Virus record (IMG/VR): IMGVR_UViG_3300049215_000479
Location: 1-55,245 of that record
Reading direction: 5' to 3' (one strand)
DNA: 55,245 bases
Source: a virus
Shown here: one piece after another, positions 1-55,245 of the stretch
Layout: every line of letters begins with the position of its first letter
Numbering within the stretch: position 1 is the stretch's first letter
The notes under the pieces: generated by a model
Databases searched by the model: none
Told to the model about the DNA's origin: nothing
The model's input: only the letters and a program-made list of their open reading frames with translations
Position numbers and translations under genes: made by a program

Positions 1-117
1 CTAGGATTCGAAGCCAGAGAGGGCGCTACGGGGTCGCGTTTTCCGCTGGTTTTCTGAGCGGTCGACCCCTCCAAACCTCGCCGTACCTCCCCTTTCGGGG
101 GATTCGGGGGGTGGCCG

Positions 118-360
118 TTGCCGGCTGACGTCGCCTGGCTCCGGGAGATGTTCGACCGGGCGTCCGCGGACGTCTCGCGGCTCGAGCGGGAGCGTGACCG
201 GCTCGAGACCGACATCCGGCGTACGGCCGCGCAGCTGACGGAGCGCGAGCTCACCGGGAAGTGCGAGCGCCTGGTCGAGCTCGTGAAGGAGCTCCGCCGG
301 GCGAAGGCGAACCAGGTGCGGCGGCGCGCCGAGCTCGAGGCGCAGGAGGGCCATGGCTGA
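118..360 (+). CDS. Small coiled-coil protein, function unknown
   Basis: An 80-residue charged protein. Residues 15-75 are dominated by Glu, Arg, Leu and Lys in a heptad-like pattern typical of a coiled coil. The start is a TTG just after a G-rich stretch; no ATG or GTG is available in frame. The stop overlaps the ATG of the next gene (353), so the two are translationally coupled. I recognise no family. It opens the rightward early/replication operon. Confidence 0.5.
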   Translation: MPADVAWLREMFDRASADVSRLERERDRLETDIRRTAAQLTERELTGKCERLVELVKELRRAKANQVRRRAELEAQEGHG

Positions 361-922
361 TCCGAACGACGTCGCGAAGGCACACCCGCGCGCGCGTATC
401 GTCTCAGCGCAGCCTGGGGGGGGGCTCACGCGCGACCAGGCGCGCAGTCGGCGGAAGCGGGAGGTCGGCAAGGTGACTGAGAACCTCCGACGACTGCCGA
501 AGTACGAGCGCGTCCATCTGCGCGTCCTGACGCCGGACCTCACCCCCGACGAGGAGGCGCTGCGGCCGAAGACGCGTGGCGACTGCGCGGACGGTCTCCG
601 ACCCTGCCCGTGGGTCTCGTGTCGCTACCACCTGTTCCTCGACGTTCAGGCGAACGGAAACCTGACGCTCCATTTCCCTGATCTCGAGGTCGAGCAACTC
701 GCGGAGACGTGCGCGCTCGACGTCGCCGAGCACGGCGGCGAGACGCTCGAGGCGGTCGGCGAGCTCTGCAACGTAACGCGCGAGCGAATCCGCCAAGTGG
801 AGGGCCGCGCGATGTTCAGGATCCAGAAGCGCGCGCCTACCGCTCTGCGTGAGCTCGTGGGCGACGAGGGCCGGAGGCCCACGCGCGCGCTCACGCGGAC
901 CGGAAGGCGAGGTGAACCATGA
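353..922 (+). CDS. Sigma-70 region 4-like DNA-binding protein
   Basis: A 189-residue protein. Residues about 120-165 (segment ETLEAVGELCNVTRERIRQVE) match the helix-turn-helix of sigma-70 region 4.2, in which TRERIRQ+E is the -35 recognition helix. A middle segment (CPWVSCRYHLFLDV) is one I associate with sigma-like proteins of Polyangiales and their prophages. There is no region 2, so it cannot be a complete sigma factor. It may be an activator or an RNA-polymerase-redirecting factor for phage promoters. It overlaps its neighbours at both ends. Confidence 0.7.
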   Translation: MADPNDVAKAHPRARIVSAQPGGGLTRDQARSRRKREVGKVTENLRRLPKYERVHLRVLTPDLTPDEEALRPKTRGDCADGLRPCPWVSCRYHLFLDVQANGNLTLHFPDLEVEQLAETCALDVAEHGGETLEAVGELCNVTRERIRQVEGRAMFRIQKRAPTALRELVGDEGRRPTRALTRTGRRGEP

Positions 923-1776
923 CGGTCTCCATCCGCTGGGACGGTATGGAGGTCGAGCTCGAGACGCTCGACGATGCTCGTGACTTCCTTTTCCACGTCA
1001 CCGGCACCCGGAAGCTCGTCGTGCTCGAGCGGGACCGTGCCCGCATCTCGGCGGCGGCGAGGCCGCCGGCGAGGAGCCTCGAGGACGTCGCGGCGCGGCA
1101 CGTCCCGCCGGTGCGCCTCGCGGCCACGGTCGTGGGTGAGTATCCGGAGGGCGTCGCGACCACGAAAGTCGCCGCGCCGACTACTTCGCTGGTCGAGCCT
1201 GAGCCCGCTACGGACCCAAAGCAGTCCAATTCCCCGCTCGTTCAGCACGTCGTCGAGGCCACGGAAGAGACTGTCTCGCCCGCCATACCGACGCCGGTGA
1301 AGAAGCGCCGCGGCCGTCCGCCGGGCCCGAAGGTCGCGCCGGGCGCGCTCACGGCAAACAGGGCTCGGGTGCGTGGGGGCGAAGACGTCGAGCCGGCCCG
1401 TCCCGAGCAGTCCGAAACGGCGCAGCTCCAGACGCGCATCTTGCATGCCTTCGCCCAGGACGAGCGCACGCCTTTGCCCGCGCTCGCGACCGCGCTCTTC
1501 GGAAGCTCGACGGGCCGCACGATCGCCAAGGTGAAGTGGATCATCGAGGGGCTCGTCGCCGCGCGTCGCCTCCAGCGCCTCGGGGTCGCGTCGTACCGCA
1601 TCCCAGAGAGCACGGAGGACGTCCCCTACGACTCCGCTCCCGACGAGGACCTCGACGAGCAGGAGCACCACGACGACCTCGATGACCAGGAGGGCGACGA
1701 AGGCTCCGCGTACGAGTCAGCGGAGCTCCGGCCCGCGACGTTCGACGGACCCATCCCGCAGATCGCGGACGACTGA
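919..1776 (+). CDS. Hypothetical protein with AT-hook-like motif
   Basis: A 285-residue protein. The N-terminus (MTVSIRWDGMEVELETLDDA) resembles the N-terminus of the next gene, suggesting a shared small domain. A basic KKRRGRPPGPK stretch at about 132-142 looks like an AT-hook. Residues about 170-235 are predicted helical and could be a winged helix (KVKWIIEGLVAARRLQRLG). The C-terminal 50 residues are very acidic. A DNA-associated regulatory role is a guess. Confidence 0.6.
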   Translation: MTVSIRWDGMEVELETLDDARDFLFHVTGTRKLVVLERDRARISAAARPPARSLEDVAARHVPPVRLAATVVGEYPEGVATTKVAAPTTSLVEPEPATDPKQSNSPLVQHVVEATEETVSPAIPTPVKKRRGRPPGPKVAPGALTANRARVRGGEDVEPARPEQSETAQLQTRILHAFAQDERTPLPALATALFGSSTGRTIAKVKWIIEGLVAARRLQRLGVASYRIPESTEDVPYDSAPDEDLDEQEHHDDLDDQEGDEGSAYESAELRPATFDGPIPQIADD

Positions 1777-1790
1777 AGAAGGAGAAACCC

Positions 1791-2183
1791 ATGCCCGTCA
1801 CGATTCAAAAGGAAGGCCTGACCATCACGTGCGACGACCCCGCGCAGGCCGCGGCTTTCGTCCAGCAGCTCCTCGGGGCATTGACGAGGTCCGTACCGTC
1901 GCCGGCCGCAACGCCCGCTCCTCGCGCGAAGCGCTCGAGCAAGGCGCGCGCGGGCGACGAGTCGGAGAAGCCCACGAGCAGCTCGTCGGCTCGGGGCGCG
2001 GTGAAGGAGGCTGTGTTCGCCGCGATCGCCGCGAACCCGGAACCGGACTTCGATGCGCTCGCGAAGAAGGTCTACGGGCGCGCGGGCTCGACCGAGCGGA
2101 ACCGGCTGAAGGCCTGCATCGCCTTCCAGGTGCGTCAGGGCGCCCTGAAGGAGCTCGCCTCGGGCGGTTGGAAGGTCGTCTGA
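1791..2183 (+). CDS. Hypothetical protein, partial paralogue of the preceding gene
   Basis: 130 residues. The N-terminus (MPVTIQKEGLTITCDDPAQA) parallels that of the upstream gene. It is followed by a basic Ser/Ala-rich linker and a C-terminal helical domain ending VRQGALKELASGGWKVV, again resembling the upstream gene's small winged-helix-like region. A good ribosome site (AAGGAG) lies upstream of the ATG. The stop overlaps the next start. Function unknown. Confidence 0.6.
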   Translation: MPVTIQKEGLTITCDDPAQAAAFVQQLLGALTRSVPSPAATPAPRAKRSSKARAGDESEKPTSSSSARGAVKEAVFAAIAANPEPDFDALAKKVYGRAGSTERNRLKACIAFQVRQGALKELASGGWKVV

Positions 2184-2377
2184 TGCGTTCGAGCTCGCTG
2201 ACCTTCGAGGAGGCGCTCCGCCGTGAGCGGCGCCGTTCGCTCGTCATCGAGCTGCTGCTCGCGCCCGTCGTGCTCGCATTCTGCTGCTACGCCGCGCGCC
2301 AGATCCGGAGGCCGCCGCGGCGCGCGTGGCCCTCTCCCGAGGAGCTGCAGGAGCTCGAGCGGAGGGCAGCACGGTGA
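2183..2377 (+). CDS. Small single-pass membrane protein
   Basis: 64 residues with one hydrophobic segment at about 21-40 (VIELLLAPVVLAFCCYAARQ), flanked by Arg-rich stretches. The ATG overlaps the preceding TGA, and its own stop overlaps the GTG of the next gene. No family recognised. Confidence 0.5.
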   Translation: MRSSSLTFEEALRRERRRSLVIELLLAPVVLAFCCYAARQIRRPPRRAWPSPEELQELERRAAR

Positions 2378-2856
2378 ACCGCCCGCTCCGCATACTCGCG
2401 AACGACGAGGGGCCGCGGCACAAGTACCCGCCGGGCATCCTCGGGCCCTGCGAGTTCTGCCACATGGGCGCGCGCTGGCGAAAGCCGGACGGCTCGTTGC
2501 GCTGCGACCGGCACTTCCACGACGACGAGCTCGCGCTCACGACCACCGAACGGTCGGCGCTCGCCGCGCGGCGCCGCAGGCTCGAGCGCGACAAGGACAC
2601 CCGGGGGGGCTCTGAAAGCAACTCACCGGCGCCGCGGGCGCCTGACGGAGGAACATGGCTGCACCGAAGAAGAAGTCTGGGGAGAAGTCCAAGCGGAAGA
2701 AGAGCGTGCCGAAGAAGTCGGCGCCGACGGAGATCTCGTCCCCGCCACCGAGCGGCACGGCCGACACGCGCGTCGACCGGTTCCGACAAAACCTGCGGTG
2801 CAACCTCACGGCCCAGGAGCTCGCTCAGCATGCCGGCCGCGTCGCCCACATCGTGA
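2374..2856 (+). CDS. Cys/His-containing hypothetical protein, 3' end uncertain
   Basis: The GTG start overlaps the upstream stop. The first 75 residues look genuine: the motif CEFCHMGARWRKPDGSLRCDRHFH would make a small zinc site. After a run of seven G at 2603-2609 the frame becomes Arg/Ser-rich and overlaps the next gene by 200 bases, like an out-of-frame reading. A one-base backward shift in the G run would end the protein at a TGA at 2613-2615, just before the next gene's ribosome site. The C-terminus is probably wrong, through sequencing error or real slippage. Confidence 0.45.
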   Translation: MNRPLRILANDEGPRHKYPPGILGPCEFCHMGARWRKPDGSLRCDRHFHDDELALTTTERSALAARRRRLERDKDTRGGSESNSPAPRAPDGGTWLHRRRSLGRSPSGRRACRRSRRRRRSRPRHRAARPTRASTGSDKTCGATSRPRSSLSMPAASPTS

Positions 2857-3269
2857 GCGAGCGCGACCTGAAGGTGGAAGCCGCGAAGGCGGCCGTCTCC
2901 CACATCAAGAGCCAGATCAAGGAGCTCGACGCGGAGCTCCGCCGGCTCTCGACGGAGATCCGGGACAAGGCTTGCTACCGCGACGTCGATTGCGAGCGCC
3001 GGTACCTATACCGCATGGGCACCGTCGTCGAGGTGCGCCTCGACACGGACGAGAAGATCTTCGAGCGCCCCATGACGGTCGCGGAGCGCCAGCTTGAGCT
3101 GCCGGGCGCCGCGAAGAAGGGGCCGTCCAAGAAGACCGCCACCGGCTGGGCCTCGCCCGAGCTCTCAGAGCACCTCCAGGAGAAGCTCGATGATCCCCCG
3201 GAGAGCGGGCCCGCACCTGACGCCGACGACGAGGACCCGTCGGACGTGGACGAGACGGCGGCGGAATGA
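2655..3269 (+). CDS. Lys-rich coiled-coil protein, unknown
   Basis: 204 residues: a very basic N-terminus (MAAPKKKSGEKSKRKK), a helical segment at about 60-110 (SHIKSQIKELDAELRRLSTEI) likely to be a coiled coil, a beta-rich middle (VVEVRLDTDEKIFERPMT), and an acidic tail. The start is preceded by GGAGGAAC. The stop overlaps the ATG of the resolvase gene. The pattern resembles small accessory proteins found beside phage RuvC-like genes, but no function can be named. Confidence 0.6.
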   Translation: MAAPKKKSGEKSKRKKSVPKKSAPTEISSPPPSGTADTRVDRFRQNLRCNLTAQELAQHAGRVAHIVSERDLKVEAAKAAVSHIKSQIKELDAELRRLSTEIRDKACYRDVDCERRYLYRMGTVVEVRLDTDEKIFERPMTVAERQLELPGAAKKGPSKKTATGWASPELSEHLQEKLDDPPESGPAPDADDEDPSDVDETAAE

Positions 3270-3799
3270 TCGACGTCGTCCTTGGTCTCGACCTGTCCCT
3301 CACGGCGGCCGGCATGGTCGCCGTGCCGAAGGACTGGGGCGGTAACTGGGAGCGCGTCGCTCGACACCACGTCGGGCACGCGCTCCCCAAGGACGCGACC
3401 GAGACGCGTCGCATCGGCCGCCTGCACCAAATCTCGAGCGAGGTGCTCGCCTTCGCGGCGCGCCACAAGTGCACGTCCGCCATCATCGAGCAGTACGCCT
3501 TCGCGGCGCGGCAGAGCCACGCTCACGCGCTCGGCGAGATCGGTGGGTCCGTGAAGCTCGCGCTCGTCACGCGCGCGGGCCTTCTCGTCGACGCGGTCCA
3601 CTCCGCGTCGGCACGGAAACTCGTGCTCGGGAAGGTGCCGAAGAAGGACGTGAAGGCCCACACTCGCGTCGCGCTGACGCGGATGGGCATGCCCACGAAC
3701 TGGACAGACGACGAGGCCGACGCCTTCGTGGTGGCCAACTGGGCGCTCTCTGCCCTCGGTGGGCACGCGCTCGTCGTCCCTCAAGGGGCGGCGGCCTAG
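3266..3799 (+). CDS. RuvC-like Holliday junction resolvase
   Basis: 177 residues with the RNase H-fold signature of RuvC resolvases: D9 in GLDLSLTAAG, E75 in AIIEQYAF, and the C-terminal acidic cluster DDEADAF at 148-154. The length matches RuvC (about 170-180). Such enzymes resolve four-way junctions before packaging and nick recombination intermediates. Its place at the start of the replication module fits that role. The cleavage specificity cannot be read from the sequence. Confidence 0.85.
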   Translation: MIDVVLGLDLSLTAAGMVAVPKDWGGNWERVARHHVGHALPKDATETRRIGRLHQISSEVLAFAARHKCTSAIIEQYAFAARQSHAHALGEIGGSVKLALVTRAGLLVDAVHSASARKLVLGKVPKKDVKAHTRVALTRMGMPTNWTDDEADAFVVANWALSALGGHALVVPQGAAA

Positions 3800-3821
3800 T
3801 CCGTTCTGGACTTCAGACGGA
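3800..3821 (+). promoter_or_regulatory. Hairpin after the resolvase gene
   Basis: TCCGT(T)CTG pairs with CAGACGGA, an 8-bp stem with one bulged T, immediately after the stop codon. No U-tract follows, so it is not a classic terminator. It may mark an mRNA 3' end or a protein-binding site in the 66-base gap, which is AT-richer than its surroundings. Confidence 0.35.
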
Positions 3822-3865
3822 CAAACGATCGATTGCATTAGCCACTCGATAGAGGTGCCGCACCG

Positions 3866-4087
3866 ATGAGCAACCAGAGTGACCGCCGTGTGCCTCGCCT
3901 GACCGTCGTCGCTTCCGCCACAACGATTGAGATTCCCGACTACCTCGTCCGCGACCTCGAGAGCGCGGTGGAGGACGTCGCACGGCGGCTCGGCACCAAG
4001 CCCGACCTCGTGCGCCGGCTCGTCGAGGTCACCGTGCTGAAGCGCGGCATCGAAGCGATGCGGCGCGAAGGAGGACGGATCGCGTGA
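3866..4087 (+). CDS. Possible ribbon-helix-helix regulator
   Basis: 73 residues. A strand-like segment (TTIEIPDYLVRDLE) precedes two predicted helices (DLESAVEDVARRLG, KPDLVRRLVEVTVLKRGIEAM), the order expected of a ribbon-helix-helix DNA-binding protein. Its stop overlaps the GTG of the replication initiator, so it may regulate or accompany initiation. The fold assignment is tentative. Confidence 0.5.
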   Translation: MSNQSDRRVPRLTVVASATTIEIPDYLVRDLESAVEDVARRLGTKPDLVRRLVEVTVLKRGIEAMRREGGRIA

Positions 4088-5157
4088 CCTGGCTGAAGAT
4101 CGACGACGCCTTCGAGGACCATGCCAAGGTCGCGCCACTATCCGACGCGGCCCACCGGCTTTGGATGCGGGCCGCGTGCTGGTGCAAAAAGCCGCAGAAC
4201 CTCCACACGAACGGCTTCGTTCCGTTGGCGCTGCTCCCGACCATCGCGCGCCTACCCCTCAGGAAGGCGAAGAAGCTCGCCCAGGAGCTCGTCGACGCGA
4301 AGGGCGGTGGCATCTTCCAGCAGGGCCTCTGGGAGGCCGAGGAAGGAGGCTGGCGGTTCCACGACTGGGCGAAGTACCAGCCCGACGAGGGGCCGCCGCC
4401 GTCCGAGAGCACGCCCGTGGCGAAGTCGGAGGCCGGCCGCCTTGGAGGGCTCCGGTCCGCCGAGGTCAGGCGGGCGAAGAACGGGACCGCTCAACCGAAG
4501 CAGACCGAAGCACCACCTCGAAGCAGCCCGAAGCAAACTCCCGAAGCACCGCCGAAGCACACGTCGAACCAAGACCCGAAGCAGGGTCCGAAGCAGACGT
4601 CCGAAGCAGGCCGAAGCACGCCCGAAGCTCCCGATCCCGTTCCCGATCCGGATCCAGATCTCTCTGGAGAAGCTGCTGCTGAAGACCTGACAGCGAGCGC
4701 GCACGACGGAGCCCAGCGGCAGCAGCGGCAGGAAATCCCAGGCAGAAAAGTCCGTTGCCCGGTGCCGGTCCCTGTCGACGACGACACGCTGACGAACCTC
4801 GACCTGGGCCTCGGCATCCCACGCGACGTCGCCCTCGCAGCCCTCGCGGAGTGGTCAGTCGCGCAGGCTTCGAACGCGAGCGACGTCCGAGCGGTCGAGA
4901 TCTGGGTCAAGTGCGCCGTCCGAGCAGTCTCGGGCGACTGGAGCGATCCAGCGAAGCGCAAGCGGATGCTCGCGGCGGTGGTTGAGCAACCGAAGCGCGA
5001 TCCCGACCCCGCCGAGCAGGAGCGCCTAGCCGCCCCGCTGGCGGCCCACCGCGAACGGGCGCGGCGCGAGGCCGAGGACGCGCTCGCGAAGGCGCCTGCG
5101 GGCAACCAGGAGCCGCGGCAGGCCATCGGCGACTTCACCCGAGGGTTCGAGCGGTGA
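4084..5157 (+). CDS. Putative replication initiator protein
   Basis: 357 residues, GTG start. The N-terminal 100 residues (TWLKIDDAFEDHAKVAPLSDAAHRLWMRAACWCKK, here broken across helices) match the winged-helix start of phage replisome-organiser/initiator proteins. Residues about 138-190 are a Pro/Lys/Gln/Thr-rich linker written by the iteron DNA. The C-terminal part (about 235-300) is helical and may contact the helicase. The next gene is DnaB, overlapping by four bases, the usual initiator-helicase pair. The arrangement resembles lambda O, whose gene contains the origin. Confidence 0.7.
   Translation: MTWLKIDDAFEDHAKVAPLSDAAHRLWMRAACWCKKPQNLHTNGFVPLALLPTIARLPLRKAKKLAQELVDAKGGGIFQQGLWEAEEGGWRFHDWAKYQPDEGPPPSESTPVAKSEAGRLGGLRSAEVRRAKNGTAQPKQTEAPPRSSPKQTPEAPPKHTSNQDPKQGPKQTSEAGRSTPEAPDPVPDPDPDLSGEAAAEDLTASAHDGAQRQQRQEIPGRKVRCPVPVPVDDDTLTNLDLGLGIPRDVALAALAEWSVAQASNASDVRAVEIWVKCAVRAVSGDWSDPAKRKRMLAAVVEQPKRDPDPAEQERLAAPLAAHRERARREAEDALAKAPAGNQEPRQAIGDFTRGFER
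4495..4628 (+). repeat. Iteron cluster, candidate replication origin
   Basis: The heptamer CCGAAGC occurs exactly ten times (starts 4495, 4505, 4528, 4541, 4552, 4576, 4588, 4601, 4611, 4622), with a one-mismatch copy at 4518 and a weaker one at 4564. Start-to-start spacing is 10-13 bases, close to one helical turn. The cluster lies inside the initiator gene, as in lambdoid origins. Coding constraint alone would not keep the helical phase, although a low-complexity peptide could contribute. Confidence 0.6.
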
Positions 5158-6551
5158 CGGCGAGCCCCATGCTCCCCCACGACCTGGACGCCGAGGCCGT
5201 CGTGCTCTCGGCCATCCTGCTCGCCGGCGAGCGGCTGTACGAGGTCCAGGGCTTCCTGCGCCCGCAGGACTTCTACTCGGACGCGAACTGCTGGGTGTAT
5301 CGGGCCGTCGAGGCCGTGCAGGAGGAGACCGGTACGGTCGATATCGTCTCAGTCGCGAGCTGGCTCCGAACGCACGAGCGCCTGCACCAGGTCGGCGGCA
5401 CGCCCTACCTCGCGCAGCTGACAGACGCGATCCCCGCGACGGCGCACCTCGAGGTCCACGGCAAGCGCGTCGCCGAGCTCGCGTACCTGCGCCGCCTCAT
5501 CAACACGTTCAAGGCCCTGGCGGCCGAGGGCTATCACGCGAAGGATCCGGTCGACTTCGGTCAGCGCGCCGAGCAGCGCGTCTTCGAGCAGGCACGCTTC
5601 GTCGTGCACGAGGAGGAGGACCACACGCTCGCCGGCGTGGTCGCGCGCGTCTTCGAGGACATCACGGCGAAGTACCGTGGTGAGCCACCGTCGGCGGAGT
5701 CGGGCGGCATCGTCATACCGACGGGGATCGTCGCGCTCGACGAGAAGCTCGGCGGCGGATGGAAGGGCGGCAACAAGTACGTCATCGGCGGCCGCCCCGG
5801 CATGGGGAAGAGCGCGTTCGTCCTGCAGTGCATGGTCGCGGCGGCGCGCTACGGCTACGCCGGCATCCTCGTCTCAGCCGAGATGCCGGTGCACCAGATC
5901 GCGGTGCGCCTCCTCGCCCAGGAGACGGGCGTCACGTACCGGCGGCTCGACTCGGGCGATCTGCGGGACGAGGACTGGACACTCGTCACCGGCCAGATAG
6001 AGCGCGTCCGCGGGCTACCCATCAGCCTGGTCTACATCCCGGGCGCCACGAAGGGCGACGTGCGGGCGGCCGTGCGGCGAGAGCTCGCGAAGCTCCGGAA
6101 GGTGCACGGCGCGCAGCTCGAGCTCGGCATCATCGGGATCGACCACATCCACATCATGAACGCCGAGCGCGAGCCCGGCGAGAGCGCGGAGAGCGCCATC
6201 AGCCGGCTCTCGAAGAGCTCGCTCTGGATGGCGGGCGAGTTCAAGTGCGCCGTGCTCGAGCTCGCGCAGCTGAACCGCGCCGTCGAGAAGAAGCCCGACA
6301 AGCGCCCGGGCCTCGACGACCTTCGGCAGTCGGGCTCCCTCGAGGAGGATGCCTACGCGGTCGTGTTTCCTTTCCGCCCCGCGTACTACGACAAGGATCG
6401 GAACCAGGACGACACGCGCGACGACGTCCAGCCTGACAAGGCCGAGATCATCCTCGCGAAACACCGCAACGGCTCGACGGGGAGCGTCGAGGTCGTGTTC
6501 CACGGGCCGACCCTGCGCTTCTACGGCCTCGAGCATGGAGGCGGGCTGTGA
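5154..6551 (+). CDS. dnaB: Replicative DNA helicase (DnaB family)
   Basis: 465 residues, the usual DnaB length. The N-terminal helical domain starts PHDLDAEAVVLSAILL, the canonical opening. Walker A is GGRPGMGKS at 212-220 and the Walker B region is IIGIDHIHIM. The arginine-finger region FPFRPAYYD and the C-terminal KAEIILAKHRNGSTG signature are present. It unwinds the fork as a hexamer. It starts with GTG overlapping the initiator stop, so the two are made together. Confidence 0.95.
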   Translation: MTASPMLPHDLDAEAVVLSAILLAGERLYEVQGFLRPQDFYSDANCWVYRAVEAVQEETGTVDIVSVASWLRTHERLHQVGGTPYLAQLTDAIPATAHLEVHGKRVAELAYLRRLINTFKALAAEGYHAKDPVDFGQRAEQRVFEQARFVVHEEEDHTLAGVVARVFEDITAKYRGEPPSAESGGIVIPTGIVALDEKLGGGWKGGNKYVIGGRPGMGKSAFVLQCMVAAARYGYAGILVSAEMPVHQIAVRLLAQETGVTYRRLDSGDLRDEDWTLVTGQIERVRGLPISLVYIPGATKGDVRAAVRRELAKLRKVHGAQLELGIIGIDHIHIMNAEREPGESAESAISRLSKSSLWMAGEFKCAVLELAQLNRAVEKKPDKRPGLDDLRQSGSLEEDAYAVVFPFRPAYYDKDRNQDDTRDDVQPDKAEIILAKHRNGSTGSVEVVFHGPTLRFYGLEHGGGL

Positions 6552-6730
6552 AGGCAAAGCACCGCCGGACGTGCGCGCGGAAGTCGCGCTTCGTCACGCG
6601 CGAGCGCGCAGAGAAGACGGCCCGCATGTGGGGTCAGCACGTCTACGAGTGCGAGAACTGCGGCGGGTTCCACTGCACGAAGTCGCCGCCGCGCGCCGCC
6701 GGCGACGAAAGCGTTCGGAGGTTCAGCTGA
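6548..6730 (+). CDS. Small zinc-ribbon-like protein
   Basis: 60 residues, GTG start overlapping the helicase stop. It carries four cysteines and a histidine (CARKSR, then YECENCGGFHCTKSP) in the pattern of a small phage zinc-ribbon protein often found beside replication genes. Very basic. No activity known to me. Confidence 0.55.
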   Translation: MKAKHRRTCARKSRFVTRERAEKTARMWGQHVYECENCGGFHCTKSPPRAAGDESVRRFS

Positions 6731-6972
6731 TGTCCTGGTGGAAACGCATCTGGTGCCGGCATGAGTGGGACGTGGGCGCAGTCGTCGCGACGTCTAGGCC
6801 AAGTCTCAAGATGCGCGACTACGAGAACGTGCGCGTCAGCGGCGCGTCCATGTGGCACTTCCGCGCGCTGCTCGAGGGGACGACGACGCACCGGGTGACC
6901 TGCTCGAAGTGCGGCGCGACGGACGTGAGCACGGCGCTCGGACAGCCCGAAACAGAAAAGCCGCCCGGGTGA
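6730..6972 (+). CDS. Small Cys/His protein, unknown
   Basis: 80 residues. It begins MSWWKRIWCRHEWD and ends with HRVTCSKCGATDVS, so Cys9, His11 and the later CxxC could bind zinc. The ATG overlaps the upstream TGA. It resembles short phage proteins of unknown role. Confidence 0.5.
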   Translation: MSWWKRIWCRHEWDVGAVVATSRPSLKMRDYENVRVSGASMWHFRALLEGTTTHRVTCSKCGATDVSTALGQPETEKPPG

Positions 6973-7016
6973 GCGAGCGGCCTCCTGGTCCGTGGCGGGA
7001 CGAAGGAGGTTACCGC

Positions 7017-8138
7017 GTGGAAGACATCCTGACCAGTGGCGAGGTCGTCCAGAGTGTGAAGGGCGGTCTCGCGAAGTTCGTCCGTCTGTACCTCGACCCG
7101 TCGGACCTCGCCGCGTACGTCCGGCGCTCCCTCGGTCGCGGCGACTACCTGCAATCGATTCGCGACGGCGACACGCCGGCGTGGGAGCGCGCGTTCGCGA
7201 TGGTCGTCTCCGTCCAGGACCTTCACCGCGCCTTCGCCGGCCGCACGCGGGACGGCACGCTGAGGCGCGCCAGCATCGACGACATCCGCGAACCCGGTCC
7301 GGTGCGGCCGACCGCGTGCATCGTGCAGACGGCCCCGCCCGCGCCGCCGCCGAAGGCGCGAGCTCCGCGCGAGGAAGACCCCGCGCGCTGGCTCGCCGAG
7401 AGCGCGGGCGAATCCGGCTACACGTACGACCCGAGCTGGACGAACGGCGGGCTCTCGGCCGCCGGCGCCGACCACGACACCGACGCGGCCAAGGACGCGC
7501 GCATCGCCCGCGGGATCGACGCCTTCCGGTCCGTCGAGGGCTTCGGCGGGATCCCGGAGCTCGCCTGGTACCACTCCGCCGCGGCCTTCGAGCTCGGCAT
7601 CTCGTCGAACTTCGACGGGCTCGTGGCGGCGCTTGTGAACGGTGGCAAGCACAGCGGCTCGAACGGCTCGCCGCCGACGGGCCCCTCGGAGGACATGACG
7701 GCCGCGGCGGCGCTCCAGCGGCGGGTCATGCTCTGCCTCGGCGAGCTCCCGTGGTCGCTCCAAGTCGTGCTCGAGCTCGCGTACGCGGACCGCCGCTACC
7801 CGAACCAGCTCGTGAGCCAGTACGGCCTCGGCGTGGCGCCGCTCGTGTGGCGCGCCCAGCGTGTCGCCGGCGAGGCGCACATTGGTCCCGCGACCGTCGA
7901 TGCCCTGCAGGACATGCTCGGTGCGTACCGGTGGGACCCCGACGGGCCTGTGAAGACGCGGGCGAAGGCCTCCGCCGAGCGCCTCCTGCTCGTCGCCCAC
8001 GACGCGTACCGGGGCGTCGCCGGCATCGAGCCGCCCCGCCCCCGTGGTCCGCGCCGCCGCCGGCGGTCGCTCCGCGAGTGCGCCTCGGACGGATGCCGTG
8101 AGTTCCGCGCCGTCGAGGCCCCGTCGGAGGCGGCCTGA
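7017..8138 (+). CDS. Hypothetical protein of the replication region
   Basis: 373 residues from GTG 7017, chosen because AAGGAGG lies seven bases upstream. An earlier GTG at 6969, overlapping the previous stop, would add 16 residues. The middle is Pro/Ala-rich. Residues about 225-330 (LGELPWSLQVVLELAYADRRYPNQLVSQYG) are helical and loosely reminiscent of a sigma-like or RinA-type activator region, not convincingly. The tail is basic with two cysteines. As the last large gene before the terminase it could be a late-gene activator; that is inference from position only. Confidence 0.5.
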   Translation: MEDILTSGEVVQSVKGGLAKFVRLYLDPSDLAAYVRRSLGRGDYLQSIRDGDTPAWERAFAMVVSVQDLHRAFAGRTRDGTLRRASIDDIREPGPVRPTACIVQTAPPAPPPKARAPREEDPARWLAESAGESGYTYDPSWTNGGLSAAGADHDTDAAKDARIARGIDAFRSVEGFGGIPELAWYHSAAAFELGISSNFDGLVAALVNGGKHSGSNGSPPTGPSEDMTAAAALQRRVMLCLGELPWSLQVVLELAYADRRYPNQLVSQYGLGVAPLVWRAQRVAGEAHIGPATVDALQDMLGAYRWDPDGPVKTRAKASAERLLLVAHDAYRGVAGIEPPRPRGPRRRRRSLRECASDGCREFRAVEAPSEAA

Positions 8139-8479
8139 GCGGGGACCACCTCAGCGTCCGAGAGGTCGCCGAGGCCATCGGCTGGGACATCCGCGAGACC
8201 CGCGAGCGGCTCCATCAGCTGCAGGCGCGGCACGGCGGCCTCCTGTTCCGGGAGTCGCCGGCGAGGAACGCGAAGCTCTGGGTGCGCCGCGAGACCCTCG
8301 CGCGCGTCTGGCCGACCCGATTCGGCCCCCGTCCAGTGCAGACGGACGACATCGCCACCCTGCAGGCCCGGCTCGAGGCCATCGAGGACACGGCCGAGCG
8401 TGCCCTCTCCCTCGCCCGCTCTCTCCAGCACGAGCTCGACCGCGCCCGCGCCCGGCCCCACCCGCGTGGTCAAAAGTAG
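8134..8479 (+). CDS. Small HTH protein with coiled-coil tail, non-standard start
   Basis: The open frame reads SGDHLSVREVAEAIGWDI and continues to a TAG at 8479: a helix-turn-helix of the excisionase/MarR type followed by a helical tail (IATLQARLEAIEDTAERALSLA). No ATG, GTG or TTG occurs before the conserved part. The only candidate is a CTG at 8134, eight bases after GGAGG and overlapping the upstream stop. Either CTG is used or a base is missing. About 114 residues. Confidence 0.45.
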
Positions 8480-8670
8480 ACAGAAAGTAGGAAAAAGTAG
8501 ACGCGAAATCGCGGCACACGCGGGCGCGCGCGCGCGACGCGCGCGAGAGTTACGTGCAGGGCGGGACATCACCCGCCACGCAGAGACCCGGGAGAGCTCG
8601 CCATGCGAGGGGCGCCTGAAAGGGCGCCGAGACGGTCCCCGGGCCGGCGCCGCCGCGCTACTCTCCTTCG
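8480..8670. other. Non-coding gap with a hairpin
   Basis: About 190 bases without a convincing gene. It has near-direct repeats AAAAGTAGAC and AAAAAGTAGACG at the left, a long CG-alternating stretch (8520-8547), and a perfect hairpin at 8611-8628 (GGCGCC, loop TGAAAG, GGCGCC). No clear promoter is visible. It separates the replication and packaging modules and could hold a regulatory or packaging signal. Confidence 0.35.
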
Positions 8671-8973
8671 GTGCGCGTCGCCGGCTCGGGGATTCGAATC
8701 GACTGCCGATGCGTGCGCTGCGGCGCGGAGCGCGACATCCCGGAGGCCGACCGCCCCAGGTGGCCGGCGAGCTCGGGGGGCGACGGCGCCGTCACGGTCG
8801 AGGCCGACGCCCCGTGCCGGTGCGGCGCGACCCGCGTCCGGCTCGCCCTCGAAATCGACGATGCGACGACGAATCATCGACGTCCGAGAGCTGCGCCTCA
8901 CGCCCCGGAAGCCCGAGGTCGTGAAGGAACCGAGGACGCCGCGACTCAGCGCGACCCTCGGCGAACGCGGTAA
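8671..8973 (+). CDS. Possible zinc-binding small protein
   Basis: GTG start. Residues 12-20 contain CRCVRCGAER and residues 49-52 contain CRCGATRV, so four to six cysteines could bind zinc. After residue 65 the frame is Arg/Glu-rich and overlaps the next small gene by 113 bases, so the true end may lie near 8870. Weakly supported. Confidence 0.35.
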   Translation: MRVAGSGIRIDCRCVRCGAERDIPEADRPRWPASSGGDGAVTVEADAPCRCGATRVRLALEIDDATTNHRRPRAAPHAPEARGREGTEDAATQRDPRRTR

Positions 8974-8986
8974 GCCCGCGGAATGA
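8861..8986 (+). CDS. Short basic protein, unknown
   Basis: 41 residues (MRRRIIDVRELRLTPRKPEV onward), Pro/Arg/Lys-rich, just upstream of the terminase small subunit. The peptide looks less random than its alternative frames, but support is limited to composition and position. Confidence 0.35.
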   Translation: MRRRIIDVRELRLTPRKPEVVKEPRTPRLSATLGERGKPAE

Positions 8987-9032
8987 CAGCCTACTTCGCC
9001 CCATGGAAAGCGGACGTAGGTAGGCGAACGCC

Positions 9033-9575
9033 ATGGCCGCCGAACGGCCGAAGCGCCGCAAGCGCAGCCCGAAACAGTGCGCCGCCGAGCTCGCCATCGA
9101 GAAGCGGCGAGAGCAGGCCACGAAGCTCCGGCTCGAGGGCTGGTCGATTCGCGAGATCGGCAAGCGCCTGCGGTGCTCGCCGACGACGGTCCACGAGGAC
9201 ATCGCGGCCGTGCTCGAGCGGACCCGGGACGCCGCCGGCGACGCCATCGAGAAGCAGAAGCGCCTGAGCCTCGCACGCATCGACCGAGCCGTCCGGGCCA
9301 TCTGGGGCAAGGTCGAGGCCGGCGAGCTCGAGGCCGTGCGCGAGCTCATCCGCATCGAGGCGCGCCGCGCGAAGATCGAAGGCTTCGACGCTGCGGACAA
9401 GCTCGAGATGTCCGGCCCCGCCGGCGGCGCGATCCCCGTGGACATGAGCGTGCGCGGCTCGCTCGCGGTGAAGCTCCAGGAGCTCCGGAAACGCCTTGGC
9501 GGCGGTGCAGAGCCCGATGGTGCAGGGCGCGAGCCTGGCGGAGACGCTGGCGCTCAACCCGGCGCTTCAGGCTGA
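9033..9575 (+). CDS. terS: Terminase small subunit
   Basis: 180 residues. A basic N-terminus precedes a helix-turn-helix (KLRLEGWSIREIGKRLRCSPTTVHEDI, residues about 33-60), then a long helical oligomerisation region. Length, HTH and position directly before and overlapping TerL identify it as the DNA-recognising packaging subunit. The C-terminus is Gly-rich and is written over the start of TerL. Confidence 0.8.
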   Translation: MAAERPKRRKRSPKQCAAELAIEKRREQATKLRLEGWSIREIGKRLRCSPTTVHEDIAAVLERTRDAAGDAIEKQKRLSLARIDRAVRAIWGKVEAGELEAVRELIRIEARRAKIEGFDAADKLEMSGPAGGAIPVDMSVRGSLAVKLQELRKRLGGGAEPDGAGREPGGDAGAQPGASG

Positions 9576-10824
9576 ATTCCTCGCGAGCCTCACCGAGGAC
9601 GAGGCTCGAGCGCTCCAGTGGGATTGGCGTGGCTTCTGGGCACGCCCGAAGCAGGTCGCCCCGCCGGGGCACTGGATCATCTGGCTCATCCTCGCCGGCC
9701 GCGGCTTCGGAAAGACGCGGACGGGCGCGGAGTGGATCACCGAGCGCGTCGAGAGCGGCTATCGGCGTGTCGCGCTCGTTGCCGAGACGGCCGCGGATGC
9801 CCGCGACGTCATGGTCGAGGGGCCGAGCGGCGTGCTCGCGTGCGCGCCGCCGTGGAACCGGGCGCGGTACGAGCCGTCAAAGCGGCGCGTCACCTGGGCG
9901 AACGGCGCGCAGGCCACGACGTTCAGCGCGGACGAGCCCGACCAGATCCGCGGCCCCGAGCACGACACCGCGTGGGCCGACGAGGTCGCGAAGTGGAGGT
10001 ACGAGGAGGCCTGGGACAACCTCCAGTTCGGCCTCCGCATCGGCCAGGACCCTCGCGTCGTCGCGACGACCACGCCGAAGCCCACGAAGCTCATCCGGTC
10101 CCTCGTGAGAGACCCGGATTGCGTCGTCACGAAGGGCAGCACGGACGAGAACCGCGCGAACCTCGCGCCGGCCTTCCTCAAGGCCATCTTCAAGAAGTAC
10201 GCGGGCACGCGGCTCGGGCGCCAGGAGCTCGAGGCGCAGCTCCTCGACGATGCCCCCGGCGCGCTCTGGAAGCGTGCCCGGATCGACCAGCACCGCGTCC
10301 GAAAGGCGCCGCGGCTCGTCCGCATCGTCGTCGCGATCGACCCCTCGGTGTCGTCGACGTCGGAGACGGCAGAGACCGGCATCGTGGTCGCGGGCCTGGG
10401 CGAGGACGACCACGGCTACCTGCTCGCCGACTGCTCGCTCCCTCAGCCGACCCCCGAGCAGTGGGGTAACGCCGCCGTCGCGGCGTACCACACCTACGAG
10501 GCCGACCGGGTCATTGGCGAGGTGAACAACGGCGGCGACCTGGTCGAAGCGAACGTACGGGCGAGCGACAAGAACGTCCCCTTCTCGCAGGTGCGCGCCT
10601 CGCGCGGCAAAGACGTCCGCGCAGACCCCATATCGAGCCTCGGCGAGCAGGGCCGCATCCACCACGTGGGGGCCTTCGGCGCGCTCGAGGACGAGCTCTG
10701 CCAGTGGGAGCCCGGCTCGGGCACGAGCCCGAACAGACTCGACGCCTACGTCTGGGCTTTCACCGAGCTCATGCTCGACGGCGATGACGGCGGCGGCGCG
10801 ATCGTCGTGAACCGAAGACACTGA
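9517..10824 (+). CDS. terL: Terminase large subunit
   Basis: About 435 residues. The opening contains WDWRGFWARPKQ, typical of this family. Walker A is LAGRGFGKTRTG and Walker B is DTAWADEVAKW. The nuclease domain starts at IVVAIDPSVSS and ends with LDAYVWAFTELML. It pumps DNA into the prohead and cuts it. The start is uncertain: ATG 9517 was chosen, but GTG 9505 and TTG 9496 are in frame and would add up to seven residues. It overlaps terS. Confidence 0.92.
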   Translation: MVQGASLAETLALNPALQAEFLASLTEDEARALQWDWRGFWARPKQVAPPGHWIIWLILAGRGFGKTRTGAEWITERVESGYRRVALVAETAADARDVMVEGPSGVLACAPPWNRARYEPSKRRVTWANGAQATTFSADEPDQIRGPEHDTAWADEVAKWRYEEAWDNLQFGLRIGQDPRVVATTTPKPTKLIRSLVRDPDCVVTKGSTDENRANLAPAFLKAIFKKYAGTRLGRQELEAQLLDDAPGALWKRARIDQHRVRKAPRLVRIVVAIDPSVSSTSETAETGIVVAGLGEDDHGYLLADCSLPQPTPEQWGNAAVAAYHTYEADRVIGEVNNGGDLVEANVRASDKNVPFSQVRASRGKDVRADPISSLGEQGRIHHVGAFGALEDELCQWEPGSGTSPNRLDAYVWAFTELMLDGDDGGGAIVVNRRH

Positions 10825-12428
10825 TGGCCACCGCACGACGCGCCAATCGAAAGTCCGCGGCGCGCGACTCCGGGGCCATCGAGCTGCCGAGCGTCCGCGC
10901 GTTCCGCATCTGGTCGCCGCAGCTCCTCCTCCAGGCGGAACGCTCCGCCGACACGGGCAGCATCCGGCTCGCCGTCGACCTCTGCGACTGGCTCCTCGGC
11001 GACGACAAGGTCCGTGGCTCCCTCGACGGGCGCGTGAACGCCGTCTTCGGAAGCCCGCTGACCTTCGAGGCCTCCGGCGACGGACGCCGGCGCTCGCGCA
11101 CGGTGCGCGCCCTCGAGGCCGACGAGGACTACGAAGCGATCTACCCGGAGCCCGAGGCGATCCAGGTCATGTACTGGGGCATCCTCCTCGGCGCGGGCCC
11201 GGGCGTGTTCCGGTACCGCCAGCTCGAGGGCCATGGCGGGCGCGATATCCCCGTCCTCGAGTTCTTCCATCCGCAGCCGCTCTCGTTCGACTGGACGCAG
11301 CGCACCTGGATGCGCGCGCTCTCGAACGGGACGAGCGAGCCCATCGAGTTCGGCGACGGCACGTGGCTCGGCCACATGCCGTTCGGTCACTTCCGGCCAT
11401 GGTCGATGGGGCTCTGGCGCGCGATCGCGCGCTGGGTGCTGCTGAAGCAGTACGCGATCGCCGACTGGGGGCGCCTCGGCGAGAGCGCCTCTCGGAACGT
11501 CATCGAGTCCGACAAGGACGTGAAGGCGACGAAGGAGCTCCGGAAGGAGCTCGCCGACGACATCTCCGCGATGGCGCGGGACTCGTCGATCGTCCTGCCC
11601 GCGGGCTTCTCGTACAAGCTCGTCGAGGCCTCCGCGGTCACGAAGGACCTCTACAACCAGCAGATCAAGGCGGCCGACGAGGCCATCGCCATCACGATCC
11701 GCGGCGGCAACCTCACGACCAACGTCCAAGGCGGCTCCCGCTCCGCGGCGGAGGTCCAAGAGCGCCGCGGCGACGAGGCGAACGCGAAGCGCGACGCGGT
11801 CGCGTGGGCCACGACCGCGCACGACCAGGGCCTGGTCTATTGGGCGGGCGACAACTACGGCGACCAGAACCTCGCGCCGTACCCCGTCTACAAGACGGAG
11901 CCCGAGGAGGACCGGCAGGCAGCGGCGGAGGTCTTCACGGCAGCGATCGGCGGCGCGCAGCAGGCCGAGGCGCTCGGCTTCGAGCTCGACCGCGAGGCCT
12001 TCGCGAACCGGTTCGGGCTCGCCGACTTCCTGAAGCCCGGCACGCCGAAGCAACCGCCCGCGCCGACGCCGCCCGGCGGCACGCCGGCGCCGAACCAGGG
12101 GCAGGAGAAGAAGCCCGCGGGTCGCGCGCGCAGGTTGGTCGCGCTCGCCTCCGGAGCTGCCGCGAAGGAGAACCGCGGGTTCCTCGAGGGCCAGCTCTAC
12201 GTCGACACCGTCGTCGAGAAGGCTTCCGAGGTCGCCGGCGAAGTACTCCAGCCCACGCTCGACGCCATCCTCGAGGAGCTCGAGGCGGCGGCGGACTTCA
12301 ACGACCTCCGCGAGCGCCTCCGGCGCCGCTACGAGCAGCTCTCGGCCGAGGACCTCACCGAGCTCGTCTACCGCGCGATGCTGATCGGCGACCTCGCCGG
12401 GCGGGCCGCCGTCACGCAGGACACATGA
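10824..12428 (+). CDS. Portal protein (Mu gp29-like, DUF935 family)
   Basis: 534 residues. It contains the DUF935 hallmarks: an early LAVDLCDWLLGDDKVRGSLDGR, the segment PLSFDWTQRTWM, and GLWRAIARWVLLKQYAIADWGRLGE. It forms the dodecameric DNA channel at one vertex. The ATG overlaps the TerL stop and the stop overlaps the MuF start. The C-terminal 100 residues are Pro-rich and then helical, as usual for the family. Confidence 0.88.
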   Translation: MATARRANRKSAARDSGAIELPSVRAFRIWSPQLLLQAERSADTGSIRLAVDLCDWLLGDDKVRGSLDGRVNAVFGSPLTFEASGDGRRRSRTVRALEADEDYEAIYPEPEAIQVMYWGILLGAGPGVFRYRQLEGHGGRDIPVLEFFHPQPLSFDWTQRTWMRALSNGTSEPIEFGDGTWLGHMPFGHFRPWSMGLWRAIARWVLLKQYAIADWGRLGESASRNVIESDKDVKATKELRKELADDISAMARDSSIVLPAGFSYKLVEASAVTKDLYNQQIKAADEAIAITIRGGNLTTNVQGGSRSAAEVQERRGDEANAKRDAVAWATTAHDQGLVYWAGDNYGDQNLAPYPVYKTEPEEDRQAAAEVFTAAIGGAQQAEALGFELDREAFANRFGLADFLKPGTPKQPPAPTPPGGTPAPNQGQEKKPAGRARRLVALASGAAAKENRGFLEGQLYVDTVVEKASEVAGEVLQPTLDAILEELEAAADFNDLRERLRRRYEQLSAEDLTELVYRAMLIGDLAGRAAVTQDT

Positions 12429-13936
12429 CCTGGGCCATCACGCCCGACGTAGAGCGCTACGACGAGGCGGTCGACTGGTTCCAGAAGCGGACCGTCCTCA
12501 CAGGCGACCAGGCGCGCGAGCTCGACGATCGGCTGAAGTCGGAAGCCTTCTGGATCGGCGGAGGCCTGCAGCTCGACCAGGTGCAGCGCGTCTTCGATCG
12601 CATCGCGACCGCGCTCGAGCGCGGCGAGTCGTTCGACGACTTCCGGAAGGCGGTGCGCTCGCAGCTCGCGGACCCGGCGCACACCGAGACGGTGTTCCGG
12701 AACGCGACCCAGCGCGCCTACAACGCCGGTCGCTACCTCCAGATGTCCGAGCCGAGCGTGCTTCGGTTCCGGCCCTTCTGGATGTACGACGCCGTCCTCG
12801 ACATCCGGACGACACCGCTCTGCAAGAGCCTCAACAAGACGCTCCTGCCGGCCGAGGACGAGTGGTGGGACACGCACTGGCCGCCGCTGCACCATCGCTG
12901 CCGCTCGAGCGTGCGCAACATGCGCGCGTCTGAGGCCGAACGCCGTGGCGGCCCGACCACGGCTCCGGACTCGAAGGTTCCTGACGGCTGGGGCTTCTCC
13001 CCGAAGCGAGCAACGCCCTGGCGACCCGACCCGAAGCGGAACGACCCGGGCCTGCATATCGAGCTCGAGCGAAAGGCGTCGAAGCGGAAGCCGCGGCGCC
13101 CGCGACCGGAGGCGGAGCACGAGGCCGACTTCTGGGCGAAGCGGTACGCCGAGCGGTACGGCGACGCTGCGACGACGGTGGGCCACGGCAGAGCCTCGCT
13201 CGAGCGCGGGCTCGAGATGCCCGTCAAAGACATCCGCGAGCAGCTCGCGCGCCTCGGCGCGGTTCCCGGCGTTGACGCGATGCTCGAGAGCATCAAGGAG
13301 CTCCAGGGCTCCTCGACACTCCGTGCGCAGGCCGGCGAGCTTGAACCGCTCCGGCGCGCGGCTGCGGCGCTCGCGGGACACCTCGCGCAGGTACCCGAAC
13401 GGGCCGTCCCGCTATCGAACCGTGCGCTCGAGCAGTACGGCCAAGGGCGGCGGGCCCTGAAATTCCTCGGGACCATCACCGCCGAGTCGCTCCAGCACCC
13501 TGTCGACTGGAGCTTCTGGGTCATCCCCGGTCGCGCGAGCGCGAGCGGCCACGAGCAGCGCATCCGCTGGAACACCGGCGAGGGAGTGCTCGAACACGAA
13601 TGGGGGCACGCGCTCGAGTTCCTCAACGCGCCGCTCCTGAAGCGGGCGATCGCCTTCCTCCAGGCGCGGACCAAGGGTGAAGCACTCCGCCCCCTCGCCG
13701 AGCTCGAGAAGCGCATCGGCTACGGGCCCGAGGAGGTCGCCCGGCCCGACGAGTTCATCAAGGCGTACATCGGCAAGCACTACGAGTTCCGAGGGGAAAT
13801 CTTCGGGACGGAAGTGACCTCGATGGCGGTCGAGCTGCTCGTTGCCGGCCGGACCCACTGGGGTACACTCGAGCAGTTGCTCCGGTACGACCCGGAGCAC
13901 TTCTACTTCCTGCTCGGACAGCTCGCGAACCGATGA
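12425..13936 (+). CDS. MuF-like minor head protein with C-terminal zincin domain
   Basis: 503 residues. The first 170 are the MuF/SPP1 gp7 domain (TQRAYNAGRYLQM, IRTTPLCKSLN, WPPLHHRCRSSV). After a basic linker, residues about 310-503 form a second domain with HEWGH at 391-395, a textbook HExxH zinc site, and a later EIFGTEVTSMAVELL that may supply the third ligand. MuF proteins are known carriers of C-terminal toxin or enzyme domains delivered with the genome. This one is predicted to be a metallopeptidase acting in the virion or in the newly infected cell. Confidence 0.8.
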   Translation: MTWAITPDVERYDEAVDWFQKRTVLTGDQARELDDRLKSEAFWIGGGLQLDQVQRVFDRIATALERGESFDDFRKAVRSQLADPAHTETVFRNATQRAYNAGRYLQMSEPSVLRFRPFWMYDAVLDIRTTPLCKSLNKTLLPAEDEWWDTHWPPLHHRCRSSVRNMRASEAERRGGPTTAPDSKVPDGWGFSPKRATPWRPDPKRNDPGLHIELERKASKRKPRRPRPEAEHEADFWAKRYAERYGDAATTVGHGRASLERGLEMPVKDIREQLARLGAVPGVDAMLESIKELQGSSTLRAQAGELEPLRRAAAALAGHLAQVPERAVPLSNRALEQYGQGRRALKFLGTITAESLQHPVDWSFWVIPGRASASGHEQRIRWNTGEGVLEHEWGHALEFLNAPLLKRAIAFLQARTKGEALRPLAELEKRIGYGPEEVARPDEFIKAYIGKHYEFRGEIFGTEVTSMAVELLVAGRTHWGTLEQLLRYDPEHFYFLLGQLANR

Positions 13937-14256
13937 CCTCCTGGCGCTTCTCGGACGGCACGATCGTGCACCTCGGCGGTGAGGTCGAGGGCTCGTCGCT
14001 GTTCGCCCAGGAGCTCCGTCGCGAGCTCGAGCAGCCGGACCTCGAGGTCCAGATCTGGCCACATCCGAACCCCGGCGTGCCGCTCGATCGCAACGACCTC
14101 GCCCTGCTCGACACCTGGCTGCACCTCGAGATGGAGCGGCCGTTCCGCGCCTGGTTGGGCCTCGGTTTCCTCGAGCGACCGGAGAACATCCCGCCGCTTC
14201 CTCCGCCGCCGGCGGATGACGACCAGGGCGCCACGCCCGACGACCTCGTCAACTGA
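13933..14256 (+). CDS. Small acidic protein downstream of MuF-zincin
   Basis: 107 residues (MTSWRFSDGTIVHLGGEVEG onward), acidic with a Pro-rich end. The ATG overlaps the MuF stop, so it is translationally coupled to the putative metallopeptidase. Position and acidity would suit an immunity protein or inhibitor, or simply a small head protein. No family recognised. Confidence 0.5.
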   Translation: MTSWRFSDGTIVHLGGEVEGSSLFAQELRRELEQPDLEVQIWPHPNPGVPLDRNDLALLDTWLHLEMERPFRAWLGLGFLERPENIPPLPPPPADDDQGATPDDLVN

Positions 14257-14351
14257 GCCGGCACGCTCCCGGCGCCCCATAGCCCGTCGCCTCGACTGGC
14301 GCACGGCCTCATCTGCGTTCCGCGTGCCCGCGCGCGACGCCACGCACCGCC

Positions 14352-14645
14352 ATGTCGAACAACACGAAGACCGACATCGACGCGAACCAGGTCGACCCCG
14401 GGCCCGACGGCGACGAGTTCGCCGTGGGCACGAGCCCGCTCGACGTCTCGAGCATCGGCGGCTACCCGGTGCGCGTCGTCATCGCCGTCGGCGCCGGCAC
14501 CGTGAAGTACACCACCGCGGGCTCGAACGGCACGGTGCGCACGGCCACCCTGGCGGATCGCGAGGTCCTCGGACCTCTGCAGATCAAGTCGATCCTCGGC
14601 TCGAGTGGCGGGACGACAGCTCCCGTCCTGCGGGTGATCAAGTGA
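14352..14645 (+). CDS. Small beta-rich head protein, unknown
   Basis: 97 residues, Gly/Thr/Val-rich with predicted strands (VRVVIAVGAGTVKYTTAG). It lies between MuF and the protease and overlaps the protease GTG. Possibly a head decoration or fibre-like protein. The 95 bases before it hold no gene. Confidence 0.5.
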   Translation: MSNNTKTDIDANQVDPGPDGDEFAVGTSPLDVSSIGGYPVRVVIAVGAGTVKYTTAGSNGTVRTATLADREVLGPLQIKSILGSSGGTTAPVLRVIK

Positions 14646-15955
14646 GCGCGCGCTGGTGCTTCGGCGTGCGCGGCGAGGGCTCGGACACCATCGAGCTCGA
14701 CGTCTACGACGTCATCGGCGAGGACTGGTGGGGCGGCGGCGTCACCGCGAAGGACGTCCGCGCCCGACTTCAGCAGAACCGGAGCGCCAAGGCCATCAAG
14801 GTCCGCATCAACTCTGCCGGCGGCGATGTCATCGACGGCCTCGCGATCTACAATCTGCTGAACGAGCACCCCGCGAAGGTCGAGGTCCAGATCGACGCGC
14901 TCGCGGCTTCGATGGCGAGCGTCATCGCGATGGCGGGCGACGAGATCCGCATCGCGAAGAACGCCTTCGTGATGATCCACAACCCGTGGGGCATCACCAT
15001 GGGCGGCGCCGACGAGATGCGCGGCATGGCGGACCTGCTCGACAAGATGCGGGCCAACCTCGCCGACATCTACGTCGCTCGCACGGGCTCGTCGCGGAAG
15101 GACGTCCTCGCCTGGATGGAGGCCGAGACCTGGATGACGGCCGACGAGGCGAAGGAGCGCGGGTTCGTCACGGCGATCACGCCGGCGAAGAAGATGGCGG
15201 CGTCCGTCGACCTCTCGATATTCACGAACGTCCCCGAGGCGCTGAAGCTTCGCGCCGTCGCGGCCGCACGCCCGACGCGCGCCGATCATCCCACGACTCC
15301 CCCGCCCGCCGGGCGGGACAACGAACCCGGCCCGGTCGGGAAGGAGACGAAGTCCATGGCACAGATCCCCACCCTCATCCTCGTTGCCCTCGCGCTGCCG
15401 GAGACGGCGGACGAGATGGCCGTCTCGAAGCGCGTCGGCGAGCTCGTGAAGCTCGAGCAGCTCACGGGCAAGACCGGTGACGACGCACTCGGCGTCGCGA
15501 AGGCCTGGAAGGAATCGCACGACGCGCTCCCGAAGGTCGCGGGCGAGCTCGCGACCGTCAAGGCGACGGCCGAGAAGGCCGAGCTCGAGACGCTCCTCAA
15601 GTCGGGGCGCGACGAAAAGAAGCTCACGAAGGCGATGGCCGACAAGCTCCGCGCGCAGGTCGAGGCCTACGCCGCGGCACGCGCCAAGGGAGAGGAGCCC
15701 CAGGGCGATGCGATGTCGCTCGCGGCCGCGAAGTCCTTCGTCGCCACGCTGCCCGTCATCGAGCGCTTGGCCGCCGAGGTCGAGGGCTCCCGAACGACGC
15801 CGGCGACGCCCGGCACCCACAACGGGAAGACCTACGAGCAGTTCACCCCGGGCGAGCTCGCCAACCTCCGCCAGGAGGAAGGCGGCGAGGAAACGTACCA
15901 GGCGCTCCGCGCGGACTGGATCCGTCGCGGCAGGCCGAAGCAGAAGGCCGCCTGA
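14642..15955 (+). CDS. ClpP-type prohead protease fused to scaffold
   Basis: 437 residues, GTG start. Residues 1-190 are a ClpP-fold serine protease: oxyanion region INSAGGDVIDG, catalytic Ser90 in ALAASMAS, catalytic His113 in FVMIHNPWG. After a Pro-rich hinge, residues 239-437 are a Mu I/Z-like scaffold ending YQALRADWIRRGRPKQKAA. It matures the prohead by cleaving scaffold and head proteins. The segment around His113 (bases 14973-15009) is the exact target of CRISPR spacer 3 of this phage. Confidence 0.9.
   Translation: MSARWCFGVRGEGSDTIELDVYDVIGEDWWGGGVTAKDVRARLQQNRSAKAIKVRINSAGGDVIDGLAIYNLLNEHPAKVEVQIDALAASMASVIAMAGDEIRIAKNAFVMIHNPWGITMGGADEMRGMADLLDKMRANLADIYVARTGSSRKDVLAWMEAETWMTADEAKERGFVTAITPAKKMAASVDLSIFTNVPEALKLRAVAAARPTRADHPTTPPPAGRDNEPGPVGKETKSMAQIPTLILVALALPETADEMAVSKRVGELVKLEQLTGKTGDDALGVAKAWKESHDALPKVAGELATVKATAEKAELETLLKSGRDEKKLTKAMADKLRAQVEAYAAARAKGEEPQGDAMSLAAAKSFVATLPVIERLAAEVEGSRTTPATPGTHNGKTYEQFTPGELANLRQEEGGEETYQALRADWIRRGRPKQKAA
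14973..15009 (+). other. Self-protospacer for CRISPR spacer 3
   Basis: These 37 bases are identical (37/37) to spacer 3 of the array at 43196-43232, read on the opposite strand. They encode Met111 to about Gly122 of the prohead protease, around catalytic His113. The plus-strand flank on the 5' side is CTTCGTGA and on the 3' side CGACGAG. No TTN-type motif abuts it in either orientation. Confidence 0.95.
15356..15955 (+). CDS. Scaffold protein from an internal start
   Basis: An in-frame ATG at 15356 follows GGGAAGGAGACG at good spacing, so the C-terminal 199 residues (MAQIPTLILVALALPETADE onward) are probably also made alone. This nested scaffold inside the protease gene is the arrangement known for lambda C/Nu3 and Mu I/Z. 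The protein is mostly helical, as expected of a scaffold. Confidence 0.65.
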   Translation: MAQIPTLILVALALPETADEMAVSKRVGELVKLEQLTGKTGDDALGVAKAWKESHDALPKVAGELATVKATAEKAELETLLKSGRDEKKLTKAMADKLRAQVEAYAAARAKGEEPQGDAMSLAAAKSFVATLPVIERLAAEVEGSRTTPATPGTHNGKTYEQFTPGELANLRQEEGGEETYQALRADWIRRGRPKQKAA

Positions 15956-15988
15956 GCGGATTCAGGGCGGAGCAAAGGAAACCACACC

Positions 15989-16867
15989 ATGGCCGTCACG
16001 AAGCGAACCGACCTCATCTACGTCGACCAGCTCCAGGAGGCGATCCAGGGCGCCTTCGCGGGCAAGCGCGCCCTCTTCGGGACGGGCGCGGCGATGTTCC
16101 GTACGAACCTCCCGTCGATCGGGCCCGAGGGGACGAAGCTCAAGGGCGGCGACACGATCCGTGTGCCCTACTTCGACACCATCGGCGAGCTCGACGACGT
16201 GAGCGAGGGCACGGGCCTCGTCCCCGTGAAGCTCACGGAGACGAGCGAGACGGCGACGGTCGTCCACTCCGGGAAGATGGGCGAGGTCACCGACTGGGCG
16301 CAGCTCACGGCCCAGTTCGCCGACCCCTACGCGGAGTTCGGCCGTCAGTTCTCCGAGGCCTGGATGCGGCGCATCGACAAGGGCCTCATCGACAAGGCCC
16401 TCACGACGACGCTGACGAACGACATCAGCACCATCGGCAACGGCCTGTTCTCCATCGATGCCGTCTACGACTCGGTCAACAAGTGGCAGGACGAGCAGGA
16501 CGACATCGTCCTGATGGTCATGCACTCGAGCGTCATGAACGACGCCCGGAAGCTGAAGTCCTCGACGGGCAACTACCTCGTGCAGGACCCGGTGAACTCC
16601 GGCGATCTGCCCAAGGTCGGCGGGATCCCGACGAAGGTCTCGAACCGCATGGTGCCGGTGAGCGGCGTGTACCCGACGGCACTCTGCAAGCGCGGCGCGC
16701 TCGCGGCCTGGGCGAACGGCACGCCGGAGACCATGGAGGACCGCGACATCTCCGTCGGCAGCCTCCTCACGGCCATCCACACGTACCACGTCGAGCACCT
16801 GTACAAGCGGCCGGCGAACGGCACGCTGCCGGGTGTCGTGCTGCTGAAGACCCGGGCCTCGTCGTGA
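15989..16867 (+). CDS. Major capsid protein
   Basis: 292 residues, directly after the protease/scaffold and with its own GGAAACCACACC leader. The sequence (GGDTIRVPYFDTIGELDDVSEG, then EVTDWAQLTAQFADPYAEFGRQ) is typical of an HK97-fold capsid protein. VMHSSVMNDARKLK is the usual mid-domain segment. It forms the icosahedral shell. Confidence 0.88.
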   Translation: MAVTKRTDLIYVDQLQEAIQGAFAGKRALFGTGAAMFRTNLPSIGPEGTKLKGGDTIRVPYFDTIGELDDVSEGTGLVPVKLTETSETATVVHSGKMGEVTDWAQLTAQFADPYAEFGRQFSEAWMRRIDKGLIDKALTTTLTNDISTIGNGLFSIDAVYDSVNKWQDEQDDIVLMVMHSSVMNDARKLKSSTGNYLVQDPVNSGDLPKVGGIPTKVSNRMVPVSGVYPTALCKRGALAAWANGTPETMEDRDISVGSLLTAIHTYHVEHLYKRPANGTLPGVVLLKTRASS

Positions 16868-17046
16868 GTTTCTTCGCCCTGAAGCGGACCCGGCAACGCA
16901 TGGCGGACATCGTTGCCGGGGTCGCCGCGGTGGGGAAGCTCGGGGCGCAGTCGACGGCGCCGCAGGTCACCGTCGAGCCAGCGAACGTCCCGAGCGCGCC
17001 CGAGCCCCAGAAGCCGAAGCGTGGGCGAGAGCTCCGAGGTCCGTAG
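16864..17046 (+). CDS. Short basic head-region protein
   Basis: 60 residues, GTG start overlapping the capsid stop. The N-terminal half (FFALKRTRQRMADIVAGVAAVGKLG) is helical, the rest Pro/Lys-rich. Unknown function, probably structural. Confidence 0.45.
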   Translation: MSFFALKRTRQRMADIVAGVAAVGKLGAQSTAPQVTVEPANVPSAPEPQKPKRGRELRGP

Positions 17047-17308
17047 TCAGCGCCGCTACTACCTGCTCAAGGCGCAGTACAACGCGACCACCGCCGAGGA
17101 CTACGTCTTCGCCCAGGGTTTCTGGGCGAAGCAGAACGCCCTCCCGGGGACGCCCCTTCCGAGCACGCTGCCGGCGCTCACCAAGCTCGCCGCAGCTCAC
17201 TACACGATGATCGAAGACGTGCGCGGTGCGGACGTCGACGAGCTCGTCGAACAAGCAGGACTCACGCGCAGCGAGGCCCAGGCGGTGCTCGCGGCGATCG
17301 GAGATTGA
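17021..17308 (+). CDS. Small helical head-tail region protein
   Basis: 95 residues from GTG 17021, overlapping the previous gene by 26 bases. The end (VDELVEQAGLTRSEAQAVLAAIGD) looks like a helix-hairpin-helix. Position after the capsid suggests a connector or completion protein, without a recognised family. Confidence 0.45.
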   Translation: MGESSEVRSQRRYYLLKAQYNATTAEDYVFAQGFWAKQNALPGTPLPSTLPALTKLAAAHYTMIEDVRGADVDELVEQAGLTRSEAQAVLAAIGD

Positions 17309-17311
17309 TCC

Positions 17312-17677
17312 ATGGGCTACTTCATGGCGAACGGAATGTACGCGGACACCGATCCCGTCACGTTCCTCCAGGCGGGCGGCGTCATCAGCGCGAGCGGGTC
17401 GAGCGCCGTGCTCGAGGTGGGCGACCGAGGGACGGCGCGCATCACCGCGAACTTCTCCGCGGTCGCGGGCACCGGTCCCACGCTCGACATCGCGGTCATG
17501 ACCTGCGACACGCCGGGCGGCTCGTTCCGCCAGGTCGGCACCTTCACCCAGTTCACGGCGACGGGCTCGCAGCGGAAGAGCTTCGCGGGACTCGATCGGT
17601 TCGTGCGCCTCGACTACACGCTCGGCGGCTCCGCGTCGCCTTCGTTCACCGGGACCATCGACGGGGAGTGCGTCTGA
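17312..17677 (+). CDS. Beta-rich decoration-like protein
   Basis: 121 residues. The pattern GGVISASGSSAVLEVGDRGTARITANFSAVAG is a beta-sandwich seen in phage head fibre or decoration proteins. The gene at 18332 begins with a related fold (FATNQGLVVTLETSVSGAGGWQQIG), so the domain appears twice in this region. Confidence 0.5.
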   Translation: MGYFMANGMYADTDPVTFLQAGGVISASGSSAVLEVGDRGTARITANFSAVAGTGPTLDIAVMTCDTPGGSFRQVGTFTQFTATGSQRKSFAGLDRFVRLDYTLGGSASPSFTGTIDGECV

Positions 17678-17708
17678 GAGCGCGCCCGCATTCTGCAGGA
17701 GACCACCC

Positions 17709-18326
17709 ATGATCTACCGATCCGAATTCGGCCATCCGCTGCTCAACGCGACCCTCAAGCCGACGGTCGCGCAGCTGAAGCTCTTCGACACGACGGACCA
17801 CCTCCCAGGCGAGCTGTTCCGGTTGGCGGACGGCCGCGTCTTCGCCTGGAACTCGACGAGCGTGCTCACCGCCGACGACATCTTCGTCATCCAGGCGACG
17901 GGCGTGACCACGGGCCGCTACCTCCTGGCGGAGGGCTTCGAGCAGAACGTCGCGCTCCCGATCGGCTTCGGAACGGCGGACGCGGCGGTGCTCGCGACGA
18001 CGCCCACGAACAGCCTCATCCGCGTCGGCCGCGGCTACTGGGAGGTGACGACCGGTTTCACCGGCGGCTCCTCGAGCGCGATCGGTCTGAGCTCGAGTGC
18101 GGCCGGGTTCACCACGAAGGGCGACCTCCTCGGAGGCGCCTCCGGCGACGTGGCGGCGACGCTCGTCGCGGGCAACGCGCTCGGCACGATCGGCGCGAAG
18201 ACGGCGGCCGGCATCCTCCTGCCCGGTGGCTCGGCGATTCGGTTCGACCGCATCACGAGCGCGTTCACCGCCGGCGCCGGCCTCGCACACCTGCTCGTGA
18301 ACGTCCTCGCGAACCCGGGCGCGTGA
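17709..18326 (+). CDS. Head fibre/decoration-like protein
   Basis: 205 residues, preceded by CAGGAGACC. The N-terminal half carries DTTDHLPGELFRLADGRVFAWN. The C-terminal half is Gly/Ser/Ala-rich with AGFTTKGDLLGGASGDVAA, a segment resembling the collagen-like stem repeats of phage fibres. Probably virion-surface; exact role unknown. Confidence 0.5.
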   Translation: MIYRSEFGHPLLNATLKPTVAQLKLFDTTDHLPGELFRLADGRVFAWNSTSVLTADDIFVIQATGVTTGRYLLAEGFEQNVALPIGFGTADAAVLATTPTNSLIRVGRGYWEVTTGFTGGSSSAIGLSSSAAGFTTKGDLLGGASGDVAATLVAGNALGTIGAKTAAGILLPGGSAIRFDRITSAFTAGAGLAHLLVNVLANPGA

Positions 18327-18331
18327 GCTGA

Positions 18332-19105
18332 GTGGCGAACCCGCTCGCCATCACGCCGCACGCGTCCGGAGCGGAGACGGCGAGCGGGATCGGGGCGTCG
18401 GTGGACATTGGTGCCCTCCGGACGGCCGTGCGCCTGCTCCTCGACGTCACCGCGATCTCTGGGACGTTCGCGACGAACCAGGGCCTCGTGGTCACCCTCG
18501 AAACCAGCGTCTCGGGCGCGGGCGGGTGGCAGCAGATCGGGGCGTTCGGGCTCAAGGCGGGACAGGGCTTCGTGGGTTTCGAAGAGCTCACGTTCGCCCG
18601 CTGCCGTCGCTTCGTGCGCGCGCGCTGGGCGATCACGGGCACCGGGCCGAGCTTCACCTTCAGCGTGAGCGGCGCCGCGCACGTCCTGTACGCGGCGCCC
18701 GAGGACCTCGGGCGGTACGCCATCAAGGACTCCGCGCTCTCGAGCCTCTCGGACGCGGCCAAGGCGGACGCGCTCCTACGCGCGACGGCGGACGCGGACG
18801 CCGCGCTGAATGCGGCGTTCACCGTGCCCATCACGGCGTGGGGTGAGGACCTCCGCGGACGCGTCGCCGATCGCGCGGCCTTCTACGCGCTCGCGACGCG
18901 GGGCTTCAACCCGAACTCGGAGGCCGACCAGATCATCGTCGCGAACGGCGGGCTCATCATGTCCGACGGCACCCGAACGGCGGTCGAGAGATGGTTCCAG
19001 GATGTCGCGACCGGCGTCTACAAGCCGCCCGAGATCGTGGACTCGACGCCTGACGTCTACGAGGCCGGCGCCTTCGTTGTGACGAACGCGAAGCGCGGTT
19101 GGTAA
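18332..19105 (+). CDS. Beta-sandwich protein with gp36-like (DUF1320-type) tail
   Basis: 257 residues, GTG start. The first 125 residues form a beta-sandwich like that of the gene at 17312. The remainder (AIKDSALSSLSDAAKADALLRATADADAALN) is a helical region resembling the Mu gp36 connector family. This looks like a fusion of a surface domain with a neck component. Tentative. Confidence 0.5.
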   Translation: MANPLAITPHASGAETASGIGASVDIGALRTAVRLLLDVTAISGTFATNQGLVVTLETSVSGAGGWQQIGAFGLKAGQGFVGFEELTFARCRRFVRARWAITGTGPSFTFSVSGAAHVLYAAPEDLGRYAIKDSALSSLSDAAKADALLRATADADAALNAAFTVPITAWGEDLRGRVADRAAFYALATRGFNPNSEADQIIVANGGLIMSDGTRTAVERWFQDVATGVYKPPEIVDSTPDVYEAGAFVVTNAKRGW

Positions 19106-19109
19106 AGCG

Positions 19110-19643
19110 ATGGGCGATACCCGGCTTCAGGAGCTCGTCACGGCGATCCACGCGACGCTCAACGACGCGAGCGTGGCCGCGCGCGTGGGCCGCGTGTACC
19201 TCGACGAGCACGACCAGGCGCGACGTGTCGTGTGGGTCCGCGAGGGCGGCGACGTCGAGCCCCCGAAACAGGCTGGCGGGCGCCTCGTGCCAGGGGCGAC
19301 GCCCGACGATCCCGATTTCCGCGTGCGCGCGTGCAAGATCCGCGTGGAGCGTGTCCAGGCGCACATCTACGCGGAGGAGGAGGACCTCGCCGAGAACCTC
19401 CTCGACGCGATCATCGCGGCCGTCTGCCTGACGGTCCCCACAGTTAGGATGACGGGCTACGACTGGGTCACGGAGGAGGCGGAGCACGCCGGGCGCACGC
19501 TCCGGACGTCGAAGGTCGTCCTGAAGATGCAGGGCTTCCGGCTTCCGGTCCCCGACGAGATCCGGCAGCTCGAGCCCGTCCAGGCCGTCGACCACGTGTG
19601 CGGCACGCTCGACGCCAACGGGGACGTCGTGCCGCAGGACTAG
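19110..19643 (+). CDS. Tail completion-like protein (Mu gp37 position)
   Basis: 177 residues with alternating helices and strands (LQELVTAIHATLNDASVA, VRACKIRVERVQAHIYAEEE). It lies between the connector gene and the virion-morphogenesis gene, the slot of Mu gp37. The assignment rests on position and general pattern. Confidence 0.5.
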   Translation: MGDTRLQELVTAIHATLNDASVAARVGRVYLDEHDQARRVVWVREGGDVEPPKQAGGRLVPGATPDDPDFRVRACKIRVERVQAHIYAEEEDLAENLLDAIIAAVCLTVPTVRMTGYDWVTEEAEHAGRTLRTSKVVLKMQGFRLPVPDEIRQLEPVQAVDHVCGTLDANGDVVPQD

Positions 19644-19646
19644 TCC

Positions 19647-20153
19647 ATGCAGGTCCGGTTCACCGGCGACTTCGCGAGCCTCCAGCGGTTTGCGAAGAAG
19701 ATCCAGAAGACCCCGGATATGCTCGTCACGGTGAACGAGCAGCTCGCCGAGGAGACGGTCGAGCTCGTTCGCCAGTGCTTCGAGGAGTCGCGCGATCCGT
19801 ACGGCAACCCATGGCCAGCGCCCGTGCTCCGCGAGGGGCGCCCTCTCGAGGACAGCGGAGCGCTGAAGGCCGCCTGGCATCGCCGCTGGGCGGGCCGTCA
19901 CGGCTTCGCGATCGGCAACGCGAAGGCCTACGCGAAGCACCACCAGAAGGGCACAGGCGTCTTCGGGCCGCGGCACACGCGCATCCGCCCGAAGAAGGCC
20001 AAAGCGCTACGGCTGCCGGGCCCGATGTTCGTGGCGTCCGTGAAGGGCGCGCCCGCCCGCAAGATGGTGCCCGACCAGGGCCTACCGGCGCGGTGGCGCG
20101 ACCGCTACGTCGAGACCGCGCAAGAGGTTCTCACCGAGCTGTTCCGCCGGTGA
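19647..20153 (+). CDS. Virion morphogenesis / tail completion protein (Mu gpG-like)
   Basis: 168 residues. The segment RDPYGNPWPAPVLREGRPLEDSGALKAAW has its halves in the order typical of the Phage_tail_S / virion morphogenesis family, followed by GNAKAYAKHHQKGTG. Members sit at the head-tail junction. ATG with weak ribosome site. Confidence 0.75.
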   Translation: MQVRFTGDFASLQRFAKKIQKTPDMLVTVNEQLAEETVELVRQCFEESRDPYGNPWPAPVLREGRPLEDSGALKAAWHRRWAGRHGFAIGNAKAYAKHHQKGTGVFGPRHTRIRPKKAKALRLPGPMFVASVKGAPARKMVPDQGLPARWRDRYVETAQEVLTELFRR

Positions 20154-20165
20154 CGAGGAGACGAC

Positions 20166-20594
20166 ATGCCCGACGAGACCAACAAGGCCGCCCCGAAGGG
20201 CGAGCCGAAGGCGGACGAGCAGGCCAAGGCCTCGCCGGCGCCGTCGAAGCCCACGCGCACGCCCCTCGAGTGGGCGGAGCTGCTCGGCTTCGTGAACCGC
20301 GTGAACCCGACGATCGAGGCCGCCATCAAGGCAGCGGGCGAGCCGGGCGCGCACGCGCCGCAGCTCGAGCGCACGTTCCACTGGAAGCACGCCGCAGCCG
20401 ACAGGCTCTACGGCTGGAGCGAGCACGCCTACCACTTCCAGGCCGATGAGGATCGGTTCCTCATCACAGAGGAGGACTACCGGAAGGCCCTCGACGCGGC
20501 CGCCGACTACCCCTGCTCGGCGCCGCACGCGCCGGCGCTCCCCGAGAGTCAGACGGAACGTTTCGCGGGCTTCGTGCCGGCGGCGCGCTCGTAA
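20166..20594 (+). CDS. Hypothetical tail-region protein
   Basis: 142 residues: a Lys/Ala/Pro-rich N-terminus, then a helical segment (PLEWAELLGFVNRVNPTIEAAI) and the motif HWKHAAADRLYGWSEHAYHF. Lies directly before the sheath gene. Function unknown. Confidence 0.5.
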   Translation: MPDETNKAAPKGEPKADEQAKASPAPSKPTRTPLEWAELLGFVNRVNPTIEAAIKAAGEPGAHAPQLERTFHWKHAAADRLYGWSEHAYHFQADEDRFLITEEDYRKALDAAADYPCSAPHAPALPESQTERFAGFVPAARS

Positions 20595-20606
20595 GGAGAC
20601 GAACCG

Positions 20607-22361
20607 ATGCCCCCGATCCCCAGCGTGACCGAGGACATTCGCGACTTCGGGCTCGGCCTCACCGAGCCCGCGGTCATGACGCCCGTCGTGTACGGCGTGT
20701 CGAGCCTCGGCGCCCACAACGTGCTCGAGTTCTACGCGAGCCAGGAATCCCTCAAGGACGCCCGCGGCGAGGGCCCGGCCGTGGAGGCCGCGGCGAACAT
20801 CCTCGCGAAGGGCGGCGGGCCGGTGGGGTTCCTCGGCGCCGACAGCACTATCGCGGCGTCGAACGACGCCTACGCGATCGCGACCTGGGGGACGCCGGGC
20901 TCGAACGGCAGCATCACGCGCTCGGGCGGCACGACGGGCCCCGCGATCTCGCTCGCCGCGGGAGCTCCGAAGGTCGCCGGCCAGTTCAAGGCCGAGATCC
21001 AGACGGGCGGCACCCTCGGCACGGCGACGTTCCGCTGGTCGCTCGACAACGGCGCGACCTGGATCGCCTCCGGGGTCGTCACGGCCGCGTCCGTCGCGCT
21101 CGGTACGACCGGCGTGACGGTGAACTTCCCCGCGGGCTCGTACGTCTCGGCCGAGGCATACGCCTGGACGGCGACGGGCGGCGGCGGCTACCTCTCCGTG
21201 AGCGGCACGGCCACGCTCGACGCGCATCTCCGCATCGAGATCCTCACGGGCGGCGCTCGAGGCACGGCGACGTTCCGCTACTCGTGCGACGCCTACTCGG
21301 GCGACACGCTCGCGGAGCGCACCTACTCCGAGACGCTCACCGTTCCGACGGGCGGCACGTTCGCGGTTCCGAGCCTCGGCGTGAGCATCGTCTTCGCGGC
21401 GTCCCCGAACTTCGTAGCCGGCGACTTCTACGAGATCGACGTGCGGTGCGCGGCGTGGAACGCGACGGACCTCGCGGCGGGCTTCACGGGCCTCGCGGCG
21501 GCGACGGACCCCTGGCGGTTCTTCGTCGCGGTGACGTCCAAGAACACCGGCGACGCCTCGGCGCACGCGACCCTCGCGGCGGCGCTGCACTCGCAGCTCA
21601 CGACCTTCGCGAGCTCGAGCAAGTACCGCCGCGGCATGATCCCCGCCGGCCAGGACGACGCGCCGTCCGCGGTCGCGACGGCCTTCGCGAGCACCGTCTC
21701 CGCGCGGCTCCTCATCCCGTACGGGCTCGTGCGGCGGGTCACGACGAAGCCGTTCCCGGGCTTCGGGGCCCCGGTGACGCACTCGATCGACTGCTTCGCC
21801 GCGCGCGCCGCGAAGAGCCTGCCGAGCACCGACCTGAAGCGGGTGAAGTCGGGGCCGCTCGACGAGATCGTGAAGATCTTCCGCGACGAGTACCTGAGCC
21901 CCACGGGCCTCGACGACCTCAAGATCTCGACGCTCCGCACCCACGACACCGTCGAGGGCTTCTACGTCACGCAGGGGCGGCTAAAGAGCCAGTCCGGCTC
22001 GGACTTCAAGCTGTGGCCCCTCGGCCTCTGCATGGATATCGCGTGCGAGACCGTGCACGCCGGCATGACGCTCGCCATCGGGCAGGGCATCCGGTGGAAC
22101 GCGGACGGCACCATCGACGAGCGCGACGCGATCGCCATCGAGGAGGAGATCGCGCCGAAGCTCATCACCCAGCTCGTGAGCCCGAAGAACGCCGAAGGCT
22201 TCGACGGGCACGTTCAGGAGGTCCGCTACACGATCTCGCGGACGTACGTCGGGCGGCCCACCGGCACCATCGTCGGCGTCGTCGGCATCCGCCCCCTCGG
22301 CTATGTCGACTTCGTCAAGAACATCCTCGGATTCGTCACGCAGCTCCCCGCTGCCGCGTGA
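20607..22361 (+). CDS. Tail sheath protein (DUF2586-like)
   Basis: 584 residues. The C-terminal half (GLDDLKISTLRTHDTVEGFYV, then LGLCMDIACETVHAGMTLAIGQ and ERDAIAIEEEIAPKL) matches the sheath core of DUF2586-type proteins. The middle (about 110-270) holds beta-rich Gly/Thr insertions likely to be exposed on the sheath surface. A sheath makes this a contractile-tailed phage. The tube gene follows after eight bases. Confidence 0.75.
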   Translation: MPPIPSVTEDIRDFGLGLTEPAVMTPVVYGVSSLGAHNVLEFYASQESLKDARGEGPAVEAAANILAKGGGPVGFLGADSTIAASNDAYAIATWGTPGSNGSITRSGGTTGPAISLAAGAPKVAGQFKAEIQTGGTLGTATFRWSLDNGATWIASGVVTAASVALGTTGVTVNFPAGSYVSAEAYAWTATGGGGYLSVSGTATLDAHLRIEILTGGARGTATFRYSCDAYSGDTLAERTYSETLTVPTGGTFAVPSLGVSIVFAASPNFVAGDFYEIDVRCAAWNATDLAAGFTGLAAATDPWRFFVAVTSKNTGDASAHATLAAALHSQLTTFASSSKYRRGMIPAGQDDAPSAVATAFASTVSARLLIPYGLVRRVTTKPFPGFGAPVTHSIDCFAARAAKSLPSTDLKRVKSGPLDEIVKIFRDEYLSPTGLDDLKISTLRTHDTVEGFYVTQGRLKSQSGSDFKLWPLGLCMDIACETVHAGMTLAIGQGIRWNADGTIDERDAIAIEEEIAPKLITQLVSPKNAEGFDGHVQEVRYTISRTYVGRPTGTIVGVVGIRPLGYVDFVKNILGFVTQLPAAA

Positions 22362-22369
22362 GGTGAACC

Positions 22370-22837
22370 ATGACGACCCTCGGATACCCCGACCTCGAGA
22401 GCTTCGCGTACGCCTTCGAGCGAGGCGAGCTCTCGCTCGGTCCGCGCATCTTCACGGCCATCTCGAACGTGAAGACCGACCAGCCCACGAAGGAGGGCGC
22501 GGTCAAGGGAACGCGATCGTACCCGCTGAAGCGCACGCCGGGATCCATGGACCTCGGCGACGGCACGGTCACGTTCTCGGACATCGGAGAGCGGACGGCG
22601 TTCATCGTCATGCTCGGCAACGGGTACCGCGAGCGCATCTGGACCCTGAAGTGGGTCCTGACGGCGCCGGGCGCGCCGCTGATCCGGCGGGTCGCGTACG
22701 GATGCCGCGTGCTCGGCGACCCGGACGACCATTCCTCGGGAGAGGACGCCCTCGGCGGCGACCTCCCCTTCTCGTTCATGTACTCGACCATCAACGGGCT
22801 CGTCGCCCATTCGGGCCTGCAGGCGCCCACACGCTGA
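22370..22837 (+). CDS. Tail tube protein
   Basis: 155 residues, directly after the sheath as in other myophages. It contains GPRIFTAISNVKTDQ and GTRSYPLKRTPGSMDLGDGTVTFSD, a beta-rich pattern fitting the tube fold. It stacks as rings around the tape measure inside the sheath. Confidence 0.7.
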   Translation: MTTLGYPDLESFAYAFERGELSLGPRIFTAISNVKTDQPTKEGAVKGTRSYPLKRTPGSMDLGDGTVTFSDIGERTAFIVMLGNGYRERIWTLKWVLTAPGAPLIRRVAYGCRVLGDPDDHSSGEDALGGDLPFSFMYSTINGLVAHSGLQAPTR

Positions 22838-22854
22838 TGGTCTGAAAGGACCGA

Positions 22855-23199
22855 ATGGAGTCGAAGGACAGCAGCGCGAAAGAAGACCCGAACGCGACGA
22901 AACTGAGGGAGCTCGAAGCCCAGTACGGCGGGCGTCTCGCCAGCACGGTCTCGGCCGACGGCAAGCTCCTGGCCTTCCGGTGCCCGACTCTCGACGAGTG
23001 GGAGGACTACCAGGACGCGCTCGGGAAGAAGCGCCGCGGGGTCTGCTTCCGCGAGCTCGCGCAGGTCTGCGTCGTGTACCCGACGCTCGAGGAGCTCCAG
23101 GCGGTCTTCGAGCGCGAGCCGGCGCTCGCGACCCGGATCTCCGACGGCATCTCCTCGCTCGCGGGGCTCGAGGCCGAGGTCACCGTAAAAAAAGGCTGA
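22855..23199 (+). CDS. Tail assembly chaperone, short form
   Basis: 114 residues, ending two codons after the heptamer A AAA AAA at 23187-23193. Position between tube and tape measure, small size and slippery end identify it as the counterpart of lambda gpG or Mu gp41. A backward one-base shift joins it to the next frame to give a longer chaperone. Confidence 0.75.
   Translation: MESKDSSAKEDPNATKLRELEAQYGGRLASTVSADGKLLAFRCPTLDEWEDYQDALGKKRRGVCFRELAQVCVVYPTLEELQAVFEREPALATRISDGISSLAGLEAEVTVKKG
23187..23193 (+). promoter_or_regulatory. -1 programmed frameshift site
   Basis: Seven A residues phased as A AAA AAA in the zero frame (codons 23188 and 23191), six bases before the TGA at 23197-23199. 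This is the ideal X XXY YYZ form. GC-rich sequence downstream could form a stimulatory structure. Confidence 0.8.
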
Positions 23200-23396
23200 A
23201 CCTGTGGAAGAGCGCGCGACGTCACCTGTACACGACGGCGCGCGCTCTTCGTGCATTTAGGGACGCCGACGGCTCCGACTGGGACTGGGCCGGCGCCCTC
23301 ATCGTCGCGGACGCCATCGACGATCAGAAGTTCGTCCGCAGGTTCGCCGAGGCGTACGCGAAGGGCCTGAGCCGCGCCGGGCGCCGCCGCAAGTAG
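23193..23396 (+). CDS. C-terminal part of frameshifted tail assembly chaperone
   Basis: In the -1 frame the reading continues from the slippery run as RLNLWKSARRHLYTTARAL to a TAG at 23396, with no start codon of its own near the junction. The fused product (about 180 residues from 22855) is equivalent to lambda gpG-T or Mu gp41/42. The T-like part normally recruits the tape measure to the tube. Confidence 0.75.
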   Translation, partial: RLNLWKSARRHLYTTARALRAFRDADGSDWDWAGALIVADAIDDQKFVRRFAEAYAKGLSRAGRRRK

Positions 23397-23400
23397 CTCC

Positions 23401-25245
23401 ATGTCCGACTCCGCCACGTTCATCCTCCGTCTCATCGACAAGGTCTCGGGACCGTCGAAGAACGCCGAGAAGGCCCTCGGGCGGTTCCGCGACGCGGCCG
23501 GGAAGCTCCGCGAGGCGAACGGGCGCTTCGTGGGTAGCGGCGCCGGCGGGGGCGGCGGCAAGGGTGGCGGGGGCCTTGGTGGCATCGGGGACTTCGTGAA
23601 GGGAAACCTCATCGCCGGGGCCATCGAGAAGGGCCTCGAGCTCATGAAGGACTTCGCGGTCGAGACCGCGCGCGCGACCGGGGAGCTCGTCGCGTTCGGC
23701 CAGAACAGCCGGTTCGCGTTCGACCAGCTCGCGAAGCGTGGTGCGACCGGCCCGAAGCTCTTCGAACACGCGCGCGACCTCGCGGTTCGCTTCGGCCTCG
23801 ACGTCGAGCAGACGACGCACCAGTACGCGAACTTCCTAAAGCTTCAGTTCAACCCGAAGGAAGCCGACAAGATGGTCCGCATGGGCGCGGACCTTCGAGC
23901 GCTCGGCGCCTCGGCGGAGGACGTGCAGGGCGTCTTCCTCGCGCTCGGGCAGATCAAGGGCAAGGGGCGCTTCCAGGGCGAGGAGATGCTCCAGCTCGCA
24001 GAGCGCGGCGTCTCCACGGTCCTCGTCCAGGAGGAGATCGGCAGGGCGCTCGGCGGCAAGTCCACGGTCGAAGTCCAGAAGCTCCAGCAGCAGGGCAAGA
24101 TCTCCGCGGACGTCGCGCTCGGCGCCATCGAGTCGGCCATCAAGCGGAAGCTCCAGGAGACGGAACTCGGGGACGCGGGCGCAAGGTTCGCCGACAAGAC
24201 GCTGTCCGGCATGCTCGGGCGTTTCAAGGCGCTCGGTACGGACACGGGCGTCAGCCTGGTCGAGAAGATGGCGGCGCCGCTCACGGGGCTCGCGTCACAA
24301 GGCCTCGACCGCCTCCAAGGCTTCATCGACAGCCCGCAAGGCGCACAGACCGTCGACCGGATCGCGACGGCGCTCGGGAAGGCCGCGGAGTTCGCCGGCG
24401 ACTTCATCGGCGCCTTCGGTAGCGGCTTCGGCGACACCTTCAAGGCGATCGGCGCGTCCATTGGGCCCGTGATCGGCACCTTCGCGGGCGGCGAGGGCCG
24501 GAGCGCGTCCGACACCCTGAAATCGATCGGCACGCACGTCGGCGAGCTCGCGGCCTTCGCGCTCGGTGCGGGCGCTGCCTTCGTCGCGCTCGGCGCCGGC
24601 GTCGTCGCGGACATCGACCTCGTCGTCAGCGCGGTCGGACGGGGCGCGGACTGGGTGATCGGCAAGGTCGGCGACGTCATCCTCTGGTGGGACAACCTCG
24701 GGGCGAAGATCGACGCCATGGGGCCCACGTTCGGCGACAAGGCTCTCGGGATCGGCAAGGCCATCATCGACGGCCTCGTGAACGGCATCACGTCGTTCGC
24801 TTCACTGGCGTGGGACGCCGTCGGCGGCCTCGCGAGCGGCCTCGTCGACCGCATCAAGGGCAAGCTCGGAATCCACTCGCCGTCCACCGTCTTCGCGGAC
24901 ATCGGGATGTACACCGGTCAGGGCTTCGCGCTCGGCATCGGCCAGAGCGAGGGTCTCGTCGCATCCGCGGGCGTGGGCCTCGCCGAGGCTCACCTCGGCG
25001 CGTTCGCGAGCACGACGTCGGGCGCCTCGAGCTTCGGCCCCGCGATGTACGGGCCGCCGGCTTCCTCGCTCGGCTACGGCTTCGACACCATGCAGGCCCC
25101 GCGGAGCGCCAGCGCGCTCCCTCCCATCACGGTCGAGGTCCACGTCGAGGCAGGGCGAGACGCCGAGGAAACTGGCGAAATCGTCGGCACCGCGGTCGAG
25201 CGGCGCCTGGAGGCATGGTTCCGCAGGCTCGAGATGGAGACGTGA
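23401..25245 (+). CDS. Tape measure protein
   Basis: 614 residues, the longest tail-core gene here. A helical N-terminus (LIDKVSGPSKNAEKALGRF), a Gly-rich stretch, hydrophobic segments at about 370-420, and the conserved C-terminal motif KLGIHSPSTVFADIG...TGQGFALGI of tape measures. It sets tail length; at roughly 0.15 nm per residue the tail would be near 90 nm (estimate). The hydrophobic segments may insert in the host membrane on injection. Confidence 0.9.
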   Translation: MSDSATFILRLIDKVSGPSKNAEKALGRFRDAAGKLREANGRFVGSGAGGGGGKGGGGLGGIGDFVKGNLIAGAIEKGLELMKDFAVETARATGELVAFGQNSRFAFDQLAKRGATGPKLFEHARDLAVRFGLDVEQTTHQYANFLKLQFNPKEADKMVRMGADLRALGASAEDVQGVFLALGQIKGKGRFQGEEMLQLAERGVSTVLVQEEIGRALGGKSTVEVQKLQQQGKISADVALGAIESAIKRKLQETELGDAGARFADKTLSGMLGRFKALGTDTGVSLVEKMAAPLTGLASQGLDRLQGFIDSPQGAQTVDRIATALGKAAEFAGDFIGAFGSGFGDTFKAIGASIGPVIGTFAGGEGRSASDTLKSIGTHVGELAAFALGAGAAFVALGAGVVADIDLVVSAVGRGADWVIGKVGDVILWWDNLGAKIDAMGPTFGDKALGIGKAIIDGLVNGITSFASLAWDAVGGLASGLVDRIKGKLGIHSPSTVFADIGMYTGQGFALGIGQSEGLVASAGVGLAEAHLGAFASTTSGASSFGPAMYGPPASSLGYGFDTMQAPRSASALPPITVEVHVEAGRDAEETGEIVGTAVERRLEAWFRRLEMET

Positions 25246-25246
25246 C

Positions 25247-25777
25247 GTGGCGGTCCCCGATTGGATCAGCTCGAGCGACTGGGACGACCTCTACCTCGCC
25301 GGCGCGAAGATGCCCGGCGTCGCCCGCGTCTCGATCAGCCTGCCGACCGGCGTCGACGTGAAGAAGCCGAAGGGCGGCAGGCGCGCGAAGCTCCGCGACT
25401 GCGGCGCGCCGCCCTGCAAGATCCGGATCCAGCTCGAGCTCATGCCGGACGAGCTCCCGGAGTTCGAGGCCGAGGTCGTGCCGCTGCTTCGGCCGCGCGC
25501 GGCCGACGGTCTCAGCGACCCCGTCGAGATCGCGCACCCCAACGCGCGCCTCTGGGGCGTGCACGTGATCGTGGTCGAAGAGGTGGACGCGCCGCACCCT
25601 GACGCGGGTGACAGCCTGAAGGTGTCGTTCAACGCGCGCGAGTGGGCGCCGCAGCCGACCAAGGTCGGCAAGGGCACCGACAAGCCCAAGGACGACGGCT
25701 CGGACGACTGGAACGTCCAGCCACTGATCGACCGGCTCCGGCCGAAGCGCGCCGGCGCCGCGGCCGCGAACTTCTGA
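25247..25777 (+). CDS. Baseplate/tail protein (DNA circularisation or LysM position)
   Basis: 176 residues, GTG start one base after the tape measure stop. The core (CKIRIQLELMPDELPEFEAEVVPLL, in part) and GVHVIVVEEVDAPHP are beta-alpha-like. It sits where Mu-like phages carry the tail adaptor between tape measure and hub. No certain family. Confidence 0.5.
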   Translation: MAVPDWISSSDWDDLYLAGAKMPGVARVSISLPTGVDVKKPKGGRRAKLRDCGAPPCKIRIQLELMPDELPEFEAEVVPLLRPRAADGLSDPVEIAHPNARLWGVHVIVVEEVDAPHPDAGDSLKVSFNAREWAPQPTKVGKGTDKPKDDGSDDWNVQPLIDRLRPKRAGAAAANF

Positions 25778-26436
25778 TGCGCCTCATCACCTGCAACGCC
25801 CTCCCGGTGCTCGGGCTCCGCCTGATGCTCCCGCGGACAGGCGTGTGGACCGCTGCGCTCGAGCTCGATGCCGAAGAGGCCGTCACGGGCGCCGTCGAGA
25901 TCCTCGACGAGGGCGTGTCGTACGTCGGAACGGTCGTGAGCTCGGGCGTGCTCGCCGGCGTGTGCCGGGCCGAGGTCGTCGGCGGCGCCGGCGGGTTCCG
26001 GAAGGACGTGCCGTCGAGGTCGTACGTCGGCGTCACCGCCCGGACCGTGCTCGCCGACCTCATGGCCGCCGTGGGCGAGCGTCTCGATGCCCAGGCGACG
26101 CGCACCGTCCTCGCCGCAGCGCTACCGTACTGGACGCGGGCCGCGGGCCGCGCAGGCACGGCCATGCAGGACCTCGCGGACGCCCTGGGCGCCTCCTGGC
26201 GCGTGCTGCCAGGAGGCAATGTCTGGATGGGCCAGGAGCTCTGGAGCGAGGCCGAGGAGGGCATCGGCGGGGTCGAGATGGACCGCGACGACGGCGCCGG
26301 CACGGTCGTCCTCGCGCCCGACACCATCGGGCTCGCGCCGGGCGTCACCCTCGAGGGGCGCCGGGTCGGTCGGGTCGAGCACTTCTTCGCCCGCGAGGCG
26401 CCCCTCCGGACGACCTTCTGGGTCGAGGCCGCATGA
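25777..26436 (+). CDS. Baseplate hub-like protein
   Basis: 219 residues. The region VGVTARTVLADLMAAVGERL followed by QDLADALGASWRVLPGGNVW is typical of hub proteins (gp27/Mu gp44 type), in which a domain is inserted between barrel halves; here the protein is short. ATG overlaps the previous stop. Bases 26238-26274, encoding about Glu154 to Val166, nearly match CRISPR spacer 2. Confidence 0.6.
   Translation: MRLITCNALPVLGLRLMLPRTGVWTAALELDAEEAVTGAVEILDEGVSYVGTVVSSGVLAGVCRAEVVGGAGGFRKDVPSRSYVGVTARTVLADLMAAVGERLDAQATRTVLAAALPYWTRAAGRAGTAMQDLADALGASWRVLPGGNVWMGQELWSEAEEGIGGVEMDRDDGAGTVVLAPDTIGLAPGVTLEGRRVGRVEHFFAREAPLRTTFWVEAA
26238..26274 (+). other. Near-match protospacer for CRISPR spacer 2
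   Basis: 35 of 37 bases equal spacer 2 (43123-43159) in the same orientation; differences are at spacer positions 26 (A here, G in spacer) and 37 (C here, T in spacer). In the reading frame these are an Ile-to-Val change and a synonymous change, so the spacer looks copied from a homologous gene of a related phage. Confidence 0.9.
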
Positions 26437-26789
26437 GCACGACGGTCACGTACGACGGCAGCGGACTGCCCACCACGACGCTCACCGACGACGGTACGGC
26501 CTTCGAGGCCGTGCTCGAGCTCGACGGCCTCGATCCGCAGCGCGGCACGACCGCCGAGGAGCGGGCGCGCGGCATCTCCTCGCTGAACCCCCCGACCGTT
26601 CGGGTCCGGAAACGCGTCGTCGCCGCGGACGCGCACCGCGCGCTCATCGATGCGGCGAAGCTCGCCGTCGAGGCCGCGGTCGTCAGCACGAACGGCGACA
26701 CGGGCGGACCCGCCGATCTGCTGATGTGCCGCTTCAAGGTCGCGGTCGCGGTGCGCGGAGCGCTCCGCCTCCTCGGCGAGGAGATCTGA
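26433..26789 (+). CDS. Small baseplate-region protein
   Basis: 118 residues, ATG overlapping the hub stop. Strand-rich start ([20 protein letters not shown]) and helical C-terminus. Unknown; probably part of the hub or spike assembly by position. Confidence 0.45.
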
Positions 26790-26790
26790 C

Positions 26791-27303
26791 GTGCAGCTCA
26801 CCCAGGGGGAACTTGCGCGCTACACGTCGAAGGTTCGCTATGCGGGGAGTCGCGCCTGCTGGGAATGGTCCGGCGCGCGTTGCCGGGGATACGGCCGCAT
26901 CAAGATCCACGGAACAGTGCTGCCGGCGCACCGCGTCGCGTATGAGCTCGCGTACGGGCCGATTCCCGACGGGCTGTTGGTCTGCCATCACTGCGACAAT
27001 CGCGCGTGCTGCAATCCAGCGCATCTTTTCCTAGGGACCGATGCGGACAACAACTGGGATAAGGTACGCAAGGGTCGTCACAATCCGGCGCGCGGCGACG
27101 GGCACGGGACCCATACAAAACCTGAGAGCATCGCTCGCGGCTCCCGATCTGGGCGGGCCGTGCTCACGGAAGCCGACGTTCGAGATTTGCGGATGCGCGC
27201 TCACAGCGGAGCGACGTTCGCGCAACTAGCACGAGAGCTCGGCGTGACACGGCGAACCGTGAAACTGGCGGTCAAGCGCAGCACGTGGAGGCACGTCGCA
27301 TGA
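26791..27303 (+). CDS. HNH homing endonuclease
   Basis: 170 residues, GTG start. The HNH motif is CWEWSG...[36 protein letters not shown], in which the CHHCDN and CNPAHL elements carry the metal-binding His and Asn. The C-terminal part ([19 protein letters not shown]) is a helix-turn-helix for DNA binding. It sits between two baseplate genes, overlapping the next one by four bases, and its base composition is less GC-rich than its neighbours, as expected of an invading homing gene. Confidence 0.9.
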
Positions 27304-27776
27304 GCGATCCGAAAGACGCGCTGGCAAGGTTCGTCCGGTTCATCATGCGCGACACCGTCTACCTCGGCACCTACGCCGCGACGGTGCAGGCCCAACACGC
27401 CGACGACACGCTCGACCTCCTGCCGGACGACGAGCGCGTGCGCGGCAACGGCCTCACGAACGTGCCGATCCGTCACGGCCTGCCGGGAGTGCGGGTGCGG
27501 GTCGTCGTCGGCTCGCGGCTCTCGCTCGGGTTCGAAAACGGCGATCCACGGCGGCCCTTCGCCGCCCTCTGGGAACCCGGCGCGATCGAGCTCATCTCGT
27601 TCAACGGCGGCACACAGCGGATCGCGCGACAGGGCGACCCCGTGACGTGCTTCTGGCCGCCGGCGGCCGTCATCACGGGAACCATCACGGGCTTCGGGGC
27701 GTTCAGAGGCACCATAACGCTCGGATCGCCGGTGCCGGGCATCATCGAGGACGGCGCGGAGCGGGTCCTCGCGTGA
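27300..27776 (+). CDS. Baseplate spike-like protein, first copy
   Basis: 158 residues. [20 protein letters not shown], then [32 protein letters not shown], matches the OB-fold plus beta-prism pattern of gpV/Mu gp45 central spike proteins. The following gene is a clear paralogue with the same order of elements. Two different spike subunits in tandem is unusual. Confidence 0.65.
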
Positions 27777-28300
27777 GCGCCGCGCGCGAAGCCCTGGCCG
27801 GCTTCATCCGGTGGGTCATGCGCGACGTCACGTACCGTCGCATGTACGTCGCGCGCGTCGAAGCCGACCACGAGGGGACCGTCGACCTCACGCCCGAGGC
27901 GGACGAGCTCGAGGGACTCGGGCTCCAGCGGGTGCCGGTGCGCGTCGGCGTCGCCGGCGCGCGCGTGCGGCTTGAGCGCGGCACGCGCTGCCTCGTGGGC
28001 TTCGACGATGCCGATCCACGGCGGCCCAAGGTCGTCGCGTGGGAGTACGCGGCCGACAGCGCGCACGTCACGTTCGACGGCGGCGCGCGGAAGGTCGCGC
28101 GGGTCGGCGATCCCGTGAAGGTGCTCGTCGGCGAGACGACAGCTGTCCAGGGCATCGCGACCGGTACGCTCACGATCCCGGGCTCGCCACCAACCATCGT
28201 GCCCGTGCCGGGAGCGCCCTTCGCGGGGTTCGTCACCGGCCTTGTCCCCGAGGACGTGGTCGCCGAGGTCGCGGCGGGCGCCCCGAAGCTCACGGCATGA
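27773..28300 (+). CDS. Baseplate spike-like protein, second copy
   Basis: 175 residues, GTG start overlapping the previous stop. FIRWVMRDVTYRRMYVARVE and PVRVGVAGARVRLERGTRCLVGFDDADPRRPK align by eye with the preceding protein. The C-terminus adds IPGSPPTIVPVPGAPF. A diverged tandem duplicate; it may form a heteromeric spike or replace the first copy. Confidence 0.6.
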   Translation: MSAAREALAGFIRWVMRDVTYRRMYVARVEADHEGTVDLTPEADELEGLGLQRVPVRVGVAGARVRLERGTRCLVGFDDADPRRPKVVAWEYAADSAHVTFDGGARKVARVGDPVKVLVGETTAVQGIATGTLTIPGSPPTIVPVPGAPFAGFVTGLVPEDVVAEVAAGAPKLTA

Positions 28301-28809
28301 CGACGACGTTCAAGGGGCAGTTCACGCTGGGCGAGTGCATCCCCGCCGCGGCCGCCGCGCAGGTGAACCTCGGCGCCGTGCTCGCCTCGAGCATGCCCGA
28401 CGTCGAGGCACGGATCGGCGGGCTGCTAGCGATCCAGGCGCGGCCGCCGCCGGCGCTTGCCGACCTCATCGCGGCCGTGCAGCAACTCCTTGCGGCGCTT
28501 CAGGCCCTGGCCGCGGCGCCGTTCCCGGACCTCGCCGCCACGGCGGCCGCGCTCGCCGACCTCCAGGCCACGCTCGGACAACTCCAGGCGTTCCTTGCGC
28601 TGAACGTCGAGCTCGGCGCGCTTCTCGGGACGGCCGGGATCTACTACTACCTGTTCGCCGGCAAGGCGCCGGAGGTCGGCCCCGAGCTCGCGAGCCTCCT
28701 CGCCGTCGGGCTCCCGGGCGTCCCGATCGATCAGCGCATCGCGGGCGCGGTGCTGCTCGCGGCGGACGGCGGCGCCATCAGCGCGCTTCAGGCGGTGCTG
28801 AAGGCATAG
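28297..28809 (+). CDS. Ala/Leu-rich baseplate-region protein
   Basis: 170 residues, ATG overlapping the previous stop. Starts TTTFKGQFTLGECIPAAAAA; the centre is a long Ala/Leu helix (LADLIAAVQQLLAALQALAA), probably a coiled coil. A similar protein often follows the spike in Mu-like phages of high-GC hosts; function unknown. Confidence 0.5.
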   Translation: MTTTFKGQFTLGECIPAAAAAQVNLGAVLASSMPDVEARIGGLLAIQARPPPALADLIAAVQQLLAALQALAAAPFPDLAATAAALADLQATLGQLQAFLALNVELGALLGTAGIYYYLFAGKAPEVGPELASLLAVGLPGVPIDQRIAGAVLLAADGGAISALQAVLKA

Positions 28810-28824
28810 CGAGCACCTTCCGGT

Positions 28825-29529
28825 TCACAGGTTGCACCACCAGCGGTCGCCGCAGTTCAGCATGTAGCCGGGGCGCACCTCGACGATCGGCGGGTTGCTC
28901 ATCAGGCAGCACCAGCCTCCGGGGTCGTCGCTCGAGCCCTTCGGGCACAGCCCGTCCTGACCCTGGGGGTCGCTGTTCACGGACTGGAAGCATCCCCAGC
29001 CCGTCGTGGTCGTGTCCCAGGGGCCGTCACCCCAGGGGCCGTCGCAGTCGAGGTGCCCTGGATAGCAGTCCATGCACTCCCCCGCCGAATCGGCCGTCGC
29101 CTGGTAGCAGTACTGCATCGCCGGCTTGCAATGGAGGCAGCCGGGCGGCACCGGGCGATCGCTACCGCCGTCCGCACCCGCGTCGCCAGCACCGGGTGCA
29201 CCGCTCGCGCCGGCGCCGCCAGCGTTCGTCGTACCTGCCGTTCCGGAGGTGCCGCCGGCAGCCGTACCCACGACGCCCGCGGAGCCGCCACCGGACGCAC
29301 CGCCGCCGGTTGCGTGTCCGCCGGCGCCCAGCCGTCCACCGCTCGAGCTCGAGCCCGCCGCGCCCTGCCCCGCGGCCCCGCCGCTTCCGTCTCCTGAGCG
29401 TCCGGCGCTCGAGGAGCCGGCATCCGGAGTAGCGCCGCCGGCTCCATCACCGAACTGCGCCGCGCGACCCGAGTCGCCCCCGCAACCTCCTAGCACCAGC
29501 ACCGCGAGCACCACGCCGAACCTGGTCAT
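28825..29529 (-). CDS. Moron lipoprotein with Gly/Ala/Ser linker and Cys-rich domain
   Basis: 234 residues, opposite to all surrounding tail genes. Signal peptide MTRFGVVLAVLVLGGCGG with lipobox LGGC. Residues about 25-115 are a Gly/Ser/Ala/Thr linker of the kind common in myxobacterial surface lipoproteins. Residues 120-234 hold about 12 cysteines (CLHCKPAMQYCYQ, CMDCYPGHLDC, CCLMSNPP), probably disulphide-bonded outside the cell. A good ribosome site (CAGGAGG) precedes it. Likely expressed from the prophage to change the host surface, for example to exclude other phages; that role is inferred. Confidence 0.75.
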   Translation of the reverse strand: MTRFGVVLAVLVLGGCGGDSGRAAQFGDGAGGATPDAGSSSAGRSGDGSGGAAGQGAAGSSSSGGRLGAGGHATGGGASGGGSAGVVGTAAGGTSGTAGTTNAGGAGASGAPGAGDAGADGGSDRPVPPGCLHCKPAMQYCYQATADSAGECMDCYPGHLDCDGPWGDGPWDTTTTGWGCFQSVNSDPQGQDGLCPKGSSDDPGGWCCLMSNPPIVEVRPGYMLNCGDRWWCNL

Positions 29530-29548
29530 GTGAAGCGCGCCTCCTGCG

Positions 29549-29562
29549 CGTTCGCACGAACG
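29549..29562. promoter_or_regulatory. Perfect palindrome upstream of the moron
   Basis: CGTTCG-CA-CGAACG, a 14-base inverted repeat 20 bases upstream of the leftward lipoprotein start and inside the 61-base divergent gap. It could be an operator giving independent control of the moron. No clear -10/-35 is visible. Confidence 0.35.
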
Positions 29563-29590
29563 TAACCACGCCTCGCCGTCTCGTCACTCC

Positions 29591-29983
29591 ATGGCCGAAT
29601 TGGGTAGCGATATCGCGGGTGTGTTCGACGTGGACGCGACCCTGTCGGTGGCCACGGGTCGCCGCGCCCTCGCGCAGGCGATCCTCCGGCGGCTCACGAC
29701 GCCCCGAGGGGGTCTGATCGACTCCCCGGCGTACGGCTACGACGTCACGGCGCTCATCGGGTCCGCGGTGCCCCCGAGCATCGTCGAGCAGCGTGTGCTC
29801 GAGCAGGTCGTCGCGGAGCAAGAGGTGAAGGACGCGCGCTGCACGGTCACGTTCACGCGCGACACGCTCACCGTCGACATCCAGGTCGAGGAGGGCGACG
29901 GCCCGTTCTCGCTCACCCTCACGGCGTCGGAGCTCACCATCCAGGCGTTCCTCGACGGGACGCTCTTCGCCGAGGCCGCGTAA
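29591..29983 (+). CDS. Baseplate wedge protein (gp25/Mu gp46-like)
   Basis: 130 residues. VATGRRALAQAILRRLTTPRG, then IDSPAYGYDV and RVLEQVVAEQEV, are hallmarks of the GPW/gp25 wedge family. It joins the sheath end to the J-like protein that follows. Confidence 0.85.
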   Translation: MAELGSDIAGVFDVDATLSVATGRRALAQAILRRLTTPRGGLIDSPAYGYDVTALIGSAVPPSIVEQRVLEQVVAEQEVKDARCTVTFTRDTLTVDIQVEEGDGPFSLTLTASELTIQAFLDGTLFAEAA

Positions 29984-29986
29984 CCG

Positions 29987-31144
29987 ATGCTCTCCGTTCA
30001 GCAACTCCGAACGCCCATCACGAGGAAGCAGGCCCTCGACTGGCTCGTCACGCTGCTCAAATCGTTCGGCTTCGACACGACCGGTTGGCAGGACGGGCGC
30101 ATTCAGAAGACGCTGCTCCTATCGGTATGCACGCTCGTCTCCGACCTGACGGAGCTCAACAAGGACGTCGTCGAGTTCGGCTTCAACGAGTACGCGTCCG
30201 GCGCGGCGCTCACGCTCTTCAGCAAGTCGCGTTTCAACAACACGCGCATCGCCGCGGTGCGCACGCGCGGGCCGATGCGTCTCACGTCGACGGCGTCGAT
30301 CCCCTACACGATCGAGCCCGGTCAGCTCGTCGCAGCGACGGACGACGGCATCGAGTTTCGCAACGTGGACGGGGGCGTGGTACCCGCAGGCGGCAGCGTC
30401 CCGCTCATGTTCGAGGCGCGGCTCGCGGGCAGCGATAGCCTGGTGCCCGCCGGCGCCGTCACTCGCCTTCTCACCTCCCTCGCCGGCGTGACGATCGCGA
30501 ACGCGGAGCAGGACCCCTGGTACACCGTCGCCGGCAAGGACGAGGAGAGCGACGCCTCGCTGAGGCTCCGGAACAGCACGAAGTGGGCGACGCTCGGCCT
30601 CGATCTCGTGGGCGAAGGTTATGTGAATCTCGCGCTTTCGAACGGAGCCGTGAAGGTGACGCTCGCGGACCAGAACCCCCGCGGCGCCGGCACGATCGAC
30701 GTCTACTGCGCGGGCGACCTCGCGGTCCTTTCGGACTCCGACATGGGCGCGATCCAGCTCGCCTTCTCGAAGCGCGCCTTCCACACCGACGCCGTGTGGC
30801 CGCCGAGCTCGACGTCGCGCGCGAACGCGGTGAAGCCCGACACACAGCCCCTCGACCTCATCGGGGTCGTCTACCACGACCCCGCCGTCGACCAGGCGAC
30901 GATGCGGGCGCGCGTCGAGGGCGCGCTCAAGGACTTCCTCCGGCGCACTCCGATCGGCGGCTGGGATTACCGCCCGGGGCCCGCGAACGTCATCATGCTG
31001 GGCGACATCCTCGACGTCATCAAGGAGACCGAGGGTGTCCGCACCGTGAACCTCTCGAGCCCCTCGAGCAGCTTCGCCGTGAACCCGCTGAAGCTCGTCG
31101 TGCAAGGCCTCTGGAGCCTCACGTACACGCCCGTGACGACCTGA
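29987..31144 (+). CDS. Baseplate J-like protein (Mu gp47-like)
   Basis: 385 residues. It has the family's order: N-terminal helices (DWLVTLLKSFGFDTTGWQDG), YASGAALTLFSKSRFNN, GPMRLTSTASIPYTIEPGQLV, then ESDASLRLRNSTKWATLG and a C-terminal region with GALKDFLRRTPIGGWDY. It forms the wedge arm holding tail fibres. Directly follows the gp25-like gene. Confidence 0.85.
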   Translation: MLSVQQLRTPITRKQALDWLVTLLKSFGFDTTGWQDGRIQKTLLLSVCTLVSDLTELNKDVVEFGFNEYASGAALTLFSKSRFNNTRIAAVRTRGPMRLTSTASIPYTIEPGQLVAATDDGIEFRNVDGGVVPAGGSVPLMFEARLAGSDSLVPAGAVTRLLTSLAGVTIANAEQDPWYTVAGKDEESDASLRLRNSTKWATLGLDLVGEGYVNLALSNGAVKVTLADQNPRGAGTIDVYCAGDLAVLSDSDMGAIQLAFSKRAFHTDAVWPPSSTSRANAVKPDTQPLDLIGVVYHDPAVDQATMRARVEGALKDFLRRTPIGGWDYRPGPANVIMLGDILDVIKETEGVRTVNLSSPSSSFAVNPLKLVVQGLWSLTYTPVTT

Positions 31145-31148
31145 AGCC

Positions 31149-31811
31149 GTGGCCGACAACAACTATCGCGGCTTCTTCGGCCGCATCTCACCCACGGTCC
31201 TGAAGGGACGGTTCGGGCGGCGGCTCATCGGCGCGCTCGCGTTCCTAGGGGACTCGCTTGCCGCGGGCCTCCGCGACGCGGTGCGCGCGGCGTGGATCGG
31301 AGACGAGACGGGCGGCGGCCCTGCGTACGACGCGCTCCGTCCCGCCGGCGCCGAGCTCTCCCTGCCGCGCTACCCGAACGAGACCTGGCCGCAGTACCAC
31401 GCGCGGCTCGCTCGAGCATGGCAGGACTGGCCGTTCGCGGGCGACGAGGCCCCGATCATCGCGCAGCTCGCTGCCGCGGGGTTCCCGGGCGCGCAGATCT
31501 TCTACACGATCGACGGGACGAACTGGTCGCGCTTTACGGTGTTCTTCCCGCCGGGGACGCACACCGTCACGGCCGCGGGTCCGCTCGTCGGCTCGTTCAT
31601 CGTCGGTGACGGAACGATCGTGGGGCCCGTCGGCATCACGCCAGCCCAGCTCCACACCATCCGGGCCGTGATCGCGAAGTGGAAGCCCGGGCACTGGGTC
31701 TGCGAGAAGATCGTGTTCCAGCTCTCGGGATGGGCCGTAGGCGACGGAAGCGTCGTCGGCGCCCCGGGGCTTTTGGTCGGCGGCCAGACGGTCGTCGTGG
31801 GAGCGGTATAG
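31149..31811 (+). CDS. Tail protein I-like (Mu gp48-like)
   Basis: 220 residues, GTG start. Follows the J-like gene as gp48/gpI does. Contains RYPNETWPQYHARLARAWQDW and ends in beta-rich repeats (GSFIVGDGTIVGPVG, then GWAVGDGSVVGAPG) that may form the fibre attachment. Confidence 0.65.
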   Translation: MADNNYRGFFGRISPTVLKGRFGRRLIGALAFLGDSLAAGLRDAVRAAWIGDETGGGPAYDALRPAGAELSLPRYPNETWPQYHARLARAWQDWPFAGDEAPIIAQLAAAGFPGAQIFYTIDGTNWSRFTVFFPPGTHTVTAAGPLVGSFIVGDGTIVGPVGITPAQLHTIRAVIAKWKPGHWVCEKIVFQLSGWAVGDGSVVGAPGLLVGGQTVVVGAV

Positions 31812-32417
31812 ATGCCCGTCAACATCACGGAAACGGCAACCTTCGACGCGACGATCCAGACCGTCGGGGATGGAGAGCCTGCCAACCAGGCCGACTTCGC
31901 GCTCGCTCCGCAGGGGCTCGCGAACCGCACGAGGTACCTGCACGAGAAGGGCAACGTCCGGAGCTCCGCGAAGTACGCGCACGTCGACAACGATCCGACC
32001 GTGCAGCACCTGGCGATCACGTCCAACAACGTCTGGACGACCATCGGCAGCACCATCAACGTCACGGCCAAGGCGGGTGATCGGATCGCCATCTTCGGCT
32101 CGTTCACGGCCCACATGGGGAGCATCGCGGCCGGCAGCGGCAAGGGTATGGCGGCCCGTGTTCAGGGGCAGGGCCTGCTCGTGTCCTCGTTCACGGTGCC
32201 CGGCGCGAACGCGCGCATGGCGAGCACGAACGACGGCACGACCGACGACGGCACGCGCCACTTCTGCCTGATGGGTACGTACGACGTCGCGTCGGACGAT
32301 ACCTACACGTTTTCCCTGCAGGGCAACCTGCCCGACAACAACGGCGGAACGGCCGCGATGAACGTCATGCGCAACGGCCACCTCTTCGCGATGGTTGTGA
32401 AGCCCGACCAGGCCTGA
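31812..32417 (+). CDS. Tail fibre-associated protein
   Basis: 201 residues. The start (NITETATFDATIQTVGDGEPA) and LAPQGLANRTRYLHE form a common N-terminal fibre module for binding the baseplate; the rest is a beta-sandwich (NVTAKAGDRIAIFGSF). Starts immediately after the previous stop. Confidence 0.6.
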   Translation: MPVNITETATFDATIQTVGDGEPANQADFALAPQGLANRTRYLHEKGNVRSSAKYAHVDNDPTVQHLAITSNNVWTTIGSTINVTAKAGDRIAIFGSFTAHMGSIAAGSGKGMAARVQGQGLLVSSFTVPGANARMASTNDGTTDDGTRHFCLMGTYDVASDDTYTFSLQGNLPDNNGGTAAMNVMRNGHLFAMVVKPDQA

Positions 32418-32420
32418 ACG

Positions 32421-33803
32421 ATGGGCGGCAACGGTTGGCTCGAAGACGTCCCGGGCGTGAAGGACGTCGTGGATGCGACGTCCGGCTCCGACGTCGTGCT
32501 CCCGCGGCGCTCGGCGATCCGCGTGGCCGGGACGGGTGTCTCGATCACCGACGACCCGGTCAACAACCGGATCGTCATCACGTTCGCCGCGGGAGGCGGA
32601 GGCGGCTCTGGCGACGTGGTCGGACCCGCCGGCGCGATCGACAACGCGATCGCTCGCTACGACCAGGCGACGGGCAAGCTCCTCCAGGGCTCGCTGCTCC
32701 GGATCGCCGACGACGGCGCGCTCATCGGGGAGGCTGCGTCCTCGACCCCCGTCCACCTGTCACGCTCGCCCGTGAACATGGCGACCGACGCGAACCGCAC
32801 GCTCGTCGCCGCCGAGCTCGTCTGCACGGTCATCGACGTCACGAGCAGCGGTGCGCTGACGTCCGCTCGCGACATCATCCTGCCGGCCACGACGGGCGCC
32901 TTCTTCCTCGTCTCGAACCAGACGACGGGCGCGCAGCTCCTCAGGTTCAAGGCGACCACCGGCGCGGGCGTGTACGTCCCTTCGGGCGGGCGCGCCCTCA
33001 TCTGGTTCGACGGGACCAACTACGTCTCGGGCGGAGCGCCACGCGGCATCGTCGCGACCGCGTCGCCCTCGACGAGCCAGAACGACCTCGCGATTGCGAA
33101 CGGTGACCTCGCGGACATCTGGGACGTCTCGGCGGGGTCCTCGACGCTCATCAAGATCACGGGCTTCGTGGCGCCCGCGACTGGCGCGCTCTTCGCGTCG
33201 CACACGGTGCGGAACAACGGCTCCGACCCGTGGATCCTGGGGCACCAGGACACGGGCTCGAGCGCCGCGAACCGGGTCATCTGCCCGAACGCCGTGCCGC
33301 TCCCGGTCATGCCTGGCGCGGCCGTGCGCCTCGAGTACGACTTCAGCGCGTCGCGCTGGCGCGCTTACCTGCTCCCGACCTCCGGCGAGTACCCCGTCGC
33401 GATCGCCGAGATCACCTCGGGCACGGCCGCGGGCAGCGTCGACGTCGTCGGGCTCGCGCTGCCGGCGTCGCCCAGCGGGAACGACCGCTTCGTGCTCACC
33501 CGGAGGGTCGAACGACTGAAGGTCGCGCCCACCGGTTCGGGCACGCTCCAGTGCCGCGCCGGAACGACGGTCGGCGGCAACGATATCCAGACGGACCAGG
33601 CCGTGACGAGCGCGACCACGCCCGGCATCGTCGGCGGCGAGTCTATCTCGACGCTCGGGACCGCCATGCTCGCGGCGAACGGCTACGAGCTCCCGATGGC
33701 CGCCTCGGCGAGCGTCAACGAGCGCGTGACCCTCACCGGGACGTTCACGGGCGCCGCCGTCCTCCGCGTCTACTACTTCGGCCTGTGGATGCCGAGTTCG
33801 TGA
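32421..33803 (+). CDS. Tail fibre protein
   Basis: 460 residues with the fibre motif GSGDVVGPAGAIDNAIARYDQATGK (in two parts), a collagen-free stem, and beta-rich repeats (ILPATTGAFFLVSNQTTGAQ; ITSGTAAGSVDVVGLALPAS). Probably a principal host-recognition fibre. Flanked by other fibre genes. Confidence 0.7.
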   Translation: MGGNGWLEDVPGVKDVVDATSGSDVVLPRRSAIRVAGTGVSITDDPVNNRIVITFAAGGGGGSGDVVGPAGAIDNAIARYDQATGKLLQGSLLRIADDGALIGEAASSTPVHLSRSPVNMATDANRTLVAAELVCTVIDVTSSGALTSARDIILPATTGAFFLVSNQTTGAQLLRFKATTGAGVYVPSGGRALIWFDGTNYVSGGAPRGIVATASPSTSQNDLAIANGDLADIWDVSAGSSTLIKITGFVAPATGALFASHTVRNNGSDPWILGHQDTGSSAANRVICPNAVPLPVMPGAAVRLEYDFSASRWRAYLLPTSGEYPVAIAEITSGTAAGSVDVVGLALPASPSGNDRFVLTRRVERLKVAPTGSGTLQCRAGTTVGGNDIQTDQAVTSATTPGIVGGESISTLGTAMLAANGYELPMAASASVNERVTLTGTFTGAAVLRVYYFGLWMPSS

Positions 33804-33807
33804 GCCG

Positions 33808-34584
33808 ATGCGCCGCCAGCTCCCGCAGTACGACCCGGCCACCGACTCCGGGCTCGAGATCTGGATCGATCCCACCGATACGGCCCTAAGCTCTATCCAG
33901 GCCGTCGGCGGCGGCGCGATCACGAACGGCGCGGCGATCGGCCAGGTCTCCTCGAAGAAGGGCCACACTCGAAACTGGACGCAATGGGGCACGAACGCGC
34001 GGAACACGTGGGATTCGACGGGAATCAACGGCGTCGCGGCGATGCGCTGCACGGGCTCGTCGACGCTCGTCAATCAGGTCGCGACGGGGCTGACGAGCCT
34101 TTCTGGGATCACGGTCGTCTACGTCGCGAAGCGCAACGTGAACGGCGTCGCGCTCGCGTTCACGACGCTCGACGGCGCCACCGGCAAGAACGATGTCGGC
34201 CTCCTCCAGTACCCCCTCGCGACGCCGTACGACATGCGCGGGCGGCGCGTGCACACCGACACATTCCAGTCCTACGTCGCGCCCGAGGCGACTCCGACGG
34301 CGTACGTGTACGGCTGCACGCACGACTTCGCGAGCGGCACGTCGACGCTCTACGAATGCGGCGCTCGGATGGCCGTCGTCACGTCCATCCTCACGACGGG
34401 CACCAGCGAGGCCGCGGGCCCTTGGGCGATCAGCCTTGGCGGCCTCGCGCAGGAGACGGGCAGCAACGCGGTGTTCCTGCCCGACGGATGGCTCGGCGGA
34501 ATCCTGATCTGGCCGCGCGTGCTCACGGCCAACGAGCTCGTCGGTCCGACGCACTACCTACGTCGCAAGTACGCGATCGCCTGA
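33808..34584 (+). CDS. LamG/concanavalin-like tail lectin
   Basis: 258 residues. It resembles phage fibre lectin domains: LEIWIDPTDTALSS at the start, GITVVYVAKRNVNGVALAFT in the middle, and GWLGGILIWPRVLTANEL near the end, the usual last strand of a LamG-type fold. The gene at 35681 has the same architecture. Likely binds host surface sugars. Confidence 0.6.
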   Translation: MRRQLPQYDPATDSGLEIWIDPTDTALSSIQAVGGGAITNGAAIGQVSSKKGHTRNWTQWGTNARNTWDSTGINGVAAMRCTGSSTLVNQVATGLTSLSGITVVYVAKRNVNGVALAFTTLDGATGKNDVGLLQYPLATPYDMRGRRVHTDTFQSYVAPEATPTAYVYGCTHDFASGTSTLYECGARMAVVTSILTTGTSEAAGPWAISLGGLAQETGSNAVFLPDGWLGGILIWPRVLTANELVGPTHYLRRKYAIA

Positions 34585-34599
34585 CCTGAAGGAGCCCTC

Positions 34600-34815
34600 A
34601 TGCTGTCCATCCACACGGAGCCGCGCCCGGCGCCGCGGCGCACCAACGTCTACCGCTGCGTCGACCATGACGTCGCCCGCTGCGCGGGCACAGCCATCGG
34701 GATCGGCATCGGCGTGTGCTTCATCCGGAACAAGCCGAGCGCAGGTGGTGGGACGCCCTCCCCCAAGTCCTCAGGTGTCCTGTTTCCCCTCTTCTTCGAC
34801 CTCGGAGCTAGCTGA
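34600..34815 (+). CDS. Small hypothetical protein in fibre cluster
   Basis: 71 residues with a ribosome site (AAGGAGCCC). One short hydrophobic stretch (AGTAIGIGIGVCFI). Three cysteines. No family recognised. Confidence 0.4.
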   Translation: MLSIHTEPRPAPRRTNVYRCVDHDVARCAGTAIGIGIGVCFIRNKPSAGGGTPSPKSSGVLFPLFFDLGAS

Positions 34816-34817
34816 CC

Positions 34818-35681
34818 ATGGCTGACAACGTAACCGCAAACGCCGGAACCGGCGGAGCCACCTTCGCTACCGACGACGTCGGCGGTGTGCAGCACACGCG
34901 CGTGAAGGTCGAGTTCGGTGCCGACGGCACCGCGGCGGACGTGCACGCCGCGAACCCGCTGCCCGTGCAGGTCGGTGACGGCGCCAGCCACACGCTGCCT
35001 GCCGGCGACGCCGCAGCTCGAAGCATCTTCGTCCGGCCGACGGACGGCACGAACAGCATGCCGGCCATGGACGCGGCCGGCCGCGCTGGCTTCGTGAAGG
35101 TTACGGACGGCACGAACACAATGCCGACGGGCGACGCCGCAGCTCGAGCGCTCTTCTGCACTGCGATCGGCGACGTCGCGGCGGGGTCCGCGGACTCCGG
35201 CAACCCGGTGAAGGTTGGAGCGAAGGCCGTCAATGCTCTTCCGACGGCGGTGTCGAACGGGCAACGCGCGAACCTCATCGCCGACCTGTTCGGCCGACTC
35301 CTCGTCGGTTCCATCGACCCCGCTCAGCAGATCTGGAAGGCCGCGACGTATAGTACGCAGCAGACCGGGGCGGCGCTCTGGACGCCGGCGGCCGGCAAGA
35401 AGATCGCGATCACGCACCTCCATGTGACGACCGGAGGAACGACGAGCGGTCGCGTGACGGCGTGGTTCGGCGCTGGCGGCGGGTCCCCAGATACGACGTA
35501 TACCGAAGGCACCGACCAGCCCGTCTTCGACGGCGAGTTCGCGCCCAACGCGAACGGCCTCCCCGGGGCGCTCGTGCAGCTTCCGGTTCCCATCTTCTGT
35601 GCGAACGCCGACTACGTCCTTCGCGTGACTACGAGCGCGGGCATCACGGTGCACGTCGTCGCCTACGGCTACGAGTTCTGA
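34818..35681 (+). CDS. Fibre protein with short tandem repeats
   Basis: 287 residues. Residues about 60-115 contain two to three copies of a unit of roughly 28 residues around VTDGTNTMPTGDAAAR and VRPTDGTNSMPAMDAAGR. The C-terminal half is a beta-sandwich (IAITHLHVTTGGTTSGRV). Probably a fibre or receptor-binding part. Confidence 0.6.
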   Translation: MADNVTANAGTGGATFATDDVGGVQHTRVKVEFGADGTAADVHAANPLPVQVGDGASHTLPAGDAAARSIFVRPTDGTNSMPAMDAAGRAGFVKVTDGTNTMPTGDAAARALFCTAIGDVAAGSADSGNPVKVGAKAVNALPTAVSNGQRANLIADLFGRLLVGSIDPAQQIWKAATYSTQQTGAALWTPAAGKKIAITHLHVTTGGTTSGRVTAWFGAGGGSPDTTYTEGTDQPVFDGEFAPNANGLPGALVQLPVPIFCANADYVLRVTTSAGITVHVVAYGYEF

Positions 35682-36409
35682 TGTCGCTCATCGGCGAGAC
35701 CGGGATCTTCGGCATCTCGGGTCAGATCGTCCTGCACAGGCTCCTCACCGGCGTCACGCCGGTGGCGGCCTGGCAGACCGACATCGGTCTGGCCGCGAAC
35801 CGGCAGAGCTGGACGGACGCTACGGGCAACGGCAACACGCTCGCCGAGGCTACGAACCCGCCAACGATCGGCGGGGCCCTGAACGGCTTCTCGTTTCTCT
35901 CCTTCGACGGCGTCGCCCAGCAGCTCACGAACGGCGCGATCAATCTCCCGGCGCCTGGTACCACGCCGGTGTGGATCGCGGGCGTGTTGCGACAGGACGG
36001 CTACACGACCGGCCGGTACATCTTCACCTCACCGACCGCCCCGGCGTGCTCGGTGCGGCAGTCGGGCACGACGCCTGCCCTAATTGCCGCGAACTTCACC
36101 GCCGTGAACAGCAACACGGGCGCGGCGGTCGGGTCTTGGGTCTACTTCGAGGCCTACTTCAACAACAACACGACGGACTACCTTCTCTGCGGTTCCTCGT
36201 TCGTGACCGGCGCAAACGCCGGCAACCGAGACGGCACCGCGGGGTTCTTCGTCGCGAGCTCCTCCGGAGCGAACTTCGGAAACATCTCGCTCCTGGCGCT
36301 CGTGATCGCGACTGGTGGCCTACCGCCTCAGCGATCGACGCGCGCCGGCGGCGACGGAACGCTGCCGACCGCCGTGCTCGCCAAGTACGGCGCCACCGTG
36401 GGGACTTAA
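35681..36409 (+). CDS. Second LamG-like tail lectin
   Basis: 242 residues, ATG overlapping the previous stop. Contains WTDATGNGNTLAEAT and FSFLSFDGVAQQLTNG, then NISLLALVIATGGL and a final VLAKYGATVGT, a typical phage LamG-like fold. Related in layout to the gene at 33808; two lectins may widen host range. Confidence 0.6.
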   Translation: MSLIGETGIFGISGQIVLHRLLTGVTPVAAWQTDIGLAANRQSWTDATGNGNTLAEATNPPTIGGALNGFSFLSFDGVAQQLTNGAINLPAPGTTPVWIAGVLRQDGYTTGRYIFTSPTAPACSVRQSGTTPALIAANFTAVNSNTGAAVGSWVYFEAYFNNNTTDYLLCGSSFVTGANAGNRDGTAGFFVASSSGANFGNISLLALVIATGGLPPQRSTRAGGDGTLPTAVLAKYGATVGT

Positions 36410-36412
36410 TCC

Positions 36413-38422
36413 ATGCGACGAATCCTACCGCTCATCCTTGCCGCCCTCGCGGCCGTCCAGTGCACGTACGTCACCGAGGAGCACCGTCAGCTCGGCGCGT
36501 CCTCGTGCTGCACGGGCTGCTCGACCGACGCCGCGCATCCCGTCGAGGCCGGGCCGGACGCCCTCGTCGACGTCCACGAGGCTGGTCGCGACGTCGCGGT
36601 CGAGGCCGCGCGGGAGGCCGGCAGTGAGGCAGCGGCCGAAGCTGGCGCCGAAGCGTCGGCAGGAGCCGGTCACGACGCTGCACTCGAGGCGGAGACCAGC
36701 GCAGGCGGCGCTCCCGGTGCAGGCGGCGCGGGCGCCGGCGGCACTCCAGGCGCGGGGGGCGCGATCGTCGTCGACCCATGCGCGAACGGCGTGCGAGACG
36801 GCGCCGAGACGGACATCGACTGCGGCGGAGGGACGTGCCCCGCGTGTGCGCCGGGCTACGGGTGCCTGCTCACGACGGACTGCCAGCCATACCCAGGCGA
36901 CGCCGCCGGATCGATGCGATGCGTGGTTGCACCGGATTCGCGCACCCCCACCGGCCGCGAGTGCAACCCGATCGACTATCTGTGGTTCGTGGTGCAGGAA
37001 AACCGCACCTTTGACAACTACTTCTGGGGCTATCCGGGCGCAGACAGCGTCGCGCCGGCCGCGATGTGCGCGCCTGATCCGCGCACGGGCACGTGCGTGG
37101 CGCCCTTCGAGACGCCGATCGACTCGGACTCGGATTGCCCGCACCTGAAGGGGAATCTCGTCGCCGACCTCGACGGCGGCGCACTCGACGGTTTCGTGCA
37201 GCAGGACGAGATCCCCGGCACCACGATCGCGATTGCAGGCATCACGAACGCGAGCCCGATCGTCGTCACGACGACGGCCGCGCACGGGTTCTCGACGGGC
37301 GATACGGTGTGGCTCAAGAACACGAACGCGAACACGGCCGCGGGTGGATTTCACAAAATCACGGTGCTCTCCACAACCTCGTTCGCGCTCGACGGGACGT
37401 CGGGCAACGGCATCTACAGCGGCTCGGCGGCTCGCGTAGGGAAGGTCACCCGGTGCTCGGACCCGCAGGTCGCGGGGTGCAACAGGACGTGCATGGGGCA
37501 CCACCCGGCACGGCAGGCGTACACGCTGTGGGCCGCCGCAGACTGGGGCGTGCTACATGATCGGATGTTCGAGGGGCTGAACGACTACTCTGCGCCGTCC
37601 CACGCGGCGATTTGGTCCGGGGCGATCATGGGATGCCCTGCCGGCGACTCCAACCCGATGCACTGCACCGCGAGCACGGCGACGCTCGCCGACACCTACA
37701 ACGGTGCGTGGACCGACGTCTCGTTCATCCTGCATCGTGGCGGTGTCTCGTGGCGCTACTACCGCGCGCAGGGCGCTGCGACCGGGTGCCGATCGGGGTT
37801 CGGTGAATGCCCGTCGGTGCAGCCGAACATCGTGACCGCGATCTGGAACGCGCCCGCGCAGTTCATCGACGTGGACGAAGACGGCGAGCGCGACTTAGAC
37901 CACAACCCGGATAGCTTCGCCCGCTTCTACGCGGACACGGCGAGCGGCGGTAGCCCCGCACACGTGAATTGGATCGCGCCGGGCGTGAACGTAAGCGAGC
38001 ACCCGACCTCGCTGATCAGCTCCGGTCAGAACTACCTCGCCGCGCTCCTCAATCGCATCGGCGGCTCACCGATCTGGCAGCGGTCCGCAGTGTTCGTTTT
38101 CTACGACGACACCGGCGGTTTTTTCGACCACGTTCCGCCGCCCACCGTGGACGCGAAGGGTTACGGGATGCGCGTGCCGAGCGTGATGATCTCGCCGTAC
38201 GCCCGCGCCGGGTTTGTAGACCATCAGGTGTTGAGCTTCGACGCCCACCTCAAGCTGGCGGAAGACATCATGCTCGACGGCCAGCGCATCGATCCGCTCA
38301 CGGACGGGCGCCCCGATCCGCGCACGACCGTGCGGGAGAACGCGGCGATCCTGGGTGACCTACTCCGGGACTTCGATTTCCGGCAGGCCCCGAGGTCGGC
38401 GCCTTTTTTCGTGCAGCACTGA
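36413..38422 (+). CDS. Phosphoesterase (phospholipase C-family) lipoprotein with inserted phage domain
   Basis: 669 residues. Signal peptide with lipobox AAVQC (Cys17), an Ala/Glu then Gly-rich linker, and a Cys motif at 123-145 (CANGVRDGAETDIDCGGGTC) typical of Myxococcota surface proteins. The phosphoesterase domain opens WFVVQENRTFDNYFWGYPGA (about 191-210) and later has FVFYDDTGGFFDHVPPP, both marks of the PF04185 family of phospholipases and acid phosphatases. Residues about 270-345 (ITNASPIVVTTTAAHGFSTG onward) are an inserted beta domain of the FCCH type seen in phage tail proteins. It lies between fibres and the lysis cassette and may attack host lipids at entry or exit. Confidence 0.75.
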   Translation: MRRILPLILAALAAVQCTYVTEEHRQLGASSCCTGCSTDAAHPVEAGPDALVDVHEAGRDVAVEAAREAGSEAAAEAGAEASAGAGHDAALEAETSAGGAPGAGGAGAGGTPGAGGAIVVDPCANGVRDGAETDIDCGGGTCPACAPGYGCLLTTDCQPYPGDAAGSMRCVVAPDSRTPTGRECNPIDYLWFVVQENRTFDNYFWGYPGADSVAPAAMCAPDPRTGTCVAPFETPIDSDSDCPHLKGNLVADLDGGALDGFVQQDEIPGTTIAIAGITNASPIVVTTTAAHGFSTGDTVWLKNTNANTAAGGFHKITVLSTTSFALDGTSGNGIYSGSAARVGKVTRCSDPQVAGCNRTCMGHHPARQAYTLWAAADWGVLHDRMFEGLNDYSAPSHAAIWSGAIMGCPAGDSNPMHCTASTATLADTYNGAWTDVSFILHRGGVSWRYYRAQGAATGCRSGFGECPSVQPNIVTAIWNAPAQFIDVDEDGERDLDHNPDSFARFYADTASGGSPAHVNWIAPGVNVSEHPTSLISSGQNYLAALLNRIGGSPIWQRSAVFVFYDDTGGFFDHVPPPTVDAKGYGMRVPSVMISPYARAGFVDHQVLSFDAHLKLAEDIMLDGQRIDPLTDGRPDPRTTVRENAAILGDLLRDFDFRQAPRSAPFFVQH

Positions 38423-38423
38423 C

Positions 38424-38750
38424 ATGAACGACCTCGTCCTACTCGCGATCATGCACGCGACGGCGGGGCCGCTCCGCGCGGAGGCACTCGCCGCGCCGCG
38501 TACGGACATGCCCGGAGCGGCCGGAGCGCGCCTCTCACTCGAGCTCCCCACGGGACCCGTGCGCCCACTCGTCGCCGTGTCGGGTGCGTCGTGGTCGCGC
38601 ACGGAGATCGACGTCACGCTCCGCGCCGGTCTCGTGACGGGCGACCGCGTGCGCGTGTTCGGGGGCTGGATGGGCACGGACCTCGAGGCGGACGACCGCG
38701 ACGGCGGACCGCGGCACTGGGCGGCGGTCGAGATTCAGACAGATTTCTGA
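38424..38750 (+). CDS. Hypothetical protein before lysis genes
   Basis: 108 residues. Beta-rich centre (ARLSLELPTGPVRPLVAVSG) ending HWAAVEIQTDF. Starts one base after the phosphoesterase stop. Unknown. Confidence 0.45.
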   Translation: MNDLVLLAIMHATAGPLRAEALAAPRTDMPGAAGARLSLELPTGPVRPLVAVSGASWSRTEIDVTLRAGLVTGDRVRVFGGWMGTDLEADDRDGGPRHWAAVEIQTDF

Positions 38751-38761
38751 AAGGAAAAACC

Positions 38762-38923
38762 ATGAACACCAAGCACATCGCAGTCATCGTCCTCACGGCC
38801 GCAGCGGCGGGCATCAGCGCAATCGTCTCCGACCATCTCGTGAGCGGCGCGATCTTCGGCACGATCGCGACCATCTGCACGACGGTCGCCGCGTTTCTCG
38901 AGCCTCCTGGGGCCGCGAAGTGA
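38762..38923 (+). CDS. Small two-helix membrane protein, candidate holin
   Basis: 53 residues, with AGGAAAAACC before the ATG. Two hydrophobic segments (IAVIVLTAAAAGISAIV and GAIFGTIATICTTVAAFL) with charged ends, the shape of a small class II holin. It stands at the head of the lysis cassette and overlaps the next gene. Confidence 0.5.
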   Translation: MNTKHIAVIVLTAAAAGISAIVSDHLVSGAIFGTIATICTTVAAFLEPPGAAK

Positions 38924-39246
38924 AGCACCGCATCGGGCTGCTCGTCGGGCTGCCGCTGCTCGCGCTCGGGTGCTCGTCGCTCTTCCATTTCTCCGACCCC
39001 ATCGCTCAGGAGGTCTCGTGCGCGATCGGGTCGGCGGAGATGCCGGTCCTCGACGCCGCGGCGGCCGTGTGCGGCCCGTTCGCGCCCGCGTGTGAGGCGC
39101 TGCTCGCGACCATCTTCGGCGACGCCTGCACGGCTGCCGCGAAGGCGGGCAAGAGCCAGGACGACGCGCACCGCGCGGGCCTCGCGGCCGTGCGAGAGCG
39201 ACAGGCGGCCATGCGGGCCGAGCTCGAGCGGGCGGGAGTCAAATGA
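38920..39246 (+). CDS. Small lipoprotein A
   Basis: 108 residues, GTG start. Signal peptide GLLVGLPLLALGCSS with lipobox LALGC; the mature part has five further cysteines and a helical C-terminus (SQDDAHRAGLAAVRERQAAM). May be an outer-membrane spanin component or a surface protein. Confidence 0.55.
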   Translation: MKHRIGLLVGLPLLALGCSSLFHFSDPIAQEVSCAIGSAEMPVLDAAAAVCGPFAPACEALLATIFGDACTAAAKAGKSQDDAHRAGLAAVRERQAAMRAELERAGVK

Positions 39247-39581
39247 TCCGCGCCATCCTCGCAGCGATGTTCGCGGTCGCGAGCTGCAACCCGACGCCAG
39301 CGCCCGCGCCGAGTCCAGCCCCGACGCCGAGCCCGAGCCCGACGCCTCCGCCTCCCCCGAGGCCCGCGGACGCGGGGCCGCCCAAGCCCATGACATGCGC
39401 GGACCTCGATGCCACGGTCGGCGCGACGCTCGTGTGCCTGCACTTCCACGCCGCGGCGCCGACGCCCGGAGAGCTGCTCGTCGCCGTCGATGCGCGGTGC
39501 GAGGCCGGCGGCGTCGTGGCCGCGGAAGCGTATCTCGATGCCCTCGACCCCAAGCACGCATGCGCGGGAGTGACGAAATGA
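39243..39581 (+). CDS. Small lipoprotein B with Pro-rich linker
   Basis: 112 residues. Signal MIRAILAAMFAVASC with lipobox AVASC, then about 25 residues of alternating Pro and Ala/Ser/Thr, a rigid spacer, and a small domain with four cysteines. Pro-rich lipoproteins of this size are typical outer-membrane o-spanins; that role is possible here. Confidence 0.55.
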   Translation: MIRAILAAMFAVASCNPTPAPAPSPAPTPSPSPTPPPPPRPADAGPPKPMTCADLDATVGATLVCLHFHAAAPTPGELLVAVDARCEAGGVVAAEAYLDALDPKHACAGVTK

Positions 39582-40348
39582 AACGAGCGATCAAGCGCTA
39601 CGGCTGGCGACCGGACCATCCGGATCACAGGGACTTCCGGTTCACGCACTCGCTCCTGGCACTCGATCTGCCGAGCTCGGTGGACCTAAGGCCGAAGTGT
39701 CCGTCGACCGTGTACGACCAGGGCAACCTCGGCTCGTGCACGGCGAATGCGATTGCCGGCGCGATCGAATTCGATGCGATCAAGCAGGGCGCGGACTTCA
39801 TGCCGTCGCGGCTCTTCATCTACTTCCAGGAGCGCGCGATGGAGGGCACGATCTCGACCGACTCCGGCGCCGAGATTCGAGACGGCGTGAAGGCGTGCGC
39901 GTCGCTCGGTGTGCCACCCGAGAGCGAGTGGCCGTACTCCGACCGGGACCCTGGTCCATACCAGAGCGAACCGCAAGAGGGCGTGTACGTCGAGGCGCTC
40001 AAGTGCAAGGTCACGCGGTACGAGCGCGTACCGCAGACGCTCGTCGACCTGAAGGCATGCCTCGCGAGTGGCTTCCCGTTCGTGTTCGGGTTCACGGTGT
40101 ACGAGAGCTTCGAATCGGACGCGGTGGCGGCAACGGGCGTCGTGCCCATGCCGGCGCCGAGTGAATCGGTGCTCGGCGGACATGCCGTGCTCGGTGTCGG
40201 GTACGACGACGCGAGCCAGCGGCTCATCTGCCGGAACTCATGGTCGGCGGGCTGGGGCCAGGGCGGCTACTTCATGATGCCGTACCAGTACGTCATGAAT
40301 CCGGACCTCGCGAGCGACTTCTGGAAGATCGAGACGGTGGCGACGTGA
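39578..40348 (+). CDS. Papain-like (C1) cysteine protease
   Basis: 256 residues, ATG overlapping the previous stop. Catalytic Cys54 in DQGNLGSCTANAIAG, His202 in GGHAVLGVGYD, Asn220 in CRNSWSAGWGQGGYF; all three C1A catalytic residues are in the right order. No signal peptide or pro-domain is visible. A papain-type enzyme in a phage lysis region is unusual. It might digest envelope or slime proteins of a myxobacterial host, or process a neighbour. Confidence 0.85.
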   Translation: MKRAIKRYGWRPDHPDHRDFRFTHSLLALDLPSSVDLRPKCPSTVYDQGNLGSCTANAIAGAIEFDAIKQGADFMPSRLFIYFQERAMEGTISTDSGAEIRDGVKACASLGVPPESEWPYSDRDPGPYQSEPQEGVYVEALKCKVTRYERVPQTLVDLKACLASGFPFVFGFTVYESFESDAVAATGVVPMPAPSESVLGGHAVLGVGYDDASQRLICRNSWSAGWGQGGYFMMPYQYVMNPDLASDFWKIETVAT

Positions 40349-40626
40349 AGCGCGCGGTACTGACTCTCGCGCTCCTCGCCGCGCTCCCCGCGGCCCGTTG
40401 CGGGACCGGTCAACCCGGTGACCCCACGACGGACCCGAACCGCAAGTGCCGCGATTACGTCGAATTCCAGTGCTCGGATGCCGCGCACGGGTGCTGCGTG
40501 ACGGACGCGCAACAGTGCTGCATGGTCGGCGGACAGCCGGCATGCTGCGCGTTGCCGCTGCCGCCGAATCCCGAGCCCTACTGGGGAGCGACGCGGAGGG
40601 TGACGGCACGGAGGCTCGAGCAATGA
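40345..40626 (+). CDS. Small Cys-rich lipoprotein C
   Basis: 93 residues, GTG start overlapping the protease stop. Signal LTLALLAALPAARC with a lipobox-like AARC, then eight or more cysteines including CCVTDAQQCCMVGGQPACC. Probably a disulphide-rich periplasmic or outer-membrane protein. Third lipoprotein in 1.7 kb. Confidence 0.55.
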   Translation: MKRAVLTLALLAALPAARCGTGQPGDPTTDPNRKCRDYVEFQCSDAAHGCCVTDAQQCCMVGGQPACCALPLPPNPEPYWGATRRVTARRLEQ

Positions 40627-40721
40627 GCCTCCGCGACCTCCTCGCCATACTCTGGGCCTTCCTCGTCGGCGTTTGGGAACAGGCGTGGGACGAGTTCGTC
40701 TGGGGAGCGCCGGCGCTGTGA
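40623..40721 (+). CDS. Tiny membrane protein before the endolysin
   Basis: 32 residues: MSLRDLLAILWAFLVGVWEQ, then AWDEFVWGAPAL. One hydrophobic segment. The ATG overlaps the stop before it and its TGA overlaps the lysozyme GTG, so both are translated together. Possible holin partner or pinholin-like peptide. Confidence 0.45.
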   Translation: MSLRDLLAILWAFLVGVWEQAWDEFVWGAPAL

Positions 40722-41416
40722 AGGGCTACGCGATCGACGTCAGCCACCACCAGGCGCCCGCTTCCCTGCCCTGGGATACGCTCTACCGCGGCGCCGTCGA
40801 CCTCGTGTTCGTGCGCGCGCAGTATGGCTCAGAGTACGAGGATCCGGCGTGCATCGAGCATGTCGCGCGGGCGCGCAGCATCGGCGCGAAGGTAGGCTTG
40901 TACGCGTTCTTTCGCCCGGGCCAACCGTGGACCGAGCAGGTCCGGGCCTTCGAGGCCACGGCTGCCGCCGCGGGCTACGCCGCGGGAGACGTCGTGCCCG
41001 CCCTGGACGTCGAGGAGGATCCGTTCCCGTCGCCCGCCGCGGTCTCGCGGGAGTGGTCGGAGCCGTGTCGCCTGTACGTCGAGGCGCTCCGCACGCTCTT
41101 CGGAGAGGCGATCGTCTACGTCACGCAGCGAGACTGGCACGCCCTCGGGTCGCCCGCGTGGGTGCTCGAGCGCCCGCTGTGGGTCGCGCACTACACGGCG
41201 GCGCCGAATCCGGCCTTGCCTGGCGACGACCAGTGCGTCCAGCCGGCGCTCTGGCAGCACCGCGTCGGGCCTTTCCAGCGCGGCGGACAGGGCGGCGTGT
41301 TTCCTGGCCTGCCGAGCAATCCTCAGGTCGATCAGAGCCGGATCCTCGGGCCTCTGCCGCTCGTCGGCGGCGGCATGTGGACGCCGGCGATCCCCACGCC
41401 CGAGGAGGTCGCATGA
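40718..41416 (+). CDS. GH25 lysozyme (endolysin)
   Basis: 232 residues from GTG 40718. Features of glycoside hydrolase family 25: GYAIDVSHHQ at the N-terminus (Asp7), VFVRAQYGSEYEDP, VPALDVEEDPFPS with catalytic acidic residues, LWVAHYTAAPNPAL and ALWQHRVGPF near the end. It hydrolyses the muramic acid-N-acetylglucosamine bond. No signal peptide, so export needs a holin. Confidence 0.88.
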   Translation: MKGYAIDVSHHQAPASLPWDTLYRGAVDLVFVRAQYGSEYEDPACIEHVARARSIGAKVGLYAFFRPGQPWTEQVRAFEATAAAAGYAAGDVVPALDVEEDPFPSPAAVSREWSEPCRLYVEALRTLFGEAIVYVTQRDWHALGSPAWVLERPLWVAHYTAAPNPALPGDDQCVQPALWQHRVGPFQRGGQGGVFPGLPSNPQVDQSRILGPLPLVGGGMWTPAIPTPEEVA

Positions 41417-41754
41417 GCGACACCGATCCCAGCCCGCCGCCATCCGAGGAGGAGATCCAGACGATGTCTCGATCCGACCCGCCGAAGCCCGACCGCGCCA
41501 CGATGACGGACAGAGAGCTCCTGCTCTCGCTGCATGAACGGATCGACGATGTCGACAGGCGTCTCGAGGACGGCAACCGACATTTCACGAACGTGGATGC
41601 CGACTGGACAATCGCGATGCACTTCCTGCACGAGATCGCGCTCGAACGCGGGCGCGCGGACCTCGCGCAACAGATCGACCATGCGATTCGCGAGCGCCGG
41701 CCGACGAACGGAGCCACTCATGACGAGCCGACGAATCCCGGGACCGACGACTGA
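41413..41754 (+). CDS. Acidic hypothetical protein in lysis cassette
   Basis: 113 residues. ATG overlapping the lysozyme stop. Central helix (RELLLSLHERIDDVDRRLED) likely coiled coil; termini Pro/Asp-rich. Its stop overlaps the next ATG. Unknown. Confidence 0.45.
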   Translation: MSDTDPSPPPSEEEIQTMSRSDPPKPDRATMTDRELLLSLHERIDDVDRRLEDGNRHFTNVDADWTIAMHFLHEIALERGRADLAQQIDHAIRERRPTNGATHDEPTNPGTDD

Positions 41755-42182
41755 TGACGGAGCCGGTCCAGCTCGTCCAGCAGGTCTCGGGCGTGCCGTG
41801 GGCCATCGCCGGCACGGCCGGCAGCGGCCTCGTCGCTGCGATCGTCGCCCTCTGGCATCGCATCTCGACGGTCGAGAAGCGCGAGCGCCAGGACTGCGCG
41901 GAACGGGTCGAGAAGCTCGAGCACCGCGTCGAGGGCCTTGAGAAGCGACACGAGGACTGCGAGGAGCGATGGCGCCGAGAGGTCCGCCGCGGCGCCGAGC
42001 TCTACGCCATTGCCTCTCAGGAGCCCGCCAAGCCGGCTCCCGTCGCGCCGCCGCTGCCTGAGTGGGACGAGCGCACGGACGTCCGGAACGAGCGCGCGGT
42101 CCTTGAGCGAGAGGCGATCCTCCGCGCGTACGTGGAGAGCACGCCGCCGCGACCGAGGCTCGGGAGCAAGCACGACCGATGA
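41754..42182 (+). CDS. Membrane-anchored coiled-coil protein, spanin-like
   Basis: 142 residues: one membrane segment (VPWAIAGTAGSGLVAAIVALW) followed by a charged coiled coil (VEKRERQDCAERVEKLEHRV) and a Pro-rich tail. This N-in, helix-out layout is that of i-spanins. With the lipoproteins upstream it could complete a spanin pair for outer-membrane disruption. Confidence 0.5.
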   Translation: MTEPVQLVQQVSGVPWAIAGTAGSGLVAAIVALWHRISTVEKRERQDCAERVEKLEHRVEGLEKRHEDCEERWRREVRRGAELYAIASQEPAKPAPVAPPLPEWDERTDVRNERAVLEREAILRAYVESTPPRPRLGSKHDR

Positions 42183-42376
42183 GCCACACCAAATTTAAGG
42201 TAGTTCAGCGCTCCGCCCGGAAGGCGACGCGCATCGCCGGAAGCCTAACCGCGGCGTGGAAGGCCGCCGCGAATCGCGCCTACCGCCGCCGCGTCCACCA
42301 GACGGACCATACGGCGGAGGACCCCAACTACGAGCCGCGCGGGCGCGCGAAGATTTCGGCTTGGGACGTGTGCTGA
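42179..42376 (+). CDS. Small basic protein, unknown
   Basis: 65 residues, strongly basic (KVVQRSARKATRIAGSLTAA). ATG overlaps the previous stop. The reading frame continues open beyond its TGA into the broken transglycosylase that follows. Confidence 0.45.
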   Translation: MSHTKFKVVQRSARKATRIAGSLTAAWKAAANRAYRRRVHQTDHTAEDPNYEPRGRAKISAWDVC

Positions 42377-42860
42377 TGGGGAAAGGCGCCGGAGACCGCC
42401 TCCGAGCGTGCCCAGCGGGTAGAGACGATCGTCCGCGCCGCGGTCGACGTCGAGGCGCCGCCCGAATGGCCCGGGACTCGCGAGGAGCTCGCCGCGGCCC
42501 TGCTCGCGCAGTCCTGGTACGAGTCCGGCCGCTGGAGACTCGAGGTCCACGACGGACTGGCCCGCGGCGACCACCGTCGGTCCGTCTGCCTGGCTCAGAT
42601 CATGGGCGGCGGGGATGAGCTCGTCGGGGTGTCGTACGCGGCCACCCGGCGGTGCCTCCAGCGGGCCGGCTGACGTCCTCGCGTTCCACGCCCGACGGTG
42701 CCGCCTCGAGAGGCTCGACGAGCGCGCCGTGGCCCGCCTGCTGGGCGCCTACGGGACGGGTCGCACCTGCCACGTCATGGCGTGGACCCGACCGCGCGCG
42801 GCGCTGTGGAGCCGCCTGACGGCCGCAGCGATGCCTCCCGCGCTCGCCGCAGAAAACTGA
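42375..42860 (+). pseudogene. Frameshifted lytic transglycosylase-like gene
   Basis: Two frames together give one coherent protein: ETIVRAAVDVEAPPEWPGTR, then LLAQSWYESGRWRLEVHDG (Glu in YESG would be catalytic), VSYAATRRCLQRA and, in another frame, DVLAFHARRCRLERL and GAYGTGRTCHVMAW. This is the layout of small phage SLT-type transglycosylases. Removing one base in the GGGG after the ATG (42377-42380) and one base near 42668 restores a single frame of about 160 codons. Either a decayed gene or two sequencing errors in GC runs. Confidence 0.55.
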
Positions 42861-42884
42861 TACCGGCCTCCTCCTGCCGGTGCA

Positions 42885-42922
42885 CGCCGCCTCGGTCCTC
42901 ACGGACTGGGGCGGCGTTTTTT
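42885..42922 (+). terminator. Strong intrinsic terminator of the late operon
   Basis: CGCCGCCTCGGTCC pairs with GGACTGGGGCGGCG around the loop TCAC, followed by TTTTTT at 42917-42922. It closes the 34-kb rightward late transcript and separates it from the CRISPR array. Confidence 0.9.
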
Positions 42923-42986
42923 CATTTTGGCCGCCGATGCCTCCAGACACCTCGATCACGTCGCCGACCTGGATTGGCCTGGCGTA

Positions 42987-43013
42987 GCCGAGGAAACTCG
43001 CGTGGGGCTCGTC
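42987..43013 (-). repeat. Degenerate CRISPR-repeat-like segment
   Basis: On the minus strand this 27-base piece keeps the repeat's 3' end (GTTTCCTCGGC) and a CCCACG block but lacks about nine bases of the loop. It abuts the last perfect repeat with no spacer between. It may be a decayed terminal repeat or the target sequence at which the array was founded. The minus-strand frame here also reads as a short peptide (GYARPIQVGDVIEVSGGIG). Confidence 0.45.
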
Positions 43014-43268
43014 GCCGAGGAAACAACGCCTCCTCGTGGGCACTGAGACCCCGTGTGTGCACACGCGGCGTTCACGTCATGCGACGGCCGAGGAAACAAC
43101 GCCTCCTCGTGGGCACTGAGACGCTCTGGAGCGAGGCCGAGGAGGGCGTCGGCGGGGTTGCCGAGGAAACAACGCCTCCTCGTGGGCACTGAGACGCGCC
43201 GCCCATGGTGATGCCCCACGGGTTGTGGATCAGCCGAGGAAACAACGCCTCCTCGTGGGCACTGAGAC
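43014..43268 (-). CRISPR. Mini-CRISPR array: four repeats, three spacers
   Basis: Four identical 36-base repeats (43014-43049, 43087-43122, 43160-43195, 43233-43268) beginning GCCGAGGAAAC and ending GGGCACTGAGAC on the plus strand, with three spacers of exactly 37 bases (43050-43086, 43123-43159, 43196-43232). Repeat arms CGAGGA and TCCTCG form a 6-bp stem. On the minus strand that hairpin lies at the repeat's 3' end, next to the spacer, as in type V crRNA handles. The degenerate copy at the left and the effector at the right both favour leftward transcription. Spacer 3 matches 14973-15009 exactly; spacer 2 matches 26238-26274 at 35/37; no match to spacer 1 was seen in this window. Confidence 0.96.
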
Positions 43269-43339
43269 AGATGTCCTAGCACGACATGTCTTTCGCGCTC
43301 TTGCGATCCGGTTTGCGAGCGGTCCCTCTTCGCATGCGC
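43269..43339. other. Leader-like gap between effector and array
   Basis: 71 bases. Next to the first transcribed repeat is a small inverted repeat (ATGTC, loop CTAGCAC, GACAT; 43271-43287). No independent promoter is obvious, so the array is probably read through from the effector gene. Confidence 0.4.
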
Positions 43340-45283
43340 TCACGCGGCCTCACCATGCGGGGATTCCGGCGCGTCGGCAGCATCTCCCCCGCTGGATCGA
43401 GCGCCCCCGGCCTTTCTCGCATCGCCGGACCGCTCGCGCTCCGGACCGAACGCCTGCGCGAGCGCCTCCTTGAGTTCCGACACTGCGGCGATCGTTCGGT
43501 TTCGGCGGGCCGCCTGATGTAACTCGCGGGGCGTGTCCTCGACTTTGTCCCGGAGCGACAGCGTCGCCAGATCGACTGCGCCGCCAAGCTCGTAGGTAGC
43601 GAAGCGCTCGCACAGACGAGCCGCGGTCACGCGGTAGAACTCGCGCCGCTGTAGGAGCGCGGTCCGTCGCATGCCGTCCGCCATCTGCACGAGGTGCCGA
43701 TCTTTCCGGCGCCACGTCTCGAGCCATAGCGCGAACGTCTCCTCGGCGTCCATGCGACCCGCCGCCCATTGCGCGTAGTCGGCGAGCGGCGCAAACAGGT
43801 CGAGGCGTGCCGATAGGCGGTCGCGTCGCCACTCGTCCCATAGAACGAGCCGACGGTCGTTCGGGATGCGTTCCCGGAGTAGCTCCGAGACGCGGTGGAG
43901 CTTCTTATGCGCTCGCCATTGCGCGAGACCCGTGCACGCCTGACGGAGCGGCTCCGGCCATTCGGCGGCGCGCTTCGCTACCTCTTCTCGCACGAGGTCG
44001 AAGTGCCGATCTGCGTGGCCTCGGATCTCGTCCGCGCGTCGTAGCTGCGCGGGCACGTTCGCCGGGAGGCGCAACGGTTCGCCGTTCACACGAGCGACGA
44101 TCAGCGTATCCCCGTCCTGGGTCCAGCACAGCTCGAGCCGCACGTGGCCATCTCCAGGAGCGCGCTGGATCAGAGGCGCGGTCGGCTCGGCCGTGAACTG
44201 CACCTCGTATTCGTGGCGTCCATGCGGCCGCTCTTTCGGCACCAGATAGACCCACCGCATGCGCGTGTCCTCGGGTATTCGACGGCGCGACACCACATCG
44301 AGCTCCACCCAGTCGTCGGCGCCGCGCACTCCAGTCGTGATCCGGATGCGACACCGCGCGCGCCACTGGCGACCCGATGGGCGAATCTCGCTCACGACGA
44401 CGTCTCGGCAGCGGCCCGAGATCACGTCCCCCCAGGTCACGATACCAGGGAGCTGCCATCCCATCTTGCGCAGGCGACCACGCGAGAATGCGGGCCGCTC
44501 TCGAGGCTTCCTGGGCTCTCCGTCGGGGCGAGGGCGCGGCCGTTTGCCGGCCTGTTGTACGGCCTCCTGCACCGCTAAGTATGTCCCATGGTTCAGGTGA
44601 TGCGCGTCGCCGACCCACTGCCGGAGCCGGTGCGCCGTGTCGTTGAGTCGTCCGGTTTCCTTCCACGCCTCCGACCACTCCTGCTCGTCGAGCATCTCGG
44701 CGAGTACGCGCGCGTTCGCGGCGGCCTTCGCATGGGTTTTGCGCGACGCGGCCTCGATGCGATCGACCAGCGCGGACAACGCGGCCTTGTCGGGCTTCTC
44801 CTCGGCGCGGAGCCGCTCGCGCTCCTCGATCCACTCGATCGCGACGCCGCGCGTCCTGGCCTCGTAGGCGATCCGAGCCGGGCGGAGCATAGCGTCGAAC
44901 TGCTCGCGCAACGGTCGCGCCTGCTCGCCGGCAGCGCGGCGCCACGCTTTCAGCTCCGCGATCGTATCGATCTCCTCGGTGGCGTCCACGCGCTTGGTCG
45001 GCACGCCGCTCTTTACCGTCGCTCGCCGCCGCTTCTCCCTGATGATCCCGCGCTCTCCCGCGGGGCCAGCGTGTTCGCCGATCCATTCAGAGAGCTGCTC
45101 ATACGCGGCATCTATCTCCGCAAGACCTGGCACGTACCGCGAGCGGAGGCGCGCGTACTCGCGCCGGCGCCACCGCTCGATCGCGACGAGTGCGTTGTAC
45201 AGCTGGTGAGCCGTGTGCATCTCCGCGTGCGCGGCGGCCGAGCCGGAGAGGATGGATCTGACGCCGAATGTTAGAACGATCAT
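43340..45283 (-). CDS. Compact Cas12m-like effector, predicted nuclease-dead
   Basis: 647 residues, with AGGAG eight bases before the ATG. From memory of Cas12m-type proteins the order of elements agrees: an N-terminal segment of the form xxTFGVR...HQLYNALVAIERWRR, a long helical recognition region (50-250), a beta-rich wedge (270-375), then a RuvC-like half from 380. RuvC-I reads VRLELCW (380-387), with Glu384 where catalytic Asp is normal and Cys where Gly is usual. RuvC-II Glu is plausibly Glu565 in ATYELGG. The bridge-like region WRRKDRHLVQMADGMRRTAL is present. The protein then stops after a short Gly/Ala tail: the zinc ribbon (two CxxC) and RuvC-III Asp are missing. It should bind DNA through crRNA but not cleave. 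The array lies 71 bases downstream. No Cas1, Cas2 or tracrRNA is seen. Confidence 0.8.
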   Translation of the reverse strand: MIVLTFGVRSILSGSAAAHAEMHTAHQLYNALVAIERWRRREYARLRSRYVPGLAEIDAAYEQLSEWIGEHAGPAGERGIIREKRRRATVKSGVPTKRVDATEEIDTIAELKAWRRAAGEQARPLREQFDAMLRPARIAYEARTRGVAIEWIEERERLRAEEKPDKAALSALVDRIEAASRKTHAKAAANARVLAEMLDEQEWSEAWKETGRLNDTAHRLRQWVGDAHHLNHGTYLAVQEAVQQAGKRPRPRPDGEPRKPRERPAFSRGRLRKMGWQLPGIVTWGDVISGRCRDVVVSEIRPSGRQWRARCRIRITTGVRGADDWVELDVVSRRRIPEDTRMRWVYLVPKERPHGRHEYEVQFTAEPTAPLIQRAPGDGHVRLELCWTQDGDTLIVARVNGEPLRLPANVPAQLRRADEIRGHADRHFDLVREEVAKRAAEWPEPLRQACTGLAQWRAHKKLHRVSELLRERIPNDRRLVLWDEWRRDRLSARLDLFAPLADYAQWAAGRMDAEETFALWLETWRRKDRHLVQMADGMRRTALLQRREFYRVTAARLCERFATYELGGAVDLATLSLRDKVEDTPRELHQAARRNRTIAAVSELKEALAQAFGPERERSGDARKAGGARSSGGDAADAPESPHGEAA

Positions 45284-45314
45284 GGTTGGATCTCCTCGCG
45301 AGGGGGTGCGTATC

Positions 45315-45920
45315 CTATTCCGCCCGCTCGGGCGGTGTGACTACCGCCCTGTAGGCGCGGCAGGCTGCGAACCGCGCCGCCACTACGAGCGAGTCGCGCT
45401 CGCCGTCGAGATAGAGATCGAGGATCCGGGCAACTTCCCGCACAGCGGCGGCCAGCTCGTCCCTCTCAGCCGTCAGCCGCTCGACCTGCTCGTGCAAGGC
45501 CCCGATCTGCTCGAACAGCGGCGCTGTCTCCCCGCGCTCTTCGATCTGTTCTCGTTCTGCTTTCAGGCGCTCGAGCTCTGCACGGAGACGGTCGTTCTCT
45601 GCTCTGAGCTCCGCCATCCGCTTCACGTCGAGCTCGTGGTCGACACGCTGGCGGGAGGTCTCCATGGTGAGGCGCTCGACCTTGCCGCGCTGCTTCATGT
45701 TCTCCTCTCCCACGGACACCATGCGCGCCTGGCTGTCATCGTATGCCCTGAGGAGCCGCTCGACCGCTTGCGCCGGCAGCTCGTCGTCGTCCGGGTAGTC
45801 ATCGAGAGCCTTTCGCACGGCCTCGATCTCTGCCCGCAGGGAGGCGATCGTCTCCTGCTGGGCGGAGATGGTGGAGCGGGCGGAGTCGAGGGCGGCGCTC
45901 AGCAGCAGGGCGTGGTCCAT
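45315..45920 (-). CDS. Long coiled-coil protein
   Basis: 201 residues, almost all helical heptads (LRAENDRLRAELERLKAERE, LHEQVERLTAERDELAAAVR). Lies 31 bases upstream of the effector in the same operon. No family; possibly a structural or DNA-end accessory protein. No evidence ties it to CRISPR function. Confidence 0.55.
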   Translation of the reverse strand: MDHALLLSAALDSARSTISAQQETIASLRAEIEAVRKALDDYPDDDELPAQAVERLLRAYDDSQARMVSVGEENMKQRGKVERLTMETSRQRVDHELDVKRMAELRAENDRLRAELERLKAEREQIEERGETAPLFEQIGALHEQVERLTAERDELAAAVREVARILDLYLDGERDSLVVAARFAACRAYRAVVTPPERAE

Positions 45921-45930
45921 GGTGGTCCTT

Positions 45931-46212
45931 TCAGGGCCGACGGCGCCGCGCCGGCTTAGGTCGTTTCAGATGGACGACGAGCGCGACGAAGCTGCCCTCG
46001 TTCGCGCTGACGCGGTCCACTTGGGTCGCTCGCCGCGGGTCGACGGCGTCGAGCGCGTGTCCCAGGCACGCGCTGCAGAGCATGTGCGAGGCGTCGACCC
46101 ACCAGCAGCCCTCCGGGCACGCACGCCGAGCCGTGCAGCCGCACGACGCGCACGTCCCACTCGTGGGCTTCGTGCCGTCGGGCAGGTGGAACTCGAGCCG
46201 CCAGAGCTTCAC
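45931..46212 (-). CDS. Small zinc-binding phage protein
   Basis: 93 residues from GTG 46212. The motif CASCGCTARRACPEGCWWVD and then LCSACLGHALDAV resembles a widespread small phage protein with CxxCGCT...CxxGCxWV...CSxC. Function unknown. Start chosen at the overlap with the upstream gene. Confidence 0.6.
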   Translation of the reverse strand: MKLWRLEFHLPDGTKPTSGTCASCGCTARRACPEGCWWVDASHMLCSACLGHALDAVDPRRATQVDRVSANEGSFVALVVHLKRPKPARRRRP

Positions 46213-46583
46213 GCCGCACCGCCCTTCGCGGCCGGCATGACGTCGACGCGGACGTGCGCGACCCCCTCGGGGGTCCAGAGGATGACGCGCAGGTGACCGT
46301 GGGGGACCGGCCTCTCCAGGAAGGCCCGGGCGTGCTCGACCTCGCGCTCCGGCAACCACTTGAGCAGCTCCGCCCTCAGCTCCGAGGTCTCGGCCACGCA
46401 CGCGAATTCGCCCTCGTCAGTCACCGTCACGAGACCGAGCAGCTCCGAGATCGCGAGACCGCTGAGCTGCTGGAGGCGCACGGCGTCGCGCGAGAGCGGA
46501 TTGGCATAGCCGTCGAGCAAGGCCCGAAAGCTGTCCGGAAGGACCGCGGCGGACGCGGCGCCGTCGAGCAGGAGCGCGGACAT
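46209..46583 (-). CDS. Hypothetical early protein
   Basis: 124 residues. Helical start with LLDGYANPLSRDAVRLQQLSG, later LKWLPEREVEHARAFLERP. The ATG overlaps the previous TAA (TAATG), so coupled. Unknown. Confidence 0.5.
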   Translation of the reverse strand: MSALLLDGAASAAVLPDSFRALLDGYANPLSRDAVRLQQLSGLAISELLGLVTVTDEGEFACVAETSELRAELLKWLPEREVEHARAFLERPVPHGHLRVILWTPEGVAHVRVDVMPAAKGGAA

Positions 46584-47164
46584 TACGTGCCGACCTTCTC
46601 GGTCGTGCCCTCCCGGACGAACTCGCCGTCCTCGCCGACCGGGAAGTGCGCCTTGCACGCGACGCAGAACGTGCCGCTGTAGAACTGCGGATTCCGCGCG
46701 TACGTCTCGGCGAGCTCGCGGCCCATGGTCGTGCGCGTGCCGCAGGCGTTCCCATGCGGCTTCACGAGGACATGCCCGTGCATCTCGAAGTCCTTTCGGG
46801 CCGCGTCGAGCTGCTCCTTCGAGTGGACGCGCTCCGCCACGATCGTGTCCTCCCCAGACCGGAGCGGCTTCGCGTACGGCGCGCTCGTACTGTTGAAGAA
46901 CTCGGTGGTCATGTGGAAGCCGTGGCGCAGCGCTTCGCGCGCCGCCTCCGCGGTGTCGAACGCGATATCGAGCTTGTTGAAACCGCCCGCCCGGATCGTG
47001 AACACGTCGCGCTCCGGCTCGGGCAACGTCGGCTCCGGCAAAAGCTCCAACGGCTTCGCGCGGAGCACGCCCTTCGTCATGAGCTCCGCTGCGATGAACT
47101 GCTCGACTTCCGCCTCCGTGAGCGCGGCGCGGTCCTTCTCGGACAGATCCCAGAACGTCTGCAT
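46583..47164 (-). CDS. Hypothetical early protein with CxxC
   Basis: 193 residues from ATG 47164, chosen because AAGGAGGAACC precedes it. Contains VFTIRAGGFNKLDIAFDTAE and CVACKAHFPVGEDGEF near the C-terminus. No family recognised. Confidence 0.5.
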   Translation of the reverse strand: MQTFWDLSEKDRAALTEAEVEQFIAAELMTKGVLRAKPLELLPEPTLPEPERDVFTIRAGGFNKLDIAFDTAEAAREALRHGFHMTTEFFNSTSAPYAKPLRSGEDTIVAERVHSKEQLDAARKDFEMHGHVLVKPHGNACGTRTTMGRELAETYARNPQFYSGTFCVACKAHFPVGEDGEFVREGTTEKVGT

Positions 47165-47219
47165 GATCGGTTCCTCCTTGCGACCGCTCGTCGCGGTCGA
47201 GCGCCGGCGGGCGGCGCAG

Positions 47220-47269
47220 TGGGCCCGGCGCGAATCGAACGCGCACGAGAGCTCCGATAGCTCGGGCCC
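47220..47269 (-). ncRNA. tRNA-like structure lacking a D arm
   Basis: On the minus strand a 7-bp acceptor stem (GGGCCCG with CGGGCCC) encloses an 18-base middle with one perfect hairpin (GAGCT-ATCGG-AGCTC) and a canonical T arm (GCGCG, loop TTCGATT, CGCGC). The T loop fits the TPsiCRANY rule. There is no D arm, and the 3' end reads A-CTG rather than ACCA. It lies in the 125-base gap between two early genes. Not a functional tRNA in form; it may be a remnant, a mimic, or part of an attachment site. Confidence 0.45.
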
Positions 47270-47289
47270 GATCCCCCCTCGCGAGCGCC

Positions 47290-47985
47290 CTACGCCGCGG
47301 CCTTCTTGAGCTGCCGGTCGAGGTCGTACATCTGCCGCGCGAGCAGGAAGTACTTCCAGGCGTCGTCGATGACGCTGCGGCCCCACCGGTGGTGGTGGAA
47401 GCCCGCGTACTCCTTGTCGACGCGAAGCAGGTGCACGGTCTCGAGCCGGGCGCCTGGGTACCGCTCCTCGTAGAGCGTCACGTAGGCCGCGACCTGCGCG
47501 AGGTAGTCGGCGTACACGCCCGCGGAGCTCTTCCAGTCGACGAGGCAGAGCTCACCGAGGACCTCGCCGATCGCGTCGAGGGTCCCACCGAAGCGGTGCA
47601 CCTCGCTGACAAGCGGGAGCTCCGTCGCGATGAGGCGGAGCTTCGTCTGCTCCGACCAGGCCAGGAAGTTCGCGAAAGCGTTCTTCGCGCGCTTCAGCAC
47701 CTCGGGGTCGTACCGGTCGTCCTTCGACGAATCCCAGCGCTCGCCGTGGATGTGCGCCTCAATCATCGCGTGGGCGAGCGAGCCAGCGTCGCCGGCGTCG
47801 TCGCGCGTCCGGCGGTAGTCGAAGCCGTCCATCCCCTGCGACCACGCCCAGTGGATGAGCCCGCCGGCGTCCTTGAACCGGTTGCAGATCGTCGTGACGC
47901 CCGGAACGACCGTGCCGTCCTTCAGCCGGTACTTCTGCGGGCGCCCGGGGCCCCGTGCGACCTTCGTCTTCCCGTCGGACATCAC
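47290..47985 (-). CDS. PD-(D/E)XK exonuclease (RecB/Cas4-like)
   Basis: 231 residues. Core motif: His72 (SLAHAMIEAH), Asp137 in GGTLDAIGEV, Asp150 and Lys152 in CLVDWKSSAG, then YADYLAQVAAYVTLYEE, the QxxxY motif of RecB-family nucleases. It probably resects double-strand ends for phage recombination. Overlaps the putative annealing protein gene upstream, a common pairing. Not assigned to CRISPR adaptation, since no Cas1 is present. Confidence 0.8.
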   Translation of the reverse strand: MMSDGKTKVARGPGRPQKYRLKDGTVVPGVTTICNRFKDAGGLIHWAWSQGMDGFDYRRTRDDAGDAGSLAHAMIEAHIHGERWDSSKDDRYDPEVLKRAKNAFANFLAWSEQTKLRLIATELPLVSEVHRFGGTLDAIGEVLGELCLVDWKSSAGVYADYLAQVAAYVTLYEERYPGARLETVHLLRVDKEYAGFHHHRWGRSVIDDAWKYFLLARQMYDLDRQLKKAAA

Positions 47986-48947
47986 GCCACCTCACTTTCG
48001 ATCGCGTCCCGCTCGTCTTCTTCGGCCGATCGCGGCGCCGGCATGTTGTCGAGCACGCGCTGCTGCGCCGCCTCCTGCGCGGCCTTCAGCTTCTTCTTCT
48101 GCTCCGGGTTCGCTCGGCCCCACATTGCCCGCCGCCGGTCCTCGAGGCCGCGGTAGACGTCACCGTCCGTGCAGTCGGAGTACGCGGCGATGAGCGACGC
48201 GGCCTCGTCGGCAGCGCCGGCCGGGCCGTTGTTCTTGCGTGCCGGCGGCTTCCGCTCGTCCTGCGCCGGCTCCTCGCCGCCGAGGTTCATGTCCTCGACG
48301 TCCTGGGTGAAGATCTCGGACGCGCAGGTCACGAAGAGGATGGCCGCCACATGCGCCCGCTTGATGGCCATCTTGAGGACCGTGTTGTGGACGTCCGCGA
48401 CGTCCTCGTTCGCGACGCGGCCGACGACCTGCTCGGTGATCGCGGGCGCGTTGTCCGGGAACTTCGCGCCGCAGCCGCCTTTCTTCGCGAAGCAGAGCCA
48501 GCCGCCGCCGTACTGCTCCTTGCCCTTGATGATTGTCGCCTTGCCGCACTCCGGGCACTTCCGCTCGCCCTTGCGGTAGGCGTACTTGCTCTCGTGCGTC
48601 GAGCACGACCCCATCCCCGACCCGAGCCTGGCACCCGTCGGGATGTGGTACAGCGTGCACTTGATCGTCACCGTGAGGTGCGAGCCCTCTCGGATCTGCT
48701 CGGTGACCTCGAACTGCGGGTCGAGCCGGAAGACCATGCCGAGGATCTCGGCACCCGGCTTGAGGAGCGTCGGCTTGTCGACGCCCGGCACCTTGCCGTA
48801 GTGGACTCCCTCCTTCATCACGGCCCGCTGGACCTCGTGGACCTTCTTCACTCGCGAGACGATCGCCTCGACCGAGAGCTCGTCCGCGCGGGCGAGCGTG
48901 GTGGGCTCGACCGTTGCGAGCGCCTCACTCTGCTGTTGATGCTCCAT
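47982..48947 (-). CDS. Putative ssDNA-annealing/recombination protein with zinc ribbon
   Basis: 321 residues from ATG 48947 (CAGGAGAAACC upstream). GVHYGKVPGVDKPTLLKPGA, then CSTHESKYAYRKGERKCPECGK and KKGGCGAKFP, then EDVADVHNTVLKMAIKRAHV, belong to a phage protein type I have seen beside RecB-like exonucleases; two Cys pairs make a zinc ribbon. Likely the annealing partner of the downstream nuclease. Biochemical role inferred from context. Confidence 0.65.
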   Translation of the reverse strand: MEHQQQSEALATVEPTTLARADELSVEAIVSRVKKVHEVQRAVMKEGVHYGKVPGVDKPTLLKPGAEILGMVFRLDPQFEVTEQIREGSHLTVTIKCTLYHIPTGARLGSGMGSCSTHESKYAYRKGERKCPECGKATIIKGKEQYGGGWLCFAKKGGCGAKFPDNAPAITEQVVGRVANEDVADVHNTVLKMAIKRAHVAAILFVTCASEIFTQDVEDMNLGGEEPAQDERKPPARKNNGPAGAADEAASLIAAYSDCTDGDVYRGLEDRRRAMWGRANPEQKKKLKAAQEAAQQRVLDNMPAPRSAEEDERDAIESEVA

Positions 48948-49164
48948 GGTTTCTCCTGTTGTTGGAAAAGGTCTCGGCGACGGAACCCTCGGGGAGCTCC
49001 TCGACGGTCCAGCCCTCCCGCCGGAAGCTCTCGGCCTCCTCCGCCCAGTCGTCGCCGAAGCTGCACACGCCCTGCGTGCATGCGGCGACACGGCCTTCGA
49101 CGACGAGCACGAGCGCAGGCGCGGTGCCACGCGCAGAATGCAGGCGGAACCACTGCGCGCTCAC
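48925..49164 (-). CDS. Small early protein
   Basis: 79 residues from GTG 49164. Begins MSAQWFRLHSARGTAPALVL and has a central CTQGVCSFGDDW. Overlaps its neighbours at both ends. Unknown. Confidence 0.45.
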   Translation of the reverse strand: MSAQWFRLHSARGTAPALVLVVEGRVAACTQGVCSFGDDWAEEAESFRREGWTVEELPEGSVAETFSNNRRNHGASTAE

Positions 49165-49415
49165 GATGCAGCTCCGCCGCGCTCGGCGAGCTCGAGCACG
49201 TGCTCGAGCGCCCGCGCGGTCGCGCGGCACTCGGCCTCGTGCTGCTCGGCGAGGAACGCCTGACGGTCGAGCGCCGTCGCGTCGCGCTTCCGCGACTCGT
49301 AGCCCTCGAGGTCCTTCGCGAGCAGGCAGTCGACCGCCTCGCGGGCGCGCTCGCGGGCCATCGCTCGAAGGGTCGCGCTCGGCGCGTACGGCCGCAGGAA
49401 CGTCACCGTGCCCAT
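49161..49415 (-). CDS. Small helical early protein
   Basis: 84 residues from ATG 49415. Helical throughout (LRAMARERAREAVDCLLAKD, QHEAECRATARALEHVLELA). The ATG overlaps the upstream stop. Unknown. Confidence 0.45.
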   Translation of the reverse strand: MGTVTFLRPYAPSATLRAMARERAREAVDCLLAKDLEGYESRKRDATALDRQAFLAEQHEAECRATARALEHVLELAERGGAAS

Positions 49416-49714
49416 CAGGCCGCCTCTGGGAACTGGTTCAGGACCCGCTGCAGCCCGCCGAGCAGCGTCACGGCCGCGTGCGGTCCGCGCTCCGCGAGCC
49501 TGAGGCCGACGCGGAGGACACGGTCCGCGACGACGTGGACGGCGTCGGTAACATCGAGCGCGACCTCGGCGGCGCGGCCCTCCCGGAGCAGCGCGGCGAG
49601 GCGCGGGTCGTCGGGCGAGAGGCACACGCCGTCCAGGACGACGACGGTGGTGCGCAGCACGCGCGCGAGGTCGATCGCGAGGGTCCCGACGATGGGCGTC
49701 GCGCTACCGGGCAC
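49415..49714 (-). CDS. Small early protein
   Basis: 99 residues from GTG 49714. VLRTTVVVLDGVCLSPDDPR and AVHVVADRVLRVGLRLAERG suggest an alpha/beta fold. Overlaps both neighbours. No family recognised. Confidence 0.4.
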   Translation of the reverse strand: MPGSATPIVGTLAIDLARVLRTTVVVLDGVCLSPDDPRLAALLREGRAAEVALDVTDAVHVVADRVLRVGLRLAERGPHAAVTLLGGLQRVLNQFPEAA

Positions 49715-49946
49715 GGGCCGCCTCCCGCGCGAAAGCCTCGTCGCCGAGCTCGTCGAGCTCGCGCTCGTCGCGCATCGTTGCCTCGTAGCGCTCAAGCGCC
49801 CGTCGCTCCGCCTCGTCGCGGGTCGCTCCGCGGCCGACGAACCGGTTGCGGTGCTCGTCCTCGAGCGTCACGACGGTGGTCCCGCACGCGCGCTCGACGT
49901 TTTCGGAGCGCCTGAATGAGACGTCGAGCCACTGATCGATCGTCAC
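49704..49946 (-). CDS. Small early protein
   Basis: 80 residues from GTG 49946. Strands VTIDQWLDVSF and ACGTTVVTLEDEHRNRF, then an acidic helix (ATRDEAERRALERYEATMRD). Unknown. Confidence 0.4.
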   Translation of the reverse strand: MTIDQWLDVSFRRSENVERACGTTVVTLEDEHRNRFVGRGATRDEAERRALERYEATMRDERELDELGDEAFAREAARAR

Positions 49947-50248
49947 AGCGGCTGCCCTCCTCCCGTCGCTCGCCGGATGAGCTCGTCGACGACGGGGGCC
50001 GTGTGCCGTGCAGCCGCATCTCGGCGGGCACCCTCGAGCTGCGACGCGAGCATCGCGGCCGTCGCGATCTTGGGTGCCGCCCGGTGGATCAGATGGAGCG
50101 CGCCCGACAGGTGCTCGGCGGCCGTGAGCACGTACGCGAGGGCCGAGACGTGGTCCTCCGTGAGCGTCTCGCCCGCGCGGAGCGGCGCGAGCGCCCCGAG
50201 GCGCCGGTCGAGCTTCTCCTCGAATTCGCAGAACGCGCACTCGCTCAC
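49943..50248 (-). CDS. Small helical early protein with CxxC
   Basis: 101 residues from GTG 50248. CAFCEF at the N-terminus, then helices (HVSALAYVLTAAEHLSGALH). Overlaps neighbours by four bases each side. Unknown. Confidence 0.4.
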   Translation of the reverse strand: MSECAFCEFEEKLDRRLGALAPLRAGETLTEDHVSALAYVLTAAEHLSGALHLIHRAAPKIATAAMLASQLEGARRDAAARHTAPVVDELIRRATGGGQPL

Positions 50249-50451
50249 GGCGTCACCTCGGGGCGCTTGCCCGTGCGCGCCTCGATGAGACGCTCGAGGT
50301 TCGCGCGGCGCTGCGCGCGAATGCGGGCAAGCTCGGCCTCGAGGCCCGGCGCCGCGCTCTCGCGGACCTCGCGCACGATGTGCCGCGCCGGGTCCAGCGC
50401 GCCTCCGAAGCGGCACCGCGGCGCGCGCATCAGCGTGAAGCCGGCGTTCAC
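50245..50451 (-). CDS. Small basic early protein
   Basis: 68 residues from GTG 50451. Basic, with a helical end (LEAELARIRAQRRANLERLI). Overlaps the first gene of the operon by four bases. Unknown. Confidence 0.4.
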   Translation of the reverse strand: MNAGFTLMRAPRCRFGGALDPARHIVREVRESAAPGLEAELARIRAQRRANLERLIEARTGKRPEVTP

Positions 50452-51665
50452 GACGCGACCTCCACGCCGACCGTCTCGACCACCGACCGAACCGAAGCGA
50501 CGCCCGGCCCCCGCCGGACCGTCCGGGTGAGCATCAGGGCGACGCCGAGGAGGGACGGCGGCGTCGAGTACGCGAGGCAGTCCGGGCATTCGCGCGTGTG
50601 GGGCGCCGTCACGATCGCGACGACCGCGAGCTCGCCGCACGTCGTGCATGCCCGCCGCTCGCAGTCCGCGCAGCACGTCAGGCCGCGCTCGACCCGCGCG
50701 AAGCAGTAGGCGCAGAAGCCCGGAACGCTCTCGTGCCGGACTAGGGCGCGCCGGAGGAGCCGGGCGTCCTCCTCAAGGGCCCGGACCTTCAGGTCGTCGC
50801 CGTAGCGGGTCCAGTACCGGATCTCCTCCGCCGTCCAGGCGAGCTGCGCCTCGATGCAGGCGCGGGTGTCGAGGACCGCCGGGGTCAGCGTGATCTGCTG
50901 CCGCGGCGACCGCTCCGCCTGCCCGCACGCCCGGAACGCCGCGATCTCCTCGTCGGTCGCGCGCCGCGCCGACACGAGCCGCCCTTGGATGGGCTTCCCG
51001 TCCGCCCCGATGAACCCGTCAGCAGCGGCGACGACCACGCGATCGCTCACGCCGGTCCCGACGTCGAACCGCGCCGCGATTACAATGTCGGTCGGCACCG
51101 TCGCCGGCCGGAGCCCGAGCCGCAGCGCGGACGAGACGAGCCTGCCGATGCGCGCGTGCTTCCTCCGCCACTCCGTGTGGCGCTCGTCGAGCATCCCCAG
51201 CTCGATCGCGCAGCTCTCGCTCCGGCAGTTCCGCGACTCGCACGACGGGCACTTCCAGCACCCGGGGCATAGCCGCTCCCCGATCCCGATCTCCGTGCCG
51301 CACGAGCACGTGGTGAGCCCCAGGAGGGACCGCCGGAGGTCCCGCCCCTCCGCCGCGCGGGGGTCCACGGCCGGGGCCCGGCGCCGGACGATCTCGGCGA
51401 TCAGCGCGATCGTGTCGAGGGACGGGGCCCGCGTATCCGCGCGCCCGGCGAGCTCCCTCCAGTCGACCTGGTCGAGGAAGCGGACGCCGGCGTCCCCGGC
51501 GGGCACGGGGACGCCGACCTGGAGGGCGGCGGCGTCGATGGCCGCGAGAAGGCGGGAGGCCTTCTTCTGGCGGGCGGCGGACTGAAAATCCCGCTCCGGA
51601 CGTTTCCCGGAAACCGGGGCGGCCGAGCGGTCGATACGGGAGCCAGCATGCGGCGGCGCGTTCAT
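50448..51665 (-). CDS. First gene of leftward operon: multi-zinc-finger protein
   Basis: 405 residues from ATG 51665. Two Cys clusters: CSCGTEIGIGERLCPGCWKC then CESRNCRSESC (about 120-150), and CAYCFARVERGLTCCADCER then CTTCGEL (about 325-350). Between them is a mixed domain (TDIVIAARFDVGTGVSDRVV). The upstream in-frame ATG at 51683 lies inside the promoter and cannot be transcribed, so 51665 is preferred; it coincides with the predicted +1, implying a leaderless message. Regulatory or DNA-binding role likely but unproven. Confidence 0.55.
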   Translation of the reverse strand: MNAPPHAGSRIDRSAAPVSGKRPERDFQSAARQKKASRLLAAIDAAALQVGVPVPAGDAGVRFLDQVDWRELAGRADTRAPSLDTIALIAEIVRRRAPAVDPRAAEGRDLRRSLLGLTTCSCGTEIGIGERLCPGCWKCPSCESRNCRSESCAIELGMLDERHTEWRRKHARIGRLVSSALRLGLRPATVPTDIVIAARFDVGTGVSDRVVVAAADGFIGADGKPIQGRLVSARRATDEEIAAFRACGQAERSPRQQITLTPAVLDTRACIEAQLAWTAEEIRYWTRYGDDLKVRALEEDARLLRRALVRHESVPGFCAYCFARVERGLTCCADCERRACTTCGELAVVAIVTAPHTRECPDCLAYSTPPSLLGVALMLTRTVRRGPGVASVRSVVETVGVEVAS

Positions 51666-51667
51666 GA

Positions 51668-51712
51668 CAACAATTGTAGGCACGCCACGATTGTTGTCAA
51701 CAACGTTTGTTG
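51668..51712 (-). promoter_or_regulatory. Leftward operator cluster and promoter (PL/OL-like)
   Basis: Minus-strand -35 TTGACA (51695-51700), 16-base spacer, -10 TACAAT (51673-51678): almost perfect. Three sites of the form CAACNNNNGTTG overlap it: 51668-51679 (one mismatch), 51685-51696 (one mismatch) and 51701-51712 (perfect), spaced 17 and 16 bases. A dimeric repressor bound here would shut off the whole leftward operon, including the Cas12-like effector. Confidence 0.8.
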
Positions 51713-51842
51713 CAAACGTCCCGGACAGGGCCCGTCCATGTGGTCAAAAGGCCCACAATGCGGGTGGGGAAAAAACGACTATGTTCCGGGTCCGATATCC
51801 GGCCGCCAGCAGGTAGCCGGACCGCCGGGGAGGAAATCCGCT
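51713..51842. other. Non-coding upstream of the small rightward gene
   Basis: 130 bases containing AT-richer patches (GTGGTCAAAAGGCC and GGGGAAAAAACGACTATGTT) that could hold a weak rightward promoter. No clear -10/-35 pair; no gene seen. Confidence 0.3.
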
Positions 51843-52118
51843 GTGAGTGCGCCGGTGAAGGAGAGTGGGGAGTACCCGTATTTTTCAGCGCTCGAGGCTC
51901 TGCTGACGAAGCTCGGGCCCGAAGGCGTGCGGGTATCGCGTCTGGAGCCCTTCCCGGAAGGGGTGCTCGTGCGTCGCGGAAGACGAGACGTGCTGCTGCT
52001 GCGCGCGGGCCTAACCTACGAGCAGGTCGAGCGCGTGGCGGCGCGAGCCCTTACGGCGCTCGGCGAGGAACCTTCGCCGTCTTTCGAGGAGCGAGCGGTT
52101 CATCGTCGCCCTCGATAG
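51843..52118 (+). CDS. Small protein convergent with the repressor
   Basis: 91 residues from GTG 51843. Compact alpha/beta pattern (FSALEALLTKLGPEGVRVSR, LLLRAGLTYEQVERVAARAL). It runs against the repressor gene and overlaps its last 68 bases, so antisense interference between the two is possible. Unknown function. Confidence 0.5.
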   Translation: MSAPVKESGEYPYFSALEALLTKLGPEGVRVSRLEPFPEGVLVRRGRRDVLLLRAGLTYEQVERVAARALTALGEEPSPSFEERAVHRRPR

Positions 52119-52665
52119 CGGCGATGACCGCGTTCGCGACCTTCCGTTCGTCGGTCGCATCATCTGCGTGCAAGAGCCGCATGCTCCGAAACCCCGCCCA
52201 CACCTCGTCCTTGGTGAAGCGATCTCCGGTTCGCTTCCGCCTCGCGAGCACGAGCACGGCGACGTCGTGACGGAACTCATGCGGCATCGCGGGCCCCCGC
52301 CGCGGGTTCGGAGGAGCCTCTTTCGGCCCAACAATCACCTTTGCGGGTGATCCGCCGCGCCGGTCCTCATCGGCGAACGTTCGCGCGGCGAGGCCTGCGA
52401 GCGCCGATTCGGGGACCTCCATTCCAGGGCGCGGCTGCCCCTCTCCCTTCACGAGCCAATTCAGGTCGACATTCCAGCGGTTGGAAACCGACACCCAGGT
52501 AGCGACCTGTCCACCTATCTCCTCGCCGCGCTCGACGATGCGCTTCACTGCAGTGAGCAGCGTGCCGCGCGACATCTCGGGTCCCTCGGAGAAGTCGTTC
52601 CACGAGATCCCGGGCGGCGCGAGGTTGAGCTTCACCCATACGGTCCGATCTGCAATCGACGCCAC
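52051..52665 (-). CDS. CI-like phage repressor
   Basis: 204 residues from GTG 52665. The N-terminal half is a repressor-type helix-turn-helix domain (FSEGPEMSRGTLLTAVKRIV, then VSVSNRWNVDLNWLVKGEG; the NRWNVDLNWLLxGEG element is typical of CI-type proteins). The C-terminal half is short and lacks an obvious Ser-Lys self-cleavage site. It sits between two operator clusters, as lambda cI does, and is the probable lysogeny repressor. Confidence 0.7.
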   Translation of the reverse strand: MASIADRTVWVKLNLAPPGISWNDFSEGPEMSRGTLLTAVKRIVERGEEIGGQVATWVSVSNRWNVDLNWLVKGEGQPRPGMEVPESALAGLAARTFADEDRRGGSPAKVIVGPKEAPPNPRRGPAMPHEFRHDVAVLVLARRKRTGDRFTKDEVWAGFRSMRLLHADDATDERKVANAVIAAIEGDDEPLAPRKTAKVPRRAP

Positions 52666-52685
52666 GGGTCTAACTTTCCACGCGC

Positions 52686-52756
52686 TAACACTTGTTGTCG
52701 ATGCGTTCGTTGTCGTCGCGCCTTGACAACGTTTGTGGCTCTGGCAACATTCGTTG
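52686..52756 (+). promoter_or_regulatory. Rightward operator cluster and promoter (PR/OR-like)
   Basis: CAACNNNNGTTG-type sites: 52686-52697 (one mismatch), 52701-52712 (half site), 52727-52738 (one mismatch), 52745-52756 (perfect). A -35 TTGACA at 52723-52728 overlaps the third site; a weak -10 (CAACAT, 52745-52750) would start a message just before the ATG at 52763. The same motif as at the leftward cluster, so one repressor should serve both. Confidence 0.75.
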
Positions 52757-52762
52757 CGAGAC

Positions 52763-53104
52763 ATGGCCGAGCAACAGACGTTGGCAGACCGGGCACGGAC
52801 TCTTAGGGCCTGGTCCGGCCTGAGTCAAAAGGAAGTCGGCGCCAGGGCGCACCTTACCGCGGGGGCGGTGGGGATGATCGAGATGAGCGCCCGAAAGAAG
52901 CCGGCAGGGGAAACACTGTTCCGGCTCGCGACCCTCTACGGGACCACGGTCGAGTACCTCTTGACCGGGGCCGGCGACCAGCCGACCGAGGAGTCGGTTC
53001 GTCGTGCCGTCGGGCTCCTGGAGCCGGCATCGGAGGTGGCCGGCGACCCGGCTCCGACGTTTCCAGATCCGGCTTCGGCTACCGGGACTCACGGGGCTGG
53101 CTGA
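52763..53104 (+). CDS. Cro-like XRE-family regulator
   Basis: 113 residues from ATG 52763. TLRAWSGLSQKEVGARAHLTAGAVGMIEM is a classic XRE helix-turn-helix (here in one stretch of about 29 residues; recognition helix AGAVGMIE), followed by LFRLATLYGTTVEYLLTG. First gene of the rightward early transcript and divergent from the repressor, so it takes the Cro position. Confidence 0.75.
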   Translation: MAEQQTLADRARTLRAWSGLSQKEVGARAHLTAGAVGMIEMSARKKPAGETLFRLATLYGTTVEYLLTGAGDQPTEESVRRAVGLLEPASEVAGDPAPTFPDPASATGTHGAG

Positions 53105-53105
53105 C

Positions 53106-53327
53106 ATGGCGGGGCGCCTCGTCCACGTAGCTCTAGGTGCGGCGTCGCGGGAGATCCGTCGCGACGTCCGGAACGGGGCTCGATGGGCCGACGCGCACCT
53201 CGTCGGGAAGAGCGTGACGCGCGCCGAAGTGTTCGTGGACACGTCGATCGGCTTCGATGAGGGGCGCCACCCGCGTCGCGGGAAGGCGCCACGGCCCCCC
53301 ACGGTGATCGTCGTGGAGGTCGGCTGA
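53106..53327 (+). CDS. Small early protein
   Basis: 73 residues. LVHVALGAASREIRRDVRNG and AEVFVDTSIGFDEGRHPRRG. Basic alpha/beta pattern; stop overlaps the next ATG. Unknown. Confidence 0.45.
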   Translation: MAGRLVHVALGAASREIRRDVRNGARWADAHLVGKSVTRAEVFVDTSIGFDEGRHPRRGKAPRPPTVIVVEVG

Positions 53328-53530
53328 TGCTTCGCCCCTCCCTCACCGTCGCCATGCTCGCCGTCTCCGAGGAGCTGGAGCCGTGCATCGCCTCGGGGGA
53401 GCGGGTCGTCGACGTCATGACCAGCGAGGCCGATGGAGGGGTCTTCGTGGCGACGGACTCGGAGCATGAGTTCGGCGTGAAGGTCTACGGCTACACCGAC
53501 GAGCCGGAGCTGCCGGGGAGGGCGCGGTAG
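53327..53530 (+). CDS. Small acidic early protein
   Basis: 67 residues, acidic, beta-rich (GGVFVATDSEHEFGVKVYGY). ATG overlaps previous stop. Unknown. Confidence 0.45.
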   Translation: MLRPSLTVAMLAVSEELEPCIASGERVVDVMTSEADGGVFVATDSEHEFGVKVYGYTDEPELPGRAR

Positions 53531-53770
53531 ATGCTCGTCTCGCTGCTCTGTGTCCTGCCCCTGGCCGTGGCCGGGGCGCTCTTCCTTGAGGCGCTCGTGG
53601 GTCTGCTGCTGGACGTAATCGACCCCGACGCAGCCGAGCGGGAGCGTTCCGCCGCGGAGCTCGAGCTCCTGGTCGAGTCGATCGGGGACGATTGGCCGCC
53701 GCTTCCGATGCCTCACGTCGCGCCGGGGCCGTCGGTGGAGCTCGACCTCGACGACCGGGAGGCGGCGTAG
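53531..53770 (+). CDS. Small membrane protein
   Basis: 79 residues. A long hydrophobic N-terminus (LVSLLCVLPLAVAGALFLEA, then LVGLLLDVI) forms one or two membrane segments, followed by an acidic cytoplasmic tail. Early membrane proteins often act in superinfection exclusion; not proven here. Confidence 0.5.
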   Translation: MLVSLLCVLPLAVAGALFLEALVGLLLDVIDPDAAERERSAAELELLVESIGDDWPPLPMPHVAPGPSVELDLDDREAA

Positions 53771-53771
53771 C

Positions 53772-54050
53772 ATGACGACCCTCGACTGGATCGTTCTGGC
53801 GGCCATGTTGGCCGTGGTCGTCGGCCTGGCTGGTCTCCTGGCATGGACCGGGCGAGGCGCGGATCCGACCGTTCCGGCGGCTCCGCCCGTCCGCATCCGC
53901 ATCCACGACCATGGCGTGCTGGACCTGGACGAACGGATCCGTCGCGTGGTCGACGCCCGTCTCGACGAGCGCGCCGCCGAGGCGGCCCGGCGGAAGCGCA
54001 AAGCCATCGAATCCGACATCGAGGGGATGAAGGGGCGCAACCGTGCGTGA
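53772..54050 (+). CDS. Small membrane protein with helical tail
   Basis: 92 residues: one membrane segment (WIVLAAMLAVVVGLAGLLAW), a Pro-rich hinge, and a charged helix (IRRVVDARLDERAAEAARRK). Unknown. Confidence 0.5.
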   Translation: MTTLDWIVLAAMLAVVVGLAGLLAWTGRGADPTVPAAPPVRIRIHDHGVLDLDERIRRVVDARLDERAAEAARRKRKAIESDIEGMKGRNRA

Positions 54051-54459
54051 TTCATCTCACCCTCTGACCAGCGCGAGCCCGATTGCCCGCTCCGAGAACC
54101 GGAGCACGAACCACGTGCGCGTGAGCGGGATGGCGAAGGACAGCGTCGATTCACGTCGGAGCGTCATGCTTATGGAGGGTGGATACGACTCCGCCGGCCG
54201 TCATCAACGCGCGGATGTTCAGCACATTCCTACACATCCAGGGCTCCGGAAAGCGGAGCGCTATCGACCGGCCAAGCCCGAGCACGCGGAGGCCTACGCG
54301 GCGCTCCGGGCGCTCGGGGAGCCGCTGAGCTCGACGCGCGCAGCGCTCGCGCTCGGGTGGACGGTGCAGCGCGCGCAGCGCTGGCTCGACCTCTTCCGCC
54401 GGAAGGGCGTGCTGGAGCTGACGCGCAACGGGTACGTTTGGCGAACGGAGGCGGCGTGA
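54043..54459 (+). CDS. HTH protein
   Basis: 138 residues, GTG start overlapping the previous gene. C-terminal winged-helix-like segment: PLSSTRAALALGWTVQRAQR, WLDLFRRKGVLELTRNGYVW. Early DNA-binding protein; target unknown. The N-terminal 60 residues look disordered, so the true start may be an internal ATG (54130 or 54168). Confidence 0.5.
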   Translation: MRDSSHPLTSASPIARSENRSTNHVRVSGMAKDSVDSRRSVMLMEGGYDSAGRHQRADVQHIPTHPGLRKAERYRPAKPEHAEAYAALRALGEPLSSTRAALALGWTVQRAQRWLDLFRRKGVLELTRNGYVWRTEAA

Positions 54460-54641
54460 TCGAGCGCTGGCCCTGCACGATCGCCTCCGCGCTCGCGGCC
54501 CTGTGGCTCGCTTGTCTCTTCGCTGCGCTCTTCGTCGGCGACATGAACGCGTCGCTCGGCCTCGCCGTGATCCTTCCCTGCGTCGGCGTCCTGTGGACCG
54601 GCATCGACGCGGACCGTTCGCGTCATCGGAGCTCGAGGTAA
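54456..54641 (+). CDS. Small two-pass membrane protein
   Basis: 61 residues, GTG start. Two hydrophobic segments (TIASALAALWLACLFAALFV and LGLAVILPCVGVLWTGI). Coupled to the upstream gene. Unknown. Confidence 0.45.
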   Translation: MIERWPCTIASALAALWLACLFAALFVGDMNASLGLAVILPCVGVLWTGIDADRSRHRSSR

Positions 54642-54644
54642 CGC

Positions 54645-54914
54645 ATGGCGCCCTCGACGCTCCGCTTTCGCTCGCCCTCGGTTCGGCCGATCGCTCGACG
54701 CATCGCGCCTCTCCGTGACGCCTCGCCCCGTGCGGAGGTGTCGCGGCGCGTGATCCTCCCCGTGCGCCCACCATCCCCCAACCGATCCCCCCGCTCCCGT
54801 CCGTCGCGCGTCGTGCCCGTCGCGCGGCCTAACGGAGCGGGTTTCTCTTCGGCGCTCCGCCCGTCCGCTTCCCCCCGGCGGCGGGTGGGGCTGCCGAGCT
54901 TCGACGTGAGGTGA
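54645..54914 (+). CDS. Arg/Ser/Pro-rich small protein, doubtful
   Basis: 89 residues of low complexity (RSPSVRPIARRIAPLRDASP). Could be real but has no folded region; position in a compact operon is the main support. Confidence 0.3.
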   Translation: MAPSTLRFRSPSVRPIARRIAPLRDASPRAEVSRRVILPVRPPSPNRSPRSRPSRVVPVARPNGAGFSSALRPSASPRRRVGLPSFDVR

Positions 54915-54917
54915 TGC

Positions 54918-55245
54918 ATGCCCCCCGTGCTCGATGAACTGATCAGGAAGACCATCGGCGCCGTCGAAAGCGTCGCGCCGAAGGCCTGGGACCTGATGGT
55001 CCGGGCTGAACGGATCGATGCAACGGTGACGCTTGCGCAAGAGGCGCTCGGCGTCGCCGCATTCGTCGCGGCAGCGCTCGTGCTGTTGCGCTTCGGAAAG
55101 AGCGCCAAGGACTCCGATGACAGGGTCTCCGGGGCGCTCCGGCAAGCAGGAGCCCATGAACGAATCCACGAAGGTGCAGGCCGTCGCCTCGGAACCCGAA
55201 CCTGTGAGCGAGGTGCGGCTGCAGCCGCCGCGCGCGTGGCTCGGC
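54918..55245 (+). CDS. Membrane protein, runs to window edge
   Basis: Starts MPPVLDELIRKTIGAVESVA; one hydrophobic segment at about residues 49-61 (GVAAFVAAALVLL). The frame stays open to the window end but after about residue 75 it is Arg/Ala-rich and overlaps the next start, so the real stop may be obscured by a frameshift. Confidence 0.4.
   Translation, partial: MPPVLDELIRKTIGAVESVAPKAWDLMVRAERIDATVTLAQEALGVAAFVAAALVLLRFGKSAKDSDDRVSGALRQAGAHERIHEGAGRRLGTRTCERGAAAAAARVAR
55156..55245 (+). CDS. 5' end of a gene cut by the window edge
   Basis: ATG with AGGAG upstream; reads MNESTKVQAVASEPEPVSEV and continues off the end. If the molecule is circular, the frame would continue at base 1 and stop at 55-57 after 18 more codons, giving a 48-residue protein. 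Function unknown. Confidence 0.4.
   Translation, partial: MNESTKVQAVASEPEPVSEVRLQPPRAWLG

Follow-up and report, generated by a model that had tools for sequence, protein, structure and literature searches.

The window, as we call the whole stretch of 55,245 bases analysed here, is one linear IMG/VR virus record of 70% G+C. It carries phage genes for DnaB, terminase, portal, head protease, capsid, tape measure, baseplate J and an endolysin, together with a weak match for the sheath initiator; no tRNA genes were present in the window, the tyrosine and large serine recombinase families tried had no match there, and no integrase was found. A rightward structural operon extends to a terminator-like hairpin, and a leftward block running from 51665 to 43340 contains an exonuclease and ends with a CRISPR effector gene. 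From their gene content, the leftward block is probably early and the rightward structural genes are probably late. The end of the leftward block appears to hold a minimal type V-M-like system, composed of a putatively nuclease-dead Cas12m-like effector and a three-spacer array (Table 1). Neither Cas1 nor Cas2 had a match in the window, with positive controls, and the locus is thus not an autonomous adaptive CRISPR-Cas system.

Table 1. Features of the CRISPR locus and of the sites in the window that match its spacers
Feature	Position	Strand	Remark
Target gene: ClpP-like head maturation protease, 437 aa, Ser-His type	14642..15955	+	PHROG 94, E 8e-79
PAM position of protospacer 3: TGA, not TTN	14970..14972	+	TTA if GTG were GTT (both Val)
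Protospacer 3, exact match to guide 3	14973..15009	+	37/37
Gene with protospacer 2, 219 aa, without family match	25777..26436	+	tail gene by position after tape measure
Protospacer 2, match to guide 2	26238..26274	-	35/37, guide mismatched at positions 1 and 12
PAM position of protospacer 2: CTC on minus	26275..26277	-	TTC if GAG were GAA (both Glu)
Terminator-like hairpin downstream of array	42862..42881	-	
Terminator-like hairpin, 15 pairs, end of rightward operon	42884..42917	+	
Degenerate, shortened repeat-like stretch abutting last repeat	42987..43013	-	common at far array ends
CRISPR array, four identical 36-nt repeats and three 37-nt spacers	43014..43268	read from -	
Spacer 1, without self match above chance	43050..43086	-	best 23/37
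Spacer 2, self match	43123..43159	-	35/37
Spacer 3, first after effector	43196..43232	-	exact self match
Effector stop to first repeat; leader position if read from minus	43269..43339	-	putative function
Effector, Cas12m-like, 647 aa	43340..45283	-	PADLOC Cas12u1 E 4e-32

The homology of the effector was absent from the first-pass annotation of this DNA, and it places a Cas12m (type V-M) homologue directly beside the array. The best PADLOC model, Cas12u1, is followed closely by Cas12f (E 2e-31), comparison with solved Cas12m gave an E-value of 8e-15, and the Cas12m/V-U1 homology is that of type V-M. A fold model built from the single sequence was useless (pLDDT 39), while a model built with three relatives was fair (mean pLDDT 60); the hits of the predicted fold below 0.001 were four Cas12m structures only (8hhl, 8pm4, 8hhm and 8hio). 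Catalytic residues were read by alignment to MsCas12m, phage Rctr197k and 23vw. E384 stands in place of the RuvC-I aspartate, the RuvC-II glutamate is lost (G567 or A573, by alignment), and the RuvC-III segment is absent together with its aspartate, so that none of the described kinds of triad (D-E-D, H-D-D or N-D-D) is present. No CxxC pair of a zinc finger (TNB domain) was found in the protein, which ends before that position, and 71 nt separate its stop from the array; a frameshift concealing the zinc finger was considered and rejected, as none is found in the other frames. The third-position G+C of the effector gene is 0.80, compared with 0.92-0.97 in most of the phage genes checked, which suggests later acquisition.

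Cas12m proteins bind DNA in a PAM-dependent manner without cutting it and block phages and plasmids (PMC11013384, PMC10442227), and transcription is silenced by Cas12m (PMC10442227). The proposal made at first pass that the effector is of a non-cutting kind is therefore well supported, both by this property of the family and by the missing RuvC acidic residues, zinc finger and RuvC-III. DNA binding by the truncated effector is a plausible prediction from sequence, made less certain by the part that the RuvC pocket of Cas12m2 itself plays in holding DNA (PMC10442227).

The repeats of the array start at 43014, 43087, 43160 and 43233. The strand from which they are read was assessed with a covariance model built from 14 V-M repeats in gene orientation, taken from MsCas12m, phage Rctr197k, a Pelobacter plasmid and two virus records, L008 (IMGVR_UViG_3300006854_000001) and L007 (IMGVR_UViG_3300024243_000005). 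These repeats have in common a 6-bp helix directly before the spacer that is 96% paired, with two-sided changes at 5/6 pairs. On the repeats of the window the model scored 18.8 bits for the minus strand versus 6.6 bits for the plus strand, and its best sites in the window are the minus-strand repeats; the E-value across the whole window is modest (0.021), and the contrast between strands is clear. The next-ranking site after the array is a lone minus-strand stretch at 55053-55089 (14.7 bits, E 0.18), which may be a chance hit or a single repeat. In relatives the array lies downstream of the effector gene in the same direction, and the minus strand is the strand of the effector here, so that the locus shares with type V-M both the helix adjoining the spacer and the array that is co-directional with the effector. 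The crRNAs are therefore likely to be transcribed from the minus strand, co-directionally with the effector, and the covariance model, the effector strand, the layout in relatives and the hairpin at 42862-42881 together give the guide order spacer 3, 2, 1. A plus-strand reading, taken at first because the repeat ends in CTGAGAC on that strand as in the relatives, was rejected, since the covariance model, the location of the array and the terminator-like hairpin on the minus strand all speak against it. The direction matters because it shifts the mismatches of spacer 2 from guide positions 26 and 37 to positions 1 and 12.

Along this order the self match falls from 37/37 to 35/37 and then to none, and if new spacers enter beside the effector, as is usual for leaders, the order 3, 2, 1 would run from newest to oldest. 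The first-pass annotation had reported an exact match between the head protease gene at 14973-15009 and the reverse complement of spacer 3, and this was reproduced base for base over all 37/37 positions. The protospacer spans the codons for MIHNPWGITMGGA, which include His113 as had been stated, and its placement within the rightward head operon, with the capsid gene downstream, agrees with the family matches. A second self match, absent from the earlier annotation, was found between spacer 2 and a putative tail gene (35/37 at 26238-26274). Chance was rejected as the origin of these matches: the expected number with three spacers in the window is ~4e-15 for 37/37 and ~2e-11 for 35/37, the best of 300 shuffled spacers reached 27/37, and the best of 600 37-mers taken from two other phages reached 28/37. 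Guide 3 has the sequence of the protease coding strand, and its pairing partner would be the template strand, while in the tail gene guide 2 would pair with the coding strand; the two guides thus target opposite strands. Relative to the phage's own tail gene, spacer 2 carries one silent and one Ile/Val change. In Cas12m2, 17 bp of the guide are paired, and guide 2 is therefore imperfect where it counts and guide 3 perfect.

The TTN PAM of characterised Cas12m proteins, which may not be the PAM of this effector, is absent at 2/2 own sites, and a search for a PAM common to both own sites gave none in either direction. TTN is present at 2% of sites in this 70% G+C genome; most sites lack it, and its absence alone therefore says little. 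Both own sites are one synonymous change away from TTN. Such positions make up 10.3% of coding positions, and both sites would be so placed by chance at ~1%; we give little weight to this argument, which was made post hoc and with a PAM that may not be the one used here.

The account that we regard as moderately probable is that the system forms an RNA-guided roadblock against close relatives, a case of heterotypic superinfection exclusion in which the self match is a by-product and the carrier is spared by PAM and mismatch. The crRNAs would be loaded onto the effector early in infection, and the complex would settle on the late structural operon (head protease and tail gene) of co-infecting or superinfecting close relatives, where transcription would be blocked by the roadblock and not by cutting. 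The spacers would match the carrier because the source phages were ~97% identical to it at these sites (72/74 positions over spacers 2 and 3), and the carrier's own copies would probably escape because neither site has a TTN PAM and because guide 2 has two mismatches within its paired stretch. Since the effector cannot cut, leftover binding to self would be tolerable, which would explain the persistence of a perfect self spacer. The first-pass annotation had left the silencing target as the late operon of this phage or that of relatives; the spacer 2 mismatches and the lack of TTN at both own sites favour relatives. The two differences in spacer 2 fit a homologous gene in a relative and both lie inside the 17-bp part paired in Cas12m2, and the choice of relatives as target draws in addition on the precedents of viral mini-arrays, on phage spacers directed at structural genes of other phages (PMC7162821) and on the 30/34 self match found in L008. 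Against a roadblock on relatives, spacer 3 is perfect over its whole length, unlike the pattern in SPV1 and SPV2, no relative with the protospacers was found in the collections searched, and the roadblock depends on predicted DNA binding by a protein that lacks the zinc finger and RuvC-III.

The same components could instead regulate the phage itself. The dead effector with crRNA 3, and more weakly with crRNA 2, would then bind the phage's own late operon as an RNA-guided repressor and would delay or dampen the expression of head and tail genes during early infection or dormancy, and a resident phage of this kind would block identical superinfecting phages as well. The guide nearest the effector does match exactly, both matches lie in one rightward structural operon, the effector is unable to cut, Cas12m silences transcription (PMC10442227), and a phage-encoded RNA-guided repressor, TldR, is known (PMC13418256). 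We nevertheless consider autoregulation unlikely: no PAM is common to the two own sites, guide 2 has mismatches (positions 1 and 12) and would target the strand opposite to that of guide 3, spacer 1 has no own target, the targets are within genes and not at promoters, and a dormant state is not supported since no integrase was found. Ranked next after it, and likewise doubtful, is accidental self-acquisition, in which the spacers were taken from the replicating DNA of the phage itself by host Cas1-Cas2 acting in trans; they would be retained because the sites are either not cut or not recognised by the effector. Since the record holds neither Cas1 nor Cas2, new spacers must come from elsewhere, and neither own site has the known Cas12m PAM; the two differences in spacer 2 point rather to another phage or to older drift, and the matched genes are both structural, although structural genes occupy much of the genome. 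An assembly artefact is very unlikely. In its favour, the contig is one linear-ended virus record from a metagenome; the joining of two phages at the match site had been named at first pass as an explanation that would undo the observation, and a false link through the shared 37-mer would be another. Against it, the protease frame and its family match run uninterrupted across the site, the array shows no break, and a second place on this contig is matched independently by spacer 2.

Relatives carrying the protospacers were sought in IMG/VR, in phage records and in a GTDB repeat scan, where none close was found and where near records may be absent. Among the collections searched, no relative exceeded ~51% amino acid identity at the protease and none was close at the DNA level. 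In protease homologues at 40-50% amino acid identity spacer 3 matched at up to 31/37 positions, and the part of spacer 3 encoding the conserved MIHNPW is common to distant Vibrio phages across 20 nt. A 19-nt match in record L119 was rejected as a relative, being a chance match in a different gene.

The locus resembles the type V-M systems MmCas12m2, GoCas12m and MsCas12m (PMC10442227, PMC11013384) in effector homology and predicted fold, in 36-nt repeats with a spacer-side helix, in an array that follows the effector on its strand, in the lack of adjacent Cas1 and Cas2 and, as predicted, in the lack of cutting. Unlike those systems, it is carried by a phage and has spacers that match the genome of its own carrier, and its effector has no zinc finger or RuvC-III and has lost the RuvC triad instead of showing a variant of it. 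The mini-arrays of SPV1 and SPV2 likewise place few spacers on a virus; they match genes shared with close relatives, as is proposed here, and superinfection exclusion has been suggested for them, the carrier's own sites being changed (PMC6858448; reviewed in PMC11656645). These arrays rely on Cas proteins of the host, and mutation or deletion has altered the sites in the carrier (PMC6858448), whereas the phage described here encodes its own effector and has one perfectly matching own site. Mini-array 1 of Chiyouvirus, from viruses of Bathyarchaeia, also has four repeats, three spacers and two self matches, and its role was unclear to its authors; both of its self matches are 100%, compared with 37/37 and 35/37 here, its repeats are identical to those of the host, and no self-encoded non-cutting effector was described (PMC10848311). 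A perfect self spacer is unusual, yet it has this precedent.

TldR uses one dedicated guide RNA, not a CRISPR array. It is, like the effector described here, a phage-encoded nuclease-dead relative of TnpB/Cas12, and it acts as an RNA-guided repressor that regulates host flagellin (PMC13418256). Huge phages also carry arrays with type V effectors, including Cas14 without one catalytic residue, and the sections of that report drawn on here suggest repression without cutting and spacers aimed at structural genes of other phages; those genomes are mostly > 200 kb, and a self match of the carrier is not among the features described in those sections (PMC7162821). Virus-borne arrays are thought to avoid their own carrier, and a perfect self spacer next to a putatively non-cutting effector encoded by the virus itself permits a direct test of this view: whether non-cutting effectors relax the constraint on self-targeting, whether self and near-self can be told apart by PAM alone, and whether virus-borne CRISPR systems can turn into regulators. 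If the truncated effector binds DNA, it would show what share of the Cas12 nuclease lobe may be dispensable in a natural binder. Autoregulation, the more novel reading, would if true mean that CRISPR serves this virus not as immunity but as a built-in switch for timing and as a homotypic block to superinfection.

Several other virus records carry related loci. L008 (135 kb) encodes at 3969-7160 a phage Cas12m with a RuvC-I asparagine and > 20 spacers, one of which matches its own record 30/34 at 18417 with two mismatches within the first 17 nt. L007 (180 kb) encodes at 4851-8110 a Cas12m-like gene with a zinc finger, followed by an array of ~28 units of ~47 nt, and the same gene and array are found in two further records, L005 and L006; the L007 repeats are ~28 nt and strongly diverged, with a covarying spacer-side helix, its spacers are only ~16-22 nt, and no self match above chance was found in the record. 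The gene annotated as "similar to transposase" in phage Rctr197k (L002, KX853510.1) encodes an intact Cas12m-like effector with D-E-D and a zinc finger, and the loci at 187-441 and 5503-8970 comprise a 22-repeat array beside the effector and a second array with a different repeat ~5 kb away; self matches above chance were absent from this phage. No relative of the effector was confirmed among genome contigs. A cut-off effector relative of ~30% identity lies at 4376-5948 of L004 (IMGVR_UViG_3300043811_000107), where it adjoins a small Asp/Ser-rich lipoprotein-like gene that recalls the gene at 36413-38422 of the window. L004 and the phage described here may be from similar hosts, which we take to be perhaps Myxococcota.
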